Below, piece by piece: positions 1-64,000 of a DNA stretch of 64,000 nt. The stretch lies in the NCBI GenBank assembly GCA_030827315.1, contig JAURER010000012.1, positions 1-64,000 on the forward strand, written 5' to 3'. Within the stretch, counting starts at the first letter, position 1. The number at the start of each line of letters is the position of its first letter. Under the pieces are notes generated by a model. It was given only the letters and a program-made list of their open reading frames with translations, did not search any database and was not told the origin of the DNA. The translations under genes and the position numbers were made by a program. Source of the stretch: Gemmatimonadota bacterium (lineage in GTDB: Bacteria > Gemmatimonadota > Gemmatimonadetes > Longimicrobiales > Gaopeijiaceae).

Positions 1-177
1 CAGCGAGACGGGTCGGACCATGTCGTAGCTGTACGGCGCCGGGACACGCTGGTCCGCCGGCCGAACGACCTCGGGCGGGGGCGTCCGTTGGCCACGGCGG
101 GCCTGTGCCGTCACGGACGGGGGCGCGACCGCGAGCAGGGCGAGCGCCACGAGCGCGCAGGACCATCGCTTCATCAT
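1..177 (-). CDS. Secreted protein, N-terminal part only
   Basis: The reading frame starts at 177 and runs off the left edge, so only 59 residues are visible. The N-terminus (MMKRWSCALVALALLAVAPP) is a typical Sec signal peptide: a short basic stretch, a hydrophobic core, and a likely cleavage site after Val-Thr-Ala around residue 24. The mature part that follows is rich in proline and arginine, with no recognisable domain. Two ATG codons in a row open the gene. The same frame stays open upstream into a degraded stretch (see 235-366), so the start rests on the signal peptide and not on an upstream stop. Function unknown. Confidence 0.6.
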   Translation of the reverse strand, partial: MMKRWSCALVALALLAVAPPSVTAQARRGQRTPPPEVVRPADQRVPAPYSYDMVRPVSL

Positions 178-655
178 GATCTCAAGATCTCCAGTGTAGG
201 CCTTCGTGACATGGCATTCCGGGGGCGGTACCCCCGCTTTTCTCAGCGCCGCGCGCACGCGCTCATCCCGGAACGGGACGAGCCGGATGCGCACGCCGGT
301 ACCATCGTAAATCGCATCGCCCACCGCCGCGAGGAGGGGCTTGCAGACGGTCTCGCCGGCTCCGTCGTGGATCGCATGCCCGGCCTCGAGACCGCAACGA
401 CGGAAGTATTCACCCTGGAGGGCGGGATGGCCAGCCGGTGGCCTCTGCGCGCGCCGATCTCGCCGCGGTTGCTCACCTCCCAGTCGGGCACCTATGGTGA
501 GCCCTACCACGCCGGCAGGCATCTTCCCCGGGGCCACACCAGATGCAGGAGACGCTTCTTTTGATCGCGATGCCCTCCGCCAACACCCCGCCCGCCTCGA
601 CGTTCGCTCGACCCGAATCGACCGGCCTCGCGGCCGGCTGCCGGCTCGCCGCGGG
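178..655. other. Divergent intergenic region, 478 bases
   Basis: This lies between the leftward secreted-protein start and the rightward MmgE/PrpD start, so it should hold both promoters. I see no convincing -35/-10 pair. It contains a likely gene relic on the minus strand (235-366) and a GGGGG-CGGTA-CCCCC hairpin at 221-235. Read rightward, that hairpin is followed by a short T-rich stretch, but no plus-strand gene lies upstream that needs ending. Open frames crossing the region look like composition shadows. Confidence 0.5.
235..366 (-). pseudogene. Possible relic of a xanthine dehydrogenase-type molybdopterin subunit C-terminus
   Basis: Translated on the minus strand in the frame of the start at 177, this stretch reads AGETVCKPLLAAVGDAIYDG followed by TGVRIRLVPFRDERVRAAL. 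The pattern of Ala-Ile-Tyr-Asp-x-Thr-Gly-Val-Arg-Ile-Arg, then Pro, then Glu-Arg-Val and Ala-Leu, is what the extreme C-terminus of the XdhB/CoxL (aldehyde oxidase/xanthine dehydrogenase, molybdopterin-binding) family looks like. Nothing upstream in the same frame resembles the rest of that roughly 700-residue protein. No stop separates the fragment from the following gene. I read it as a decayed gene end. It could instead be a short N-terminal extension of the next protein, which the signal peptide at 177 makes unlikely. Confidence 0.3.
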
Positions 656-1960
656 ATGAGCGTGGAGAGCCTGACCCGACGCCTTGCGCGACTCGTGCGT
701 GCCCGTGACGTGACCTCCCCAGACCTCGTCGCCGCGGAGCGGTACGTGCGGGACTGGCTCGGCTCGTACGTGGCGGGCACCGCATCTCCGACAGGCCGCC
801 GGCTGCGTTCGTACGCTCGTGGCGCACGCGACCTGGAGGAAAGGGTCTTCCTGGCGGCCGCGCTCTCCCACGTGACCGAGACCGACGACCTCCACGGCGC
901 GTCGGTCACGCACCCGGGGTGCGTCGTCATTCCCGTGGCGCTCCTCCTCGGACGGCGCCGAAGGGTCCGCGGCCACGCACTCCTGGGAGCGACCCTCGCG
1001 GGATACGAGGTGATGACCCGGATCGGCGAAGCACTCGGACCGGCGCACTACCGCACGTTCCACAACACCGCCACCGCCGGAGTCTTTGGCGCGGCCGCCA
1101 CCGCGGCGTACCTGCTCGGTCTCGACGAGGATGCGTGGGTCTGGGCGCTTGGCAGCGCCGGAACCCAGGCCGCGGGTCTCTGGCAGTTCAACGAGGAGGG
1201 GGCGATGAGCAAGCCGCTCCACGCCGGCCACGCCGCTGCTTCCGGTCTCCGAGCGGCACTCCTCGCGGCCGAGGGACTCACCGGGGCCGAGGCGATCCTC
1301 GAGGGAGAGAAGGGACTGTTTCGAGCGCTGTGCCCCGACGCTCGGCCCGACGCCGTGCTGGCGGAGTCACCGGGGTGGAAGCTCCCCGAGACTTCCATGA
1401 AGCCGTACCCCTGCTGCCGTCACGTACATCCGGCGATCGACGCCGCGCTCGAGCTGCGAAACACGATCCCGTCCGCCGAGCCGGCACGGATCCGGATCGA
1501 GACGTATCCAGCCGCGCTGGACCTGACCGATCGCCCCCACCCCCGCTCTCCCGAAGAAGCGCGTTTCAGCATTCAGTACGCCGTGGTGACGGCCCTGCTT
1601 CGCGGCCGGCCGGGGCTGGAGGCATTCGAGGCGGCGGCGGTGCTGGATCCCGCCCTGCACGACGCCCTCGCCCGGACGACGGTCGAGAGCAACGCGGCCC
1701 TGGCGGCCGCCTACCCGAAGCGCTGGGGTGCACGCGTCGTCGTCGAAACGACCGGGGGTGTCCAGCAGCGGGCCGAGCGGGACGGGGCGACCGGCGATCC
1801 CGACGTTCCGCTGGACGACCCGATGCTCGATGCCAAGGTCCGGGGACTCTTCGCGTGGGCCGGCCTGCCGCAGGCCGAGGGCACCGAGTTGCTGCGCGCC
1901 TGTCGCCACCTGGCGTCGAACGGACCGCCGTTCGCTCTTCCGGTCGGACCTGACGCGTAG
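656..1960 (+). CDS. MmgE/PrpD family protein
   Basis: A 434-residue protein of the MmgE/PrpD family, which includes 2-methylcitrate dehydratase and cis-aconitate decarboxylase. Family features seen are an all-helical N-terminal half with an H-x-x-E-x-D-D-L-H motif near residue 85, the HNTATAGVFGAAATAA segment, the stretch KPLHAGHAAASG, and the KPYPCCRHVHPAIDA segment expected of the lid domain. Length is near the family norm (about 450). The start at 656 is chosen because homology begins there; the frame is open further upstream but reads as shadow sequence. The gene is alone on this strand with no prp operon partner, so methylcitrate-cycle membership is not supported and the substrate is unknown. 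Confidence 0.8.
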   Translation: MSVESLTRRLARLVRARDVTSPDLVAAERYVRDWLGSYVAGTASPTGRRLRSYARGARDLEERVFLAAALSHVTETDDLHGASVTHPGCVVIPVALLLGRRRRVRGHALLGATLAGYEVMTRIGEALGPAHYRTFHNTATAGVFGAAATAAYLLGLDEDAWVWALGSAGTQAAGLWQFNEEGAMSKPLHAGHAAASGLRAALLAAEGLTGAEAILEGEKGLFRALCPDARPDAVLAESPGWKLPETSMKPYPCCRHVHPAIDAALELRNTIPSAEPARIRIETYPAALDLTDRPHPRSPEEARFSIQYAVVTALLRGRPGLEAFEAAAVLDPALHDALARTTVESNAALAAAYPKRWGARVVVETTGGVQQRAERDGATGDPDVPLDDPMLDAKVRGLFAWAGLPQAEGTELLRACRHLASNGPPFALPVGPDA

Positions 1961-1974
1961 CGGGGTCGACCCCG
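1961..1974. repeat. 14-base perfect palindrome directly after the MmgE/PrpD stop codon
   Basis: CGGGGTCGACCCCG begins at the base after the stop. It could form a five-pair GC stem with a four-base loop. No T-run follows, so if it ends transcription it does so weakly or with a factor. Confidence 0.3.
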
Positions 1975-2667
1975 GATCATCCCGCCCGAGGCGCGCGGCT
2001 CTCCACCGTTTCCGATTGGTGCGGTCCTCCAGCTTCTGTGCCGTGATTACCGTTTGCTCAGGACGGCTCCAGTGAGCCGCAGGGGCCCGCGTCCGGCGGC
2101 TCAGTGGCTCCCGGGCGATCCGCGTCGTCGAGCCGTTTCGCTCGAGTCGGCCCTCGAGACGTCGGCAGCGGTCGATCCCTCCAGCGGGCTCTGGTTCTTT
2201 ACACGGCGCGCGTCCGTGGCCCTGGAGGCCGCGGTGACGAAAGGGCGAAAGCAACAAGCATCGAACCGGTGCCGTGCAGCGCCTCGGGTGCCCAGGACTC
2301 TCACGTCTTCCCGCCCCAAGCCATCCGCGAACCCGTTCTGCGGACCGGGGAGTCGACGACTCGGATCGACGTCGACAACTCACCCCCAAGCGACCCGACC
2401 GTGACGTTGACCCTCCTCTTCGACTACCTCCAGAACGCCACCCTCGGAACTCTAACGGCGCCGGCAGACTGCGGAGTCCGGAAGCCTCCGACGACGGTCC
2501 GCGCTTCCGGTGACTCCACCCCGGGGGCCGTTTTCCACTATCTTCCCGGCGTGAGATCCGCCTCGAGCCCTCGATTCCGAGGGTCGGCGCTCACTCGAAA
2601 GTCCGCGCCCGCCTATCGAGCCGTGTGTTACGGCCGGCCTGCAGGGCGCCTCCCACTGGAACACATC
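1975..2667. other. Long intergenic region, about 700 bases, no gene recognised
   Basis: Open frames cross this stretch on both strands, including an in-frame extension of the helicase gene. Their translations are rich in Arg, Ser and Pro, have no domain, and lack a coding third-position bias. The gap is much longer than any other same-type gap in the window. The helicase promoter should lie near its right end, but I cannot point to a convincing one. Confidence 0.5.
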
Positions 2668-3987
2668 TTGGCTTTTGCCACCCTGAAGTTACACCCGACC
2701 CTGCTGCGCGGGGTCGAGTCCCTGGGCTTCACACGCCCCACACCCATTCAGACCGAAGCGATCCCGCACGCCCTCGAGGGACGCGACCTCCTGGCCTGCG
2801 CGGCCACCGGCAGCGGCAAGACCGCGGCCTTTCTCCTGCCCATCCTCCACAGACTGCTCGATCGGCCTCGTGGCACGACGCGGGCCCTCGTCCTGGCGCC
2901 GACACGCGAACTCGCCCTGCAGATCGTCGACGAACTGGAGGCGCTGGCGCGCCACACGCCCCTCACCGCCGCGGCCGTCCACGGCGGCGTGAAGATGGGC
3001 CCGCAGGAGCGCGCGTTCCGCAGCGGTGTCGACGTGATCGTCGCCACGCCGGGTCGCCTTCTCGACCACTTCCAGTACGATTACGCCGCGCTCGCCGGCG
3101 TCGAGTACCTGGTGCTCGACGAGGCCGACCGGATGCTCGACATGGGCTTCCTGCCGGACATCAAGCGCATCCTTCGCCACCTCCCCGCGCCGAAGCAGAC
3201 GTTCTTCTTCAGCGCGACGATGCCCCCTCCGATCGAGAAGCTGACACGCGAGATCCTGCGCGACCCCGCGAAGGTCGCCCTGCAGCGCAAGGCGGCTCCG
3301 GCGGCAGGCGTGACGCAGGCGGTCTACCCGGTTCCGTCGAATCTGAAGGGCGCGCTGCTGATCGAACTGCTCCAGGGCGGCACCATGGACCAGGCACTCG
3401 TCTTCACGCGCACGAAGCACCGCGCCAACCGGCTGGCCCAGCTCCTCGGCAAGAAGGGGATCTCCGCAGAGCGCATCCACGGCAACCGCTCGCAGGCGCA
3501 GCGCACCAAGGCGCTCGCCGGCTTCAAAGCCGGCGACTTCCAGGTGCTGGTCGCGACCGACATCGCCGCCCGCGGAATCGACGTGGAGGCGCTCGGGCAC
3601 GTGGTGAACTTCGACGTTCCCAACGTGGCGGAGGACTATATCCACCGCGTCGGGCGTACCGCGCGGGCCGAGCTCACCGGTGAGGCGTTTACGCTCGTGT
3701 CGCCCGAAGAGGAAGCCGACCTGCGGGCGATCGAGAAGGCGCTCGGCCAGAAGCTCAACCGGGTGCGCATCGACGGGTTCGCCTACGAGGCGACCGCCGA
3801 AGCGCCACTCGAGATCCCGCGCGGTGAGCGGATCGCCGCCCTGCGTGCGAAGCGAGCGGAAGATCGCGCGCGCGCGGCGGCCAAGCAGAAAGGGCAGGCC
3901 GGGCGGACGGGAGCGGGTCCCGCCGACGAGGCGACCTCCGGCTCTTCGCGTCCCCGGCGGCGGCGATACGGAAAGCGGCGCGGCTGA
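2668..3987 (+). CDS. rhlE: DEAD-box ATP-dependent RNA helicase, RhlE-like
   Basis: A 439-residue superfamily-2 RNA helicase with the full motif set in order: Q motif (GF..PTPIQ, about residues 18-26), Walker A AATGSGKT, PTRELALQ, TPGRLLD, DEAD within VLDEADRMLDMGF, SAT, ATDIAARGIDV and HRVGRTAR. The basic C-terminal tail (about residues 380-439, ending GKRRG) is typical of RhlE/RhlB proteins that remodel ribosome precursors or take part in RNA turnover. The TTG at 2668 is preferred because the protein then begins AFATLKLHPTLL, matching the usual RhlE start. No ATG is well placed and a Shine-Dalgarno signal is weak. The long open frame upstream (to 2104) is not protein-like. Convergent with ridA. 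Confidence 0.88.
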   Translation: MAFATLKLHPTLLRGVESLGFTRPTPIQTEAIPHALEGRDLLACAATGSGKTAAFLLPILHRLLDRPRGTTRALVLAPTRELALQIVDELEALARHTPLTAAAVHGGVKMGPQERAFRSGVDVIVATPGRLLDHFQYDYAALAGVEYLVLDEADRMLDMGFLPDIKRILRHLPAPKQTFFFSATMPPPIEKLTREILRDPAKVALQRKAAPAAGVTQAVYPVPSNLKGALLIELLQGGTMDQALVFTRTKHRANRLAQLLGKKGISAERIHGNRSQAQRTKALAGFKAGDFQVLVATDIAARGIDVEALGHVVNFDVPNVAEDYIHRVGRTARAELTGEAFTLVSPEEEADLRAIEKALGQKLNRVRIDGFAYEATAEAPLEIPRGERIAALRAKRAEDRARAAAKQKGQAGRTGAGPADEATSGSSRPRRRRYGKRRG

Positions 3988-4003
3988 CCGGTCGCGACCG
4001 GTC
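3986..4003. repeat. 18-base perfect palindrome between convergent genes
   Basis: GACCGGTCGCGACCGGTC overlaps the last two bases of the helicase stop codon and ends five bases before the ridA stop. It can form a seven-pair stem with a CGCG loop on either strand. The position suggests a shared bidirectional transcription end, but neither side has a clear T-run. Confidence 0.45.
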
Positions 4004-4008
4004 CGGTT

Positions 4009-4386
4009 CTAGCGCTTCTTCGCGACGAGCTCGATCTCGACTCGCGCGTTCATCGGCAGCCCGGCGACGCCGACGGTGGTTCGCGCGGGGAAGGGCGCGG
4101 TGAAGCGCGTCCGGTACGCTTCGTTCATCTCCGCGAAGTCACCCATGTCGGTGAGGTAGACGTTCACCTTCACGACGTCGTCCGAGCCCAGGCCGCCGTC
4201 AGCCAGCACCGCGAACAGGTTGTCGAAGCACTGGTGCGTCTGGTCCCCCACGCCCCCCACCTTGAGCTCGCCGGTCGAGGGATCGATCGGGGTCTGCCCC
4301 GAGCAGAAGACGTGCGTGCCGTCGTCGATGGCGTGGGAATACGGTCCGATGGCGGACGCCGTGGCGCTGCTGAGGGCTTTTCGCAC
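4009..4386 (-). CDS. ridA: RidA family enamine/imine deaminase
   Basis: A 125-residue Rid (YjgF/YER057c/UK114) protein. Family members hydrolyse reactive 2-aminoacrylate-type enamines/imines released by PLP enzymes. Seen here are the N-terminal AIGPYSHAI segment, the CSGQTPIDPSTGEL segment, and the C-terminal ARVEIELVA segment carrying the arginine that binds the substrate carboxylate. Length is standard. The start is GTG at 4386 with an AGGAG ribosome site five bases upstream. It follows a small membrane-protein gene by only eight bases and may be cotranscribed with it. Confidence 0.92.
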   Translation of the reverse strand: MRKALSSATASAIGPYSHAIDDGTHVFCSGQTPIDPSTGELKVGGVGDQTHQCFDNLFAVLADGGLGSDDVVKVNVYLTDMGDFAEMNEAYRTRFTAPFPARTTVGVAGLPMNARVEIELVAKKR

Positions 4387-4394
4387 GTCGGCTC

Positions 4395-4589
4395 CTAACG
4401 GATGATCGCCATCGGCAGGAGCACGACGTAGCCCAGCACAAGCAGGAGCGGGGCGGCCGTGATCGAGCCCTGGCCGAGCAGCCAGTAGCCCAGCGTGAGC
4501 GCCGCCAGACCCGCCAAGCCCAGAATGCCGTTCACCCGCGTGAACTTCAGCGCTGCGGGCGCTTCGCTCTTCGTCGTCTTTCGTGCCAT
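4395..4589 (-). CDS. Small two-helix membrane protein
   Basis: A 64-residue protein with a charged N-terminus (MARKTTKSEA), then two hydrophobic helices at about residues 20-38 and 44-62, and a short end. The layout resembles small DUF3098-type proteins, but I do not assign it. It lies between the NtrC-type regulator and ridA on the same strand with short gaps, so it may be at the tail of that transcription unit. Function unknown. Confidence 0.65.
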   Translation of the reverse strand: MARKTTKSEAPAALKFTRVNGILGLAGLAALTLGYWLLGQGSITAAPLLLVLGYVVLLPMAIIR

Positions 4590-4620
4590 GCGGGAATGCT
4601 AGACTGGGGGTGCGGGTGGG

Positions 4621-5946
4621 TCAATCGCGGCCCAGGCGCTCCCGCACCTCGTCCACGCCGATACCCAGCAGCTGCGCCGCCTCCGCTTCGTCCCCTCCGG
4701 CCCGGTCGAGCACGAGCCGGACATGCCGCTCAACGGCGGCTGCCAGCGTGAGCTCGTCCGAAGCCACACGCCGTCCACCCTCGAGGATCAGGTGGTCGGC
4801 GCCAATCACCGTGCCGCGGGCCACGATCGCCGCGCGCAGGAGCGCGTTTTCCAGCTCCCGGACGTTGCCGGGCCACGGGTACGCCCGCAGGCGCGCCATC
4901 GCGTCGTCGGAGATGCGGCGCACGTCTCGGCCCGTTTCTTCCCGTATCCGGCCGAGCAGGGCGGTGGCCACGAGCTCGATGTCGCCGGGGCGCTCGCGCA
5001 GCGGCGGCATCTCGATCTCGACGACCTTGAGCCGGAAGTAGAGGTCCTCGCGGAAGCGCCCCTCCTCGATCAGATGCTCGACGGGCTGATGCGTGGCGGC
5101 GATGACGCGGGCCTCGGTCGTGCGCGGCTGCTCTCCCCCGACGGGGTAGAAGCGTCGTTCCTGGAGCACGCGGAGCAGCTTCGTCTGAAAGTCCGGGCTC
5201 GTGTCTCCGATCTCGTCGAGGAAGATCGTGCCCCTGCCGGCGAGCTCGAAGTACCCCTTCCGGGCGCCGGTGGCGCCCGTGAACGCTCCCTTGACGTGCC
5301 CGAACAGCTCGGACTCCAGGAGGGTGTCCGTCAGCGCGGTGCAGTTCACGGCGATGAACGGCTCGGCCGAGTATTCGGAATTCTCGTGGATGCCCCGCGC
5401 GATGACCTCCTTGCCGGTCCCGGTCTCGCCGCGCACCAGGACCGTGGCCCGATTGGCCGAGAGCACGCCGATCGTCTTGTAGATGTCGATCATGCGCGGG
5501 TCCCTTCCGACCAGTCGGCCCCGCGGCAGCGCCGCGACCACGTCGGGGGTCTCCGTTGTCTCCACGAGTTCGCGCTCGCCAAAGCACCGGTCGGCCAGCG
5601 CCTGCACCACCTTGGGGTCTACAGGCTTGACCAGGAAGTCGAAGGCACCCGACTTCATCGCAGAGACAGCCGTCTCCATGTCGTCGTGGGCCGTCATGAC
5701 CACGACCTCCACGCCTTCCATCGAGCTCCGGATCCGGTCCAGGAGCTCGAGACCGGTCATCCCCGACATGCGCACGTCGGTCACGACGAGGCCGGGATCG
5801 AAGGCGGCGACGCGCGCGAGAGCCTTCTCCGCGCTCTCGGCCGTCTCGACTTCGTAGCCGGCATGCGTCAGACGCATCTCGAGCACTTCGAGGCCGTCGG
5901 TGTCGTCGTCGACGACGAGGATGCGGTGCCGGACAGGTTCGCTCAT
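4621..5946 (-). CDS. NtrC-type sigma-54-dependent response regulator
   Basis: A 441-residue three-domain regulator. Residues 8-120 are a receiver with acidic residues D13-D15, phospho-acceptor D57, T85 and K107. Residues 145-375 are a sigma-54 AAA+ domain with Walker A GETGTGKE (173-180), the sigma-54-contacting GAFTGA loop (220-225) and Walker B IFLDEIGD (241-248). Residues 402-441 are a Fis-type helix-turn-helix. It should activate sigma-54 promoters when phosphorylated by a histidine kinase, but no kinase lies in the window. It starts eight bases after the metallopeptidase-like gene, so it is probably the last main gene of the DnaA-like operon. The frame is open far upstream, but homology and spacing support the ATG at 5946. 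Confidence 0.9.
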   Translation of the reverse strand: MSEPVRHRILVVDDDTDGLEVLEMRLTHAGYEVETAESAEKALARVAAFDPGLVVTDVRMSGMTGLELLDRIRSSMEGVEVVVMTAHDDMETAVSAMKSGAFDFLVKPVDPKVVQALADRCFGERELVETTETPDVVAALPRGRLVGRDPRMIDIYKTIGVLSANRATVLVRGETGTGKEVIARGIHENSEYSAEPFIAVNCTALTDTLLESELFGHVKGAFTGATGARKGYFELAGRGTIFLDEIGDTSPDFQTKLLRVLQERRFYPVGGEQPRTTEARVIAATHQPVEHLIEEGRFREDLYFRLKVVEIEMPPLRERPGDIELVATALLGRIREETGRDVRRISDDAMARLRAYPWPGNVRELENALLRAAIVARGTVIGADHLILEGGRRVASDELTLAAAVERHVRLVLDRAGGDEAEAAQLLGIGVDEVRERLGRD

Positions 5947-5954
5947 GGGGGTTC

Positions 5955-7067
5955 CTACACCGGAAGTCCGTCGCGGGGGTCCCTCGGCTCCGGCGGCGCA
6001 CCGACGCCGGCCTCGGGCTCGCGCCAGAAGGCGGGCGCGTCGGGAAGCTCCTTCGCTCGCAAGCGCGCGAGCTTCTCTCGATCTCGCCCCTGCCGACCGT
6101 GCATCATGAAGAGGAGGACGAGTGCCAGGAACAGCCAGAACACCGCCGAGTGGCTGAGCACGAAAAGCCAGCCGTATCGCTTTCGCACGTGCAGACGCCA
6201 GTCCTCCTCGAACTGGCTCGTCGTGAGCCCGAACGTCTCGCGGAAGGCCGGCTCGAACGATCGCTCCACCTTCCACCGGTCCAGAAAGACCGCGAGCCCG
6301 GCGTCGCCACTTCCCTCCAGGAGGTAGGTCACGGCGGTCGCGGCGAGCAGGTACGCCGTGCGCGCCTCCTCGCGTCCGGCGGGCCAGCGCAGTTCCAGGG
6401 AATCCATCGCCGGCGCGCGGCCGGCGGCGATCAGGACGCGGAGACGCCAGGCCTCCGAGGTCTCGAACCCGCCGGACGCCCACTGCGCGTACCCCTCGTT
6501 GAACCAGCGAGGCGCGCGAAGATCGCCCAGATGCTGCTGCAGGCCCAGGTGGGCCCACTCGTGGCGCAGCGTCCTGAGCCCCTCACCGTCCACGACCCGC
6601 ACTCCTTCCCCCATGGGCATGACCAGCAGACCGAGCATCGGAATCGCCACCCCCGCGCGCCACTCGGGGACGACGCCGCCGGTCATCTCGTCGAACGCCT
6701 CCGGCGTGTGGGCCAGAACCGCGTGTACCCCCTTCGGCAGGGTATCGGGCAGACCCGGCAGGCTCGGCTGGGCGTCGAGCAGATCGCGGACGCGCACGGC
6801 GACGAGGGAGTCGGCCGGCGCGGAGTGGACGGTCGCGCGACGGCCAGGCACCGCTCGATACGCCACACCGTCCAGCACCGCGGGCACGGGAGACGGCACG
6901 GGGTCGGCGGCCCGCCCACCCGGGACGGCCTGGGCATCCACGGCGAAATCCGGCTTCGAGGCGCCTCCGGCACCCACGGAAGGAGCTGACGACGAAGCGA
7001 TCAGGGCACACGCCAGCCCCGCGCCTGCGAGCCCCCCTACAGCTCTTCGGATCTCGAGTCGGGTCAC
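5955..7067 (-). CDS. Membrane-anchored HExxH protein, peptidase MA-like
   Basis: A 370-residue protein with an N-terminal hydrophobic signal (about residues 9-28), a putative zinc peptidase core with HEWAH (169-173) and a downstream WFNEG (E191 as possible third ligand), and one C-terminal membrane helix (about 301-322) followed by a basic cytoplasmic tail. The HExxH...E spacing and the surrounding ARWFNEG-type segment match gluzincins of the peptidase MA kind. It would act in the periplasm, tethered to the inner membrane. The start is GTG at 7067, four bases after the stop of the DUF4388/TPR gene. Substrate unknown. Part of the four-gene operon 10525-4621. Confidence 0.7.
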   Translation of the reverse strand: MTRLEIRRAVGGLAGAGLACALIASSSAPSVGAGGASKPDFAVDAQAVPGGRAADPVPSPVPAVLDGVAYRAVPGRRATVHSAPADSLVAVRVRDLLDAQPSLPGLPDTLPKGVHAVLAHTPEAFDEMTGGVVPEWRAGVAIPMLGLLVMPMGEGVRVVDGEGLRTLRHEWAHLGLQQHLGDLRAPRWFNEGYAQWASGGFETSEAWRLRVLIAAGRAPAMDSLELRWPAGREEARTAYLLAATAVTYLLEGSGDAGLAVFLDRWKVERSFEPAFRETFGLTTSQFEEDWRLHVRKRYGWLFVLSHSAVFWLFLALVLLFMMHGRQGRDREKLARLRAKELPDAPAFWREPEAGVGAPPEPRDPRDGLPV

Positions 7068-7071
7068 GCCA

Positions 7072-8691
7072 CTACTCGCCGGCGAGCATCTCCAGGTTCG
7101 CCTTGACGGCCTCGTTGTAGGGATTGAGGTCGAGAGCACGGCGCCAGAGCAGGAGCGCCACGTCCCGGTCGCTGCCGCGGTATGCCATCGTGCCGAGTCG
7201 CAGGTACACGTCGTCGCCGAGCCGCGGTGCGAGCTTCACAGCCTTCTCGTACTGGGCGCGGGCCCCGTCCATGTCTCCATGCGCGTACGCCTGGTCTCCG
7301 AGGTTCTTGTGCGCCTGAGGCAGGGGCGGACTGGTCTGGGTCGCGCGCTTGTACAGCGCCGCCGCGGCCTCGAACTCTCCGCGCCGCTCGAGTACCTGGC
7401 CCGTGTTGACCAGGATGGGCCCGGAGTCGGGGTAGTGCCCGAGGCCCTCCCGACCCACCGCGACCGAGTAGTCGAGGTCGCCGGCCACGGCCGAGGCGAG
7501 GACGGTGTACGCGTAATAATGCTGACTCGGACGCCTGACCTGTGGATTGGTCCGATAGATCCGCAGCGCATCGAGGGCACTGGACACGTCGCCCCGCTTC
7601 ACGTGGATGATGGCGCGGGCGAGGTGGACATCGGCGTCGGTGGGCTTGGCGACCAGGGCCTCGTCGAGCAACCCCAGCGCCTCGTCGTATCGCCCCATGA
7701 CCTCCAGAATCAGTGCGGTGTTGCGGGAGACCGAGTAGCTGTCGGCGGCGCCAGGAGGCATGGCACGAAAATGACCCAGGGCCTCCTCGAGACGGCCCCT
7801 CCGGAACGCGATCAGCCCCATCATGAACTGGGCTCGGGCCTGCTTCGGTTCGATGACGAGCGCCTGCTCGAACTCCCGGGCCGCGTCCTCCATCATACCG
7901 GAGCGGTAGAACGCGATTCCGACGTTGAGGGCCTGCTGGAGCGCTTCGTCGCCGCCCGTCTCCTCGGACGTGCTGCGCTCGCCGGCCCGTGACATGAAGC
8001 CGGCCTGGATGAGGCCGTAGAGGGCCTTGCCGGTGTCGAACTCGACGAGGCCGGCCTCGTTCATGATCTCGTCGACCGTCCGCACGCCGTTGATGTAGGG
8101 AAGGACCTTCCTCTGATCCTTGGTCAGTTCCACCTCCTCGTCCGACTCGTCGGGGTTCTTATCGAGCTGGAAGACGATATCGAACGACGGGATCTTCTTT
8201 TCGATCTGGCTCCACTCGTCGACCCGCCGCGCGCCCTCCATGAGGAGTGCCTCGGGGGGGAGGCTCACCAGGAAGATCCCCTCCTCGTCGGGCATCTGGT
8301 CCGTGTCGAAGTGGAACGACCCCTGGTGCCATGCGAAGAGGTGGTAGACCGCTTCCTCGATCTGGAGCTGGATGTACCTGTGCAGATCTTCCTCGGTCAG
8401 AGCCCCCTGCGCGACGAGGATCTGGCCCAGCCGCCTTCCGCGCTCCTGCGCCTGGCGCTCGGTGGCCGCGGACAGGTCCTTCCGCGTGATCACGTGGTTG
8501 CGGACCAGAAGCTCGCCAAGGCGGTCGCGTCGGTTCAGGACAGACGCGTAGATGACCCGGCCCTTCTTGAAATAGATGTAGCCGAAGTTCGAGCGGTCGG
8601 TGATGCTGAGGCACCCGGTCTTCATGCCCATGCCGAGCAGCTGGCAGATGTCCGCCAGGCTGACGTCCTGGAGCGCGCCTTCGATCGCCAT
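7072..8691 (-). CDS. DUF4388 (PatA-like) domain protein with TPR repeats
   Basis: A 539-residue protein. Residues 1-150 match the DUF4388/PatA N-terminal domain: the start MAIEGALQDVSLADICQLLG, then GYIYFKKGRVIYA, then a paired helical module built from RLGELLVRNHVITRKDL and RLGQILVAQGALTEEDL. A linker follows, then at least six tetratricopeptide-like repeats from about residue 250 to the end. Proteins of this sort are scaffolds in signalling or motility in cyanobacteria and myxobacteria. There is no signal peptide, so it is cytoplasmic. It starts 16 bases after the DnaA-like gene and ends just before the metallopeptidase-like gene. It could couple the ATPase to a partner; that is inference. 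Confidence 0.8.
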   Translation of the reverse strand: MAIEGALQDVSLADICQLLGMGMKTGCLSITDRSNFGYIYFKKGRVIYASVLNRRDRLGELLVRNHVITRKDLSAATERQAQERGRRLGQILVAQGALTEEDLHRYIQLQIEEAVYHLFAWHQGSFHFDTDQMPDEEGIFLVSLPPEALLMEGARRVDEWSQIEKKIPSFDIVFQLDKNPDESDEEVELTKDQRKVLPYINGVRTVDEIMNEAGLVEFDTGKALYGLIQAGFMSRAGERSTSEETGGDEALQQALNVGIAFYRSGMMEDAAREFEQALVIEPKQARAQFMMGLIAFRRGRLEEALGHFRAMPPGAADSYSVSRNTALILEVMGRYDEALGLLDEALVAKPTDADVHLARAIIHVKRGDVSSALDALRIYRTNPQVRRPSQHYYAYTVLASAVAGDLDYSVAVGREGLGHYPDSGPILVNTGQVLERRGEFEAAAALYKRATQTSPPLPQAHKNLGDQAYAHGDMDGARAQYEKAVKLAPRLGDDVYLRLGTMAYRGSDRDVALLLWRRALDLNPYNEAVKANLEMLAGE

Positions 8692-8707
8692 CAGTCACGC
8701 GCCTCCA

Positions 8708-10525
8708 TCAGTCGAGCTCCTCGATGAGCAGCTGCTCGAAGCGCGGCCAGTGTATCACCGCGTTCTCGGGTCCGGGGAACCAGGCACCTCCCTTCTTGGC
8801 GGTGGCCTCGACGGGAACAGGCCGGGGCTTGCGGCCGCCAGCGCCATCACGCGCGTCGTCGAGCCCCGGCAGGAAGATCGTGTCTTCCCTTTCGCTGGAT
8901 TCCTGCACCTCCAGCAGCTCGAGCGGCACGCTCTCGCCGGCCGTGATCTCGAGCACCAGCCCACCTTCGAAGCGCGAACGCATGCGGTCATCGATATCGC
9001 CGATGTCGCCGGGGGCGCGATCGGCGACGAACATCATGCGCGCGCCGCGGCGACGCAGCGCCTCGAAGAGGTGGAAGAACTCGTCCTGAGCCCGTTCCGT
9101 CGCGACCAGCTCCTGAATGCCGAAGACGAGCAGAAGGTCGACCGTCCACCACCGTTCGCGCCACGCCCCGGCCACGCCCTGACCGAGAGCCCGGATGAAG
9201 TCCGCGGCGAACAACTCGACGGAGCTGACCGCCATGGTCAGGTCCGGGTAGGACTCGTGGTACGTTCGCCCCGCGGCGCCCAGGAGCGTGCGCGCCACCT
9301 TCTCGTCTGTGGACCACATGTAGAGCGGGTTGTATTCGGGTCTTTCGGCGCCCACGAGCTGCGTGGTGGCCTTGAGCACCAGGCTCTCGAAGCCCTGGAG
9401 CTCCTGAAGACGCGGGCCCTCGCCCAGCGACGGGAACGGCCTCTGACGCTCCTGCACCGAGGTCAGAAGCGCCTCCGCCTCGTCCACGCGGTCGGGGTCC
9501 TCGAGCACGCCCTGAGCGGCCTCAGGCCAGGGATTGCCGAGCCTGGCGAGCTCGTTGTCGATCTCGTGCAGACGCTGCAGGTCGGCTTTGTATCGGTCGA
9601 TCGCCGCCTGCCAGCCCTTCGGCTCCTTCACGCTTTCGAGCAGGGGTGCCAGGCGCAGCGTCGAGAAGCCCTGTCGATCTGCGGTTTCGATGGCCTCCCG
9701 GATCGCCTTCCTCCAGGGCTCCTCCTTCTGCTCGACGACCTGAGCCACGGAGAACGCCAGGTCGTCGAGGAAAGAGCCGAACTCGTCCGGTCCGGACCCG
9801 AGCGACGCCGCCTTGTCCTGTTGCTTGAGGAGCTTCGCGACCTCGTCGACCGCGACCCGGCGCTCTTCCAGGTCCTGCGTGGCGAAGATCTTGTTGAGGA
9901 TCCCGCCCAGCTCCCGGACGTTCCTCAGGGGCGCCTTGGCGACCGCCTCGGCGACCCCGGGCTCCAGCTTCTGACCGCGATCCGACGCCTTGCGGAGGAT
10001 GATCGCGACGCGTGTCTCGTACTCGGGGATCCCCAGATCTACGATCAGCCCACCGGAGAAGCGCGACAGCAGGCGCGCGTCCAGACCGTTGATGTCGCCG
10101 GGCGGCCGGTCGCTGGCCAGGACGATCTGCCCGCCCGATGACGTAAGCTGGTCCAGCGTGCGCAGGAGCATCTCCTGGGCCTCGGGCTGCCCAGTGAGAA
10201 ACTGCACGTCGTCGATGAGGAGGAGGTCGAGGTCTCCGTAGACGCCGGCCTCCGATCGACCCGACTGCAAGCGCGCCTCGAGCCGCTGGAGGTACTGTTC
10301 GAGCGCCATGTACTCGACCTTCCGCTCCTCGCTCGCCGCCTGAGCCCGATGAGCGATCGCCGTCAGGATGTGCGTCTTTCCGAGCCCCGGGGCTGAGTAG
10401 AGGAAGAGCGGGTTGTAGCTCGTCCCCGGCGACTCCGCGGCACGACGCGCCGCCGCCAACGCCAGCCGATTGGCCGGGCCGACCACGAACGAGTCGAACG
10501 TCAGTTTCGGATCGAGTTCGGACAT
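8708..10525 (-). CDS. DnaA-like protein with two tandem ATPase domains, the second degenerate, no DNA-binding domain
   Basis: A 605-residue protein. It begins directly at DnaA domain III (KLTFDSFVVGPANRLALAAA), with Walker A SAPGLGKTH at 44-52, Walker B LLLIDDVQF at 101-109, and LLSRFSGGL at 152-160 like the DnaA arginine-finger region. Domains I, II and the domain IV helix-turn-helix of DnaA are absent. After a helical linker (about 240-375) a second copy of the fold appears: NPLYMW at 399-404, VDLLLVFGIQEL at 462-473, and DDRMRSRFEGGL at 512-523. In it the P-loop (STDEKVART) and the Walker B acids are lost. The protein ends WPRFEQLLIEELD. It is not the replication initiator. Hda-like regulators share the domain III fold, but the double architecture suggests a different role. 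First gene of the operon. Confidence 0.8.
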   Translation of the reverse strand: MSELDPKLTFDSFVVGPANRLALAAARRAAESPGTSYNPLFLYSAPGLGKTHILTAIAHRAQAASEERKVEYMALEQYLQRLEARLQSGRSEAGVYGDLDLLLIDDVQFLTGQPEAQEMLLRTLDQLTSSGGQIVLASDRPPGDINGLDARLLSRFSGGLIVDLGIPEYETRVAIILRKASDRGQKLEPGVAEAVAKAPLRNVRELGGILNKIFATQDLEERRVAVDEVAKLLKQQDKAASLGSGPDEFGSFLDDLAFSVAQVVEQKEEPWRKAIREAIETADRQGFSTLRLAPLLESVKEPKGWQAAIDRYKADLQRLHEIDNELARLGNPWPEAAQGVLEDPDRVDEAEALLTSVQERQRPFPSLGEGPRLQELQGFESLVLKATTQLVGAERPEYNPLYMWSTDEKVARTLLGAAGRTYHESYPDLTMAVSSVELFAADFIRALGQGVAGAWRERWWTVDLLLVFGIQELVATERAQDEFFHLFEALRRRGARMMFVADRAPGDIGDIDDRMRSRFEGGLVLEITAGESVPLELLEVQESSEREDTIFLPGLDDARDGAGGRKPRPVPVEATAKKGGAWFPGPENAVIHWPRFEQLLIEELD

Positions 10526-10547
10526 CGGGATGTGCGCGCGTGCAACA

Positions 10548-10580
10548 GTTCGGTCCGGCCGTCGCTGATCCGGTCCGAAC
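10548..10580. repeat. 11-base inverted repeat in the leader of the DnaA-like gene
   Basis: GTTCGGTCCGG (10548-10558) and CCGGTCCGAAC (10570-10580) are reverse complements except for one central mismatch, with an 11-base spacer. It sits 22-55 bases upstream of the ATG at 10525. No T-run follows toward the gene. It could be an operator or a 5' leader hairpin. Confidence 0.5.
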
Positions 10581-10583
10581 CTT

Positions 10584-10612
10584 TAAGTATCGGCGACCGG
10601 ATCCCATAACAA
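10584..10612 (-). promoter_or_regulatory. Weak candidate promoter for the DnaA-like operon
   Basis: On the minus strand TTGTTA (10607-10612) is followed 17 bases later by TACTTA (10584-10589), or 15 bases later by GATACT (10586-10591). Both are poor -10 matches. The location in the only AT-rich patch of a 118-base gap, upstream of the inverted repeat, is the main support. Confidence 0.3.
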
Positions 10613-10643
10613 AAGGGCTTCGGCCGGATCGGACGGGCCCGTC

Positions 10644-11603
10644 TCACGCCTCGCGCGCCCAGGCCGCCACCGCGGCCAGGTCGGCTGGGAGTTCCGCGCG
10701 GAAACGCATGATCTCCGCAGTCTCGGGGTGCCGGAACACGAGCTCCGAGGCATGCAGGAACTGGCGGCGCGCGCGCCGTGCCAGCTCCTCGACCCACCGC
10801 CGGGTCGGGCCACCGAGCCCGCGCTCCCAGCCCAGTCCGTACAGCGCGTCGCCGACCACGGGGTGCCCGATGGAGGCGAGATGAACGCGAATCTGGTGCG
10901 TGCGGCCGGTCTTGAGCGCGACGTCCAGCAGCTCGGCCCGGAGCCATCGTTCCCGAACCTCTGCCCTCGTGACCGCGCGCCGGCCGCCCTCGACGACCGC
11001 CATACGCTTGCGGTCGCGCGGGTCACGCGCGATCGGTGCGTCGATGATCGTCGGCGACTCGGACAGGTGCCCCCACGCGGCCGCGACGTAAAGACGCTTC
11101 ACCCGCCGGCGCCGAAGCGCGTCGGCGAGCACCCGATGGGCCCGGTCGGTCTTCGCCACCACCAGCAGGCCCGAGGTGTCGCGGTCGAGGCGATGGACGA
11201 TGCCCGGCCTGGCACGTCCCCCCACACCTGAGAGTTGCGGGGCGTGCCAGAGGAGCGCGTTGACGAGCGTGCCGGTTCTGTGCCCGGGCGCGGGGTGAAC
11301 CACCATCCCCGCCGCCTTGTTCACGACGATGATGTGCTCGTCCTCGAAGAGGACGTCGAGCGGAATCTCTTCCGCGTCGATCGCCACGGACTCAGGGGCC
11401 GGCACTTCGACGCGCACGACCGCTCCCGGCTCCAGCCGCTCGGACTTTCTCGCCGGCCTGCCGTCGACGACGATGCGGCCTTCGGCGAGGAGCTTCTGGA
11501 CCCGCGTCCGCGACAGGTCGAGACGTTCGGCCACGAAGCGGTCGAGGCGGTCCCCACCCTCTCCGACGGTGAGCAACCGGTACGCAGGGGCGGAATCGCT
11601 CAC
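10644..11603 (-). CDS. rluD: RluA/RluD family rRNA pseudouridine synthase
   Basis: A 319-residue pseudouridine synthase. An S4 RNA-binding domain is at about residues 10-70 (RLDRFVAERLDLSRTRVQKL). The catalytic domain carries HRLDRDTSG with the nucleophilic aspartate near residue 140 and the later RTHQIRVHLASIGHP motif. RluD modifies helix 69 of 23S rRNA; the exact target here is inferred. The start is GTG at 11603, overlapping the ileS stop by the GTGA arrangement and preceded by AAAGGCAGG. An upstream GTG inside ileS (11630) is less likely. The usual lspA gene between ileS and rluD is missing at this locus. Confidence 0.9.
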   Translation of the reverse strand: MSDSAPAYRLLTVGEGGDRLDRFVAERLDLSRTRVQKLLAEGRIVVDGRPARKSERLEPGAVVRVEVPAPESVAIDAEEIPLDVLFEDEHIIVVNKAAGMVVHPAPGHRTGTLVNALLWHAPQLSGVGGRARPGIVHRLDRDTSGLLVVAKTDRAHRVLADALRRRRVKRLYVAAAWGHLSESPTIIDAPIARDPRDRKRMAVVEGGRRAVTRAEVRERWLRAELLDVALKTGRTHQIRVHLASIGHPVVGDALYGLGWERGLGGPTRRWVEELARRARRQFLHASELVFRHPETAEIMRFRAELPADLAAVAAWAREA

Positions 11604-14600
11604 TCGCCTGCCTTTCTCAGCCCGATCCACGCGGCGGTGCCGTCGATGTCGACCTCGCGCACATGCGCGTACCCGGCGGGTGCCGCCGAATCGGCGAGCT
11701 CGAGCGCCTCCGCGAGCGTCTCGCCCGTGAGGAACGCCCGGTGCACCTCCGCGGCGCCTCGGATCCCCTCGGGCCCTCCGATGACGAGCTGGATACGATC
11801 CGTGATCTCGAGCCCGGCGTCCTTCCGCAGGTTCTGGATTCGGTTCACGAGTTCGCGCGCCATCCCTTCGGCGCGCAGCTCGTCGTCCAGCTCGGCATCG
11901 AGCGCCACGGTGTAGGCTCCCTCGCCCTTCACGACGAGGTCACCGGCTGCCTCCTGGATGACCTCCAGGTCACCTTCTTGCAGCCCGTGGGCCGTGTCGC
12001 CCACCGTGATCTCCACGGGGTGACCGGCCTGGTACCGGGTGAGCGCATCCTGATCGAGGGCACGGATCGCGTTCGCGGCATCGTTGGTCTGCTTGCCGAA
12101 GCGCTGTCCGAGCGAACGGTAGTTCGGCTTGCCGGTCAGCGTGACGATCCCCCCGGCCGACGACAGAAGGCCGACCTCCTTTACGTTCAGCTCGTCGCGT
12201 ACCACGTCGAGCATCGCGGGCGAGAGCGTGCGCCCTCCGGGCACGACCGCCCGCGCGGAGCGAAGCGGCTGCCGTACCCGGATGCCGACCTCCTCGCGAG
12301 CGGCACGCCCCAGCGACACCAGAGCGCGGACGTCCGCCATGTCCGCCTCGAGGTCCTCACCGGCGAGAAGCGCGCCGCGCTCCGCGTCGGTGAGGGCCGC
12401 GGGGAAGCGCTCCAGATGGACGCTGGAGCCGGTCAGCGCCCGGTGGATCCAGTCGGACGCGAACGGCGTGCACGGTGCCGCCAGGGTCACGACCTGCCGC
12501 AGCGTGTCGTAGAGCGTCCGGAAAGCCGCGCGCTGGTCCACCGCGTCCCGACTCCCCCAGAAGCGCGACCGGTTCCGGCGCACGTACCAGTTCGAGAGGT
12601 CCTCGACCACGAAGTCGCCGAGCGCGCGATAGGCGCGTGTGAGCTGGTACCCGTCGAGCTCGGCTCTCACCTCGCCGACCAGCGTGTCGAGGCGGGCGAG
12701 GAGCCAGCGGTCGAGCAGCGGACGGTCCTCAGGCGCAGGGTCCGCGTCGCTCGGTGTCCAGCCTTCCACCGACGCGTAGAGACGGAAGAAGCGGTATGTG
12801 TTGAAGCAGGTGTCGAAGAACTTTCCCGCGGACTCGCGAACTCCGGCCGGGTCGTAGCGCTTGGGCAGCCAGGGATTGGAAGACGTGATGAAGTACCACC
12901 GCACCGCGTCCGCTCCGTGGTCGCCGATGGCGTCCCAGGGATTCACGACGTTGCCCCGCGACTTCGACATCTTGCGGCCCTCGGCGTCGAGCACGAGGTC
13001 GTTGACCAGGCAGTTCCTGAACGCGGGGCCCCGCCCGAGCATCGTCGAGATCGCCAGCAGCGAATAGAACCACCCCCGCGTCTGGTCGAGTCCCTCGCAG
13101 ATGAAGTTCGCCGGAAAGTGATCCTCGAACTCCTGCTCGTTCTCGAAGGGGTAGTGCCACTGCGCGTACGGCATGGCACCGGAATCGAACCACACGTCGA
13201 TGACCTCGGGCGTCCGGCGCATGGTCCCGCCACACTGCCGGCACCCCCATGTCAGCTCGTCGATGAAGGGGCGGTGCGGGTCGAAGTCGTCCGCCAGCGG
13301 GCCCGCGGCGTCCGCCAGGTCGGCGAGAGAGCCGATCCAGTGGAGATGATCGCGGTCCCGGTCGCACACCCAGACGGGCAGCGGCGTGCCCCAGTACCGG
13401 TCGCGGGAGAGCGCCCAGTCGACGTTGCCCCGCAGCCACTCGCCGAATCGCTTTTCACCCACCTCGGGCGGATGCCACGCGATCCGGTCGTTGTTGGCGA
13501 GGAGCTCGGCCTTCAGCGTGGAAGTCGCCGCGAACCATGAGTCGATCGCCACGTAGAGCAGCGGGGAATCACAGCGCCAGCAGTGCGGATAGCTGTGCTC
13601 GACCCTGCCGATGTCGAAGAGAAGTCCGCGCTCGCGGAGCGCCTCGACCAGCTCGGGATCGGCGTCCTTAACGAACATCCCGCCCACCAGAGCGACGTCG
13701 GGGGTGAAGCACCCCGCCCCGTCGATGGGGTTGAGCATGGGAAGCCCGTGCCGCTGCCCGGCGGCATAATCGTCCGCTCCGAAGGCGGGTGCCATGTGCA
13801 CGATGCCCGTTCCGTCCTCGGCGCTCACGAAGTCTTCGGCGACCACCGTCCAGCCGTTGGCGGCGTCCTGCGGCTCGGCCACCAGGTCGAGCGGGCGCCG
13901 GTAGCGCCATCCTACCATGTCGGCGCCCTGGAGCCGACCGACGACCTCGCGCTCCTCGCCGAAGATCGCTTCGGCTCGCGCCTCGGCCACGATGTAGCGG
14001 CGCCCGTCCCGCGCCACCTCGACGTACGTCAGATCAGGGTGCACGGCCAGACCCGCGTTCGACGGCACCGTCCATGGCGTGGTGGTCCAAGCCAGAATGG
14101 CCCGGCCGTCCGGATCGGGGCGCCCGTCGGCGCCGAGCACCTCGGCGACGAAGGTCAGCGACGGGTCAAAGACGTCGCGGTACCCCTGCGCGACCTCGTG
14201 CGACGAGAGCGCGGTGCCGCAACGGGGACAGTACGGGACGCTCTTGTGCCCCCGGTAGAGAAGCCCCCGGTCGGCGATCGTCTTGAGGATGTGCCAGACG
14301 GACTCCACGTACGGGGTGTGGAAGGTCACGTAGGGGCGCCAGTACTCGAGCCAGTAGCCGATGCGCTCGCTGAGTTCCTCCCATTCCTCCTTGTACGTGA
14401 AGACGGAGTCCTTGCACGCCTGATTGAACTCGGCGATGCCCAGCGCCTCGATGTCGGGCTTGCCGCTGATACCCAGCTTCTTCTCCGCCTCGATCTCCAC
14501 CGGGAGCCCGTGCGTGTCCCACCCGGCGATGCGCGTCACGCTGTGACCGAGCATGGCCCGATGACGGCAGACGAGGTCCTTGATGGTGCGGCTCAGGATG

Positions 14601-14770
14601 TGGTGCAGACCCGGCCGCCCGTTCGCGGTCGGGGGACCCTCGTAGAATACGAAACGCTCGCCCCCTGCGTTGGCCTCGAGGGTCTGCCGGAACAGGTCCT
14701 CCTCGTGCCAGCGCCGGAGTGTCTCCTCCTCGATGTCGAGCAGGGTCTTCGGCAGTTCGGGATAGCTCAT
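11600..14770 (-). CDS. ileS: Isoleucyl-tRNA synthetase, type 2, with a GxHH signature motif
   Basis: A 1056-residue class I synthetase charging tRNA-Ile. The nucleotide-binding signature is NGRPGLHHILSRTIKD, so the usual HxGH is replaced by G54-L-H-H57. KMSKS is near residue 600 (GRKMSKSRGN). The editing (CP1) region includes GWDTHGLPVE upstream and a CPRCG knuckle. After the anticodon-binding domain comes a DUF5915-type C-terminal extension (about residues 880-1056, with the NVKEV segment) instead of the zinc domain of type 1 enzymes, which marks it as IleRS2. It is probably the only IleRS of the cell, but that cannot be judged from one window. It precedes rluD with overlap and follows PNP by 61 bases. 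Confidence 0.93.
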   Translation of the reverse strand: MSYPELPKTLLDIEEETLRRWHEEDLFRQTLEANAGGERFVFYEGPPTANGRPGLHHILSRTIKDLVCRHRAMLGHSVTRIAGWDTHGLPVEIEAEKKLGISGKPDIEALGIAEFNQACKDSVFTYKEEWEELSERIGYWLEYWRPYVTFHTPYVESVWHILKTIADRGLLYRGHKSVPYCPRCGTALSSHEVAQGYRDVFDPSLTFVAEVLGADGRPDPDGRAILAWTTTPWTVPSNAGLAVHPDLTYVEVARDGRRYIVAEARAEAIFGEEREVVGRLQGADMVGWRYRRPLDLVAEPQDAANGWTVVAEDFVSAEDGTGIVHMAPAFGADDYAAGQRHGLPMLNPIDGAGCFTPDVALVGGMFVKDADPELVEALRERGLLFDIGRVEHSYPHCWRCDSPLLYVAIDSWFAATSTLKAELLANNDRIAWHPPEVGEKRFGEWLRGNVDWALSRDRYWGTPLPVWVCDRDRDHLHWIGSLADLADAAGPLADDFDPHRPFIDELTWGCRQCGGTMRRTPEVIDVWFDSGAMPYAQWHYPFENEQEFEDHFPANFICEGLDQTRGWFYSLLAISTMLGRGPAFRNCLVNDLVLDAEGRKMSKSRGNVVNPWDAIGDHGADAVRWYFITSSNPWLPKRYDPAGVRESAGKFFDTCFNTYRFFRLYASVEGWTPSDADPAPEDRPLLDRWLLARLDTLVGEVRAELDGYQLTRAYRALGDFVVEDLSNWYVRRNRSRFWGSRDAVDQRAAFRTLYDTLRQVVTLAAPCTPFASDWIHRALTGSSVHLERFPAALTDAERGALLAGEDLEADMADVRALVSLGRAAREEVGIRVRQPLRSARAVVPGGRTLSPAMLDVVRDELNVKEVGLLSSAGGIVTLTGKPNYRSLGQRFGKQTNDAANAIRALDQDALTRYQAGHPVEITVGDTAHGLQEGDLEVIQEAAGDLVVKGEGAYTVALDAELDDELRAEGMARELVNRIQNLRKDAGLEITDRIQLVIGGPEGIRGAAEVHRAFLTGETLAEALELADSAAPAGYAHVREVDIDGTAAWIGLRKAGE

Positions 14771-14831
14771 CGGATTCGCGACGTGATGTTGTCGTGGATG
14801 TCGTCTGGGGTGACGCGGGGGTGCGTCGAAA

Positions 14832-15656
14832 TCAGATCCGGGACACCACCCGCTCGATGAGGCGGGTCAGGTGTGGTTCGGCGGCCCGGGCCGCCTCGAT
14901 AATTCGGTGCACGTCGACGGGCTCGAGCGCGTCGGGCAGGCACGCGTCCGTGATGATGCTCAGCCCGAGGACGCGCATGTCACCGTGTCGCGCGACGATG
15001 ACCTCGGGAACGGTGGACATCCCGACCACGTCGGCACCGAGAGCCCGAAGCATGCGGTACTCCGCCCGCGTCTCGAGCTGCGGGCCGGGCACAGCCACGT
15101 AGACACCCCGGTGCAGCTGGATCCCGAGCTCGAGCGCCTCGGACATGGCGATGCGCTGCAGCTCCCGGTCGTAGGGCTCGGACATGTCCGGAAAGCGGGG
15201 GCCGAGCTCGTCGACGTTCGGCCCCACGAGCGGGCTGTCTCCGAGGAGGTTGATGTGGTCGTCGATCAGAACCAGCTCTCCCACACCCCAGAGTGGATTC
15301 ATCCCGCCCGACACGTTGGACACCACGAGCGTCCCGGCCCCGAGCGCGCGCAGGACCCGGACCGGAAAGGTCACCTCCTGGAGCGTGTACCCCTCGTACC
15401 GGTGGAATCGTCCCTGCATGACCGCGACGGGGGTGCCCGCCAGCGTCCCCACCAGCAGTCGCCCCGAGTGCGACTCCACGGTCGGAACCGGGAAGCCCGG
15501 AATCTCCTCGTAGGGGATCGACGCCTGCACCTCCACCATCCGCGCCAGTCCCCCCAGCCCCGTGCCCAGCACGACGCCGACACGGACCGTGAGGTCGCTG
15601 TGCGCCCGGACGGACGCCACCGCGGCGTCGATGCGCCGGAGAAGCTCGTGCGACAT
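14832..15656 (-). CDS. Purine-nucleoside phosphorylase, trimeric family
   Basis: A 274-residue PNP of the trimeric (PunA/PNP-MTAP) family, splitting purine nucleosides with phosphate in salvage. Seen are the phosphate-binding GTGLGGL (31-37), HRYEGY (85-90), VSNVSGGMNP, the base-contacting E195 in GPQLETRAEYR, and the VGMST segment (211-215). At the position where 6-oxopurine-specific enzymes carry Asn (consensus ...TN...) this protein has Asp, in SIITDACLPD (D237), which suggests altered base preference. Only 17 bases separate its start from the divIVA stop, so it is in the yggS-divIVA transcription unit. Confidence 0.88.
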   Translation of the reverse strand: MSHELLRRIDAAVASVRAHSDLTVRVGVVLGTGLGGLARMVEVQASIPYEEIPGFPVPTVESHSGRLLVGTLAGTPVAVMQGRFHRYEGYTLQEVTFPVRVLRALGAGTLVVSNVSGGMNPLWGVGELVLIDDHINLLGDSPLVGPNVDELGPRFPDMSEPYDRELQRIAMSEALELGIQLHRGVYVAVPGPQLETRAEYRMLRALGADVVGMSTVPEVIVARHGDMRVLGLSIITDACLPDALEPVDVHRIIEAARAAEPHLTRLIERVVSRI

Positions 15657-15673
15657 GGTTGCGGCGCCGCGGG

Positions 15674-16357
15674 TCAGCTCGCGCGGTCGGGCGCGTTCGA
15701 ATCGTCGGAAATCGCGTCCGCAGCCGACGGGGGGCCGGCGTCGCCGGACGTCGAAGGCTCCAGCCTCTCCCCGCTTCCGGCCAGGAGGGTTTCCAGATCG
15801 GGGATGTCGGTGAAGCGCTCCCGCTCGCCCGAGAGGTCCAGATCGATCGCGCGCGCCTCGAAGGGGGCCCTCCCCGCCTCGACCTGCACCACGTCCATCT
15901 GACGCTCGAGAAGGCTCCGAAATTCCATGAGGAAGCGGACCCGGCGTCGTTCCAGCTCCCGGATGGAGTCGCGCGCGTGGTCCAGCTGCCGCTCAACGTC
16001 GCGCAGGCGAGTGCTCACCTGGGCCTCGGCTTCGGCGATCACGCGGCGTGCCTCGACCTCGGCTTCGCGGACCACGGTCTCGGCCTGGCGCTGCGATTGA
16101 GACTGGATATCGGCGCGTAGCGCCTGGGCCGTGACCAGGGCGTCCTGCACGGCCTGCTCCCGCCCGATCTGTGCCTCGACCTGGTTCTGGAGCGTCTGGG
16201 TGCGCTCGCGGAGCTGGATGTTCTCGCGCACGAGCATCTCAAGACGGTCGGCGGCGATCTCCAGGAATGCGTCCACGTCGTGCGGGTCGTACCCGCGCAT
16301 GATCTTCTTGAAGTCGCCGCGCTTGTTGCGTACCTCGAGTGGTGTCAGGTCCATCAT
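15674..16357 (-). CDS. divIVA: DivIVA domain protein
   Basis: A 227-residue cytoplasmic protein. It opens with the DivIVA N-terminal lipid-binding motif (DLTPLEVRNKRGDFKKIMRG and YDPHDVDAFLE), followed by a long coiled coil (about residues 40-155) and an acidic, low-complexity tail. DivIVA proteins mark curved membrane at poles and septa and recruit division or growth factors. The start at 16357 has a strong GAGGGAG ribosome site. Its ATG overlaps the yggS stop (ATGA). The yggS-divIVA-ileS gene order is shared by many bacteria. The start could also be the second ATG at 16354. Confidence 0.88.
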   Translation of the reverse strand: MMDLTPLEVRNKRGDFKKIMRGYDPHDVDAFLEIAADRLEMLVRENIQLRERTQTLQNQVEAQIGREQAVQDALVTAQALRADIQSQSQRQAETVVREAEVEARRVIAEAEAQVSTRLRDVERQLDHARDSIRELERRRVRFLMEFRSLLERQMDVVQVEAGRAPFEARAIDLDLSGERERFTDIPDLETLLAGSGERLEPSTSGDAGPPSAADAISDDSNAPDRAS

Positions 16358-17076
16358 GTTGCGCTCCCTCTCTCCCCGAAGAGTGCGGTGCCGATCCGGA
16401 CCATGGTACTGCCCTCCCGGATGGCAATCTCCAAGTCGTTGGTCATGCCCATCGATAGCTCCGGCCCGATGCGTTGCGTCGCGGCCCGCAACCGCACCGA
16501 CAGCTCCCGTAACCCGCCGAAGGCCGCCGCGAGCACAGCCTCGTCGTCCACGAACGGCGCCATGGTCATCAGACCATCTACCATCAGCCCCGGCAGTTCC
16601 GCCATCCTCGCGATCTCGTCGTCCGCCTGCGCCGGCGAGAAGCCGGACTTGGATCCCTCCCCCGACGTGTTGACCTGAGCCAACACCCGCAACACGCGGC
16701 CCTCCTCGATGGCGACGCGCGCGAGCTTCTCCGCGAGGCGGAGCGAGTCCACCGAATGAATCAGGTCCGATACCGCCGCGGCTCTGGGTGCCTTGCGGCT
16801 CTGAAGATGGCCGATCATGTGCCACGTCGCGGCGTCCGGGCCGAACGTCCCGACCTTGAGCTCGAGCTCTTCGACCCGGTTCTCGCCGAGGTCGCTGAGC
16901 CCTGCGGCGAGCGCGGCCTCCACGGCCTCGAACGGATGCGACTTGGTCACGGCGATGAGTCGGACCGAACCCGGCGTCCGGGCCGAAGCCCACTCAGCCC
17001 GCTCGATCCGTTCCCGCACCGCGGGCAACGTCACGGCCAGCCGTTCCGTGTATGTGTCGGTCGTCGTCTGGTTCAT
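16354..17076 (-). CDS. yggS: YggS/PROSC family PLP homeostasis protein
   Basis: A 240-residue fold-type III PLP-binding protein without known catalytic activity, involved in pyridoxal-phosphate balance. Seen are the PLP lysine in RLIAVTKSHP, the LGENRVEEL segment, the WHMIGHLQSRK motif and the SMGMTNDLEIAI motif with the C-terminal VRIGTALFG. Length matches the family (about 230). The ATG at 17076 is preceded only by a weak ribosome site. It lies just downstream of the tonB terminator hairpin, and it heads the divIVA-PNP-ileS-rluD run. Confidence 0.92.
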   Translation of the reverse strand: MNQTTTDTYTERLAVTLPAVRERIERAEWASARTPGSVRLIAVTKSHPFEAVEAALAAGLSDLGENRVEELELKVGTFGPDAATWHMIGHLQSRKAPRAAAVSDLIHSVDSLRLAEKLARVAIEEGRVLRVLAQVNTSGEGSKSGFSPAQADDEIARMAELPGLMVDGLMTMAPFVDDEAVLAAAFGGLRELSVRLRAATQRIGPELSMGMTNDLEIAIREGSTMVRIGTALFGERGSAT

Positions 17077-17100
17077 CTCGCTACCACCCCGAATAACAAA

Positions 17101-17134
17101 CAGGGACCCCGCCGGAGCGCCGGCGGGGTCCCTG
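17101..17134 (-). terminator. Strong intrinsic terminator of the exbB-exbD-exbD-tonB operon
   Basis: A perfect 15-pair stem (17101-17115 with 17120-17134) closes an AGCG loop. Read on the minus strand it is followed directly by TTTGTTATTC. It sits 23 bases past the tonB stop codon and just before the yggS start. Confidence 0.9.
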
Positions 17135-17157
17135 AGGAAACCTGTCAGGCTCCGTGC

Positions 17158-17832
17158 TTACCGGACCTGGAAGGTAATCGGGAAGGACACCCACACCGGT
17201 ACTTTCTTGTCCCGGTTGAGCGCCGCCGAGAAGCGGTACACGTCCGCGACCGCCAGCGCCGCGTCATCCAGCGCCTGGTGGCCAGAGCTCTGGTCGATGC
17301 GGTAGTCCTTCACGACGCCCGACTCATCGATGAAGAAGAACACCCGCACGGTGCCGCCGATCCCCGCGTCGCGAAGAAGCGGAGGATACTCGCGCGTCAT
17401 CGCACGCACCACTTCGTCCCGGTTGAGGATCGAAGGGGCGACGGTGAACGGCGTGAACGTCGGCGCGGACGAGATGTCGGTTGCGGCCTCTTCCGGCGGC
17501 GGCGGAAGCTCCTCGATCGGGTTTTCCTCGAACGTCGTCGGGGCGATGGTGATGTCCTCGTCGATGTCCGCGGTGGCCATCACTGGCGTGGCCGGACGCG
17601 AAATGGCCTGCGGCGGCGGCGGAATCTCGATTTCCGGCGGGAGCTCGATCGCGGCGATCTCTTCCGACTCGTACGAGATGTCCTCGGCCGTGAGCTCAGG
17701 CCAGAAGGCGAACGTGCCACCGTGCATCAGGGTGGCCACGATCATGGAGCCCCAGAACCAGGAACTGAACGAACGCTTGAGGCGATCGTTCGCGGTCTCG
17801 GCCATGAACGCGGGGATTGCTTCGGCTGTCAT
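17158..17832 (-). CDS. tonB: TonB-type energy transducer
   Basis: A 224-residue TonB protein. A short cytoplasmic N-terminus is followed by one membrane helix (about 26-44, SSWFWGSMIVATLMHGGTFA), a proline- and acid-rich periplasmic linker (about 60-125, several PPPP runs), and the C-terminal TonB domain (about 135-224) with REYPPLLRDAGIGGTVRVFF and the ending WVSFPITFQVR. It carries proton-motive energy from ExbB/ExbD to outer-membrane receptors; none of those is in the window. Its start overlaps the preceding exbD stop (ATGA). Confidence 0.92.
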   Translation of the reverse strand: MTAEAIPAFMAETANDRLKRSFSSWFWGSMIVATLMHGGTFAFWPELTAEDISYESEEIAAIELPPEIEIPPPPQAISRPATPVMATADIDEDITIAPTTFEENPIEELPPPPEEAATDISSAPTFTPFTVAPSILNRDEVVRAMTREYPPLLRDAGIGGTVRVFFFIDESGVVKDYRIDQSSGHQALDDAALAVADVYRFSAALNRDKKVPVWVSFPITFQVR

Positions 17833-18278
17833 CGTCTCTCCCTCTGCATGCTCTGCTCAAGCTGAGCGGCGAACACCACGCGCACCACACCGGCGGCGAC
17901 GAGCTCCTTCTGGAGCAGGTCCATGTACCGATACGGCACCTCGCGGTCACCACGGATCGAAATCACGAGCGCCCGGTCGGAGGCGGCGTAGAGCGGCGCC
18001 ACCACCTGGGACACGTCGTCCATCCCGTATTCCTGGTCGTTGATGAAGACGCGTCCGTCGCGCTCCATCCAGATGTTCATGATGTTCTTCTGCTTCTCGT
18101 CGATCTTCTCGGCGGCCTCGGCCTCGGGCCACTGGATCGGACGGTCACGGTCGGCCTGGAAAACCGTGGTGACCATGAAGAAGATCAGAAGCAGGAACGC
18201 GATGTCGGCGAGCGACGAAGACGGAATCTCGTCTGACGCCTTCGAGCTCTTCTCGAAACCACCACCCTTGATCGCCAT
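17829..18278 (-). CDS. exbD: ExbD/TolR family protein (second copy)
   Basis: A 149-residue inner-membrane protein with a short N-terminus, then the ExbD transmembrane helix containing the essential aspartate (SSSLADIAFLLLIFFMVTT, about 21-39), and a periplasmic domain. It partners ExbB in the proton channel that energises TonB. It starts three bases after the other exbD and overlaps tonB. It is clearly diverged from the first copy after the membrane helix, so it is a paralogue and not a recent duplicate. Confidence 0.92.
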   Translation of the reverse strand: MAIKGGGFEKSSKASDEIPSSSLADIAFLLLIFFMVTTVFQADRDRPIQWPEAEAAEKIDEKQKNIMNIWMERDGRVFINDQEYGMDDVSQVVAPLYAASDRALVISIRGDREVPYRYMDLLQKELVAAGVVRVVFAAQLEQSMQRERR

Positions 18279-18281
18279 GGC

Positions 18282-18707
18282 CTAGCCCTCCAGGACCTGC
18301 AGCGAGATGCGCTCGGCGTTCGCGGCATGCAGCGCGTCGAGTACATCCATCATGAATTTGTACGATGCGTCGGGGTGAGTCTTGACCGCCGCGATCAGAT
18401 TCGGGTTCGCGCTGACCTCCTGTCGCCAGAGCCCCTCGATCTCACGCGGGCGCATCTGCTGAACCTGCTGGCTCTCGCCGCGCTTCACGTCGACGATGCC
18501 GGTCGGCTGGATGATCAGGTGCAGAATGTTCTTCTGGCTGACCTGCGCCTCCTCACCGGGCTCGGGCAGAACGACCGCCAGGCCCTTGTCCTTGGGGAAG
18601 GTGGTCGTGACGAGGAAGAAGATCAGAAGAAGAAAGGCGATGTCCGCCATCGACGAGGTCGGAATCTCGTCGGAAACCTTCTGCTTCTTGCTGTTCATGA
18701 CTGCCAT
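18282..18707 (-). CDS. exbD: ExbD/TolR family protein (first copy)
   Basis: A 141-residue ExbD/TolR protein. The membrane helix with its proton-path aspartate is TSSMADIAFLLLIFFLVTTT (about residues 17-36), followed by a periplasmic domain. Two ExbD copies with one ExbB are common in systems of this type and may form mixed dimers in the ExbB pore. The ATG at 18707 is used; an internal ATG three codons on is equally possible. It lies 58 bases after exbB. Confidence 0.92.
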   Translation of the reverse strand: MAVMNSKKQKVSDEIPTSSMADIAFLLLIFFLVTTTFPKDKGLAVVLPEPGEEAQVSQKNILHLIIQPTGIVDVKRGESQQVQQMRPREIEGLWRQEVSANPNLIAAVKTHPDASYKFMMDVLDALHAANAERISLQVLEG

Positions 18708-18765
18708 GTTCGTTCAGCCTCTGGGTTTCTTGAACGTACAGGAACCGATGGGGGATGTTCCCGGC

Positions 18766-19506
18766 TCAGCCGCCGGCAGGCGCCTGGGGCGCGGGCTTTC
18801 CGGCCTTCGCCGCAGCCGTGTCGGCGGCGGACCAGCGTGTGTCTTCCTTCTTGACGATCTCGATCTTGCCGTCCTTCTCGAGATCCCACGCGAGGTTGAT
18901 GATCTTCTGCGCGCCCTGCTCCATGTCGACGATGAGCGTGTCGATCCGGGTCACGAAGAAGTTGTAGCCGATGTTGACCGGCACGGCGACGACCAGACCC
19001 GCGGCCGTCGTCAGCAGCGCGACCTTGATGCCGCCCGCCACGAGCGCCGGATCCACGTTCCCCGCCTCTTCGATGGCCGCGAACGCGAGAATCATTCCCG
19101 CGACCGTGCCGAGGAAGCCGAGCAGGGGCGCGACGTTGGCGACCGTGGCCAGGATCACGAGACCGCGCTCCAGGAAGCTGAGCTCGATCGTGCCGGTCGT
19201 GGCGACCGCCGCCTCGAGCTCGCCCGCGTTCATGCGCTTGCTCTCGATGCGCCGCAGGCCGACGAGCAGGATCGCCGCGGCGGGTCCGGGCGTGTCGCGC
19301 GCGACGGCGATGGCGCCCTGGATGTCACCCGCGCGGGCCTTCTCCTCGACCTCGCTGAGCACCCGGCGCGTGCCGTGATGCGCGAAGTAGAGCGTGAAGA
19401 ATTTCGCGATCATCACCCCGAGCGCAATCATGGAGCAGAGGACCAGCGGATACATCATGAATCCGCCGTCTGCGAAGAGCGTCATCAGCCGATATTGGGA
19501 ACCCAC
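18766..19506 (-). CDS. exbB: ExbB/TolQ/MotA family proton channel protein
   Basis: A 246-residue inner-membrane protein with three membrane helices: one near residues 15-40 and two at about 110-135 and 150-185 (LLGFLGTVAGMILAF is the hallmark, with LLTTAAGLVVAVPVNIGYNF after it). It forms the pentameric channel around ExbD. The tail is acidic/basic and ends in an Ala-Pro-rich segment. The GTG at 19506 is chosen because an AGGAG lies about ten bases upstream; the ATG at 19485 lacks a ribosome site. First gene of the exb-ton operon, with a good promoter at 19589-19618. Confidence 0.93.
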   Translation of the reverse strand: MGSQYRLMTLFADGGFMMYPLVLCSMIALGVMIAKFFTLYFAHHGTRRVLSEVEEKARAGDIQGAIAVARDTPGPAAAILLVGLRRIESKRMNAGELEAAVATTGTIELSFLERGLVILATVANVAPLLGFLGTVAGMILAFAAIEEAGNVDPALVAGGIKVALLTTAAGLVVAVPVNIGYNFFVTRIDTLIVDMEQGAQKIINLAWDLEKDGKIEIVKKEDTRWSAADTAAAKAGKPAPQAPAGG

Positions 19507-19588
19507 GAAGAACTCGCTCCTGGTTGCCTGTTGCGTGCCGGGGGGGGCGGACTTCCCGCAGAAGTCCCGGAGTCCGGAAAGACGCGGG

Positions 19589-19618
19589 AATCTAGGGGGG
19601 TGCTCGTTTCGGTGTCAA
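19589..19618 (-). promoter_or_regulatory. Sigma-70-type promoter of the exbB operon
   Basis: On the minus strand a perfect TTGACA (19613-19618) is followed by an 18-base spacer and TAGATT (19589-19594, four of six matches). It predicts a leader of roughly 75 bases before exbB. No Fur-box-like repeat is visible around it. Confidence 0.65.
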
Positions 19619-19712
19619 CGCGCTCGCGTCACCTTCTTGTACGTCGGCCCGGACGCCGGCAGTACGGCTTCCCGAACGAGGGATCGCGCGCCGCGCGATC
19701 GTCGCGGACGCG

Positions 19713-20510
19713 CTACGCCGTTGCAGTGCGAACGGGAGCGTCCGCGGAGGCCGTCGCCCCGGCCAGAACGTCTCGAAGGCGCTGTCCGCTCACGTCGCGC
19801 TCGAGCCGTCCTCCGAGCGCCACCGAGATCTGCGATGTCTCCTCGCTCACCACGATCACGATCGCGTCCGTCTCCTCGCTGAGCCCCAGCGCGGCGCGAT
19901 GGCGCGTGCCCAGAGAACGGTCCTTCACGCTGGACTGCGTGAGCGGCAGGATCGCACCCGCAGTCCGGATCTTGTCTCCGGCGATGAGCAACGCCCCGTC
20001 GTGGAGCGGCGAGAAGGGGGTGAAGATGGTCGTGATCATTTCCGCCGAAACCCGCGCGTCGACGGGTGAACCGGTCTCGGCGTATTCGGCGAGGCCCACG
20101 TCCTGCTCGATGGCGATGATGGCGCCGTGCCGCGCGCGCGACAGCCTCTCGGCGGCATCCGCCACTTCTTCGGCGACCCGGCTGCCCTCCAGCCGCTGGA
20201 AGGCGCGCAGCATCCGGCTGCGTCCCAGGCGGGCGAGCGCGGCGCGCAGTTCCGGCTGGAAGACCACGAGCATGGCGATCGCGCCGTACTGGAACGCGGC
20301 TTCGAGCAGGGTCCGGATGAGAATGAGCCCGAGGAGCCTGGACATGCCGTACAGGAAGGCGAGGAGCACGACGCCCAGCATGATCTGCATGGCCCGCGTG
20401 CGTTGCAGCACCAGAAGCACCCGGTACAGCAGAAACGCGACGACGAGGATCTCCAGCAGGTCCGTCCACCCGGGACTCAGGAACTGCAGACGCTCCGCGA
20501 CCCCGTCCAC
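19713..20510 (-). CDS. cdaA: CdaA-type diadenylate cyclase
   Basis: A 265-residue membrane enzyme making cyclic di-AMP from two ATP. Three membrane helices occupy about residues 16-85, followed by a DAC domain with the catalytic DGA (171-173, in SPLHDGALLIAG) and RHR (203-205, in GTRHRAALGLSE). Length matches CdaA (about 270). The usual neighbours cdaR and glmM are not beside it. The start is GTG at 20510 with a GGAG upstream. It follows ftsH by 41 bases and may be cotranscribed with it. Confidence 0.92.
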   Translation of the reverse strand: MDGVAERLQFLSPGWTDLLEILVVAFLLYRVLLVLQRTRAMQIMLGVVLLAFLYGMSRLLGLILIRTLLEAAFQYGAIAMLVVFQPELRAALARLGRSRMLRAFQRLEGSRVAEEVADAAERLSRARHGAIIAIEQDVGLAEYAETGSPVDARVSAEMITTIFTPFSPLHDGALLIAGDKIRTAGAILPLTQSSVKDRSLGTRHRAALGLSEETDAIVIVVSEETSQISVALGGRLERDVSGQRLRDVLAGATASADAPVRTATA

Positions 20511-20551
20511 CGTCGTCTACTCCACGCGCTCCAAAGGGATGGGCTGCCGTC

Positions 20552-22579
20552 TCAGGGAAAGAGCTCGTCGTCCGGTGCTTCCGTCACCCCCGGCGCCGGG
20601 CCGGGCAGCGGACCCTCACCGCCGAGTCCGAAGGCACGGGGCGACGTCTCCTGGGCCGGTGCCACGCGGGGAAGCTGCGGCGCGCTCTCGCTGGATTCCG
20701 CGGGACGGGCGGGCGGGGGCAGCGCATCCCCGCGCTCCAGCGCCTTGATCTCGTCCCGGTCCAGCGTCTCCCGCTCCAGCAGCGCCTGAGCGATCGACTC
20801 GAGCAGGTCCTGATGCTCGGCCAGAACCACGTGGGCGCGCTCGTGTGCCTCGTCGAGAATCCGCTTGACCTCCTGATCCACGATGCGCTGGGTGTGCTCC
20901 GACACGGTCCGGCGCTGCGAGATCTCCCTGCCGAGGAAGACCTCCTGCTCGTTGTCGGCCACGGCCACGAGCCCGATGACGTCGCTCATGCCGAAGGCCG
21001 TGACCATCCGTCGGGCCATGGACGTGGCCCGCTCGATGTCGTTTCCAGCGCCCGTAGTGACGAAGTTCGCCCCGAACGTCATCTCTTCCGCGACACGGCC
21101 GCCGAAGAGCATGGCCAGCTGCCCCTCCATCCACTCCTTGGTGTAGGAGTGGCGGTCCTCCTCCGGCAGGCTCGCGGTGATGCCGAGCGCTCGCCCGCGG
21201 GGCACGATGGTGACTTTGTGCACCGGGTCGAGGCCGGGAATTTTCAGGCCGAGAACGGCGTGACCGGCCTCGTGGTACGCCGTGAGCTTCCGCTCGCGCT
21301 CGTTGAGCACGAGGCTGCGCCGCTCCGTGCCGAGCATGACCTTGTCCTTGGCCCGCTCGAAGTCGTCCATGGAGACCCGGTTACCGTCGCGTCGCGCCGC
21401 GAGGAGCGCGGCCTCGTTGCAGATGTTGGCCAGGTCCGCGCCGCTCATGCCGGGCGTGCCGCGCGCGATCAGCGACAGGTCCACGTTGTCGGTGAGCGGC
21501 AGCTTCTTGGCGTGCACCTGCAGAATCCCTTCCCGCCCCTTCACGTCCGGCGCGTCGACGACGACCTGGCGGTCGAAGCGGCCGGGACGCAGAAGGGCCG
21601 GATCGAGCACGTCGGGGCGGTTCGTGGCGGCCAGCAGGATGACGCCCTCGTTCGATTCGAAGCCGTCCATTTCCACCAGGAGCGCGTTCAGCGTCTGCTC
21701 ACGCTCGTCGTGCCCGCCGCCAAGCCCGGCGCCCCGATGGCGCCCGACGGCGTCGATCTCGTCGACGAAGATGATGCAGGGCGCGTGGGCCTTGCCCTGC
21801 TCGAAGAGGTCGCGCACGCGGGACGCGCCCACGCCGACGAACATCTCCACGAAGTCCGAGCCCGACATCTGGAAGAACGGGCGGCCTGCCTCACCCGCCA
21901 CCGCGCGGGCCAGGAGCGTCTTTCCGGTCCCGGGAGGGCCCACCAGGAGCACGCCCTTGGGAAGGCGTCCGCCCAGTCGCGAGAACTTCCCCGGGTCCTT
22001 GAGGAACTCGATGATCTCCTGCAGCTCGTCCTTCGCCTCGTCCGCGCCCGCCACGTCGGCGAAGGTCACCTTCGGCGTGTCCGGCGAGATCATCTTCGCC
22101 TTCGAGCGCCCGAACTGGAACGCTCGGTTCCCGCCCCCCTGCATCGTCCGGAAGATCCAGATCCAGAAGGCGATGAAGAGCAGCCAGGGCAGCGCGGTCA
22201 GGAGGAACGTCCCCCACCCGGCCTCGGGCGCCTCGGCATCGACGACGACGCCCTCGGCCTCGAGGCGCTCGAGCAGACCCTCACCCACGTCGCCGGGCGT
22301 GCGACTCTCGAACGAGTTGAACTGCTGCCCTTCGATGCTCGTCGGAGCCCTGAACTCGCCCTCCACCGCGCGTTCCCGGAAGATCACCTTGTGGACCGCG
22401 CCCTGGTCCAGGTACTCCATGAACTGGGAGTACGTGATGCGCGCGGGTGCCTCGCCCTGGGCTCGGAAGCTCTGGACGGCGAGCATCCCGACGAGCGCCA
22501 GCAGCATGAAGAACGCGGCGTTCTTGGAGATGCGACCCAGCTTCTGGTCCGGGTCGGGTCTGATCGGGTCTTGTGGCAT
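20552..22579 (-). CDS. ftsH: ATP-dependent zinc metalloprotease FtsH
   Basis: A 675-residue membrane AAA+ protease that degrades misassembled membrane proteins and some soluble regulators. Two membrane helices (about 20-36 and 124-142) flank a periplasmic domain. The AAA+ domain has Walker A GPPGTGKT (214-221), [12 protein letters not shown] and the SRH region RPGRFDRQV. The zinc site is HEAGH near residue 435. The C-terminal tail is Pro/Glu-rich and non-conserved. The tilS-hpt-ftsH order is a widely conserved cluster. Confidence 0.96.
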
Positions 22580-22621
22580 CGTGTGCGGTGTGACGAAGCG
22601 AGCGCGGACGAAAACGCCTTG

Positions 22622-23167
22622 CTATAGGCTCGCGATATATGGCAGGTGGCGGAAGTCTTCCGCGTGGTCCAGGCCATACCCCACGAGAAACGAATTGGGT
22701 GCATCGAAGCCGACCCAGCGCACGTCGACCGTGACGCCGGGCAACCGCTTGTGCAGGAGCGCACATACGTCGACCCTCTTCGCCCCTCTGCGTTCCAGGA
22801 GCGGAAGAAGTCGTGCCAGCGTCGTACCCGAATCCACGATGTCCTCCACGAGCAGAATGGAACGCCCGTCCAGCCCCGACGCAGGCTCGTAGAGGAGCCG
22901 TACTTCCCCACTCGACGACGTTCCGGCGCCGTAGCTCGACGCGACCAGGAAGTCGACCTGAATCGGAAGCCGGACCTCGCGCACGAGGTCGGCCAGGAAG
23001 AGAAACGACCCCTTGAGGAGCCCGAGCACGAGCAGCTGGCCGTCTTCCGCATACGCCGCGGAGATCTCGGCCCCGAGCTCCCGCACACGACGGCGGATCG
23101 TTTCCTCGCCGTACACGACACGCTGGAGGGCGCGGCCGCCCAGGCGGGCGTCCCCGTCGCCGCTCAT
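22622..23167 (-). CDS. hpt: Hypoxanthine phosphoribosyltransferase
   Basis: A 181-residue type I phosphoribosyltransferase salvaging hypoxanthine/guanine. Seen are [17 protein letters not shown], the PRPP-binding loop [14 protein letters not shown] (about 99-112), and the base-binding region [20 protein letters not shown]. Length is standard. The ATG at 23167 overlaps the tilS stop (ATGA). The longer open frame upstream is within tilS and is not homologous. Confidence 0.94.
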
Positions 23168-24627
23168 GGTTCGATCCTGATGGTCATCATCGGCTCTTCG
23201 GCAACGTCGTCCGTTTTCCCCGGGGCGACGGCGCGCGCCACACCGGGGACCCACAGCACGCGCCCCGAGGCGTCCACGACGACCGGGAGGGTGGCCCGCA
23301 GGCCGGCAGGTACGCGCGCGGCCAGCAACACCTTCTTCAACTTCGAGGTTCCACCCGGCAGGCTGATGCGGTCTCCCGGGCGCCGGCCTCGCACGGTGAG
23401 CGGGAAGGCGAGATCCTCCACAGCAAACGAGGCCTCCTCGGCCTCCGTCGTCCCCATGCCGGCTTCCGTTCGCCGGACGTGCGGCCCGGACCGCCACGGG
23501 CACCACCGCACCCCGATCGCCCTGCCGCCCACGATCGCACGGCCCCACCCCTCATCGGGCCGCTCGATGACCAGCGCCTCGTCCGGGGAGGGCGCCTCCG
23601 GCCCGGTCAGCTCCAGACGGTCGAGCTCGCGACGCAGCTCCAGCCCGCCCCCGAGCTCCACGCGCGTGCCGCTCTGCCCCGCCGTGGCGAACGTCACGGC
23701 GCGGGCCGTCGCGGCTTCGTCGAGGGTTCCCCCGCAGCGCGAGGCCGCCCAGCGCAGGACCCGCGCGCGCAGGGCCGGGCCCAGCGCGGCGGTCGCGTCG
23801 CGGTCCAGCGACAGGCCCGCGCCGCGGGCCGCGCCGGACGCGACACCGAGTTCTGCCAGCACGTCGGGGAGGACTTCGGCCCACGCCTCCTCCTCCCGCT
23901 CGGCGACCGCGGCGAGGCGCACGAGCGCGCGCCGGGCTCCGGCGCTGACGCGGGCCTCCGCCACGGGGAGGATCTCGTGGCGGAGCGTATTGCGGGCGTA
24001 GCCGAGCTGCTCGTTGGTGGGATCCTCCCGCCAGCGCAGCCCCACCGCGGCCGCGTGGGCCTCCAGCTCCTCCCGCCAGAAGCCGAGGAGCGGTCGGACG
24101 ATGCCGGGCTCGCGCGTGCCGGGCATCCCCCGGAGGCCTCCGATTCCCGTGCCCCGCAGGATCCGGAAGAGCACGGTCTCCGCCTGGTCGTCGGCGTGGT
24201 GCGCCGTAAGGACGCGGGCCGGTGCGAACCGGCGCCGGACCCGTTCCAGGAAGTCGTACCGGGCGTCGCGGGCCGCCTCTTCCGCGCCCGGGGCCGACCC
24301 CGACCGTTCGGAGACGTACGCCACGTCCCACGCCGCACAGACGCCGCGCGCCCAGGACGCGTCCGCGGCGCTTCCGGGTCTCATCGCGTGGTCGAAGTGC
24401 GCCGCGACGAGCCGGGCGCCGGGTCGCATGGAAAACCGCAGGAGGTGCAGCAGGACGCACGAGTCGAGACCGCCGGAAAAGGCGACGACCAGCGTGGCCT
24501 CGGCCCCGTACGGATCCACCTCGAGCGCACGAAGCGCGTCGGCGAGTCGGTCGGCCAGCGGATCGTCCGGGCGCGCTCCGGCAGCATGCTCCGCCGAGCC
24601 CCGCCCGGACGCGGTACGCGCGCTCAC
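23164..24627 (-). CDS. tilS: tRNA(Ile)-lysidine synthase
   Basis: A 487-residue N-type ATP pyrophosphatase that converts C34 of tRNA-Ile(CAU) to lysidine, so that it reads AUA. The P-loop is VVAFSGGLDSC (51-56 for SGGLDS). Further features are FDHAMRPGSAADA, TAHHADDQAETVLFRILRGTG and NTLRHEILP, and a C-terminal domain (about 370-487) containing FPLTVRGRRPGDRI and SKLKKVL. The start is GTG at 24627, overlapping the GDPD stop (GTGA). The frame is open further upstream inside the GDPD gene, which I reject. A CAU tRNA gene lies at 28503. Confidence 0.92.
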   Translation of the reverse strand: MSARTASGRGSAEHAAGARPDDPLADRLADALRALEVDPYGAEATLVVAFSGGLDSCVLLHLLRFSMRPGARLVAAHFDHAMRPGSAADASWARGVCAAWDVAYVSERSGSAPGAEEAARDARYDFLERVRRRFAPARVLTAHHADDQAETVLFRILRGTGIGGLRGMPGTREPGIVRPLLGFWREELEAHAAAVGLRWREDPTNEQLGYARNTLRHEILPVAEARVSAGARRALVRLAAVAEREEEAWAEVLPDVLAELGVASGAARGAGLSLDRDATAALGPALRARVLRWAASRCGGTLDEAATARAVTFATAGQSGTRVELGGGLELRRELDRLELTGPEAPSPDEALVIERPDEGWGRAIVGGRAIGVRWCPWRSGPHVRRTEAGMGTTEAEEASFAVEDLAFPLTVRGRRPGDRISLPGGTSKLKKVLLAARVPAGLRATLPVVVDASGRVLWVPGVARAVAPGKTDDVAEEPMMTIRIEP

Positions 24628-25472
24628 GGTCCCGACGGGGGTTGCGCCGCCCGCATGCACGGGGGCGGAGGACGGCCCCGGTCTTCGGTGAGCACGCGCG
24701 CGAGCAGGTCGGGTCGGTCCGTCTGGATGCCGTCGACGCCCCACGACAGGAGCCGCCGCATGTCGTCCGGCTCGTCGACCGTCCAAACCTGGACCGGAAT
24801 GTTGCGGCGGTGCGCCTCCTCGATGATCCCGGGCGTCAGGACCCGCTTCCCGTTCCAGACCTCGGGAACCTGGAAGACGTCGACGTCCGGCGTGAAGAAG
24901 GGCGTCCGGTGCAGAGCCCAGAACAGCCGGCAGTCCCGCCGGCTCGCGCCCCACGGGCCGGGGTAGTCGCGCACATCGCGGCGGTGGGCCTCGTCCCCAG
25001 CCGCCAGCAGGACCCGGTGCTGTTCACCCCGGCGCACGACGAGGTCGGCGAGCGGCCGGGCCACCTGCGCCTCCTTCGCCTCCACGTTGATCCAGACCGC
25101 CGGGCACGCGTCGAGCACCTCCTCGAGGGTCGGAACGGTGACCCCGCGCCCCCGCCACGCGTGTGCCCCGGTCAGGTCCTGGAAGCGATATCCCGCGTCG
25201 AGCGAGCGGACTTCTGCCAGCGTCATCGCCGCGACCGGGCCGGATCCGTCCGTGGTTCGATCGACGGTCTCGTCATGGATGACGACCACGTGGCCGTCCG
25301 CCGTCAGCCGGACGTCCATTTCCAGCATGTCGGCACCCCAGTCGGAGACCGCCGGGCGGAACGCGGCGAGCGTATTCTCGGGTGCGAGCCGGCCGCCACC
25401 GCGGTGCGCGACCAGCATGGGCGCACCCGCCAGGTAGGCCCGCCCGGGCCGGCGCGGGAACCAGCCGATCAC
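24624..25472 (-). CDS. Glycerophosphodiester phosphodiesterase family protein
   Basis: A 282-residue GDPD (UgpQ-like) TIM-barrel enzyme. The catalytic signature is complete: MLVAHRGGGRLAPENTLAAF, then EMDVRLTADGHVVVIHD with E and D metal ligands and the second histidine, DRTTDG, and the C-terminal WTVDEPDDMRRLLSWGVDGI. It hydrolyses glycerophosphodiesters to glycerol-3-phosphate and an alcohol. No signal peptide is visible, so it is likely cytoplasmic. I use the GTG at 25472, 13 bases after the previous stop. A GTG at 25526 inside the previous gene has a GGAGG too close to it. Confidence 0.88.
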   Translation of the reverse strand: MIGWFPRRPGRAYLAGAPMLVAHRGGGRLAPENTLAAFRPAVSDWGADMLEMDVRLTADGHVVVIHDETVDRTTDGSGPVAAMTLAEVRSLDAGYRFQDLTGAHAWRGRGVTVPTLEEVLDACPAVWINVEAKEAQVARPLADLVVRRGEQHRVLLAAGDEAHRRDVRDYPGPWGASRRDCRLFWALHRTPFFTPDVDVFQVPEVWNGKRVLTPGIIEEAHRRNIPVQVWTVDEPDDMRRLLSWGVDGIQTDRPDLLARVLTEDRGRPPPPCMRAAQPPSGP

Positions 25473-25485
25473 GGCGCCGCGTAGG

Positions 25486-26001
25486 TCAGGCCGAGGCCCG
25501 GGCTGCCTCCACCCGCTCGACGTCACCCTCCTCGAGCCCGTGGTAGAGGTAGAGCACCTGGTCGATGAGATGACTCGTCATGTCGAGCTCTGCCCGACGC
25601 CGCGCCGTCTCGTCCTCGTCCGCCCCCGCGGGCCCCTCCTCGAGCTGCACGACCCGCTGCGCGAGGAAGTCCAGCAGGTCCGCGACCACGCCGGGCCGCG
25701 GGTTGGCCGGCGAGAGCGCGTCGGGCATGACCTCTTCCAGGAGAAGACCGCGCACGTACGCCAGGAGCCCCGGGAAGGTCAGCGCCGCGAGCGGCCCCTC
25801 CTCGAGGGCCTCCTCGTCGGTGATGTGCTCCCACTCGAGCTCGTTCCAGTACAGGTCCTGCGCCTCGGAGAGGAGGTACTTCCGCGTGTCCTCGGGGAGC
25901 GGCTCGTCCGCGCCCGCCGTGGGGGCCCCGAGGCTTCGGCCGAGGATGCGCTCGAGACGCTCGCGCCGGCCGACGATCAGCGTGCTGGCACGTCCGGTCA
26001 T
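25486..26001 (-). CDS. Conserved-looking protein of unknown function
   Basis: A 171-residue acidic, helical, probably cytoplasmic protein. It has TLIVGRRERLERILG near the start, LYWNELEWEHITDEEA in the middle, and LDMTSHLIDQVLYLYHGLEEGD near the end. I see no signal peptide, membrane helix or known motif. The ATG at 26001 gives the most protein-like start. It leads the GDPD-tilS-hpt-ftsH run with a 13-base gap, so it may belong to that unit. Function unknown. Confidence 0.65.
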   Translation of the reverse strand: MTGRASTLIVGRRERLERILGRSLGAPTAGADEPLPEDTRKYLLSEAQDLYWNELEWEHITDEEALEEGPLAALTFPGLLAYVRGLLLEEVMPDALSPANPRPGVVADLLDFLAQRVVQLEEGPAGADEDETARRRAELDMTSHLIDQVLYLYHGLEEGDVERVEAARASA

Positions 26002-26237
26002 GATGTTCGCCTGCCATCCGTTGGAGTCGTTCCGGGGCGGGACCGCTGCGGGGAACCGCCGGGGAGTGGCAAGATAGGACAGTCGCGGCCCGGGGGAAAT
26101 TCGCGTAAGCCTTCTCTGGCCACGCGCCATCCGGTTGCCGATGTTCGGGCTGCGCGCCGGACCACCCGGGTCCGAGGCCCGACGGGACCGTCGCGCCCAC
26201 GTCCACAGACTTCCGCAGAGAACCCCGGAGCCGCCCG

Positions 26238-27503
26238 ATGCGCCGCACGAACCTTCTCCTGCTCCTCGCGCTTCTCGCCGCCCGCCCCGCGGACGTCTCG
26301 GCTCAGGAGTCCTGGCTCCTGCGACCGGATCGCGTCTGGGACGGTGCCACGATGCACGAGGGATGGTCGGTCCGCGTCCGCAACGGCTTGATCGAGGCGG
26401 CCGGCCCGGGGCTCACCGCCCAGGGAGCGCGCGAGGTCGCGCTTCCGGGCACGACCCTCCTGCCCGGCATGATCGAGGGGCACTCGCACGTGCTGCTGCA
26501 CCCGTACAACGAGACACCCTGGCGCGACCAGGTCCTCTTCGAGTCGCTCGGCGAGCGGACGGCACGCGCCACCGTCCACGTGCGCGAGACGCTCATGGCC
26601 GGCTTCACGACCGCGCGCGATCTGGGCGCGGAGGGGGCCGGGTACGCCGACGTGGGCATCAAGGCGGCCATCGACAAGGGGGTCATCCTCGGCCCCAGGA
26701 TGCTCGTGTCGGGGCCGGCCCTCGTGGTCACCGGGAGCTACCAGCCGAAGGGCGCCCCGGAATGGCACCTCCCCGTCGGCGCCGAGGAGGCGGACGGGAT
26801 TGACGAGCTCACGCGGGTGACGCGCGACCAGATCGGTCGCGGGGCGGACTGGGTGAAGGTCTACGCCGACTATCGCTGGGGACCCGACGGGGACGCCCGC
26901 CCCACCTTCACGCAGGCGGAGCTCGAGCTCGTCGTGGAGATCGCGGAATCGTCGGGGCGCCCGGTCGTGGCGCACGCTTCGACCGCCGAGGGGATGAGAC
27001 GGGCCATCCTGGCCGGGGTTCGTACCATCGACCACGGCGACGGCGGTACCGCCGAGACCTTCGCGCTCATGGTCGAGCACGGGGTCGCGCTGTGCCCCAC
27101 GCTCGCGGCCGGCGACGCGATCTCCCAGTACGGCGGCTGGCGGAAGGGGATCGACCCGGAGCCGGCGCGCATCGCGGCCAAGCGCGACAGCTTCCGGCGG
27201 GCGCTCGAAGCGGGCGTCGACATGTGCTTCGGAGGCGACGTGGGCGTGTACCCGCACGGCGATAACGCGCGCGAACTGGAGCTGATGGTCGAGTACGGGA
27301 TGCGCGCGCCGGACGTTCTGCGCGTCGCCACCCAGGGCAACGCCCGGATCTTCGGCCTCGACGACCGGGGGCGCGTCGCGCCGGGGCTCCTCGCCGACCT
27401 GGTCGCGGTGTCCGGCGACCCCTCTTCGGACATCTCGTCGCTGCGGCGCGTGGAACTCGTGATGAAGGGCGGAGCGATCGTGCGCGGAGGCCCGGGCGAG
27501 TAA
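26238..27503 (+). CDS. Secreted metal-dependent amidohydrolase
   Basis: A 421-residue amidohydrolase-superfamily protein with a Sec signal peptide (MRRTNLLLLLALLAARPADV, likely cut after Ser-Ala). Metal-site candidates are HSH in GMIEGHSHVLLHP (H82, H84), a carboxylated lysine in DWVKVYADY, histidines in VVAHASTAEG and TIDHGDGG, and an aspartate in MCFGGDVGV. The C-terminal GLLADLVAVSGDP segment is typical of prolidase/imidazolonepropionase-like amidohydrolases, many of which are exported peptidases. It is monocistronic on the plus strand with GGAG upstream of the ATG. Substrate unknown. Confidence 0.88.
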   Translation: MRRTNLLLLLALLAARPADVSAQESWLLRPDRVWDGATMHEGWSVRVRNGLIEAAGPGLTAQGAREVALPGTTLLPGMIEGHSHVLLHPYNETPWRDQVLFESLGERTARATVHVRETLMAGFTTARDLGAEGAGYADVGIKAAIDKGVILGPRMLVSGPALVVTGSYQPKGAPEWHLPVGAEEADGIDELTRVTRDQIGRGADWVKVYADYRWGPDGDARPTFTQAELELVVEIAESSGRPVVAHASTAEGMRRAILAGVRTIDHGDGGTAETFALMVEHGVALCPTLAAGDAISQYGGWRKGIDPEPARIAAKRDSFRRALEAGVDMCFGGDVGVYPHGDNARELELMVEYGMRAPDVLRVATQGNARIFGLDDRGRVAPGLLADLVAVSGDPSSDISSLRRVELVMKGGAIVRGGPGE

Positions 27504-27529
27504 CGGCACTTCCCCTCGTCTCACCGTTC

Positions 27530-27730
27530 GGCCCGGTCGACGTCGACAGCCACGACTGGACCTTCTTCCTCATGAAGTACGGGATGCTCACCAAGGACGT
27601 CCAGATCGGCTCGGCGCTCGCGAGCGCGGGGATGGCCTCCATGTCGCTCGCGCCCGGCGCGTGGGTCCTGCGAATCATGGCCCGGAGGCCGTCGGCGACG
27701 GGCGCCGGAGGCGGTGGAGCGGTCGCCTAG
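27530..27730 (+). pseudogene. Coding-like segment without a good start, possible gene remnant (52-residue ORF inside)
   Basis: From about 27530 the plus strand in one frame shows strong G/C third-position bias. It reads FGPVDVDSHDWTFFLMKYGM, continues LTKDVQIGSALASAGMASMS and LAPGAWVLRIM, and ends in a Gly/Ala-rich tail at TAG 27728-27730. The only ATG is at 27572, mid-segment and without a ribosome site; it would give 52 residues. No start codon lies between the amidohydrolase stop and this ATG in that frame. It looks like the C-terminal end of a lost gene, or a small protein using an unusual start. Its stop overlaps the convergent neighbour's stop. Confidence 0.35.
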
Positions 27731-28233
27731 AACGGCCAGGCCAGCTCCACCCCCCCCGAAACCAGGCGGAGCGCCGGAAGTGGCTCCGGCGGCCCGAAGA
27801 GGGCCGCGTCGAGGAACGGGGTCACGGTTCCGCCGAGCCATCCGCGGATGTCCCAGCCGACGCCCAGGACCCCCGCCGGATGGGCTGGTCCCTCGTCCAG
27901 GTCCCAGGACAGGCCTCCCCCGGCCCGGACGAAGGCGGCCGAACCCCGCGACGGGTAGAAACGTGCGGTAAGGAAGAGCGAGACCCTTCGCACCGTCTCG
28001 CTCCGCGTCGAGCCGTACCAGTAGATGCCGGCGGCCTCGCCAACGACCCAATCGCCGAGCGGAAGTGCCCCGCGGACGCCGGCACCGGCCCCGTCGACAC
28101 CTTCGACACAACCCTGCGCCCGGCAGAGGGAGCCCCAGAAGACGGACGGCCCCAAGGCACGCTCCCCGGGGGCCTGTGCCTCCACGGCGCTCGCGAGCGC
28201 GAGCACGACGGCGACGGCGTTCACGACTCTCAT
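27727..28233 (-). CDS. Secreted, outer-membrane beta-barrel-like protein
   Basis: A 168-residue protein with a clear signal peptide (MRVVNAVAVVLALASAVEAQ) and a mature part rich in Gly and alternating hydrophobic/polar residues, ending in phenylalanine (LVSGGVELAWPF), as outer-membrane barrel proteins often do. Segments such as LGVGWDIRGWLGGTVTPFLD fit beta strands. A CRAQGC pair could form a disulphide. GGGGAGG lies about eight bases before the ATG. A possible 51-residue ORF overlaps its start upstream (ATGA). Function unknown. Confidence 0.7.
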   Translation of the reverse strand: MRVVNAVAVVLALASAVEAQAPGERALGPSVFWGSLCRAQGCVEGVDGAGAGVRGALPLGDWVVGEAAGIYWYGSTRSETVRRVSLFLTARFYPSRGSAAFVRAGGGLSWDLDEGPAHPAGVLGVGWDIRGWLGGTVTPFLDAALFGPPEPLPALRLVSGGVELAWPF

Positions 28234-28385
28234 GACATCCTCCCCTCTCGAGGCCACCCCAACGGTAGCCGAACCGTGCGCGGAGGGGTGTCAGGATACT
28301 CCCGGGGGCGCCCGTGGCGAAACGCGACGGCGAGCACGGCACCCACCAGGGCAGCCGCGGCCGGCGTTGCGGTACGCAGGGTCAT
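28230..28385 (-). CDS. Possible small membrane protein, 51 residues
   Basis: The ORF starts at ATG 28385 (MTLRTATPAAAALVGAVLAV), has a hydrophobic helix at about residues 7-21, a basic/proline-rich tail, and a stop that overlaps the next gene's ATG (ATGA), a common coupling form in this genome. It lacks a good ribosome site, and third-position bias is moderate. It may be a real small protein cotranslated with the barrel-like protein, or chance. Confidence 0.3.
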   Translation of the reverse strand: MTLRTATPAAAALVGAVLAVAFRHGRPREYPDTPPRTVRLPLGWPREGRMS

Positions 28386-28448
28386 GGGTCGGTGGGGCGG
28401 TTGAGATCCGCGCCAACACCACGACGAATCCATGAAGACGGAAACGAA

Positions 28449-28476
28449 AAACGCCCCGCCCGAAGGCGAGGCCGTT
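28449..28476 (-). terminator. Intrinsic terminator after the tRNA gene
   Basis: Read on the minus strand, GCCTCGCC-TTCG-GGCGGGGC forms an eight-pair stem (one G-T pair) with a stable UUCG-type loop, extended by AAC/GTT pairs past a one-base bulge, and followed by TTTTTCG. It lies 26 bases past the tRNA 3' end. Confidence 0.85.
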
Positions 28477-28502
28477 CTCAACCCGTGGTCGACCGTCGAC
28501 AG

Positions 28503-28576
28503 TGCCGGAGGAGGGACTCGAACCCCCGACACGCGGATTATGATTCCGCTGCTCTAACCGACTGAGCTACTCCGGC
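28503..28576 (-). tRNA. tRNA with CAT anticodon (elongator Met or Ile2)
   Basis: A 74-base tRNA folding into a full cloverleaf on the minus strand: acceptor GCCGGAG/CTCCGGC with discriminator A, D arm AGCTCAGTCGGTTAGAGCA, anticodon stem GCGGA/TCCGC enclosing ATCATAA (anticodon CAT at plus-strand 28540-28542), and T arm with TTCGAGT. CCA is not encoded. The paired first base (G1-C72) and the lack of three G-C pairs in the anticodon stem exclude initiator tRNA. Elongator Met and lysidine-modified Ile2 share this anticodon and cannot be separated here by eye; tilS lies 4 kb away. Confidence 0.95.
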
Positions 28577-28587
28577 AGGGGGCGAAA

Positions 28588-28616
28588 AAGCTCACGGGCG
28601 GCCGGATGGATGTCAA
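28588..28616 (-). promoter_or_regulatory. Probable promoter of the tRNA gene
   Basis: A perfect TTGACA (28611-28616 on the minus strand) with a 17-base spacer leads to GAGCTT (28588-28593), a poor -10 match. The predicted start lies about five bases before the tRNA 5' end, which fits. Confidence 0.4.
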
Positions 28617-28706
28617 CTGCCACAACGCCTTGCGGAGAGCCGCGAAAGCGGGCACGCTTCGGCTACGCGCGCGAACAGCAGGCCTACCCTCATCCGGAGC
28701 ACGATC

Positions 28707-29654
28707 ATGGACCCGGCCGCGATCCTCATCCCCGCCATCCTTCTGGCGGGCGGAGCGATTCTCACGGGCGTGCGCGTCCTCTTCGAGTACGAGCGGGGCG
28801 TCGTTTTCCGCCTGGGCAAGCTGACCCGCGCCAAGGGACCGGGGCTCGTCTTCCTCGTGCCGTTCGGCATCGACCGCCTGCGCAAGATGGACCTTCGGAT
28901 CGTGGCCCTCGACATCGCGCCGCAGGACACGATCACGCGGGACAACGTGTCGGTGCGGGTGAACGCCGTGGTCTACTTCCGCGTGGCCGATCCGACGAAG
29001 GCGGTCATCGAGATCGAGGACTACTACTTCGCGACCAGTCAGCTCGCCCAGACGACGCTGCGCTCCGTGATCGGTCAGTCCGAGCTCGACGAACTCCTCG
29101 CCGAGCGGGAGCGCATCAATGAGGTCGTCCGTGAGATCATCGACGCCGGAACCGATCCGTGGGGCATCGAGGTGACCGGCGTGGAGATCAAGGACATCGA
29201 CCTTCCGCAGGAGATGAAACGGGCGATGGCGAAGCAGGCCGAGGCCGAGCGCGAGCGGCGCGCCAAGGTCATCAACGCCGAAGGCGAGTACCAGGCTTCC
29301 ACCAAGCTGGTTCAAGCCGCCGAGATCATCGAGCAGTTCCCGGTCGCCATGCAGCTCCGCTTCCTGCAGACGGTCACGGAGGTCGCCGTGGAAAACAACT
29401 CGACGACGCTCTTCCCGCTGCCGATCGATCTCTTCGCGCCCTTCGTCGCGGAGTCGAAGCGGGCCTCGCCCGAGGCGCGGGCACGGGCCCTGAAGGCCGC
29501 GACCGACGCGATGCTCTCCTCCTCGGTCCCTGCCGCCGAAAAGCATCTCGACGGGGGCGACGCGCAGGCGCTCCGACGCGCGGCGCGGAGGCTCCTCGAC
29601 GAGGTCGCCGCCGAGCAGGAAGAGGACGACCCGGAGCGGGGTGACGCCGGCTGA
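28707..29654 (+). CDS. Slipin/stomatin-like SPFH protein
   Basis: A 315-residue protein with an N-terminal membrane helix (about 5-22), then an SPFH/band-7 domain (about 25-190): [43 protein letters not shown], and [19 protein letters not shown]. It continues with a charged coiled coil (about 185-225) and an acidic tail. Slipins organise membrane microdomains and often pair with an NfeD-type partner, which is not adjacent here. It is alone on the plus strand and convergent with ftsB. Confidence 0.9.
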
Positions 29655-29667
29655 CGCCTCCCGGACG

Positions 29668-29672
<5 letters not shown>
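29650..29672. repeat. Inverted repeat spanning the stop codons of two convergent genes
   Basis: GCTGACG (29650-29656) and CGTCAGC (29666-29672) pair perfectly around a nine-base loop. They contain the slipin stop (29652-29654) and the ftsB stop (29668-29670). No T-run, so termination function is uncertain. Confidence 0.35.
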
Positions 29673-31292
<1,620 letters not shown>

Positions 31293-31338
31293 TCAGTGCT
31301 TCACGGGGCGGCGCGGTTCCCGAGGGCACCGGTCCACC

Positions 31339-32052
31339 TCATCCTGCGGCGAGAAGCGCGGCGACCGCGTCGCGCGCCCTCTCGGTCAGATCGTTCCTGC
31401 GGTCGAGCCCCACGTCCCTGACGGCGATCGCTTCCCCGAAGCGCACCGTGATCGTTCCGGGCCGGATCAGAAGCGATCCCTTCTTCATCACTTCACGAGA
31501 TCCGACGATTCCGGCAGGAACAATGTCCACGCCCGCCTGAATCGCCAAGACGAAGGCGCCCTTCTTGAACGCCCGGAGCTCTCCTGTGGCGGATCGCGTT
31601 CCTTCCGGGAACATGATGATGGTCGGCCGGTCTTCCTCCAACCTCTTTCTCGCGACCGCGAGCGACTCCACGGCGGACGCGTGGTCGCGTCGGTCGATGA
31701 AGATCTGCCCGCACGCGGCCGCGGCGCGCCCGAAGACGGGAACGCGCTCGAGCTCCCGCTTCGCGACGAAGACCCAGCGGCCGGGCAGGAAGCCTGCAAG
31801 CACGAGCACGTCGTACCACGACACGTGGTTGGCCACGAGGATCTGCGGGCGGCTCGGATCGATGGCCTCCACGCCCTCGAAGCGCACGTGCACGCCCGAC
31901 AGCCGGAGAATGAGCCGCGCCCAGTTCCGGGGCGCCCGGTCGTAGAGGTCGGCGCCCGGCGGCGTGCCCCGGTAGGCGTGCCAGATGATCTGGAGGCCGT
32001 ACCACAGGGTGGCCGGCACGATGGCGAGGGCGACCACGGCGAGGCGGATCAC
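31339..32052 (-). CDS. plsC: 1-acyl-sn-glycerol-3-phosphate acyltransferase (PlsC family)
   Basis: A 237-residue membrane acyltransferase of phospholipid synthesis. An N-terminal helix (about 3-22) precedes the catalytic motif ILVANHVSWYDVL (HxxxxD as NHVSWYD), then GQIFIDRRDHASAV, FPEGTRSATGELRAFKKGAF and IVPAGIVGS. The start is GTG at 32052, overlapping the thiL stop (GTGA). The open frame upstream is within thiL. Confidence 0.9.
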   Translation of the reverse strand: MIRLAVVALAIVPATLWYGLQIIWHAYRGTPPGADLYDRAPRNWARLILRLSGVHVRFEGVEAIDPSRPQILVANHVSWYDVLVLAGFLPGRWVFVAKRELERVPVFGRAAAACGQIFIDRRDHASAVESLAVARKRLEEDRPTIIMFPEGTRSATGELRAFKKGAFVLAIQAGVDIVPAGIVGSREVMKKGSLLIRPGTITVRFGEAIAVRDVGLDRRNDLTERARDAVAALLAAG

Positions 32053-33050
32053 GACGCTCCGGGCTCCGGCGACGCGACGCCTTCCCAGTGGTCGAAGCCG
32101 CCGCGTTCGAGTCGGGTCCTCGAGCCGTCCGGCCCCTGAAGCCACACCCCGCTCCCCTCGGACACGTAGCCGACACGCGTGACCTGCACGCCGAAGCGTG
32201 CGGCGAAGTACGCCGAGTCGATGACGCCGGGGTCGGTCACGAAGCAGAGCTCGTAGTCGTCGCCCCCGTGAAGCGCCGCGTCGAAGGCACCCTCGGGCCC
32301 GAGTGCCTCCACGGCGGCGGCGGCCACCGGAATGCGGTCCTCTTCAAGCGTGATGGCTACGCCGGACGCGGCGGCGAGATGTCCGGCGTCACCCGCCAGA
32401 CCGTCGGAAATGTCGATCATCGCGTCGACGAGCTCACGCTCCACGAGGGCGCGGGCCTCGTCCACGCGGGGACGGGGCGCCGCGAATGACCTGCGCAACT
32501 CGGCATTCGGCTCGCCACCCGCCTCCCAGCTTCGGACCGCCGCCGCGCTCGCACCGAGCGTGCCGGTCACCCAGACGTCGTCGCCCGGCTCGGCCCCGTC
32601 CCGCTGAACGGGCCACAGCGTCCGGCCCACCACCACCACGTCCAGCACGAGCGGGCCGGGAGAGTGCGAGACGTCGCCGCCCACCACCGGCGCCCCGTGG
32701 GCGAGGGCCACCGCGCGCACTCCCGCGTTGACCGCCGCGAGGTCCACGGATCCGCCGCGCGGGGCCGCGACGGAGAGCAGCACGGCGACCGGCATCGCAC
32801 CCATGGCGGCCAGGTCGGAGATCGCGGCGGCGCCGGCGCGCCAGCCGATCTCCTCGTCACTGATCCAGCTCCTCCGGAAGTGCACGTCCTCCACGGCCAT
32901 GTCCGTGCTGATGACCCAGCCGCCCTGGAGCACCGCGGCGTCGTCTCCGGGACCCACCATCACCTCCGGAGGCAGGGCGTCGTCGGCGGCGGTGAACCGG
33001 CGGATCAGGTCGAACTCGGCGCCCGCCCCGAGCTTCACGATTCGTCCCAT
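32049..33050 (-). CDS. thiL: Thiamine-monophosphate kinase
   Basis: A 333-residue ATP-dependent kinase making thiamine diphosphate from thiamine monophosphate. It has the AIR synthase-like fold with VGPGDDAAVLQGGWVISTDM, VEDVHFRRSW, DLAAMGAMP, VVGGDVSHSPGPLVLDV, AMIDISDGLAGDAGHLA and ALHGGDDYELCF. GGAGGAACG precedes the ATG at 33050, an unusually good ribosome site for this region. It follows nnrDE by ten bases. Confidence 0.93.
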   Translation of the reverse strand: MGRIVKLGAGAEFDLIRRFTAADDALPPEVMVGPGDDAAVLQGGWVISTDMAVEDVHFRRSWISDEEIGWRAGAAAISDLAAMGAMPVAVLLSVAAPRGGSVDLAAVNAGVRAVALAHGAPVVGGDVSHSPGPLVLDVVVVGRTLWPVQRDGAEPGDDVWVTGTLGASAAAVRSWEAGGEPNAELRRSFAAPRPRVDEARALVERELVDAMIDISDGLAGDAGHLAAASGVAITLEEDRIPVAAAAVEALGPEGAFDAALHGGDDYELCFVTDPGVIDSAYFAARFGVQVTRVGYVSEGSGVWLQGPDGSRTRLERGGFDHWEGVASPEPGAS

Positions 33051-33060
33051 CGTTCCTCCC

Positions 33061-34626
33061 TCAGCGCGCCGGATCGGCGTCGAAGATCACCATGGGCATC
33101 TCGAGATCGGTGCGGGCGGTTCCCCGCTCGGCGAGCGCGTCGGGCAGTCGCTCGACGACGTCGGACGGGGCGAGTCCGGCTCCGCGGTTCGCGAGCGCCG
33201 CCGCTCGCCCGGTCAGGTAGAGTCCCAGCGAACCCGCGAGCTCCGGCGCGCACCCCTGGGCCGCGAGGGCCACGACGGCTCCGGTCAGCGTGTCTCCCAT
33301 GCCCGCCACCGCGAGATCGGACGAGCTCTGGCTGTCGACCAGGACGGGGCCGCTCACCGCCGCCGTGAGCGACGGGGCCCCTTTGAGGAGCACGGTGCAG
33401 CGAAAGCGTTCACGGGCCGTCCGCAGGGCGTCGAGCCGGTCCGGCGGGTCCTCACCCAGAAGTCGCGCCATCTCCCCGGGGTGGGGCGTGAGGAGCGTCG
33501 GCCGACGGCCGGCTATGGACGCCAGGTCGACGACACCCTCGGCCGCGAGGTTGAGCGCGTCGGCGTCCAGCACGAGCGGGACCCCGTCGCCGGCGGCCGC
33601 GACGTGCTCGAGGACCCAACGTGCCGCGGCCGTCCGCCCCAGCCCGGGGCCGAGGGCGACAGCGTCGCTCGCGGCCATCGCTTCATCCAGCGCGGCACCG
33701 GCGGGCGCAATCCAGATCGCTTCGGGGAGAGCCGTCTGCACGATCTCGCGGTTCTCCTCGACGGTGCACACCCGCACCAGCCCCGCCCCGGCGCGAAACG
33801 CCGCTCGGGCCGCCAGCACGGCCGCGCCAGCCATGCCGACGCCCCCTCCCACCACGAGTACGCGCCCCACGCGGTTCTTGTGCGTGTCGGAATCACGCAG
33901 CGGAAGTCGGGCGCGGGCCCACGCGGGTGTGACGACCAGGGCGTCGGCGTCACGAGGGCTGAGAGGGGGGAATCCGATCTCGAGCGTCACCTGCCGCCCG
34001 ACCCGCGAGCGGGCCGGGTGCAGGAGCGACCCGAGCTTCGGGGCGCCGAACGACACCGTCACGTCCGCACGGATCGCGGCGCCGGGAACGGCACCGGTGG
34101 TCGCGTCGATGCCGGATGGAACGTCGAGGGCGAGAACGGGGCAACCTGACGCCTCGACCCGGGCGATCGCGGCGGCCTGCCGACCCCGCGGAGCACCGCG
34201 CGCTCCGGTTCCGAGGATCCCGTCCACCACCACCGGGCCAGCGGCCCAGAGGGCGTCCCATCCGCGCCCGTCGAGGTCCCCGTCCCGGACGATCTCGAGC
34301 GGCCACCCGTGCAGGAGCGGGTCCGCAGCGCCGCGGTCGGCCACAAGTACCGCAACCACCTGGCGTCCCCAGGCCGCGAGCGTCCGCAGCACGACCAGGG
34401 CATCCCCCCCGTTGTTGCCGGGACCGACAAGCCCCACGACCGGGCGGTCACCCCAGAGGCGGTGCAACACGCAGGCGGCCCCACGACCGGCATTCTCCAT
34501 GAGCACCGGCTCGGGGACATCCGTCTCGTCGATGGCACGGGCGTCGAAGGCCGCGGACTCGGCGGCCGTCTGCGCCCGAACGTCAGCGCGTGCCCAGGGG
34601 CGAAGCGGTACGGAGAGCTCGCTCAT
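33061..34626 (-). CDS. nnr: Bifunctional NAD(P)H-hydrate epimerase/dehydratase
   Basis: A 521-residue fusion that repairs hydrated NAD(P)H. Residues about 15-225 are the epimerase (YjeF_N/NnrE): MENAGRGAA, VGPGNNGGDALVVLRTL, LDVPSGIDATTG. Residues about 235-505 are the ribokinase-like dehydratase (NnrD): VLVVGGGVGMAGAAVLAARA, ALGPGLGRT, LDADALNLAAE, TLLTPHPGEMARLLG, VAGMGDTLTG. The fused order is as in E. coli YjeF. It precedes thiL with a ten-base gap. Confidence 0.95.
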   Translation of the reverse strand: MSELSVPLRPWARADVRAQTAAESAAFDARAIDETDVPEPVLMENAGRGAACVLHRLWGDRPVVGLVGPGNNGGDALVVLRTLAAWGRQVVAVLVADRGAADPLLHGWPLEIVRDGDLDGRGWDALWAAGPVVVDGILGTGARGAPRGRQAAAIARVEASGCPVLALDVPSGIDATTGAVPGAAIRADVTVSFGAPKLGSLLHPARSRVGRQVTLEIGFPPLSPRDADALVVTPAWARARLPLRDSDTHKNRVGRVLVVGGGVGMAGAAVLAARAAFRAGAGLVRVCTVEENREIVQTALPEAIWIAPAGAALDEAMAASDAVALGPGLGRTAAARWVLEHVAAAGDGVPLVLDADALNLAAEGVVDLASIAGRRPTLLTPHPGEMARLLGEDPPDRLDALRTARERFRCTVLLKGAPSLTAAVSGPVLVDSQSSSDLAVAGMGDTLTGAVVALAAQGCAPELAGSLGLYLTGRAAALANRGAGLAPSDVVERLPDALAERGTARTDLEMPMVIFDADPAR

Positions 34627-34681
34627 CGCTCTACACCCCCCGGGCGGCAGGCCAGCCGGGTGGCCGGGCGCGTACGTCGCG

Positions 34682-34879
34682 CTACTTGTACGACTGACCG
34701 ATCTGGCGGCCGAGCGTGATCTCGCCGTTGTCGATCCGAAGGTTGAATCCGCATTCCGGGCTCGAACACACCCACGCCTTGTAGCGGATCGGTGCTCCGT
34801 CCCTGCCGTAGTCCGACAGCGGAAGCAGAATGCCGCTGTCGCACTTCTGGCAGCGGGGAAACCCGCTTTCTCCCACCAT
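34682..34879 (-). CDS. Small zinc-ribbon protein
   Basis: A 65-residue protein with two cysteine pairs, CQKC near the start and CSSPEC about 25 residues later, which together suit one zinc ribbon. It ends GQIGQSYK. The ATG at 34879 is chosen over a TTG at 34885 because a GGGAGGGG ribosome site is correctly spaced from it. It lies 55 bases upstream of nnrDE. Function unknown; a nucleic-acid or protein-binding accessory is plausible. Confidence 0.65.
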   Translation of the reverse strand: MVGESGFPRCQKCDSGILLPLSDYGRDGAPIRYKAWVCSSPECGFNLRIDNGEITLGRQIGQSYK

Positions 34880-34981
34880 TTCCAACCCCTCCCATGGCGT
34901 CGTGACGACTCGCGTCGTCGGTAAGTCCGGTCGCGCCGGACGAGTCCTGGTCGTGCGTCCGCCAGGCGGCGGACAATCCCT

Positions 34982-35362
34982 TCAGCGAAGCGGCGTCCAG
35001 GGGTAGTTCGTCTCGAACGCTTCCTCGAAATCGAATACGTCGACGAAATCCTCGGGCTGGTCTTCGTCCTCCTTCACGAGGAGTCCGTGCTCGACCATCG
35101 CGAACACCACACGACCTACATCCTCGGTCTCGTGGATCCCCCAGTGCTCAAGGACGGCCCTGGCCAGCAGACCGTACCGCCCGATCGCGAGCTCCCGAAC
35201 GCCTTCGGTCAGTTCGCGTCCCGTGATGTGACGGGGCTTGTCGAGCCCCCGGATCACCGACTGCAACGCCAACATGACGAACTCGTAGGAGCGCGCGTGA
35301 AACCGCGGGTTCCGCTCCTGGAGTCGGTCGAGGACTTCGTCCTGGAATTGCAGTTCGTTCAT
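34982..35362 (-). CDS. Minf_1886 family protein
   Basis: A 126-residue protein matching the Minf_1886 family as I recall it: RNPRFHARSYEFVMLALQSV, ITGRELTEGVRELAIGRYGL, VLEHWGIHETEDVGRVVFAM, and a C-terminal acidic DVFDFEEAFETNYPW. The family occurs in Planctomycetes, Verrucomicrobia, Gemmatimonadota and relatives, and has no assigned function. It is all-helical and cytoplasmic. It lies between glyA and the zinc-ribbon gene. Confidence 0.75.
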   Translation of the reverse strand: MNELQFQDEVLDRLQERNPRFHARSYEFVMLALQSVIRGLDKPRHITGRELTEGVRELAIGRYGLLARAVLEHWGIHETEDVGRVVFAMVEHGLLVKEDEDQPEDFVDVFDFEEAFETNYPWTPLR

Positions 35363-35420
35363 GGGCGGAATGTGCGGAGACGCGCCCCGGTTCGCCAGAT
35401 CCGTGGCCGGGCGCCGAGCG

Positions 35421-36677
35421 TCAGACGTCGGCCAGCTCGGGGTAGAGCGGAAAGGCGTCGCACAGTTCCCGCACGGCGGACCGAACTTCGCCGATGCGAG
35501 CCGGATCCGTCGGGGCGGCGAGCAGGTAGCCGATCCAGTCCGCGATCTGCCGCATCTCCGCTTCCTTCATCCCGCGAGACGTGATCGCTGGCGTGCCGAT
35601 GCGCAGGCCCGACGTCACGAACGGGGAGCGCGTCTCACCCGGGACGGTGTTCTTGTTCACCGTGATGCCGGCCTCCTCGAGCGCGTGCTCCGCGTCCTTG
35701 CCGGACAGCTCCGCGTGGCTGGGGCGCAGGTCGACGAGCATCAGGTGGGTGTCGGTTCCACCGCTCACGAGGTGGAAGCCCCGTTCGGCCAGCCGCTCTG
35801 CCAGCGCCCGTGCGTTGGCGATGACCTGCCCGGAGTAGCGTGCGAAGTCCGGCTCGAGCGCTTCCTTGAACGCGACGGCCTTCGCGGCGACCGCGTGCAT
35901 GAGCGGCCCGCCCTGCAGGAACGGGAACACGGTCTTGTCGACGTCCTTCGCGAGTTCTTGCCGGCACAGGATCAGACCACCACGCGGCCCTCGAAGTGTC
36001 TTGTGCGTGGTGGTCGTCACGAGGTCGGCGTGCGGAACCGGCGACGGATGATGTCCGGTGGCAACCAGCCCGGCGATGTGCGCCATGTCGACCAGGAGCC
36101 GGGCTCCCACCTCGCGGGCGATCTCGCCGAACGCCGCGAAGTCCAGCGTACGCGGGTACGCGCTTGCCCCGGCCACGATCAGCTTCGGTCGCTCGCTGTG
36201 AGCCGCGGCGCGCACGACGTCGTAATCGATGAGGCCGTCGTCCGGCCGAACCCCGTAGAAGCGCGCCTCGAAGAGCTGGCCGCTGAAGTTCACCGGCGAC
36301 CCGTGCGTGAGGTGGCCGCCGTGGCTCAGATCCATGCCCAGGATCCGGTCTCCGGCGTCCAGCACGGAAAAATAGGCGGCCATGTTGGCCTGCGCTCCGG
36401 AGTGCGGCTGGACGTTGGCGTGGTCGGCCCCGAAGATCCGCTTCGCGCGATCCCGGGCCAGGTTTTCGACCACGTCCGCGTATTCGCACCCGCCGTAGTA
36501 GCGTCGGCCGGGCACACCCTCGGCGTACTTGTTCGTGAGCACGCAGCCCATCGTCTCGAGCACCGCGTAGGACACAAAGTTCTCGGACGCGATCAACTCG
36601 AGGCCGTCGCCCTGACGGCGGACCTCAGCGAGAATCGCCGCGTGGACCTCCGGGTCCGCCGACTTCAGATGGACCAT
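35421..36677 (-). CDS. glyA: Serine hydroxymethyltransferase
   Basis: A 418-residue PLP enzyme interconverting serine and glycine with tetrahydrofolate. Seen are [52 protein letters not shown], the cofactor lysine in [34 protein letters not shown] and [16 protein letters not shown]. The ATG at 36677 follows the leucine dehydrogenase stop by two bases, so the two are cotranscribed. The longer open frame upstream is not homologous. Confidence 0.96.
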
Positions 36678-36679
36678 GC

Positions 36680-37735
<1,056 letters not shown>

Positions 37736-37748
37736 TTCGTCCTCGTAT

Positions 37749-38918
37749 TTAGGAAGTCGCGTTGCCGGAGCCCCGAAGGATCTCTCCCGCGATGACGCGA
37801 CGCATGATCTCGTTGGTCCCTTCGTAGATCTCGGCACCCTTCGCGTCACGCATCAGGCGCTCCAGCGGGTAGTGCCGCATGTACCCGTACCCGCCGTAGA
37901 TCTGGATCGCCTCGTCGGCCGCGAATGTCGCCGCTTCCGACGCAGCCAGCTTGGCCATGGCCGCTCGCGCCGTGACCCCCTCGGGCCCGATGCGCGGCGT
38001 CCCGTTCCGCGTGGCCTCCCAGGCCAGCGCGGCCTCGTACGCGAGCGCCCGGCCTGCGGCCACCCCCAGAGCGGAGTCCGCGAGCTTCGCCTGAAGGGCG
38101 CCGAAGCGCCCGATGGGCGTGCCGAACTGCTCTCGCTCCAGCGCGTAGGCCGCGGCATGCTCGATGGCGGCCCGCCCCACGCCGACCGCCTGGATGGCGA
38201 TGCCGATGCGTCCGACGTCGAGCGCCTCGAGAGCCATCACGAGCCCACGGTCGACGTCGCCCAGGAGCGCATCGGCGGGGAGGCGCAGTCCGTCGAATCG
38301 AACGCTCACCGTCTCCGAGGCCCGCAGACCCATCGTGTTCTCCCGCCTGCCCACCACATACCCGTCCGCGCCCGGGCGCACCAGGAAGACACCGAGACCG
38401 TCGGCGGAGGTACGCGCGAAGACGAGAACCAGCCCGGCGCGGCGCCCGTTGGTGACCCATCGCTTCTCGCCATCGAGGCGCCAGCCGTCACCGTCCCGCG
38501 TCGCCGTCGTCGTGACGGACGAGGCATCCGAGCCCGCATCGGGCTCGGAAAGCGCGAATGCCCCCAGGAGGTCGCCGGACGCGAGCGCCGGCAGCCACGC
38601 GTGCTTCTGATCGTCGGTGCCGTGGCGCAGGATCATTCCCGACACGGGCCCGGAGTGGATGGCGACCGAGAGCGCGACCGAAGCGTCGCCCCAGGCCAGT
38701 TCCTCCAGCACGAGCAGGTAGGTGTGCAGGTCGAAGCCTAGACCACCGTGTTCCTCGGGCACGAGCATCCCGAGGAAGCCGGATTCCGCGAGCTTCGCGA
38801 ACACGTCGTCCGGCAGCGCCCTGCCTTCGTCCCACGCGGCGGCGTGCGGCCGGAGCTCGGTCCGGGCGAACTCCCTCGCGAGCTCCTGGAGTTCCCGCTG
38901 CCCGTCGGTCATCCGCAT
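37749..38918 (-). CDS. Acyl-CoA dehydrogenase
   Basis: A 389-residue FAD enzyme forming the alpha-beta double bond of acyl-CoA. Seen are FLGMLVPEEHGGLGFDLHTY, FALSEPDAGSDASSV, GEKRWVTNG, EREQFGTPIGRFGALQAKLADSA in the helical domain (only part quoted as REQFGTPIGRFGALQAKLAD), and QIYGGYGYMRHYPLERLMRDA. The catalytic glutamate is in AEIYEGTNEIMRR. The neighbouring leucine dehydrogenase and hydroxyacyl-CoA dehydrogenase suggest short- or branched-chain substrates such as isovaleryl- or butyryl-CoA; the chain length is inferred. Confidence 0.93.
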   Translation of the reverse strand: MRMTDGQRELQELAREFARTELRPHAAAWDEGRALPDDVFAKLAESGFLGMLVPEEHGGLGFDLHTYLLVLEELAWGDASVALSVAIHSGPVSGMILRHGTDDQKHAWLPALASGDLLGAFALSEPDAGSDASSVTTTATRDGDGWRLDGEKRWVTNGRRAGLVLVFARTSADGLGVFLVRPGADGYVVGRRENTMGLRASETVSVRFDGLRLPADALLGDVDRGLVMALEALDVGRIGIAIQAVGVGRAAIEHAAAYALEREQFGTPIGRFGALQAKLADSALGVAAGRALAYEAALAWEATRNGTPRIGPEGVTARAAMAKLAASEAATFAADEAIQIYGGYGYMRHYPLERLMRDAKGAEIYEGTNEIMRRVIAGEILRGSGNATS

Positions 38919-38931
38919 GCCGCTCCCCCGT

Positions 38932-39786
38932 TCACTCGTAGACGTAGAAGCCGCGCCCGGACTTTCGCCCCAGCCAGCCCGCCGCCACGTACTTGCGCAG
39001 GAGGGGGCAGGGCCGATAACGGTCGTCGCCGAGCTCCCGATGGAGTACCTCGAGGATATTGAGGCACGTGTCGAGCCCGATCAGGTCGGCAAGCGCGAGC
39101 GGGCCCATCGGGTGGTTCATGCCGAGCTTCATGACGGTGTCGATCGCTTCGGGCTTCGCGACGCCCTCCATGAGGGCGAACACCGCCTCGTTGATCATCG
39201 GCATGAGCACCCGGTTCGACACGAAGCCGGGAAAGTCGTTGACCTCCACCGGCGTCTTCCCGAGCTCCTCCGACAGCGCGAAGGTCGCCCGTGTGGTCTC
39301 GTCACTCGTGGCGAGCCCGCGGATCACCTCGACGAGCTTCATGACGGGGACTGGGTTCATGAAGTGCATCCCGATGACCTTGTCCGGCCGGCTCGTCCGC
39401 GCCGCCATCTCCGTGATCGAGATCGACGACGTGTTCGACGCGAGGATCGTCTCCGGGGCGGCGACTCGATCGAGCGTCTGGAAGATCGAGTACTTGAGCT
39501 CGGCGATCTCGGGAACCGCCTCGACGACCAGGTCCACGCCCTGTGCGCCCCGCTCCACATCGTTCATCGTCTCGATCCGCGCCAGCGTGGCTTCGCGAGC
39601 GGCCGAATCGATGACCTCCTTCTTCACCTGGCGATCGAGGTTCTTCGTGATCGTCGCCACCGCACGCTCCAGCACGTCGTCGGACAGGTCGATCAGCCGC
39701 ACGGTCTTGCCGTGCTGAGCCGCGACGTGCGCGATTCCGTTGCCCATGGTGCCGCCACCGATCACGGCGATCCGGTCGATACCCAT
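38932..39786 (-). CDS. 3-hydroxybutyryl-CoA dehydrogenase
   Basis: A 284-residue NAD-dependent 3-hydroxyacyl-CoA dehydrogenase. The Rossmann start is IAVIGGGTMGNGIAHVAAQ, followed by VVEAVPEIAELKYSIFQ, SNTSSISITEMAA, the catalytic histidine in IGMHFMNPVPVMKLVEVIRG, and VNDFPGFVSNRVLMPMINEA. The C-terminal domain ends with GRKSGRGFY. It acts after acyl-CoA dehydrogenase and hydratase in beta-oxidation or in butyrate-type pathways. It precedes the acyl-CoA dehydrogenase by 13 bases. Confidence 0.94.
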   Translation of the reverse strand: MGIDRIAVIGGGTMGNGIAHVAAQHGKTVRLIDLSDDVLERAVATITKNLDRQVKKEVIDSAAREATLARIETMNDVERGAQGVDLVVEAVPEIAELKYSIFQTLDRVAAPETILASNTSSISITEMAARTSRPDKVIGMHFMNPVPVMKLVEVIRGLATSDETTRATFALSEELGKTPVEVNDFPGFVSNRVLMPMINEAVFALMEGVAKPEAIDTVMKLGMNHPMGPLALADLIGLDTCLNILEVLHRELGDDRYRPCPLLRKYVAAGWLGRKSGRGFYVYE

Positions 39787-39933
39787 GCGTCTATGCCTTT
39801 CGTTTCGGTCATCGTCGAGCGGGCGGGGCGCACCGGAGCACCCCGAGCGCCTGCCTGCCGGCGCGTGCCGGACGACGCAACGGCGTCCGGAGTCCGAGCG
39901 AGCCCGCCGGCCGGGCCGGCGAGGTCACGCGGA

Positions 39934-40518
39934 TCAGGATTCCTGCCGCCGGGCGCGGCGCAACGCATGCACGCCGAAGAACGCCAGGAGGATCTTCGTC
40001 ACGTCCCCCGCCATGAAGGGCACCACGCCGAGTACCGCCGCCTCCGCCGGTCCCAGCCCCGTGATCGCCATCAGCTGCGCGAGGCCCCCGACATACATCG
40101 TGACGACCCCGAGCGAGAGACCGGCGAGCAGGCGCACGGGAGTACCGTCGCGGCCGGAAACGGCACCGGCGACGAACGCCGCCGCCGGCGCGGCGAGCAG
40201 GTAGCCGCCCGTCGGACCGAGAAGCCAGGGGAGACCGGCACCGCCATGGGCGAAGACCGGCGCACCGAGCGCGCCCACCGTGACGTACGCCACCATGGCC
40301 GCCGTACCCGCGCGCGCTCCGAGGAGCACGCCGGCCAGCACGACCAGCAGCGGCTGGAGCGTCACCGGCACCGGGGTCCAGGGGAGGCGGATCGCGACCT
40401 GGGCCGAGAACGCGGTGATCAGGACGAACGCCACCACGCCGAACGCGAGCCGCGAACGCTGGTCTTCGATGACCGGGCTCAGGGCCCGGGCCCGGAGCGT
40501 ATCGGTAAGGGTGCTCAT
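39934..40518 (-). CDS. bioY: BioY biotin transporter substrate-binding component
   Basis: A 194-residue membrane protein with about six helices, the S component of an ECF-type biotin transporter. Seen are TPVPVTLQPLLVVLAGVLLGARAG, AYVTVGALGAPVFAHGGAGLPWLLGPTGGYL (quoted in part: GPTGGYLLAAPAAAFVAG) and GVVPFMAGDVTKILLA. The ATG at 40518 has AGGAAGA upstream. No bioMN ATPase genes are nearby, so it may work alone or with shared ECF parts. It sits in a run of acyl-CoA genes that would need biotin-dependent carboxylases, which is only suggestive. Confidence 0.9.
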   Translation of the reverse strand: MSTLTDTLRARALSPVIEDQRSRLAFGVVAFVLITAFSAQVAIRLPWTPVPVTLQPLLVVLAGVLLGARAGTAAMVAYVTVGALGAPVFAHGGAGLPWLLGPTGGYLLAAPAAAFVAGAVSGRDGTPVRLLAGLSLGVVTMYVGGLAQLMAITGLGPAEAAVLGVVPFMAGDVTKILLAFFGVHALRRARRQES

Positions 40519-40553
40519 CTTCTGTCTTCCTCTGCCCTGTGGTTTGGGATTCG

Positions 40554-41768
40554 TCAGGCTTTTTCGACCGAGAGCGCCACCGCGTTGCCACCGCCCAGGC
40601 AGAGCGTCGCCAGCCCGGTCGTCGCGCCCTTCTGTTCCATCGCGTTGAGGAGCGTCACGAGGACGCGCGTACCCGACGCGCCGATCGGATGACCGAGCGC
40701 GACGGCACCGCCGTTCACGTTGACCCGGCTCTCGTCCATGCCCAGCGCACGCATGTCGGCGACCGCCTGGACTGCGAATGCCTCGTTGACCTCGAAGAGC
40801 TCGTAGTCGCCGATCCCCTTCCCCTCCCTGGCCATGAGCTTCTGCACCGCGTCGACCGGCGCGAAGAACAGATCCTTCGGCTCCATCGCGCCGGAGGCGT
40901 AGGCAGAGATGACCGCGTCATAGGCCAGACCGTGGGCGTGCGCGTACTCCATCGACGCGACGACGACCGAGGCTGCGCCGTCGTTGAGACCCGGCGCGTT
41001 GCCAGCCGTCACGACGTGGTTCTCGATGTCGGCGGGGGCGTCGGACACAAACGCGGGACGCAGCTTGCCGAGCGCCTCCATCGTGGTATCGGCCCGCGGA
41101 CCCTCGTCCGCCCCGACGACCGTGACGCCCTTGCGGCTCTTCACCTCGACCGGGACGATCTCGTTGCGGAAGCGACCCTCCGTCTGCGCTTCCACCGCCT
41201 TCTGGTGGGAGCGCAGCGAGAACGCGTCGGCGTCTTCGCGGGACACGCCGGCCTTGGCCGCCGTGTACTCGGCGTGTCCGCCCATGTGACAGTTGCCGAA
41301 CGAGCACCAGAGGCCGTCGTGGATCAGGCCGTCCTCCATCGTCTGGTTGCCGAACTTCACGCCGCCGCGGAGGCCGCGGACGTAGTAGGGCACGGACGAC
41401 ATCGACTCCATTCCACCCGCGACGACGAGGCGGGCGTCGCCCGCGCGGATCGACTGCGCCGCGAGCATCACGGCCTTGAGCCCCGACCCGCAGACCTTGT
41501 TCACGGTGAGCGCCGGGACGGTCGCCGGGATCCCGCCGTGCACCGCGGCCTGCCGCGCAGGCGCCTGACCGGCACCCGCCCCGACCACGTTCCCCATGAT
41601 GACCTCGTCGACGTCGCCGGCATCGATCCCGGAGCGTTCGATCACCGCGCGCAACGCGATGGCGCCGAGCTCCGGCGCGGAGAACGAACTCAATCCACCG
41701 AGAAAGCGGCCGATCGGCGTCCGCACACCACCCTTGAGGATGACCGCGGTCCTGGAAGCGTCACTCAT
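40554..41768 (-). CDS. Acetyl-CoA acetyltransferase (thiolase)
   Basis: A 404-residue type II thiolase. Nucleophilic cysteine lies in LTVNKVCGSGLKAVMLAAQS, followed by GGMESMSSVPY. The C-terminal active-site histidine and cysteine lie in NGGAVALGHPIGASG and ATLCLGGGNAVA. It condenses two acetyl-CoA or cleaves 3-ketoacyl-CoA. Lengths and motifs match biosynthetic/AtoB-type thiolases, but direction is not decided by sequence. It is 35 bases from bioY and belongs with the acyl-CoA cluster. Confidence 0.94.
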   Translation of the reverse strand: MSDASRTAVILKGGVRTPIGRFLGGLSSFSAPELGAIALRAVIERSGIDAGDVDEVIMGNVVGAGAGQAPARQAAVHGGIPATVPALTVNKVCGSGLKAVMLAAQSIRAGDARLVVAGGMESMSSVPYYVRGLRGGVKFGNQTMEDGLIHDGLWCSFGNCHMGGHAEYTAAKAGVSREDADAFSLRSHQKAVEAQTEGRFRNEIVPVEVKSRKGVTVVGADEGPRADTTMEALGKLRPAFVSDAPADIENHVVTAGNAPGLNDGAASVVVASMEYAHAHGLAYDAVISAYASGAMEPKDLFFAPVDAVQKLMAREGKGIGDYELFEVNEAFAVQAVADMRALGMDESRVNVNGGAVALGHPIGASGTRVLVTLLNAMEQKGATTGLATLCLGGGNAVALSVEKA

Positions 41769-41860
41769 CTATCGGGAACCACTGAAGACGGTTGGGGAAG
41801 CGCAAAAAGATACCAAGAACACGGAGGTGGGTCATCCGGTCCGGACCGCGGGGCTCACGG

Positions 41861-42730
41861 CTACTCGAGCAGCACCGGCCGGTCGGCCTCGGGGTCGAGC
41901 CGACCCCACGGCACCCGCGGATCGTGCTCGAAGACGAGCAGCCAGTTCTCGGACCGTGCGCGCTCCCAAAGACCCCGCTTCGACTCCAGCGTGACGAGCG
42001 GCTCGAGATCGTATCCCATGATCCAGGGGAGCGGCAGGTGCGCGGACGTTGGACAGACGTCACCGAGGAAGCACGCGGTCGCCCCGTCGCTCTCGATCAT
42101 CACCGAGTGATGGAACGGGGTGTGCCCCGGCGTCGGCACGACCTTTACCCCCCGGGTGACCTGAGCGACGCCTTCGACCAGATCCCACAGCCCCGCCTCG
42201 GTGACGGGATCGAAGTTCTCCAGCAGGTAGCTGGCACGGATGCGTTCGTTCAGGCTGTGGGCGAAGTCGAGCTCGCCCTTCTGCACGACGTACCGCGCGG
42301 CTGGAAAGGCGGGGACGATCGCGCCGTCGTCCCGTCGAACGGTGTCTCCGCCCGCGTGGTCGAAGTGCAGATGCGTGTTGAGGACGATGTCGACGTCGGA
42401 CGGCTCGAATCCCGCGTGGCGGATCCCGTCCTCGAGGCGGGTGGGGTCGCCCGCGTTCGATATGCCGTAGATGTCCGCGAAGCGGTCGTCGTACTTGTTG
42501 CCGACCCCCGTGTCGATGAGCACGAGCGCCTCGGGAGCCTCCACCAGCAGACAGCGCATCGCAAGCGGAATGCGGTTGCGGGTGTCGGCGGGGATGCGGC
42601 GCTCCCAGAGCGGCTTGGGCACCACGCCGAACATCGCGCCGCCGTCGAGCTGCTGCACGCCGGCCTCGATACCGTGGATCCGAATGGAGCCGACCTCAAC
42701 GGACCGGCTGAGGGGCAGACCTTCTTGCAT
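41861..42730 (-). CDS. MBL-fold metallohydrolase
   Basis: A 289-residue metallo-beta-lactamase-fold protein with the zinc-binding signature THLHFDHAGG (H, H, D, H), a later histidine in VVPTPGHTPFHHSVM, the bridging aspartate in CFLGDVCPTSAH, and a final histidine in LLVFEHDP. Such proteins include lactonases and thioester hydrolases. I cannot assign the substrate. The ATG at 42730 is preferred over a GTG at 42733 by its GAGGAAG spacing. No signal peptide. Confidence 0.85.
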   Translation of the reverse strand: MQEGLPLSRSVEVGSIRIHGIEAGVQQLDGGAMFGVVPKPLWERRIPADTRNRIPLAMRCLLVEAPEALVLIDTGVGNKYDDRFADIYGISNAGDPTRLEDGIRHAGFEPSDVDIVLNTHLHFDHAGGDTVRRDDGAIVPAFPAARYVVQKGELDFAHSLNERIRASYLLENFDPVTEAGLWDLVEGVAQVTRGVKVVPTPGHTPFHHSVMIESDGATACFLGDVCPTSAHLPLPWIMGYDLEPLVTLESKRGLWERARSENWLLVFEHDPRVPWGRLDPEADRPVLLE

Positions 42731-42780
42731 CACAATCTTCCTCTTCTGGGGTGCGGTTCGTTGCGGGCGCGACGGCGAAG

Positions 42781-43647
42781 TCAGCCGCGCCGCCGGCGTG
42801 ATTCGTACCCGGGCAGCTCGAGCTGATACTGTCCTGGGTCAAAGCGCTTCCGTTGCCGTCGGCGCTTCAGATACCACTGAAGGGTGGCAAGGTCCTCGAT
42901 GCCGCGACCCTTCGCCTCGTCGAGGAGCCGGAGCAGGACGCGGGCCGTGGCCAGCGCGTCGCCGTGGGCACGGTGCCGAGCGTGCACCTGAATACCGAAG
43001 TGACGCGTCACCTCATCGAGGTTCCTTCGCCGGAGCGCGGGCACGAGCCGACGACTCATCCGCACCGTGCAGAGCTGCGGGACGTCCGGCGCGTCCACCG
43101 AAGCCCGCACCAGCTCGGCCGACACGAAGCCCCAGTCGAAGGTGGCGTTGTGGGCCACGAAGACCCTTCCCTGGAGGCGATCGGCGATTTCGTCCGCGAG
43201 GTGCTCGAAATACGGTGCACCCGAGACCATCTGCGTGGTGATCCCGGTCAGGGCCGTGATCATCGGCGGAATCGACCGCCCCGGATTCACCAGCGTCTCG
43301 TACTCGGAGACGATGCGCCCCCCGAGCACCTCGACGATGGCGATGTCCGTGACGCGGTGACCGCGCCACGCCGCCCCGCCCGTGGTCTCCACGTCGACCA
43401 CCGCGAAGGGCACCGTGTGGAGGGGGTCGCCGAGCGGGACGACGGTCGGATCGAGGGTCCAGACCCCTTCCCGGTCCACGCGGAAGCGCGGGTCGGTGCC
43501 CAGGAGCTCGAAGACGGCCGCCGACGCGGCCCCCCGGTGGCCGCTCAGGCCGAGCACCCTGCTGGCGAGGTCGAGCGTGTGCAGCGGGCCGCCCGCGAGC
43601 AGATCCGCAGCCGAACGCACGAGGGAGGCGTCCCCTCCCCTCGTCAC
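42781..43647 (-). CDS. DnaQ-like 3'-5' exonuclease domain protein
   Basis: A 288-residue protein with a DEDDh exonuclease domain at about residues 78-245: Exo I in VVDVETTGG, Exo II in VAHNATFDWGF, and Exo III in HRAHGDALATARVLLRLL. The N-terminal 75 residues form a helical region that I do not recognise, and the C-terminus is basic (YLKRRRQRKRF). It may proofread like the polymerase epsilon subunit or act in repair. The start is GTG at 43647, overlapping the rex stop. Confidence 0.86.
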   Translation of the reverse strand: MTRGGDASLVRSAADLLAGGPLHTLDLASRVLGLSGHRGAASAAVFELLGTDPRFRVDREGVWTLDPTVVPLGDPLHTVPFAVVDVETTGGAAWRGHRVTDIAIVEVLGGRIVSEYETLVNPGRSIPPMITALTGITTQMVSGAPYFEHLADEIADRLQGRVFVAHNATFDWGFVSAELVRASVDAPDVPQLCTVRMSRRLVPALRRRNLDEVTRHFGIQVHARHRAHGDALATARVLLRLLDEAKGRGIEDLATLQWYLKRRRQRKRFDPGQYQLELPGYESRRRRG

Positions 43648-44276
43648 TCTTCGTGCCCTGCCTGGGTGATCGCGAAGGACAGCGCCTCCAGCTCCATCAC
43701 GAGATTCACGTCCTCGACCGGCACGAGTGGCGGCACGTTCAGACGGATCGGCGCGAAGTTGAGAATCCCTTTCACGCCCGCCTCGACGGCGCGACCCGCC
43801 ATCTCCTGAGCCGCGCCCTCCGGCACGGCCAGGATCACGAGTTCGATGCCGAGGTCCCGCACGGCGTCCTCGAACCCCGAGGGATCGTGAACGACGAGCC
43901 CGGCGCGCACAGTCCCCACCTTTTCGGGGTCCGGGTCGAAGATCGCGACGCAGTCGTAGCCACGAGCGCGAAAGGCCGGGTACTCGAAGAGAGCGAGGCC
44001 GATCCGCCCGGCGCCCACGAGCGCCACCCGCCAGCGCCGGTCGATGCCCAGGATGCTTCGGAGGTGCGCTCTCAGCTCGTCGACCCGGTACCCCAGCCCC
44101 CGCTTGCCGAACGATCCGAAGTGCGAGAGGTCCTTTCGCACCTGCGCCGCGGTGGTCTGCCCCCGTGCCGCGAGTTCCTCGCTCGACACGGTCCCGCCCG
44201 GCTCCTGGAATCCCTCGAGAGACCTCAGATAATGGGAGAGGCGCCGAACCGTACTGTCGGGGATCTTCCTGGTCAC
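43644..44276 (-). CDS. rex: Redox-sensing transcriptional repressor Rex
   Basis: A 210-residue Rex protein. An N-terminal winged helix (about 8-80) contains RLSHYLRSLE, TTAAQVRKDLSHFGSFGKRGLGY (quoted in part) and the Rossmann domain VALVGAGRIGLALFEYPAF. The core C-terminal swapped helix ends LSFAITQAG. Rex binds DNA when NAD+ dominates and leaves it when NADH rises. The start is GTG at 44276. An operator-like palindrome and promoter lie directly upstream (44319-44364). Confidence 0.92.
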   Translation of the reverse strand: MTRKIPDSTVRRLSHYLRSLEGFQEPGGTVSSEELAARGQTTAAQVRKDLSHFGSFGKRGLGYRVDELRAHLRSILGIDRRWRVALVGAGRIGLALFEYPAFRARGYDCVAIFDPDPEKVGTVRAGLVVHDPSGFEDAVRDLGIELVILAVPEGAAQEMAGRAVEAGVKGILNFAPIRLNVPPLVPVEDVNLVMELEALSFAITQAGHEE

Positions 44277-44318
44277 GAGAAGCGTCGAAAGGTCAGGAAT
44301 GACACGAGAATTCGCGGC

Positions 44319-44336
44319 TTGTGAAAAACTTCACGA
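44319..44336. promoter_or_regulatory. Probable Rex operator
   Basis: TTGTGAA-AAAC-TTCACGA matches the Rex consensus (TTGTGAAnnnnTTCACAA type) with one mismatch. It lies 42 bases upstream of the rex start codon and abuts the -10 box of the rex promoter, so binding would block initiation. The only such site I noticed in the window. Confidence 0.72.
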
Positions 44337-44364
44337 ATGTAGGCACCGCCGAGATCCGGTGCAA
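44336..44364 (-). promoter_or_regulatory. Probable promoter of rex
   Basis: On the minus strand TTGCAC (44359-44364) is followed by a 17-base spacer and TACATT (44336-44341). The Rex operator begins at the -10 edge. Confidence 0.55.
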
Positions 44365-44388
44365 CGCGCGGGGTCGGCCACCCGAGGT

Positions 44389-45201
44389 TCAGGCCAGCGC
44401 GGCCGCGAGCCGCACGAAGTCCTCGGGCTCGAGGCGCTCGGGCCGCGTCTCGGGCCGCAGACCGGTCCGGGCGAGGACCCGGTCGACCGTCGCCTCGGAG
44501 CACGCCAGGTCCGGATGGTCGCGCAGAATCTTCCTGAGCTGCTTGCGCCGCCACTGGAACGCCGCCCGTACGGTCCGGCGCAGCCGTTCCTCTTCGAGGC
44601 GCGTCAGGGGCTCGGGCCGGAGGGGCGTGATCCGGACCACCGCCGAGTCCACGCCAGGCACCGGGCGGAAGGAGCCGCGTCGCACGCGAAAGAGCTTCTC
44701 GGCCCGGGCGACGGTGCGCACGCCTACCGAGAGGGCGCCGTAGTTCCCGTCTCCGGCCGGCGCGACGATCCGATCGGCGACCTCGTCCTGCACCATGAGG
44801 ACGATGTCACGCGGGCGCGGACGCTCGAGGAGGCGGAAGACGATCGGGGTCGTGATGTTGTAGGGGATGTTGCCCACGACCCGCGTCGCCTCGGGATTAC
44901 GCAGGTGCTCGGCCAGAGGCACCTCCAGCACGTCCCCGTGAACCACCTCGACGTCGTCGCGCCCACCCCAGCGCTCCTCGAGCGCCTCGACCAGATCGTC
45001 GTCGAGCTCCACGAGCACGAGCCGACCCACCTCTCCGACCAGGTGCCGGGTCAGCGCTCCCCGCCCGGGACCGATCTCGAGAACCTCGTCGTCCACTCCG
45101 GCGCCGAGCGCCGACACGATCCTTCGCTGGAGATTCGCGTCGACCAGAAAGTTCTGACCCAGCGACTTCTTGGCCCGCCCGGGCCGCGGCCGTGAAGACA
45201 C
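44389..45201 (-). CDS. rsmA: 16S rRNA dimethyladenosine transferase (RsmA/KsgA)
   Basis: A 270-residue methyltransferase dimethylating two adenines near the 3' end of 16S rRNA. Seen are KKSLGQNFLVDANLQRRIV, EIGPGRGALTRHLV, VVHGDVLEVPL, the catalytic NIPY in RVVGNIPYNITTPIV, MVQDEVADRIVA and FRPVPGVDSAVVRITP. The start is GTG at 45201, 19 bases after the PP2C gene; the open frame upstream lies in the neighbour. Confidence 0.93.
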   Translation of the reverse strand: MSSRPRPGRAKKSLGQNFLVDANLQRRIVSALGAGVDDEVLEIGPGRGALTRHLVGEVGRLVLVELDDDLVEALEERWGGRDDVEVVHGDVLEVPLAEHLRNPEATRVVGNIPYNITTPIVFRLLERPRPRDIVLMVQDEVADRIVAPAGDGNYGALSVGVRTVARAEKLFRVRRGSFRPVPGVDSAVVRITPLRPEPLTRLEEERLRRTVRAAFQWRRKQLRKILRDHPDLACSEATVDRVLARTGLRPETRPERLEPEDFVRLAAALA

Positions 45202-45220
45202 GCCTGGAAGCCGGGCCCCG

Positions 45221-46801
45221 TCAGCCGCGCACGACGAGCGCGGTCCGGTCGTCCGCGAGCGCGGAGCGCCGCGCATCCGAGGACAGATCGAACAGCGAGC
45301 CGATGATCTCCCGGGGTGTCCGGAAGCGGTTGCTGACGGCGGTCTCGACGACCTGCGCCTCACCGTTCTTGAGATTGCGGGTCGGCAGCGTGTCGGACAG
45401 CCCGTCGGTGAAGAGGAGGAGGAGGTCCCTGCCCGACTGCCAGGCGACGGCCTCCTCGGCGTACGAGTCCGGCCCGGCGAAGCCGACCGGGGGATCGGTC
45501 GCGGCCAGCCGCTCGAAGTCGCCGTCGTCGCGTATCGCGAAGGCGTGCGGATGTCCGGCGTTCGAATAGCTGAGCACGCCTGCCACGGGGTCGATGACCC
45601 CGTAGAAGACGCTGAGGAACATCTCGGTCGTCGCGAGCTCTTCGCTCAGCGCATCGTCCAGCTTGCGCAGCACGGCGGCCGGTGACTCCGCCTCGCGGGC
45701 GTAGATCCCCGCCGCGCTCATGGTCAGCGTCATGATGAGCGCCGACGGAAAGCCGTGCAGCGACACGTCGCCGAGCATCACGCCCACGCGTCCGCCGGGA
45801 AGCTCGAAGAGCTGGTAGAAGTCTCCGCCCACCAGCTCCGTGGGCTCCACCCGCGCGGCGGCGTCGGCCGCCGCGAAACGTTCCGCGTCGGGCAGGAGTT
45901 TCATCTGGAGGTCGTGGGCGAGCCCCATCTCCATGGCCATCCGTTCCTTGGAGAGGCTCTCCTGCACAAGTCGGTGATTCTCCAGGGCGGCCCCGATCTG
46001 CGAGGCGATGGCCGCGAGCAGCTTCTGGTTGGCCGCCGAAAACTTCCCCCCGTCGATGCGCCCGATGAGGTTGATGACCCCGACGGTGCGCGATCCGCCT
46101 GCACCGGGCGAGTACCGGATCGGTACGGAGAGGAAGGAGTCGCCCCGGTCGCCGGCCGCGCGCTCTGCAGAGCTGGGCTGGCGCGACGCGATGATCGCGC
46201 GTCCCTCCCGGAACACCATGGCCGTGATCGTATCGGGATCGTCGGGGGACAGGGGTCCCGCACGTCCGTCGTCGCCGACCTCCGCCGCGATGTGCAGTGC
46301 GCCGTCCACGGCATCGTAGACCCAGAGCGACCCGCGCTTGGCACCCATCACGTCGCGCACCTCCGCGAGGATGGTCGCCGCGCCGCTGTCCATGTCGAGG
46401 GTGGAGCCGAGCATCTGACTTATGGAGTAGAGGAGGTTGATCTCCTCGAAGCGTTCGGCAAGCTCGTAGGTGAAGAACTCGATCTCGCGCGTTGCTTCGA
46501 AGCCCTGCGCGAGCGCGGGGGTCAGGGCCGCGGAGACGGCCTCAGGCGGCGCGAGCCGGGCCGACAGGACCTGCACCTGCAGCTCGGGGCCCAGATGGGG
46601 CACGATGACGCTGTGAACGGGAGGCGTGTCCGCTTCGCCCCCGTATCCGCCGGTCTGGTAGAGAACCTCGTCGGCCGCCCCGCGCTCCGCGGCGGGAACG
46701 ATGATGCGCAGGACCGCGCCGAACGCCTCTTCGAAGTGTTCGAGCGTCTCGAGGACCGGCTCCGGAAGCGCCCCCAGGACCAGCCGGCCCGGGGTAGTCA
46801 A
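45221..46801 (-). CDS. GAF domain PP2C-type (RsbU/SpoIIE-like) phosphatase
   Basis: A 526-residue cytoplasmic signalling protein. An N-terminal unrecognised segment (about 1-115) precedes a GAF domain (about 125-285; INLLYSISQMLGSTLDM and GSLWVYDAVDGALHIAAEV) and a short coiled coil. A PP2C/SpoIIE domain (about 300-526) carries TELVGGDFYQLFELPGGRV, GDVSLHGFPSALIM, LSYSNAGHPHAF and LLLLFTDGLSDTL. It should dephosphorylate the STAS protein encoded just upstream. The start is TTG at 46801, overlapping the HATPase stop (TTGA). Third gene of a partner-switching module. Confidence 0.9.
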   Translation of the reverse strand: MTTPGRLVLGALPEPVLETLEHFEEAFGAVLRIIVPAAERGAADEVLYQTGGYGGEADTPPVHSVIVPHLGPELQVQVLSARLAPPEAVSAALTPALAQGFEATREIEFFTYELAERFEEINLLYSISQMLGSTLDMDSGAATILAEVRDVMGAKRGSLWVYDAVDGALHIAAEVGDDGRAGPLSPDDPDTITAMVFREGRAIIASRQPSSAERAAGDRGDSFLSVPIRYSPGAGGSRTVGVINLIGRIDGGKFSAANQKLLAAIASQIGAALENHRLVQESLSKERMAMEMGLAHDLQMKLLPDAERFAAADAAARVEPTELVGGDFYQLFELPGGRVGVMLGDVSLHGFPSALIMTLTMSAAGIYAREAESPAAVLRKLDDALSEELATTEMFLSVFYGVIDPVAGVLSYSNAGHPHAFAIRDDGDFERLAATDPPVGFAGPDSYAEEAVAWQSGRDLLLLFTDGLSDTLPTRNLKNGEAQVVETAVSNRFRTPREIIGSLFDLSSDARRSALADDRTALVVRG

Positions 46802-47250
46802 GCCTGAGCGCCGCCCTCGAGGGCGCTGCCCGGATCGAGCCGCAGGACGAGCGTGACCTCGTTCCCGCGATCATTGAACGACACCTCGTCGAGCAGCTGG
46901 CGCATGAGATAGAGCCCACGCCCGCACGACCGGGTGATATTTTCCGGCCGGGTCGGGTCGGGAATCGCGGACGGATCGAAGCCGGCGCCGTGATCCCTGA
47001 CGGTGGCCTGCAGACGGCCCTCTCCCACGGACAGCACGACGACCACGCTCTTGGACGGATCGTGCGCATTGCCGTAGAGCATCGCGTTGGCCAGCGCCTC
47101 GGTGAGGCCCACGCGGAAGTTGAGGCTGACCCGGCGCTCACGCGTGCGGCACGAGTCGCACCGGCTCATCACGAATTCGACCGCACTCTCGATCGACTGG
47201 ATGTCCGTCGGGAGTTCGAGAACGAGTCCTGCGTCGAGACCGTCGTCCAT
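46798..47250 (-). CDS. RsbW-like anti-sigma/HATPase protein
   Basis: A 150-residue GHKL ATPase. The N box is GLTEALANAMLYGNAHDP, the G1 box VRDHGAGFDPSAIPD, and the G2 region GRGLYLMRQLLDEV. Proteins of this kind phosphorylate a STAS antagonist and bind a sigma factor or other partner. A CDSC pair lies in the first third (SRCDSCRTRERR), which is unusual and could bind metal or respond to redox. The partner sigma factor is not encoded nearby. It lies 14 bases after the STAS gene. Confidence 0.88.
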   Translation of the reverse strand: MDDGLDAGLVLELPTDIQSIESAVEFVMSRCDSCRTRERRVSLNFRVGLTEALANAMLYGNAHDPSKSVVVVLSVGEGRLQATVRDHGAGFDPSAIPDPTRPENITRSCGRGLYLMRQLLDEVSFNDRGNEVTLVLRLDPGSALEGGAQA

Positions 47251-47264
47251 GAAGAGCGCGGTCC

Positions 47265-47597
47265 TCAGAAGCCCTCTAGGGCCTGGCTCTTGTTCTCGGT
47301 GATGCGGAACAGCGTGTCCAGCTTGGTCAGCTCGAACAGCGTGCGCAGATCGTCGTTGAGGCTCGAAAGCCGGAGTTCGCCTCCCTGCTCGCGGATCTTC
47401 TTGGACAGACTCACCAGCACGCCGAGTCCCGACGAGTCGATGTAGCCGGTATTCGCGAAATCGATGACGAACTTGCGATCGCCGCCGTCGAGCTGCTCGA
47501 GAACCTTCTGCTTGAGCTCCTGACGGTTGCCCACGATCAGCTGGCCCTCGACTTCGATGAGCGTGACCTCACCGCTCCTCGACACCTGAAAGCTCAT
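47265..47597 (-). CDS. STAS domain anti-sigma factor antagonist
   Basis: A 110-residue SpoIIAA/RsbV-like protein. The phosphorylation site is in GYIDSSGLGVLVSLSK, serines 55 and 56. The start at ATG 47597 gives MSFQVSRSGEVTLIEVEGQL, as is normal for the family. First gene of the STAS-HATPase-PP2C module with a good -10 box upstream. In the unphosphorylated form it would bind and sequester the HATPase protein. Confidence 0.92.
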   Translation of the reverse strand: MSFQVSRSGEVTLIEVEGQLIVGNRQELKQKVLEQLDGGDRKFVIDFANTGYIDSSGLGVLVSLSKKIREQGGELRLSSLNDDLRTLFELTKLDTLFRITENKSQALEGF

Positions 47598-47674
47598 GGA
47601 ATCGACGCTCCTGGCGTGATGGGTCCGGGATCGTGGCGCATTTCGGCTTGCCGAGTTCCCGTCGGACGAAACCA

Positions 47675-47704
47675 ATTGTAAAGAAGAAACATTTGGCAGA
47701 GCAA
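47675..47704 (-). promoter_or_regulatory. Probable promoter of the partner-switching operon
   Basis: On the minus strand TTGCTC (47699-47704), an 18-base spacer, and TACAAT (47675-47680, five of six matches) lie in the most AT-rich part of a 150-base gap, about 75 bases before the STAS start. Confidence 0.5.
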
Positions 47705-47747
47705 GGAAGGTCGCCCGGCACCGGACCGCCCGACGGCCCGAAATGCG

Positions 47748-48770
47748 TCAGTCCGCCATGAGCGCGGTGATGCACGCGACGGACGTGATGTCCTCGACGG
47801 TCGCCCCCCGGGACAGGTCGTTGAAGGGGCGTCGCAGCCCCTGGAGGATGGGCCCGAGGGCCACGGCGCCGCCCAGGTACTGGACGAGCTTGTACGAGAC
47901 GTTCGCCGCGCCCAGGTCGGGAAACACCAGGATGTTGGCCCTTCCGCCCACCGGCGACCCGGGCGCCTTGCGCTCGGAAACGCCCGGGTCGAGAGCGGCG
48001 TCGCCCTGGAGCTCTCCGTCGGCGGCCACCGTCGGCAACGCCCGGCGAAAGCGTTGGACGGCTTCCCGGACGAGCTCCACCGCCGGTCCGTCCGCGGAGC
48101 CCTTCGTGGAATACGACAGGAAGGCGACCCTCGGCTCGTCTCCGACGATGCGTTCGCGGGACCGCGTCGCCGCCATCGCGATCTGGGCGAGCTGATCGGC
48201 GTCCGGCGCCGGTACGACGCCTGCATCCGTGAAGGTCAGCACCGCCGGACCGTACCGATGGGTGCCGTCGAACACCATGTAGAACGAGGAGCTCAGCGTG
48301 GTCAAACCTGCCTGGAGGCCGACGGCCACCAGACCGGCGCGCACGACGTCCGCCGTCGTGCGCGCACACCCCGCGACGGCCCCGTCGGCGCGGCCGACTC
48401 CGACCATCCAACCGGCCTGCATGAGCGGGTCGCCGGCCCACGCCTCCAGCCGGTGCGGTGGATCGCCGCGTCCCGCCCTGCGCTCGGTGAGCCAGGCGAG
48501 CGTCCGTTCGACCACCACCGGGTCGAATGGGTCGACGATCTCGACGCCGTCGGGATCGCATCCCGCGCCGCGCAGGGCGGCGCTCACCGCGTCCGGATGG
48601 CCGATCACGAGCGGAACGCAGAGCCCGTCGCGAATGCAGTTCCGAACGGCGGCGGCCACGCGAGGTTCGGCGCCCTCCGGGAAGACCAGCGAGCGCGGCC
48701 GGGTCGCGGCCCGCGCGTGCAGAGCCTCGAGGAAGGTCCGGCCGGGCTCGCCGGCTCGGTCGAACGTCAC
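47748..48770 (-). CDS. pta: Phosphate acetyltransferase/phosphotransbutyrylase family protein
   Basis: A 340-residue protein of the PTA_PTB family that interconverts acyl-CoA and acyl phosphate. Seen are SLVFPEGAEPRVAAAV, GAVAGCARTTADVVRAGLVAVG, FTDAGVVPAPDADQLAQIA, RVAFLSYSTKGSADGP, ALDPGVSERKAPGSPVGGRA, and NILVFPDLGAANVSYKLVQY. Length (about 340) suits stand-alone Pta. No ackA is adjacent. Acetyl versus butyryl specificity cannot be read here. The start is GTG at 48770, overlapping the coaD stop. Confidence 0.9.
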   Translation of the reverse strand: MTFDRAGEPGRTFLEALHARAATRPRSLVFPEGAEPRVAAAVRNCIRDGLCVPLVIGHPDAVSAALRGAGCDPDGVEIVDPFDPVVVERTLAWLTERRAGRGDPPHRLEAWAGDPLMQAGWMVGVGRADGAVAGCARTTADVVRAGLVAVGLQAGLTTLSSSFYMVFDGTHRYGPAVLTFTDAGVVPAPDADQLAQIAMAATRSRERIVGDEPRVAFLSYSTKGSADGPAVELVREAVQRFRRALPTVAADGELQGDAALDPGVSERKAPGSPVGGRANILVFPDLGAANVSYKLVQYLGGAVALGPILQGLRRPFNDLSRGATVEDITSVACITALMAD

Positions 48771-49267
48771 CCGTCCAGCTTCTGCCGCATCCGCTCGAAG
48801 ACGGAGGGCGAGACGAAGGAGGACACGTCGCCACCCAGCTTCGCGACCTCGCGCACGAGGGACGACGAGATGAACGAGTTGCTGACCTCGGGCACCAGGA
48901 AGATCGTCTCGGCGTCGGACCAGAGCTCCTGGTTCATCTGCGCCATCTGGAGCTCGTACTCGAAGTCGGAGATGGCCCGCAGCCCGCGAACGATGAGCGT
49001 GGCCCCCTGGTCGCGGGCGAAGTCGACGAGAAGCCCCTCGAACGACATCGGTACGATCCGCTCCTCGTCGCGGAACACTTCGCGAATCAGCTCCACGCGC
49101 TCCTCGACCGTGAACAGGCCTCGCTTCACGTGCGTGCTGGTGGACGCGACGGCGACGATGACGCGGTCGGCGACCCGAAGGCCCCGGCGCACGATGTCTT
49201 CATGCCCACGGGTGATGGGGTCGAATGAGCCCGGGTACAGGGCGACGATGGGATCGGGTCTCCTCAT
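48767..49267 (-). CDS. coaD: Phosphopantetheine adenylyltransferase
   Basis: A 166-residue enzyme for the penultimate step of coenzyme A synthesis. The nucleotidyltransferase signature is ALYPGSFDPITRGHEDIV, with the TxGH form TRGH, followed by FARDQGATLIVRGLRAISDFEYE and the ISSSLVREVAKLGGDVSSFV motif. Standard length. Its ATG overlaps the rsmD stop (ATGA), the usual rsmD-coaD pair. Confidence 0.96.
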   Translation of the reverse strand: MRRPDPIVALYPGSFDPITRGHEDIVRRGLRVADRVIVAVASTSTHVKRGLFTVEERVELIREVFRDEERIVPMSFEGLLVDFARDQGATLIVRGLRAISDFEYELQMAQMNQELWSDAETIFLVPEVSNSFISSSLVREVAKLGGDVSSFVSPSVFERMRQKLDG

Positions 49268-49788
49268 GGGTCCGCCTCGAGGGTCGTGAGCGCGGTGTCG
49301 CCGTAGCGGCGTGTCTTCGCGTCGGCTGGAACGGGGAGTTCCTCGCGGGAAGGATGCTCCAACCAGAGTTCGCGCGCAAACGGCGCGTCCAGGAAGAGCT
49401 CCACGAGCCGTCGCGCGTCGCCGGTGGCATACGGAGGATCGGCCAGCGCCACGTCTGCGGGCCGGTCGAGCCGGCGCAGGAACCGGAAGACGTCATCGCC
49501 GACGATCGTGCACTCAGGTCCCGCTTCGAGCAGCTCCACGTTGGACCGGATGACCGAGAGAGATCCGCGCGCGCGCTCGACCAGCGTCACGTGGGCCGCC
49601 CCCCGACTCAGCGCCTCGAGTCCGAGCGCGCCCGAGCCTGCGAAGAGGTCGAGTACGTCGGCGCCGACCACCTTCGCGCCGAGGGCAGACATCCACGCCT
49701 CGCGGACGCGGTCCGTGGTCGGGCGTACGTCCCGACCCTTGAGAGGCTTCAGGCGATGCCCCTTCCAGCGGCCCGCGATGATCCTCAC
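49264..49788 (-). CDS. rsmD: 16S rRNA (guanine-N2) methyltransferase RsmD
   Basis: A 174-residue SAM methyltransferase for G966 of 16S rRNA. Seen are RIIAGRWKGHRLKPLKGRDV, RPTTDRVREAWM, the SAM motif VLDLFAGSGALGLEALSRGA, and the catalytic DPPY in VALADPPYATGD. The start is GTG at 49788, overlapping the recJ stop. The longer open frame lies in recJ. Confidence 0.94.
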   Translation of the reverse strand: MRIIAGRWKGHRLKPLKGRDVRPTTDRVREAWMSALGAKVVGADVLDLFAGSGALGLEALSRGAAHVTLVERARGSLSVIRSNVELLEAGPECTIVGDDVFRFLRRLDRPADVALADPPYATGDARRLVELFLDAPFARELWLEHPSREELPVPADAKTRRYGDTALTTLEADP

Positions 49789-51551
49789 GGCGCCACACCC
49801 GCCTCCCCCGCGCGACGCAGGTCGACGAGCCGCGCCTGGGCCCGAACGCTGCCGCGCCACTCGTTCTTCTCGAGACGGAAGAGCGCGTCCCACGGGCCCT
49901 CGCGGACGGCCTCCGGAGGAAAGCGGTCCGCCAGTCCGAAGCCGATAGCCTCGACGCGGGTCCCCGAGCTCGCGAGCCGCACCTTGAGGTGCCCGGACCC
50001 GACCACCCGCGCATTCTCCAGGCGAACCGAACGGACCCGCAGGAGCGGACCGGGGTTGCCGATCCCGTGCGGCCCGAGATACCCGAACCAGTGTGCCAAC
50101 TGCGTGTCGACGTCGCCCAGCGAGACGTCGAGATCCGGACGGAGTACCGGTCGGAGTTCCTCGCCCCCCAGTCGCGCGCGCGCCTCGGCGTTGAACGCCT
50201 CGCGAAACGCCGGAAGGGCGTCGGCTCGGATGTCCATGCCGGCGGCCTGACGGTGGCCGCCGAACCGGTCCAGATGCGTCGCGCACGCGGCGATCGCGTC
50301 GTAGAGGTGGAAGCCGTGGATCGAACGCGCGCTCCCGCGGCCCTTCCCGTTGTCGAGGGCAACCAGCACGACGGGGCGGTGGACGAGCTCGGCCACGTTC
50401 GACGCGACGATGCCGATGACGCCCGGGTGCCACCCCTCTCCTTCGATGACCAGTCCGTAATCTCGCGCCGGGTCGAAGGTCGCCTCCAGGCGCTCCACGA
50501 CTTCATCGAGCGTTCGGCGGTCTTCGGCCCGGCGCCGGGCGTTGAGATCGTCGAGCCGGCGCGCGAGTGCGACCGCCCGTTCCTCGTCGTCGGTGAGCAG
50601 GAGGTCGAGCGCGTCGGCCGAATCGCCCAGACGGCCCGCCGCGTTGATGCGCGGCGCCAGCTGGAATCCGACCTGGCCCGCGGTCACCGTGGCGGGATCC
50701 ACGTCGGCGACCCGGAGCAGGGCCCGCAGCCCCGGCACGCCCGAATCGACGAGGCGACGGAGCCCGTACTGGACGAGGACGCGGTTCTCGCCCGCCAGCG
50801 GTACCATGTCCGCGACCGTCGCGAGCGCGACCAGATCCAGGAGCGCGTGCAGCGGCTCGGGATCGGCGTCCATGACGTCGGCGACGAGCCCTGCCAGGCG
50901 CCACGCCAGCCCCGCGCCGCACAGTCCCTTGTCCGGAAAGGCGCAGTCGGGGCGGTTCGGATTCACCACGGCGACTGCACTCGGCAACGTATCCGCCACC
51001 GTGTGGTGATCGGTGACGATCACGTCGATGCCCTCACGTGCCGCGGCGGAGACCGTTTCGTGGGCCACGATGCCGCAGTCGACCGTGACCACGAGCGTGG
51101 CCCCTGCCTCGCGGGCCGCCGCCAGACCGGCCGCCGAGAAGTCGTAGCCGTCCCGCAGGCGGTGCGGCACGAATGCCTGCACGTCCCCACCCAGCTTCCG
51201 GAGCCAGCGCGTCAGGACGGCGGTCGCGCAGATCCCGTCCACGTCGTAGTCGCCGTGAACCAGAACCGTCTCACCCGCCCGGATGGCGCGTGCGATCCGC
51301 TCCGCCGCGGCAAGACCGCCCGCCAGGAGCGCGGCGTCGTTCAGGTGCTCAAGCCTCGGGCGCAGAAAGCGCTTCGCGACCTCCGGCTCGTGGTGCCCCC
51401 GGGAGACGAGCACGGAGCAGACCGGTCTCGGCAGCCGGAGCGCGGCCTCGAGCGCGCCGACGCGCGCCGGGTCGGGCTGTCCGGGCTCTTCCCAGCGGGG
51501 AGCCGGCGGGCGCACGCGGGCCTCGGCCCGCCCCGGCCCGGCGGCGCTCAC
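49785..51551 (-). CDS. recJ: Single-stranded-DNA-specific exonuclease RecJ
   Basis: A 588-residue DHH-family 5'-3' exonuclease in recombination and repair. Metal-site motifs are HGDYDVDGICATAVLTRWL, VDCGIVAHETVSAA, VIVTDHHTVADTLP (DHH), and LCGAGLAWRLA, with the DHHA1 region SRNVAEL-type GIVASNVAELVHRPV and SIHGFHLYDAIAACATHLDR followed by FGGHRQAAGM. The start is GTG at 51551 overlapping the upstream stop, with GGAGGA before it. Longer upstream frame rejected. Confidence 0.94.
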   Translation of the reverse strand: MSAAGPGRAEARVRPPAPRWEEPGQPDPARVGALEAALRLPRPVCSVLVSRGHHEPEVAKRFLRPRLEHLNDAALLAGGLAAAERIARAIRAGETVLVHGDYDVDGICATAVLTRWLRKLGGDVQAFVPHRLRDGYDFSAAGLAAAREAGATLVVTVDCGIVAHETVSAAAREGIDVIVTDHHTVADTLPSAVAVVNPNRPDCAFPDKGLCGAGLAWRLAGLVADVMDADPEPLHALLDLVALATVADMVPLAGENRVLVQYGLRRLVDSGVPGLRALLRVADVDPATVTAGQVGFQLAPRINAAGRLGDSADALDLLLTDDEERAVALARRLDDLNARRRAEDRRTLDEVVERLEATFDPARDYGLVIEGEGWHPGVIGIVASNVAELVHRPVVLVALDNGKGRGSARSIHGFHLYDAIAACATHLDRFGGHRQAAGMDIRADALPAFREAFNAEARARLGGEELRPVLRPDLDVSLGDVDTQLAHWFGYLGPHGIGNPGPLLRVRSVRLENARVVGSGHLKVRLASSGTRVEAIGFGLADRFPPEAVREGPWDALFRLEKNEWRGSVRAQARLVDLRRAGEAGVAP

Positions 51552-52357
51552 TCCTCCTCGTCGCCCCCGTCGTCGTCGTCCGACGCAACCGCGACTTCCG
51601 TCACCGCGGTGCTCGCCTCCGCCGGAGCCGCATCCGCGGCACTCCCGGGCTCGGGTGCGGCCAGGATCACGCCGCACGCCTCGCAACGGATGAGCGACTG
51701 TCCGTGCCGGACCTCGTTCTGGTGCTGCAGGGGCACGATGCCGAAGCAGTTTCCGCACGCACCGTCCTCGGTGAGCTCGGCGACCGCGGCACGACGTCCT
51801 CCTCCGCGGATCGCGTTGTAGATGCGCAGCTCGTCCGGGTTCATTCCCTGGGCGAAGACGGAGCGCTCGCCCTCGAGGCGCTCGAGCTCGCTCCTGGCGT
51901 CCGCGCGCTCGGCGATGAGCGCCTCACGCCGTGGCTCCAGCACGCGAAGCGCCTCGGCATGGGCCTCCTCGAGTTCGCCGAGCCGCTGCTCGGCCTTGCC
52001 CAGCTGATCGATGAGACCGAGCGCTTCCTGCTCGTCGTTCTGCAGCGATCGCCGCACCATGTCGAGCTCCGCGCTGACGGCGGCCTCCTCGCGCAGATTG
52101 CGAACGGATCCGAGACGCTCCTCCAGCCGCCGGAGGCGGTCGCGTCGATCCACGGTCGACGACTCCAGGCGGCGTTCCTCGAGCTTCATCTCCTTGAGAC
52201 GGTTTCGCGTCGTGTTCAGCTCGCCCTCGAGAACGAGCGCGGGCTCCTCGACTTCCTCGAAGCGCGGGTCGAATTCCGCGATCCGCTGACGCGCCTCGTG
52301 AATGCGTGAGTCGAGCTTCTGGAGTTCCTTCAGGGCCGTCCGGTGCTGCTGCGTCAT
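51548..52357 (-). CDS. Coiled-coil C4 zinc-ribbon protein
   Basis: A 269-residue protein. Residues about 1-180 are a long antiparallel coiled coil, residues about 195-240 a four-cysteine zinc ribbon (CGNCFGIVPLQ and CEACG), and the tail is acidic (DDDDGGDEEE). This is the CdsZ/zf-RING_7 architecture found widely in bacteria, with suggested roles at the ribosome or in membrane organisation. It overlaps dnaG upstream and recJ downstream by four bases each, in a tight replication and repair run. Confidence 0.85.
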   Translation of the reverse strand: MTQQHRTALKELQKLDSRIHEARQRIAEFDPRFEEVEEPALVLEGELNTTRNRLKEMKLEERRLESSTVDRRDRLRRLEERLGSVRNLREEAAVSAELDMVRRSLQNDEQEALGLIDQLGKAEQRLGELEEAHAEALRVLEPRREALIAERADARSELERLEGERSVFAQGMNPDELRIYNAIRGGGRRAAVAELTEDGACGNCFGIVPLQHQNEVRHGQSLIRCEACGVILAAPEPGSAADAAPAEASTAVTEVAVASDDDDGGDEEE

Positions 52358-54165
52358 CTGTCAGACTCGTTCGGGTTTTGATCGACCGGTACGCCTCGTC
52401 GCGGCGCCCAGTAGGTGGGGTCCAGCTCCCGGAGCTCCGCCGCCAGTCTGGCCTTGGCGGTCACCAGCCCGAGCTTCTCCCCCTCGTCCGCCGCGGCCTC
52501 GATGTTCCGCTGCACTTCCTGCACGCGCCGACGGAGCGCCAGGACACGGAGGCGGTTCACCGAGTTCGTGAAGATTTCCAGCCCGTGCTTGAGGTCCTCC
52601 GGATCGGCGAGGAACTCGTCGAAGCGCTGGGCGGCGACGGGGTCCATGGACGAGGGAGGGACACGCAACTCGGGGTCTTCGAGAAGCGCCACAAAGATGG
52701 CCCGGTGGTACGGATCTTCAAAGTCCTCGGGCGACACGAGCTCCGCGGCCCTCTCCACCCACTCCACTCCGCGCACCATGACTTTGAGGAGCTGACGCTC
52801 CGCGCCCATCTTGTGGATCCCGGACCGGGCGGACCGCCGCGGCGGGGCCGGACGCCCGACGGGCTGCCGCGCGGGCTCACCCCGCCGGGCCCGCGTGATT
52901 TCACCTTCCAGGGTCTCACGACGTACCCCGGTGACTTCTGCGACGCGCGAGACGTAGATGTCGTGCAGGGCAGGATCCCGGGCCGCACGGAGCGTGGGCA
53001 GCAGCCGGTCGACCGCGGAACGCCTTCGCTCGATCGACTCGAAGAAGTGCCTCTGCTCGAGGATCTGGATCTTCCTCTCGAGGACGTCGACGGCGTCGTC
53101 GATGAGCGCCGAGAGTGCCGCAGGCCCCTGCTTTCGCACCAGGGTGTCGGGGTCCTCGCCGGCGGGGAAGGTGACGACCGCCGGGTGCATCCCCTCCTCG
53201 AGCAGGACGTCGCCGGCCCTGAATGTCGCCTTCAGCCCCGCCGCGTCGGAGTCGAAGAGGAGGAATACGCGGTTGCAGTAGCGTGACAGCAGGCGAGCCT
53301 GCTCGGGGGTGAGCGCCGTGCCGAGGGGCGCGACGGCGTGCTCGAAGCCCTCCGCCGCGAGCGAGACCACGTCCATGTACCCCTCGACCACGAGGGCCGA
53401 CTCCTCGCGACGGATGGCGTTCTTGGCCCAGGACAGGCCGTACAGCGTCTGTCCCTTGTGATAGATGGGCGTCTCCGGCGAGTTGAGGTACTTCGGGCCC
53501 TCGCCCTCCAGGATCCGCCCGCCGAACGCGACCACCTTGCCGCCCAGATCCATGATCGGAAAGGTGATCCGACCGCGGAAGCCGTCGTACGGCTCGCGGC
53601 TTCGCTCGCTCTGCTTGAGCAGCCCGAGCTCGAGCATCCGGTCCTCGTCGAAGCCGTGCTTGACGGCGGTCTCGCGGAACCGGCGCCACTCGTCGGGAGC
53701 CCATCCGACGCCGAAGCGCTCGGCTACCTCCATGGAGATCCCGCGCCCCTGCAGGTACGCACGGGCCTTCGCCCCCTCCGTCTCGTCGAGGAGCTGCTCG
53801 CGGAACCAGGACTGCGCGAAGGCCGTGAGCTCGTAAAAGGGGCGGTTCGGATCCTCCTCCTCCGTCGTCCTGCGCACCTCGCGGATCTCCACCCCGGCAC
53901 GGCCACCCACGTACCGGACCGCCTCGATGAAGTCCATGCCCAGCCGTTCCATGACGAAGCTGAAGACGTCACCGGACTTCCCGCACCCGAAGCACTTGTA
54001 GAAGCCCTTGTCGGGCGCCACATAGAAGCTCGGTGTGCGCTCTTCGTGGAACGGGCAGTTGGCCTTGTATTCGCGCCCGGCCTTCTTGAGCGACACCATC
54101 TCGCCGATGATGTCCACGATGTCCGCGCGGGTGCGGACCTCGTCGATGACGTCGTCGGGGATCAT
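52354..54165 (-). CDS. dnaG: DNA primase
   Basis: A 603-residue primase. The N-terminal CHC2 zinc finger is NCPFHEERTPSFYVAPDKGF followed by YKCFGCGKSGDVFSF. The core has the RNA-polymerase domain motif RITFPIMDLGGKVVAFGGR, and the TOPRIM part contains ALVVEGYMDVVSLAAEG and LFDSDAAGLKA. The C-terminal helicase-binding region is about residues 440-603. Length is standard. Its ATG overlaps the mutS2 stop (ATGA). Confidence 0.96.
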   Translation of the reverse strand: MIPDDVIDEVRTRADIVDIIGEMVSLKKAGREYKANCPFHEERTPSFYVAPDKGFYKCFGCGKSGDVFSFVMERLGMDFIEAVRYVGGRAGVEIREVRRTTEEEDPNRPFYELTAFAQSWFREQLLDETEGAKARAYLQGRGISMEVAERFGVGWAPDEWRRFRETAVKHGFDEDRMLELGLLKQSERSREPYDGFRGRITFPIMDLGGKVVAFGGRILEGEGPKYLNSPETPIYHKGQTLYGLSWAKNAIRREESALVVEGYMDVVSLAAEGFEHAVAPLGTALTPEQARLLSRYCNRVFLLFDSDAAGLKATFRAGDVLLEEGMHPAVVTFPAGEDPDTLVRKQGPAALSALIDDAVDVLERKIQILEQRHFFESIERRRSAVDRLLPTLRAARDPALHDIYVSRVAEVTGVRRETLEGEITRARRGEPARQPVGRPAPPRRSARSGIHKMGAERQLLKVMVRGVEWVERAAELVSPEDFEDPYHRAIFVALLEDPELRVPPSSMDPVAAQRFDEFLADPEDLKHGLEIFTNSVNRLRVLALRRRVQEVQRNIEAAADEGEKLGLVTAKARLAAELRELDPTYWAPRRGVPVDQNPNESDR

Positions 54166-56552
54166 GCAGCGCCTCCGAACACGGCGACCGTCACACCGGC
54201 TCCACCTTCGGTCGGCCCGCCCATGCGATGCGTACGCACGCGCCCGTCCTCCGCCAGGATCTCGGTGACCCGTCGGCGCAGGGCGCCGGTCCCCTTCCCG
54301 TGAATGATCCTCAGTTCGGCGAGATCCTCGAACACCGCAGCGTCGAGCGCGCGTTCCAGCTCGAGCTCCATCTCGTCGACTCTCATTCCGCGCAGGTCCA
54401 CCTCGAGGCGCACCTGCTCGTCCCTGGGGGGCCCCTTCCAGCCGCCGCCTCGCCGTGCCTCGCTCTCGGCCGCGACCTCGAACGGTTCGAGATCCGTCAC
54501 GGGTACCTCGATGCGGAGCGCCCCGACCTCCACGGTGGCCCTGTCCCCCCGCAGCTCGGCCACGCGGCCCCGCGCTCCGGTGTCGCGGACGCGCACGGAG
54601 CCTCCCGGCTCGATCGTCCGGACGGTCGCCCGGGATCCGAGCGTCGGACGCAGCGTGCCCGACCGGTCGGCGTCCCGGTGGCGTCCCGCCGCCCTCTCGA
54701 CCTTTCGCCGGGCTTCCCGGGCGGCGGTCTCGACGTCCTCGCCCTCCAACACCGCCGCGCGCATCGCGTCGATCGCGTCCTCGACCTCGGCCCGCGCCTC
54801 GAGCAGCAGTCTGCGCGCGTCGGCCCTCGCGCGACCCTCGGAGGTGCGCTCGGCCTCCTCGAGCGTGTGCGCGCGACGCTCCACGTCCGTGCGCTGGCGC
54901 TCGGTGCGCGCCCGCTCCGCGTCGAGTTCGTGCAGGAGCCTCTCGACTTCGCTCTCCCGCGCCTCGAGACGCTCGAGGAGATCCTCGATCCCGGCGGCGC
55001 CCTGGTCCCTGTACCCGTCGGCCCGGTCGAGGACGTGCCCGGGAAAGCCGAGGCGGCGGGCGATGGCGAGCCCGTAGCTGCGCCCGGGAAGACCTTTCAC
55101 CAGGCGGTACGTGGGCTCCATGCGCGCGCCGTCGAACTGCAGGGATGCGTTCACGATGCCACTGCCCGGCGTGTCGAGCTGCTTGAGCTCGCCGAGGTGG
55201 GACGACGCGATCGTCGTGGCGCCCCGCGCCACGAGTTCTTCCAGAACGGCGCGGGCCAGCGCGGCGCCTTCCGCCGGGTCCGTTCCGGTACCCATCTCGT
55301 CGATGAGAACGAGCGAGCCGCCGTCCGCCGCGGCCACGAGGTCGGACAGGATGGCGAGGTGCGCCGAAAAGGTGGACAGGCTCCGCGCGATCGACTGTTC
55401 GTCGCCGATGTCCGCGAAAAAGCTCCGGAAGACCGGCAGCCGGGTTCCCGGCCCGACCGGAGGGGCCACGCCGCTCTGCGCCAGCGCCGCGATCAGCCCC
55501 GTCGCCTTGAGAAAGACGCTCTTGCCTCCGGTGTTCGGTCCCGAGACGACAAGGCAGCGCTCGTCCGGTTCGAGCTCGAGGTCGTAGGGCACGACCGGAC
55601 CCTCCCCGGACTCGAGCAGGAGCGGGTGACGGGCCTCTCGCAACGCCATTCCCGCGGTCGTGTCGCGCACGATGGCCGGAACGGCGGCACCCCAGGCCAG
55701 GGCCGCGCGCGCCCGCGCGTGCAGGGCGTCGAAGTCCACGAGGGCATCGAACGCACCCGCGATCGCGTCACGTTCGGGGGCGAGGGCCTTCGTCGTCTCG
55801 GCGAGAACGCGTCGGATTTCCCTCGCCTCCTCGCGTTCGAGATCACGAAGGCGATTCATGGCCTCGATGGCGATCGGGGGTTCGACGTAGAGCGTCGCGC
55901 CGGTCTGGGACTCGTCGTGGACGATGCCGCCGACCTCGCCCTTCCCTTCCCGCCGGAGCGGCACCACGTACCGCCCGTCCCGGAGCGTGACCGACGCGTC
56001 CGCCACGACGAAACGCTCCGGGAGCGATCCGATGAACTTCTCGAGCATCCGCACGATGCGGGCGTGGGCTCCACGGAGCCGGTCCCGGATCTTCTTCAGT
56101 TCACCGGATGCGCTGCTGAGCACGTGGCCTTCCTCGTCCACGCACCGCTCGACGACCCCTTCGAGGGATCGGAGGTCGACGCACCGGTCCGCCACCGTGG
56201 CGAGCTCCGGGTACCCCCCTTCGTGCGCGCCGAGCTCGCGACCGAGCAGGCGAGACGACGCGAGAAGCCGGCCCAGGGCGTGGAGGTCGAGCGGCTCGAG
56301 CACCGCACCCTCGGCGCCCAGGTGGGCAAGCGCCGCGCGGACATCTGGGATGGGTCCCGGAGCCCAGGAGGGAGCTGCCCCCACGAAGCGCATGACGGCG
56401 GACACGCGACCGAGCTCTCGGGCGATGGCGTCCGGGTCGGTGCGGGGCCGGAGCGAGCGGACGCGCGCCTGACCCGCCTGGCTCGACGCCCGGAGCGCGA
56501 CACGCTCGAGGACGCGCTCGAACTCCAGGACCTCGAGCGCGTGATCGTTCAT
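54162..56552 (-). CDS. mutS2: Endonuclease MutS2
   Basis: A 796-residue MutS2 protein. The N-terminal lever/clamp helices are followed by an ATPase with Walker A SGPNTGGKSVFLKATG near residue 340 and LVLIDEMGTGTDPAEGAALA. A coiled coil covers about 510-620. The C-terminal Smr nuclease domain (about 715-796) contains VDLRGMRVDEMELELERALD and RIIHGKGTGALRRRV. Family members act on recombination intermediates or collided ribosomes; which applies here is unknown. The ATG at 56552 is ten bases from the yqeY stop. Confidence 0.94.
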   Translation of the reverse strand: MNDHALEVLEFERVLERVALRASSQAGQARVRSLRPRTDPDAIARELGRVSAVMRFVGAAPSWAPGPIPDVRAALAHLGAEGAVLEPLDLHALGRLLASSRLLGRELGAHEGGYPELATVADRCVDLRSLEGVVERCVDEEGHVLSSASGELKKIRDRLRGAHARIVRMLEKFIGSLPERFVVADASVTLRDGRYVVPLRREGKGEVGGIVHDESQTGATLYVEPPIAIEAMNRLRDLEREEAREIRRVLAETTKALAPERDAIAGAFDALVDFDALHARARAALAWGAAVPAIVRDTTAGMALREARHPLLLESGEGPVVPYDLELEPDERCLVVSGPNTGGKSVFLKATGLIAALAQSGVAPPVGPGTRLPVFRSFFADIGDEQSIARSLSTFSAHLAILSDLVAAADGGSLVLIDEMGTGTDPAEGAALARAVLEELVARGATTIASSHLGELKQLDTPGSGIVNASLQFDGARMEPTYRLVKGLPGRSYGLAIARRLGFPGHVLDRADGYRDQGAAGIEDLLERLEARESEVERLLHELDAERARTERQRTDVERRAHTLEEAERTSEGRARADARRLLLEARAEVEDAIDAMRAAVLEGEDVETAAREARRKVERAAGRHRDADRSGTLRPTLGSRATVRTIEPGGSVRVRDTGARGRVAELRGDRATVEVGALRIEVPVTDLEPFEVAAESEARRGGGWKGPPRDEQVRLEVDLRGMRVDEMELELERALDAAVFEDLAELRIIHGKGTGALRRRVTEILAEDGRVRTHRMGGPTEGGAGVTVAVFGGAA

Positions 56553-56562
56553 ATGCCGCAGG

Positions 56563-57018
56563 TCACCCGGCGAGCTCCTCACGCACGATCCGGTTCGCGT
56601 CCTTGCCGTCGTACCGCCCGCGGATGCGTGGCATCAGCTGCCCCATGAGCTGCCCCATCTGGTCCACGCCTGAGGCGACGATCTCACGCACGATGGCGCG
56701 CACCTCGTCCTCACCCATCGCCTCGGGAAGATATTCCTGGAGGACCGTCGCCTGGGCCTCCTCCTGCTCGGCGAGCTCCGGCCTACCCGCGCTCCTGAAC
56801 TGGTCCGCCGCGTCCCTGCGCTGCTTGATCATGCGTGTGAGCACGAGCACCACCGCCTCGTCGTCGAGCGCCCCCACCGGCGGTTCGAGCTCCTTGTTGC
56901 GGATGTCGGAGAGGGCAGTCGAAATCACCAGCGTCCGGAACTTGTCGCGATCCTTGCGCGCGGCGTTCAGATCGGCCTGGAGACGGCTCTTGAGTTCGCT
57001 GGCCACGGGAGTGCGCAC
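56563..57018 (-). CDS. yqeY: GatB/YqeY domain protein
   Basis: A 151-residue helical protein of the GatB/YqeY family, related to the tail domain of the amidotransferase subunit GatB. Seen are LKSRLQADLNAARKDRDKFR, QRRDAADQFRSAGRPELAEQ, EYLPEAMGEDEVRAIV, and MGQLMGQLMPRIRGRYDGKD. Role in tRNA-dependent metabolism is suspected but unproven. The start is GTG at 57018. rpsU, its frequent upstream neighbour, is absent. Confidence 0.92.
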   Translation of the reverse strand: MRTPVASELKSRLQADLNAARKDRDKFRTLVISTALSDIRNKELEPPVGALDDEAVVLVLTRMIKQRRDAADQFRSAGRPELAEQEEAQATVLQEYLPEAMGEDEVRAIVREIVASGVDQMGQLMGQLMPRIRGRYDGKDANRIVREELAG

Positions 57019-57194
57019 CTGAGAGTTTCGGGTCTCGTTCGGGGGATGGGGAAGCTACCCTTCGATCGGAGTCCGATCAATCAGGGGCCGGCTGGATCGC
57101 ACCGGAGCGGATCCGTCCCGAAGCGGCATGGCCTCGCCCCGGTCCCCGGTGGAGGTTGGCGGAACCACCCATCCACGCACACCCGGAGACCCGC

Positions 57195-57683
57195 ATGGAC
57201 GTGATCGCCGGCGCCGCCGAACAGATTCTCGCCGCCCACCCCCACCCCGCCCTTCGCCTCGGGGAACTGCTCGCCCTCGTGGCGGAGCGCGTCGACCGCA
57301 GCCTCGGGCCCGAGCGACTGCGCTGCGCCCTCGAGGCCGAGCCGTCCCGTTTCCGCGTCATCGAGTCCTGGCGGACCCGATGGCCCACGCTCGCCCGGGA
57401 GTCGAGCGCGGCGGGCGATGCGTGGGTCGTCGCCCTCGCGGCCGGGGCGGCACCGGACGTATCCACCCCCGGCGGCACCGGCGCCCGAGGTCACGATCGG
57501 CACGGCGCCGCGACGGGGAGCAGAACCGAGCGGAGCGAGAGCGCCGCGCGCATGTTGCGCGAAAGCGTTCGGTGGATCGGCCGGTCCGTCGACGGGCGTT
57601 CGACGCTGGAGGTCGGGCGCTGGTATGCGATCGCACTGGCGGAGCGGGAGGCGCGACGCGCGCTGGCGCGGCGCGCGGCATGA
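57195..57683 (+). CDS. Unknown protein with a winged-helix-like N-terminus
   Basis: A 162-residue cytoplasmic protein. Residues 1-60 (AGAAEQILAAHPHPALRLGE and LLALVAERVDRSLGPERLRC and the RFRVIE end) resemble a winged-helix fold in which a small module is read at the end by a hydrophobic strand. The middle is low-complexity, and the C-terminus is basic helical (ALAEREARRALARRAA). The ATG at 57195 is chosen because GGAGA sits five bases upstream. It is alone on the plus strand, convergent with prmA. I do not recognise the family. Confidence 0.6.
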   Translation: MDVIAGAAEQILAAHPHPALRLGELLALVAERVDRSLGPERLRCALEAEPSRFRVIESWRTRWPTLARESSAAGDAWVVALAAGAAPDVSTPGGTGARGHDRHGAATGSRTERSESAARMLRESVRWIGRSVDGRSTLEVGRWYAIALAEREARRALARRAA

Positions 57684-57769
57684 ACGGGCGAGCCGTCGGA
57701 CCCGGCACCGCACGGTTGGCGGCTCGTCGGACCTCGAGCCGGCGAGGGCGCGCGTCGGCTGCCCCCCCT

Positions 57770-58651
57770 TCAGCCGGTCGTGCGCTCGAAGCGCCCCGAT
57801 CGCCACGGACCGTCGGCGTCGACCTCGTGGAAGGCGAAGCCGGCTGCCTCGATCCGGGACCGGATGCCCTCCCATTCGAAGTCGAGGATGCCCGACACGA
57901 TCAGCCATCCTCCCGGCCGAAGTGCCAGGGCGAAGCCGTCGAAGAGCGGCTCGAGAAGGCCGGCCTCGATGTTCGCGATGATGCCCGACACGGGCCCGTA
58001 CGCCACGACGCTCTCCGCGGTCGCGAACGACCGGACAACCTCGACGCGGTCCTGGACGCCGTTTCGTTCGACGTTCTCCGCGAGCGCCTCGCACGCGAGG
58101 GGGTCGGCCTCGATCGCCACGACATGGTCGGCCCCGGTGCGCGCCGCGACGATGGCGAGTATCCCGGAGCCGGAGCCCACGTCCAGAAGTCGATCGTGCG
58201 GGCGGACCGCCCGGTCCATCAGGCGCACGCACCCGCGCGTGGTCCCGTGCTCGGCGGTCCCGAATGCCATCCCCGGATCGAGGACGATGACGACGTCGTC
58301 CTCGCGGGCCTCCAAGGGCTCGACCCACGAGGGATGCACGATCACCCGGGGGGTGAGTCGCCGCTCGCCGAGGCCCCGCTTCCACGTCTCGGCCCACTCC
58401 TCGTGGGGCTTCCACCCGTGCTCCAGATAGACCCGGCCCACCCCGGGCTCGTCGGCCAGCGCCGATCGCAGCGCTTCGAGAAACGCGTCCGGATCGTCCG
58501 GCTCCTCGAAGTACGCCACCTGCCAGGCACCCCGCTCCTCCGAGCCCCGCGCGCCGAGCGAGACGAGAAGGTCGGCGAGCAGCCCGGCCGCGTCGCCGGG
58601 GGTGGAGGAGCGAACGCGGACCTCGAACCAACGCCTGACGCCGCCGCTCAT
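57770..58651 (-). CDS. prmA: Ribosomal protein L11 methyltransferase
   Basis: A 293-residue SAM methyltransferase. Seen are the PrmA motif [20 protein letters not shown], the substrate-side [20 protein letters not shown], and SAM-binding [20 protein letters not shown] with the [10 protein letters not shown] motif where NxxA-type catalytic residues lie. It trimethylates L11 in E. coli. The ATG at 58651 overlaps the dnaJ stop, the usual dnaJ-prmA order. Confidence 0.92.
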
Positions 58652-59820
58652 CCGCCCGTGAACGCCTCCTTCACGCGGGACCAGAACCCCTTGTGCGAGC
58701 CGCGGCGAATCGTGTCGGGCGCCGAGTGTTCGACCTCGGCGAGGCGCCGAAGCACCTCCTCCTGCTCGGAGGTCAGGTCGGTGGGCGTCCACACGACGAC
58801 GCGCACGACCTGGTCGCCGCGCACGTTCCCGTTGAGCTCCGGGATGCCGAGGCCCTTGAGCCGGAGCGCCTCCCCGCTCTGAATGCCGGCGGGGATCTTC
58901 ACGCGGGCTACCCCTTCAAGCGTGGGCACGTCCACCTCGCCACCGAGCGCGGCCTGACTGAAGGTCACGGGGAGCTCGTGGACCAGGTCCGAGCCCTCGC
59001 GCACGAAGCGCGGGTCGTCCTGGACCTCGAGCAGAACCACGAGGTCTCCGCGGGGGCCACCCCGCGGCCCGACGCTGCCCCTCCCACGGAGGGTCAGGAA
59101 GTTTTCCGACGTGACGCCCGCGGGTACCTCGACCTCGATCTCGCGCTCCGAGCGGAGCCGGCCGTCCCCCGAGCACGTCGGGCAGGGCCGTTCGATCACG
59201 CGGCCCTCGCCACCGCACGTCCTGCAGGGCTGCACGCTCACGAACTGGCCGACGATCGACCGCTGCACGTGCCGCTCTTCGCCGGATCCGCCACACGTGC
59301 GGCACGCGGCCGGGGCGCTGCCCGCCTCCGCACCGGAGCCCTCGCACGACGCGCACTCATCGAGGAGCGAGACTCGGATCGTCTTCGAGACGCCGCTGGC
59401 GACCTCCGCGAGCGTGAGCGGCAGGCGAATGCGCACGGTCTTGCCGCGGCGACTCGACGTGCGCTGTCCACGCGCGCTGCGGTGGGCGAAGAGATCTTCG
59501 AGGCCGCCGAACCCGGCGAAGCCGCCGAAGTCGCGCATGAAGATGTCGATGGCCTCGTTGAAGTCGAACGCGGCCCCGCCCGCTCCGCCGCCGCCTGCGC
59601 CGCGGACGCCCTGCTTTCCGTAGCGGTCGTAGAGCGCCCGCTTCTCGGAATCGCGCAGGACCTCGTACGCCTCGGTGACTTCGCGGAACCGCTCCTCGGA
59701 CTCCTTCGACCCCTCGTTGCGGTCGGGGTGGTGCTGGAGCGCGAGCTTCCTGTAGGCCTTCTTGATGTCCTCGGCCGACGCGTCGCGCGGCACGCCGAGA
59801 AGCTGATAATAGTCCGCCAT
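58648..59820 (-). CDS. dnaJ: Chaperone protein DnaJ
   Basis: A 390-residue type A J protein. The J domain has [20 protein letters not shown] and the HPD motif in [13 protein letters not shown] Gly/Phe-rich region follows (GGFAGFGG), then four zinc repeats [24 protein letters not shown] and CPTCSGDG, and the substrate-binding C-terminal domain. It stimulates DnaK ATPase. The start at ATG 59820 is preferred over an upstream GTG at 59838. hrcA lies directly upstream, but dnaK and grpE are not in between. Confidence 0.95.
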
Positions 59821-59877
59821 CTGTTTCCTGTGGGTCACACGTCCGGGAGGGTCCGACAGCCGGGCGGCGGGCCCGGG

Positions 59878-60948
59878 TCAGCCGGCCAGCATGCGCGTGA
59901 CCAGGGATGAAGTATAGTCGACGATCGTGACGACCTTCTCATAGGGCATCCGGGTCGGTCCGATAACGCCGATCACCCCCTTCAGGTCACCCACGCGGTA
60001 TTCCGCGGTGACGAGGGTGAAATCCGCGAGCATCGACGCATCGTTCTCGGAGCCGATCGTGATGCGAAGATTTCCGGCGTGCTCCCGCGAGCCGACGGTC
60101 CTGGCCAGGAGGTCGCGCTCCTCCGTCAGGCTGATGAGGTGCTTGAGCTGCTGGCCACTCTCGAACTCGGGCTGCGACGCCAGGACGCTCGCCGGCCCCA
60201 GGTGCAACTGGGACGCGTCGAGCGAGCGGAGGTCAAAGAGTTCGGCGCTCGACTGAACGAAGATGTTCACCAGGTCCGCACCGCGCTCGTCGACGACCGA
60301 ATCGCGGAGCCGGTCGGGCAGGGTGCGCCGGATCTCGCTGAGCTGCAGGCCCGCGAGCCGTTCATTGAGCGCCACCGTCACGACGACGAGCGTCTCGGAC
60401 GGCACCTCCACCGGCAGATCGACGTAGACCGTGCGCACCACGCCGCCCCGGATCGTCGCGACCAGCAGGACCTTGCTGGTGGAGACCTTGATGAGCTCGA
60501 GCTTCTCGAGCACGGCCTCCTCGAGGGCGGGGGCCACGGCAACACCGAGTTCGTTCGAGATGAGGCTCAGGGCGCGAGTGGCGTGCAATACGAGTCGCTC
60601 CACCGCCGACGTACCAGCGCCCTCGAGCTCCCGCTCCAGATCCGCCCGATCCTTCGGAGAAGGTGCGAGCGGCTCCATGAGACGATCGACGAAGAATCGG
60701 TACGCGAGGTCCGTGGGAATCCGGCCGGCCGACGTATGCGGATGGAAGAGATACCCCTTCTCCTCCAGGTCGCTCATGGTATTGCGCACCGTGGCCGCGG
60801 AGACCCCGAGGTCGTAGACCCGCGAGACGGTCCGGCTCCCGGCGGGCTCCGCGGTGTCGACATACGTGCGAACCACGGCCTCGAGAACCTGCCGTTCCCG
60901 ATCCGAGAGGTCGGTGCCGACCGTGTCACGTCTGTCGAGTGGAGTCAT
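59878..60948 (-). CDS. hrcA: Heat-inducible transcription repressor HrcA
   Basis: A 356-residue HrcA. The winged helix is about residues 8-75 (LSDRERQVLEAVVRTYVDTA, TVRNTMSDLEEKGYLFHPHT, SAGRIPTDLAYRFFVDRL). The GAF-like core follows, and the C-terminal end has VIGPTRMPYEKVVTIVDYTS. HrcA binds CIRCE repeats with GroEL as cofactor; no CIRCE element is visible near it. The ATG at 60948 is used; an ATG at 60972 would add eight residues. Neither has a clear ribosome site. Confidence 0.93.
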   Translation of the reverse strand: MTPLDRRDTVGTDLSDRERQVLEAVVRTYVDTAEPAGSRTVSRVYDLGVSAATVRNTMSDLEEKGYLFHPHTSAGRIPTDLAYRFFVDRLMEPLAPSPKDRADLERELEGAGTSAVERLVLHATRALSLISNELGVAVAPALEEAVLEKLELIKVSTSKVLLVATIRGGVVRTVYVDLPVEVPSETLVVVTVALNERLAGLQLSEIRRTLPDRLRDSVVDERGADLVNIFVQSSAELFDLRSLDASQLHLGPASVLASQPEFESGQQLKHLISLTEERDLLARTVGSREHAGNLRITIGSENDASMLADFTLVTAEYRVGDLKGVIGVIGPTRMPYEKVVTIVDYTSSLVTRMLAG

Positions 60949-60979
60949 GGTCGAAGATCGAAATACCGCCATCGGCGGG

Positions 60980-62191
60980 TCAAGCGGTGTGCGGGCCGTC
61001 GCCCAGGTCGGCGTCTGCGCCGAGGACCTGATCGAGGTCCACCGTCAGTTCGTCGAGCAGCAGCCATCCTTCGGTCGTGAGCCGGATCGCGTCGCCGGCG
61101 CGCGCCGCCAGCCCGGCTGCCACCCAGCGGCCGAGGAGCGCGTCCGCGCGCCGGGGCAGCGATCCGATCGCAACACCCTCGGAGGTACGCAGACCGAGCC
61201 AGACTCGTTCCAGGCGGGTGGCCTGCGCTGTGAGATGTTCACGCTCGGCCTCCGGACTCGCGCCGGCCCCTACCGACTCCCGGTATTCGGTCCAGTCCCG
61301 GTGATTCCAGCGGCGCACGGGTGGCGCGTACGCGTGGGCGCCGTTGCCGAGGCCCAGGTACGGCCCACCGTGCCAGTACACCGCGTTGTGGCGGGAACGG
61401 AAGCCCGGGAGGGCGAAGTTCGACACCTCGTAGTGCTCGTATCCGGCACCCACGAGCACCTCGGCCGCGCGCAGGAACTCCGCGCGGTACTGTTCCTCGT
61501 CGACCGGCGTTTCGCGCCCCTCACGGACCGCCCGCCCCAGGGGCGTTCCGTACTCGACGGTGAGGCCGTACAGGCTCACGTGCGGCACACCGAGGTCGAG
61601 CGCGCGACCCAGGTCTTCATCCCAGGAACGCCCCAGGGACGCCGGAAGCCCGAAGATGAGGTCGACGCTCACGTTGCCGATGCCCGCGTCACGGGCCGCC
61701 CGCACCGCCGCCACCGGCCCTTCGGATCCGTGCAGGCGACCCATCCAGCGCAGCGCGGGCTCGTGGAAGGTCTGCAGACCCAGACTGATCCGGTTCACCC
61801 CGGCAGCGCACCACGACGCGGCGACGTCCGGGGTCAGGCTCTCCGGATTGGCCTCCGCCGTCCACTCGAACCCCGTGGCTCCGAGGCGCTCGCGTCCGAG
61901 CACGTCCGCGAGCCCGGACATCGCGTCCGGACCCAGGAGGGACGGCGTGCCGCCTCCGACGTAGAGCGTGTCGAGCGCGTCCGCCAGCTCGAAGAGCCCT
62001 TCCCGCTCCAGGAGCGCGACCTCGCCACGCAGCGCTTCCAGCCATTCCTCCGCACCCCCGGCACGCCGCACGCTGACCGCGAAGTCGCAGTAGAAGCAGC
62101 GCCGGGCACAGAACGGGGCGTGCACGTAGACGGACGCAGCCCGGGTGGGGGTGGGCGCGGTATCCCGAGCGGGTGCGGGCGGCGTGGTCAC
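60980..62191 (-). CDS. hemW: HemW-type radical SAM protein
   Basis: A 403-residue radical SAM protein. The cluster motif is CARRCFYCDFAVSVRRAGGA with CxxxCxxC, followed by YVGGGTPSLL, EANPESLTPDVAASW, GVNRISLGLQTFHEPALRWM, and a C-terminal HemW domain (LPGFRSRHNAVYWHGGPYLG, GLGNGAHAY). Formerly called coproporphyrinogen oxidase-like; HemW binds heme and acts in its insertion. The start is GTG at 62191, overlapping the dprA stop. Confidence 0.92.
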   Translation of the reverse strand: MTTPPAPARDTAPTPTRAASVYVHAPFCARRCFYCDFAVSVRRAGGAEEWLEALRGEVALLEREGLFELADALDTLYVGGGTPSLLGPDAMSGLADVLGRERLGATGFEWTAEANPESLTPDVAASWCAAGVNRISLGLQTFHEPALRWMGRLHGSEGPVAAVRAARDAGIGNVSVDLIFGLPASLGRSWDEDLGRALDLGVPHVSLYGLTVEYGTPLGRAVREGRETPVDEEQYRAEFLRAAEVLVGAGYEHYEVSNFALPGFRSRHNAVYWHGGPYLGLGNGAHAYAPPVRRWNHRDWTEYRESVGAGASPEAEREHLTAQATRLERVWLGLRTSEGVAIGSLPRRADALLGRWVAAGLAARAGDAIRLTTEGWLLLDELTVDLDQVLGADADLGDGPHTA

Positions 62192-63312
62192 GCGGCCCTC
62201 CGGTAGCGCATCCCCGGGAGCCGTTCGATCTCTCCGTGTAGCTCCAGCGTGGTCAGGACGGCCAGGGCGGTGTCCACGGGAAGACCGCACCGGTCGGCGA
62301 GGTCGTCGGCTCCGAGCGGGGCGTCCGCGAGCACCGCCATGACCCGCGCCGCGACGCCGTCGCCGGCCTCGACATCCCGGTCGTCAGCGTCGTCGCGCTG
62401 ACCGGTGCGCGCCCCGCCCCGACTCGCCGGCCCCGCGACCGCCTCCACGAACGAGGCGATGGACACCAGCGGCCGGGCTCCGTCGGCGAGAAGCCGATTG
62501 GAGCCAGCGCAGCACGCCCGTTCGATCGGACCGGGAACGGCCCACACGTCGCGCCCGAGGTCGAGCGCGTGATCGACCGTGATCAGAGCACCGCTCCGGA
62601 CCCCCGCCTCCACAACCACGGTCGTCCCGGCGAGCGCGGCGAGAATCCGGTTGCGGCGGGGGAAGTGGTGTGGCGCGACCCCCGTGCCCGGGAGGAATTC
62701 GCTCACCAGGAGGCCCCGAGCCGCGATCTCTTCGAAGAGGCGCGCGTGCGCCCGCGGGTACGCGACGTCTGGACCCGTGCCCAGCACGGCGATGGTGGCC
62801 CCTTCGGCCCGGAGCGCCCCCGCGTGCACCGCACCGTCGACCCCCAGCGCCAGTCCGCTCCACACGCGGACGCCCGCGTGCGCGAGCGCGGCGCCGAGGC
62901 GCTCCGCGACGTCCCGGGCGCGCTCGGTGGCCCGTCGCGCTCCGACGACCGTCACAGCCACGCCTTCCAGAAGCGCGGTCCGGCCCCGGAGGAAGATCAC
63001 GGGCGGCGGATCGGTCAGGTGCCACAGCGCCGAAGGGTACCGGGGGTCGCTCCAGGTGACCACCTCGATTCCCTGTCGCTCCGCGCGCCCGAGCCCCTCG
63101 TCGACGTCGCGCCGAAGCGTCGGGTCACGCCGCGCATGCGCGGCGGCACGCCCGGCGACGGCCGCGAAGTCCTGGTGCCGGGCGCGCAGCGCCGCCGCGG
63201 CGCTACCGAAGGCGCGCACAAGGGCCCGCACCTTCACGGGGCCCACGCCCGGCAGCCCGTCCAGCAGGAGGAGCTCGGCCGCCTCGCACCCGTCCGGCAG
63301 GGACGTGCCCAC
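62188..63312 (-). CDS. dprA: DNA-processing protein DprA
   Basis: A 374-residue DprA/Smf protein that loads RecA on incoming single-stranded DNA in natural transformation. An N-terminal helical region (about 12-85) precedes the Rossmann core with YPSALWHLTDPPPVIFLRG, VTVVGARRATERARDVAERL, GLALGVDGAVHAGAL, AVLGTGPDVAYPRAHARLFE, FPRRNRILAALAGTTVVVEA and SGALITVDHALDLGRDVWAV. A C-terminal winged helix (about 310-374) follows. The start is GTG at 63312, 27 bases from obg. Confidence 0.93.
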   Translation of the reverse strand: MGTSLPDGCEAAELLLLDGLPGVGPVKVRALVRAFGSAAAALRARHQDFAAVAGRAAAHARRDPTLRRDVDEGLGRAERQGIEVVTWSDPRYPSALWHLTDPPPVIFLRGRTALLEGVAVTVVGARRATERARDVAERLGAALAHAGVRVWSGLALGVDGAVHAGALRAEGATIAVLGTGPDVAYPRAHARLFEEIAARGLLVSEFLPGTGVAPHHFPRRNRILAALAGTTVVVEAGVRSGALITVDHALDLGRDVWAVPGPIERACCAGSNRLLADGARPLVSIASFVEAVAGPASRGGARTGQRDDADDRDVEAGDGVAARVMAVLADAPLGADDLADRCGLPVDTALAVLTTLELHGEIERLPGMRYRRAA

Positions 63313-63339
63313 CCTACGCCGCTCCGGCGACGGCCGTGC

Positions 63340-64000
63340 TCAGGGCTCCCACCAGCCGTCGTCCTCCTCTCCCCGTTCGAGCTCGACCACCCGACGACTC
63401 GCTTCCCAGAGCCTCTCGAGCAGCGCGGAAATCCCGGCTCGGGACACCGCGGAGAAGGCGACCATGCCCAGCGCGCCCTCTGCCTCGACCGCAGGCGCGG
63501 TCTCGTCCGGTGGGAGCAGATCAGTCTTGCTCAGGCCCACGAGGAAAGGTGTCCGCGCAAGGTCGGGCGAATACGCCTCCAGCTCGGCACGCAGGCGGTC
63601 GTACTCCGCCTGCGGGTCCTCGGCATCCACGGGAACCATGACGAGCAGCACGCGGGTTCGCTCGACGTGCCGGAGGAACTGGTGGCCGAGCCCCTTTCCC
63701 TCGTGCGCGCCCTCGATGATGCCGGGGATGTCGGCGATCACGAACGTACGGTAGTCGGAGAGCTCGACGACGCCGAGGTTCGGCTCGAGCGTCGTGAACG
63801 GGTAGGCCGCCACCTTCGGGCGCGCCGCCGTCACGGCGGACAGCAGCGTCGACTTGCCCGCGTTCGGCTCGCCGACCAGTCCGACGTCCGCGATCAGCTT
63901 GAGTTCGAGTCGAACGCGGCGTTCCTCACCCTCCTCGCCCGGCTCCCACCGGCGCGGCGCCTGGTTGGTCGACGACTTGAAGCGCGCGTTGCCGCGACCG
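63340..64000 (-). CDS. obg: GTPase Obg/CgtA, C-terminal part only
   Basis: The gene runs off the right edge, so only the G domain is visible (about 220 residues) and the glycine-rich Obg fold is mostly missing. Seen are [20 protein letters not shown] with G1 GEPNAGKST, the [13 protein letters not shown] segment, G3 [20 protein letters not shown], and G4 as GLSKTDLL, where Ser replaces the usual Asn of NKxD, and G5 FSAVSR. Obg is involved in ribosome assembly and stress responses. The stop is at 63340. Confidence 0.93.

Follow-up and report, generated by a model that had tools for sequence, protein, structure and literature searches.

The known roles of DnaA-type ATPases lie in starting replication, as initiators or as regulators of these. 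DnaA molecules join head to tail via an ATP/Arg285 contact, and Arg281 of its box VII stabilises the oligomers (PMC5742627). In other AAA+ clades, an active unit can be paired with a degenerate one on a separate polypeptide: LAP1 and LULL1 are degenerate units that supply an arginine finger to Torsin, and delta' of the clamp-loader gamma-delta' pair is a further precedent for a dead AAA+ partner giving an arginine finger (PMC5425593). The MglA/MglB/RomR-Frz system of Myxococcus brings together a small GTPase, roadblock proteins and chemosensory genes, and SgmX is an MglA-TPR protein. The protein described here, encoded in a 64,000-nucleotide stretch of DNA from a Gemmatimonadota bacterium (the window), resembles each of these systems in part. 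We found no DnaA-type AAA+ component described in the MglA literature that we searched, and no earlier description of a tandem DnaA-AAA+ family in the open-access literature. In other phyla, which we searched by exact peptide patterns and in plasmids, a plasmid tblastn gave only plain DnaA among its best matches, and the one plasmid mglA found, in Deinococcus ficus, had a roadblock neighbour and no DnaA-like gene.

The gene (8708-10525) lies on the (-) strand, as do all parts of the protein and of its partner gene given below. It is an open reading frame for 605 aa with homologues across many Gemmatimonadota genomes. The Pfam Bac_DnaA profile, which has a cut-off of 23 bits, matched the protein twice, with 165 bits at residues 4-163 and 84-85 bits in the second half (E 1e-23 for that half alone); the repeat is therefore far beyond chance. 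The first match corresponds to copy 1, an intact DnaA domain III ATPase core (10037-10516) with a Walker A motif SAPGLGKT (residues 44-51, 10373-10396), a Walker B motif LLLIDD (residues 101-106, 10208-10225), and a box VII Arg151 and arginine finger Arg155 (10061-10075) that align with R281 and R285, respectively, of E. coli DnaA. The sequence and the alignment of relatives place a lid behind this core, with the sensor 2 residue Arg204 in NVREL (9821-10030), and copy 1 is in this sense a complete DnaA domain III. A helical middle region follows (residues 249-361, 9443-9781); it begins with a conserved EFxSFL helix, and had no match in Pfam and no credible match in the PDB. Copy 2 (residues 381-526, 8948-9385), which has no lid, was recognized by Pfam, AlphaFold2 and Foldseek as a DnaA domain III fold. 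According to the alignment of relatives, its P-loop is ruined (STDEKVART, residues 405-413, 9287-9313), as is its Walker B motif, which reads Phe-Gly (residues 468-469, 9119-9124), while box VII Arg514 and the arginine finger Arg518 (8972-8986) are retained. The C-terminal tail carries the motif WFPGPENAVIHWPRFEQLLIEELD (8711-8782), common to relatives with two copies, one copy or none. An Rfam scan of window positions 4000-15000 gave no match.

The first-pass annotation of this DNA had proposed a duplicated DnaA ATPase fold, the second copy of which is catalytically dead, and both parts of this proposal held. The motifs it quoted are present in the reading frame: SAPGLGKTH, LLIDDVQFL and a box VII reading DARLLSRFSGG in copy 1, against STDEKVART, LLVFGIQEL and DDRMRSRFEGG in copy 2, where the ATP-binding residues of Walker A and Walker B are indeed lost. 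Modelled alone, copy 2 gave a confident AlphaFold2 prediction (pLDDT 94.5, pTM 0.89), and the best PDB matches of this model in Foldseek were the DnaA domain III structures 8btg and 8bv3 (TM 0.83-0.85, 1.3 A across 144-146 residues), with Hda ranked behind (TM 0.64-0.72); copy 1 matched 8bv3 with a TMt of 0.91. The AlphaFold2 confidence and the Foldseek matches thus predict a P-loop ATPase fold of the DnaA type for the second half. A chance repeat, or a false reading of the Walker motifs, was ruled out by the Pfam scores, the structure prediction for copy 2 and Foldseek. The full protein, run in AlphaFold2 with 18 family sequences, reached an overall pLDDT of 76.5, with about 90 for copy 2 and most of the middle region and a C-terminal stretch predicted to be disordered; its pTM was 0.48, and how the two ATPase domains sit relative to each other is therefore not predicted with confidence.

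The tandem protein is neither DnaA nor Hda. Its score with the NCBIfam DnaA equivalog TIGR00362 (330.1 bits) is below the cut-off of 343.9, and so is its score with the Hda equivalog (106.1 bits, cut-off 194.8). The DnaA profile aligned only over positions 102-338 of 437, leaving domains I and IV unmatched, in keeping with the suggestion that domains I, II and IV are missing. Both copies share their fold, motif order, box VII and arginine finger with DnaA domain III (8btg, 8bv3, 1l8q), and copy 1 also shares Walker A and B, sensor 1 and sensor 2. Unlike DnaA, however, the protein has two copies per chain, the second of them dead in the window's own family (f1), lacks domains I, II and IV, and has an added helical middle and tail; the genes of its relatives are linked to mglA and che genes, and there is a separate, ordinary dnaA, found on another contig of the window's genome. 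It resembles Hda/HdaA as a DnaA-like AAA+ protein without a DNA-binding domain, but Hda has one AAA+ domain and the tandem protein is nearer to DnaA by Foldseek. One relative in family f5 (L055:5912-7852) scored 529 bits on TIGR00362, passing 343.9 only through the sum of two partial matches. Since NCBIfam sums two half matches in this way, two-copy relatives risk being annotated as DnaA, and the case serves as a warning that summed half-matches can lift such proteins past the DnaA equivalog cut-off.

Homologues in our phylum sample of 298 genomes, plus named genome contigs, fall in seven coded families. The two-copy architecture occurs in f1, f2, f4, f5 and f6, while f3 and f9 have one copy in a protein of about 400 aa. 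In an alignment of 51 relatives, the P-loop Lys and both Walker B Asp residues of copy 1 were kept throughout. The P-loop Lys of copy 2, by contrast, was present in 0/17 members of f1 vs. 26/27 outside it, and the first Walker B Asp in 1/17 vs. 27/27, respectively. As these ATP-site residues are lost in f1 and kept elsewhere, the dead copy 2 is a state derived on the f1 stem. The active/inactive pair described in the first-pass annotation therefore stands for f1, but most relatives carry two intact copies. Among the members examined, those of f4 and f6 and some of f5 have a copy 2 lid, which f1 and f2 lack. In f2, copy 2 has kept the P-loop Lys, lost the second Walker B Asp in 2/4 members and lost the lid; judged by these motifs, f2 is intermediate between an intact and a dead copy 2. 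Two side observations concern individual relatives. In four one-copy members of f3 (L065, L066, L083 and L084), the sensor 2 Arg is replaced by His or Pro and the arginine finger stays. The second half of L018:5962-8964 is in the wrong frame, probably through a frameshift in a metagenome contig or because the gene is broken.

A tree of 116 domains grouped all copy 1s together (support 99) and all copy 2s together (support 98), with DnaA as a third group. Upon removal of two long rows, copies 1 and 2 came together against DnaA with a support of 88. A single tandem duplication is favoured by this tree, though not proven; with a support of only 88 for the joint group, a fusion of two DnaA domains may instead explain the pair. 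The capture of copy 2 as an independent, foreign AAA+ domain is not favoured, given the single copy 2 clade and the grouping of both copies against DnaA. That one copy 2 clade spans several Gemmatimonadota families indicates, at the level of the tree, that the pair is old. The f1 copy 2s lie next to f2 (support 93) on a long stem branch (1.04).

This long branch, together with the loss of the P-loop, Walker B and lid, could mean that f1 copy 2 is in decay and persists for no other use than as a folded spacer, a reading also consistent with the complete absence of copy 2 from f3 and f9. We consider it very unlikely. The f1 copy 2 is still conserved, with a mean pairwise identity of 0.59 within the family (copy 1, 0.68; tail region, 0.29), and it contains long invariant runs, among them GVAGAWRERWWT, EFFHL and SRFEGGLV, which show that selection is strong. 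Box VII Arg and the arginine finger of copy 2 (the equivalents of E. coli R281 and R285) are each kept in 17/17 members of f1.

The neighbourhood of the gene points away from replication. Outside f1, mglA lies directly upstream of the tandem gene in 30/33 loci, often overlapping it by 4 bp, and a DUF4388-TPR gene lies directly downstream in 33/33. The small GTPase, roadblock proteins and chemosensory genes that invite comparison with Myxococcus here form one operon, in the order CheC, TPR, DUF4388, TPR-roadblock, roadblock, roadblock, MglA, tandem DnaA-AAA+ gene, DUF4388-TPR, CheR, CheD, CheB and CheW; its roadblock proteins are MglB-like. In f1, the tandem gene lies behind ileS and rluD and is followed by the DUF4388-TPR gene, with mglA unlinked. 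Because rluD is also found near an operon in f4 (L139) and near an mglA locus in f5 (L135), the f1 locus may well be a collapsed form of the operon. The partner gene of the window (7072-8691), which adjoins the tandem gene downstream in nearly every locus, encodes a DUF4388 protein with TPRs and MshEN-like motifs of the c-di-GMP type. Two such 24-residue motifs (residues 57-80 and 87-110, 8362-8523) lie inside or next to DUF4388, with a score of 50.6 bits against NCBIfam NF053729 (cut-off 38) and a match to the 24-residue c-di-GMP binding motif of PMC5013675. This motif match suggests a possible c-di-GMP input via the partner. The first of the two motifs has a His at a Gly position. Two genes downstream of the tandem gene is a gene for an MA-superfamily peptidase (5955-7139), which other families also have downstream of their mglA/che operon.

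In the window's genome, we detected neither a CheW-domain protein nor, anywhere, a roadblock protein. Its one DUF4388 protein is the neighbour of the tandem gene, and the only mglA found (L093:2154-2732, contig C29) is near recR, in an order read from the open reading frames as cinA-pgsA-mglA-recR-dnaX. The genome also carries pilB-, pilT- and pilC-like genes, and with these type IV pili genes and its TPR partner the system recalls that of Myxococcus and SgmX. That the tandem gene is not next to mglA in f1 is a counterpoint to a role with MglA. The two genes nevertheless go together: at a threshold of E < 1e-60 and with seven ambiguous genomes excluded, an mglA match was present in 24/24 f1 genomes with the tandem gene vs. 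1/42 without it, counts that ignore phylogeny. Counted by genus, 16 had both genes and 10 had neither. Many of the genomes are metagenome-assembled, and some f1 absences may be gaps. Since the two genes are unlinked in f1, linkage cannot explain their co-occurrence. Close PilT matches followed the same pattern (20/24 with the tandem gene vs. 0/42 without it, again ignoring phylogeny), with some PilT match in 28/42 f1 genomes lacking the tandem gene. There are also lineages with an operon mglA and no ATPase gene.

Together, these data suggest that the tandem protein belongs with MglA, roadblock, DUF4388 and chemosensory genes and not with replication, and a replication role assigned by default from the DnaA fold was set aside on gene context and co-occurrence. 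A more specific alternative is that the protein regulates replication in an Hda-like or DnaA-inhibitory manner, joining DnaA filaments via its DnaA-type faces and triggering hydrolysis or blocking growth. DnaA domain III is its closest relative in sequence and fold, box VII and arginine-finger residues persist in both copies, and the alignment shows that copy 2 has retained the equivalents of the H/B ssDNA-contact positions of DnaA. We nonetheless find this alternative unlikely: quite apart from the mglA/roadblock/Che operon context and the Hda score, whole families and genera have an ordinary dnaA and no tandem gene, in f1 the gene is missing together with mglA, and the ATPase domains have been dropped in some lineages that retain the remainder of the protein.

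This last point emerges from the minimal forms. At L132, L137 and L135, mglA is next to the DUF4388-TPR gene, no DnaA-like gene was detected, and a short open reading frame lies between them (at about 6924-7145, 6750-6960 and 6197-6400, respectively), in which just two elements of the family are left, the EFxSFL helix and a C-terminal VxWP...IEEL tail. L133 keeps the middle and tail, and L134 one degenerate ATPase, the middle and the tail. These five loci identify the helix and tail as the constant part of the family, to which ATPase domains are optional additions.

These observations suggest that a replication ATPase has been put to a new use, the control of cell polarity or of movement on surfaces, and we infer a polarity or pilus role for the tandem protein. 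The constant adaptor of helix and tail would probably dock on either MglA or the DUF4388-MshEN-TPR partner. Two DnaA ATPase domains attached to it would serve as a module for assembly or switching under nucleotide control, and ATP may control assembly. In f1, the chemosensory and roadblock arm has gone, ATP binding and the lid have disappeared from copy 2, and copy 2 probably acts as a pseudo-ATPase. Like LAP1 and delta', copy 2 combines a predicted AAA+ fold without ATP-binding residues with a retained arginine finger, although here the two units are in one chain and of the DnaA clade. This finger probably serves the ATP site of copy 1, either in the same chain or in another one. The dimer-like unit proposed in the first-pass annotation for the active/inactive pair is our best mechanistic guess from the motifs, and it is strengthened by the retention of the copy 2 finger in 17/17 members of f1; copy 1, however, still has an arginine finger too, so contacts between one copy 1 and another could do the work. 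Overall, we give about even odds (roughly 0.5) to the reading that a DnaA-type AAA+ protein was recruited to an MglA/chemosensory/type IV pilus system, with f1 copy 2 as the donor of an arginine finger.

A different use of the same surfaces would be a DnaA-like polymer or cluster that marks the pole for MglA or pili, with copy 2 capping or spacing it and the finger serving only the interface. The head-to-tail ATP/Arg285 assembly of DnaA and the oligomer-stabilising Arg281 (PMC5742627) lend this some appeal, as does the retention of box VII and finger alike in copy 2. The AID-1 position, however, is Trp in f1 copy 2 and Arg in most other copy 2s, and we regard a polymer as doubtful.

The recruitment reading, if true, would give the DnaA-type ATPase fold a second career, in a family encoded within an MglA/chemosensory operon, and the Ras-like polarity systems of bacteria would gain an ATP-dependent component. 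Put at its boldest, and tentatively, a DnaA ATPase, as a single-chain pair on an MglA-linked adaptor, would be the switch of such a polarity system, and one lineage would have turned its second ATPase into a built-in finger donor. The phylum holds a natural series on one adaptor, with two active ATPases, an active and a dead one, a single one or none, from which the contribution of the ATPases could be read, and this graded series makes the origin of pseudo-ATPases from active tandem AAA+ domains directly testable.
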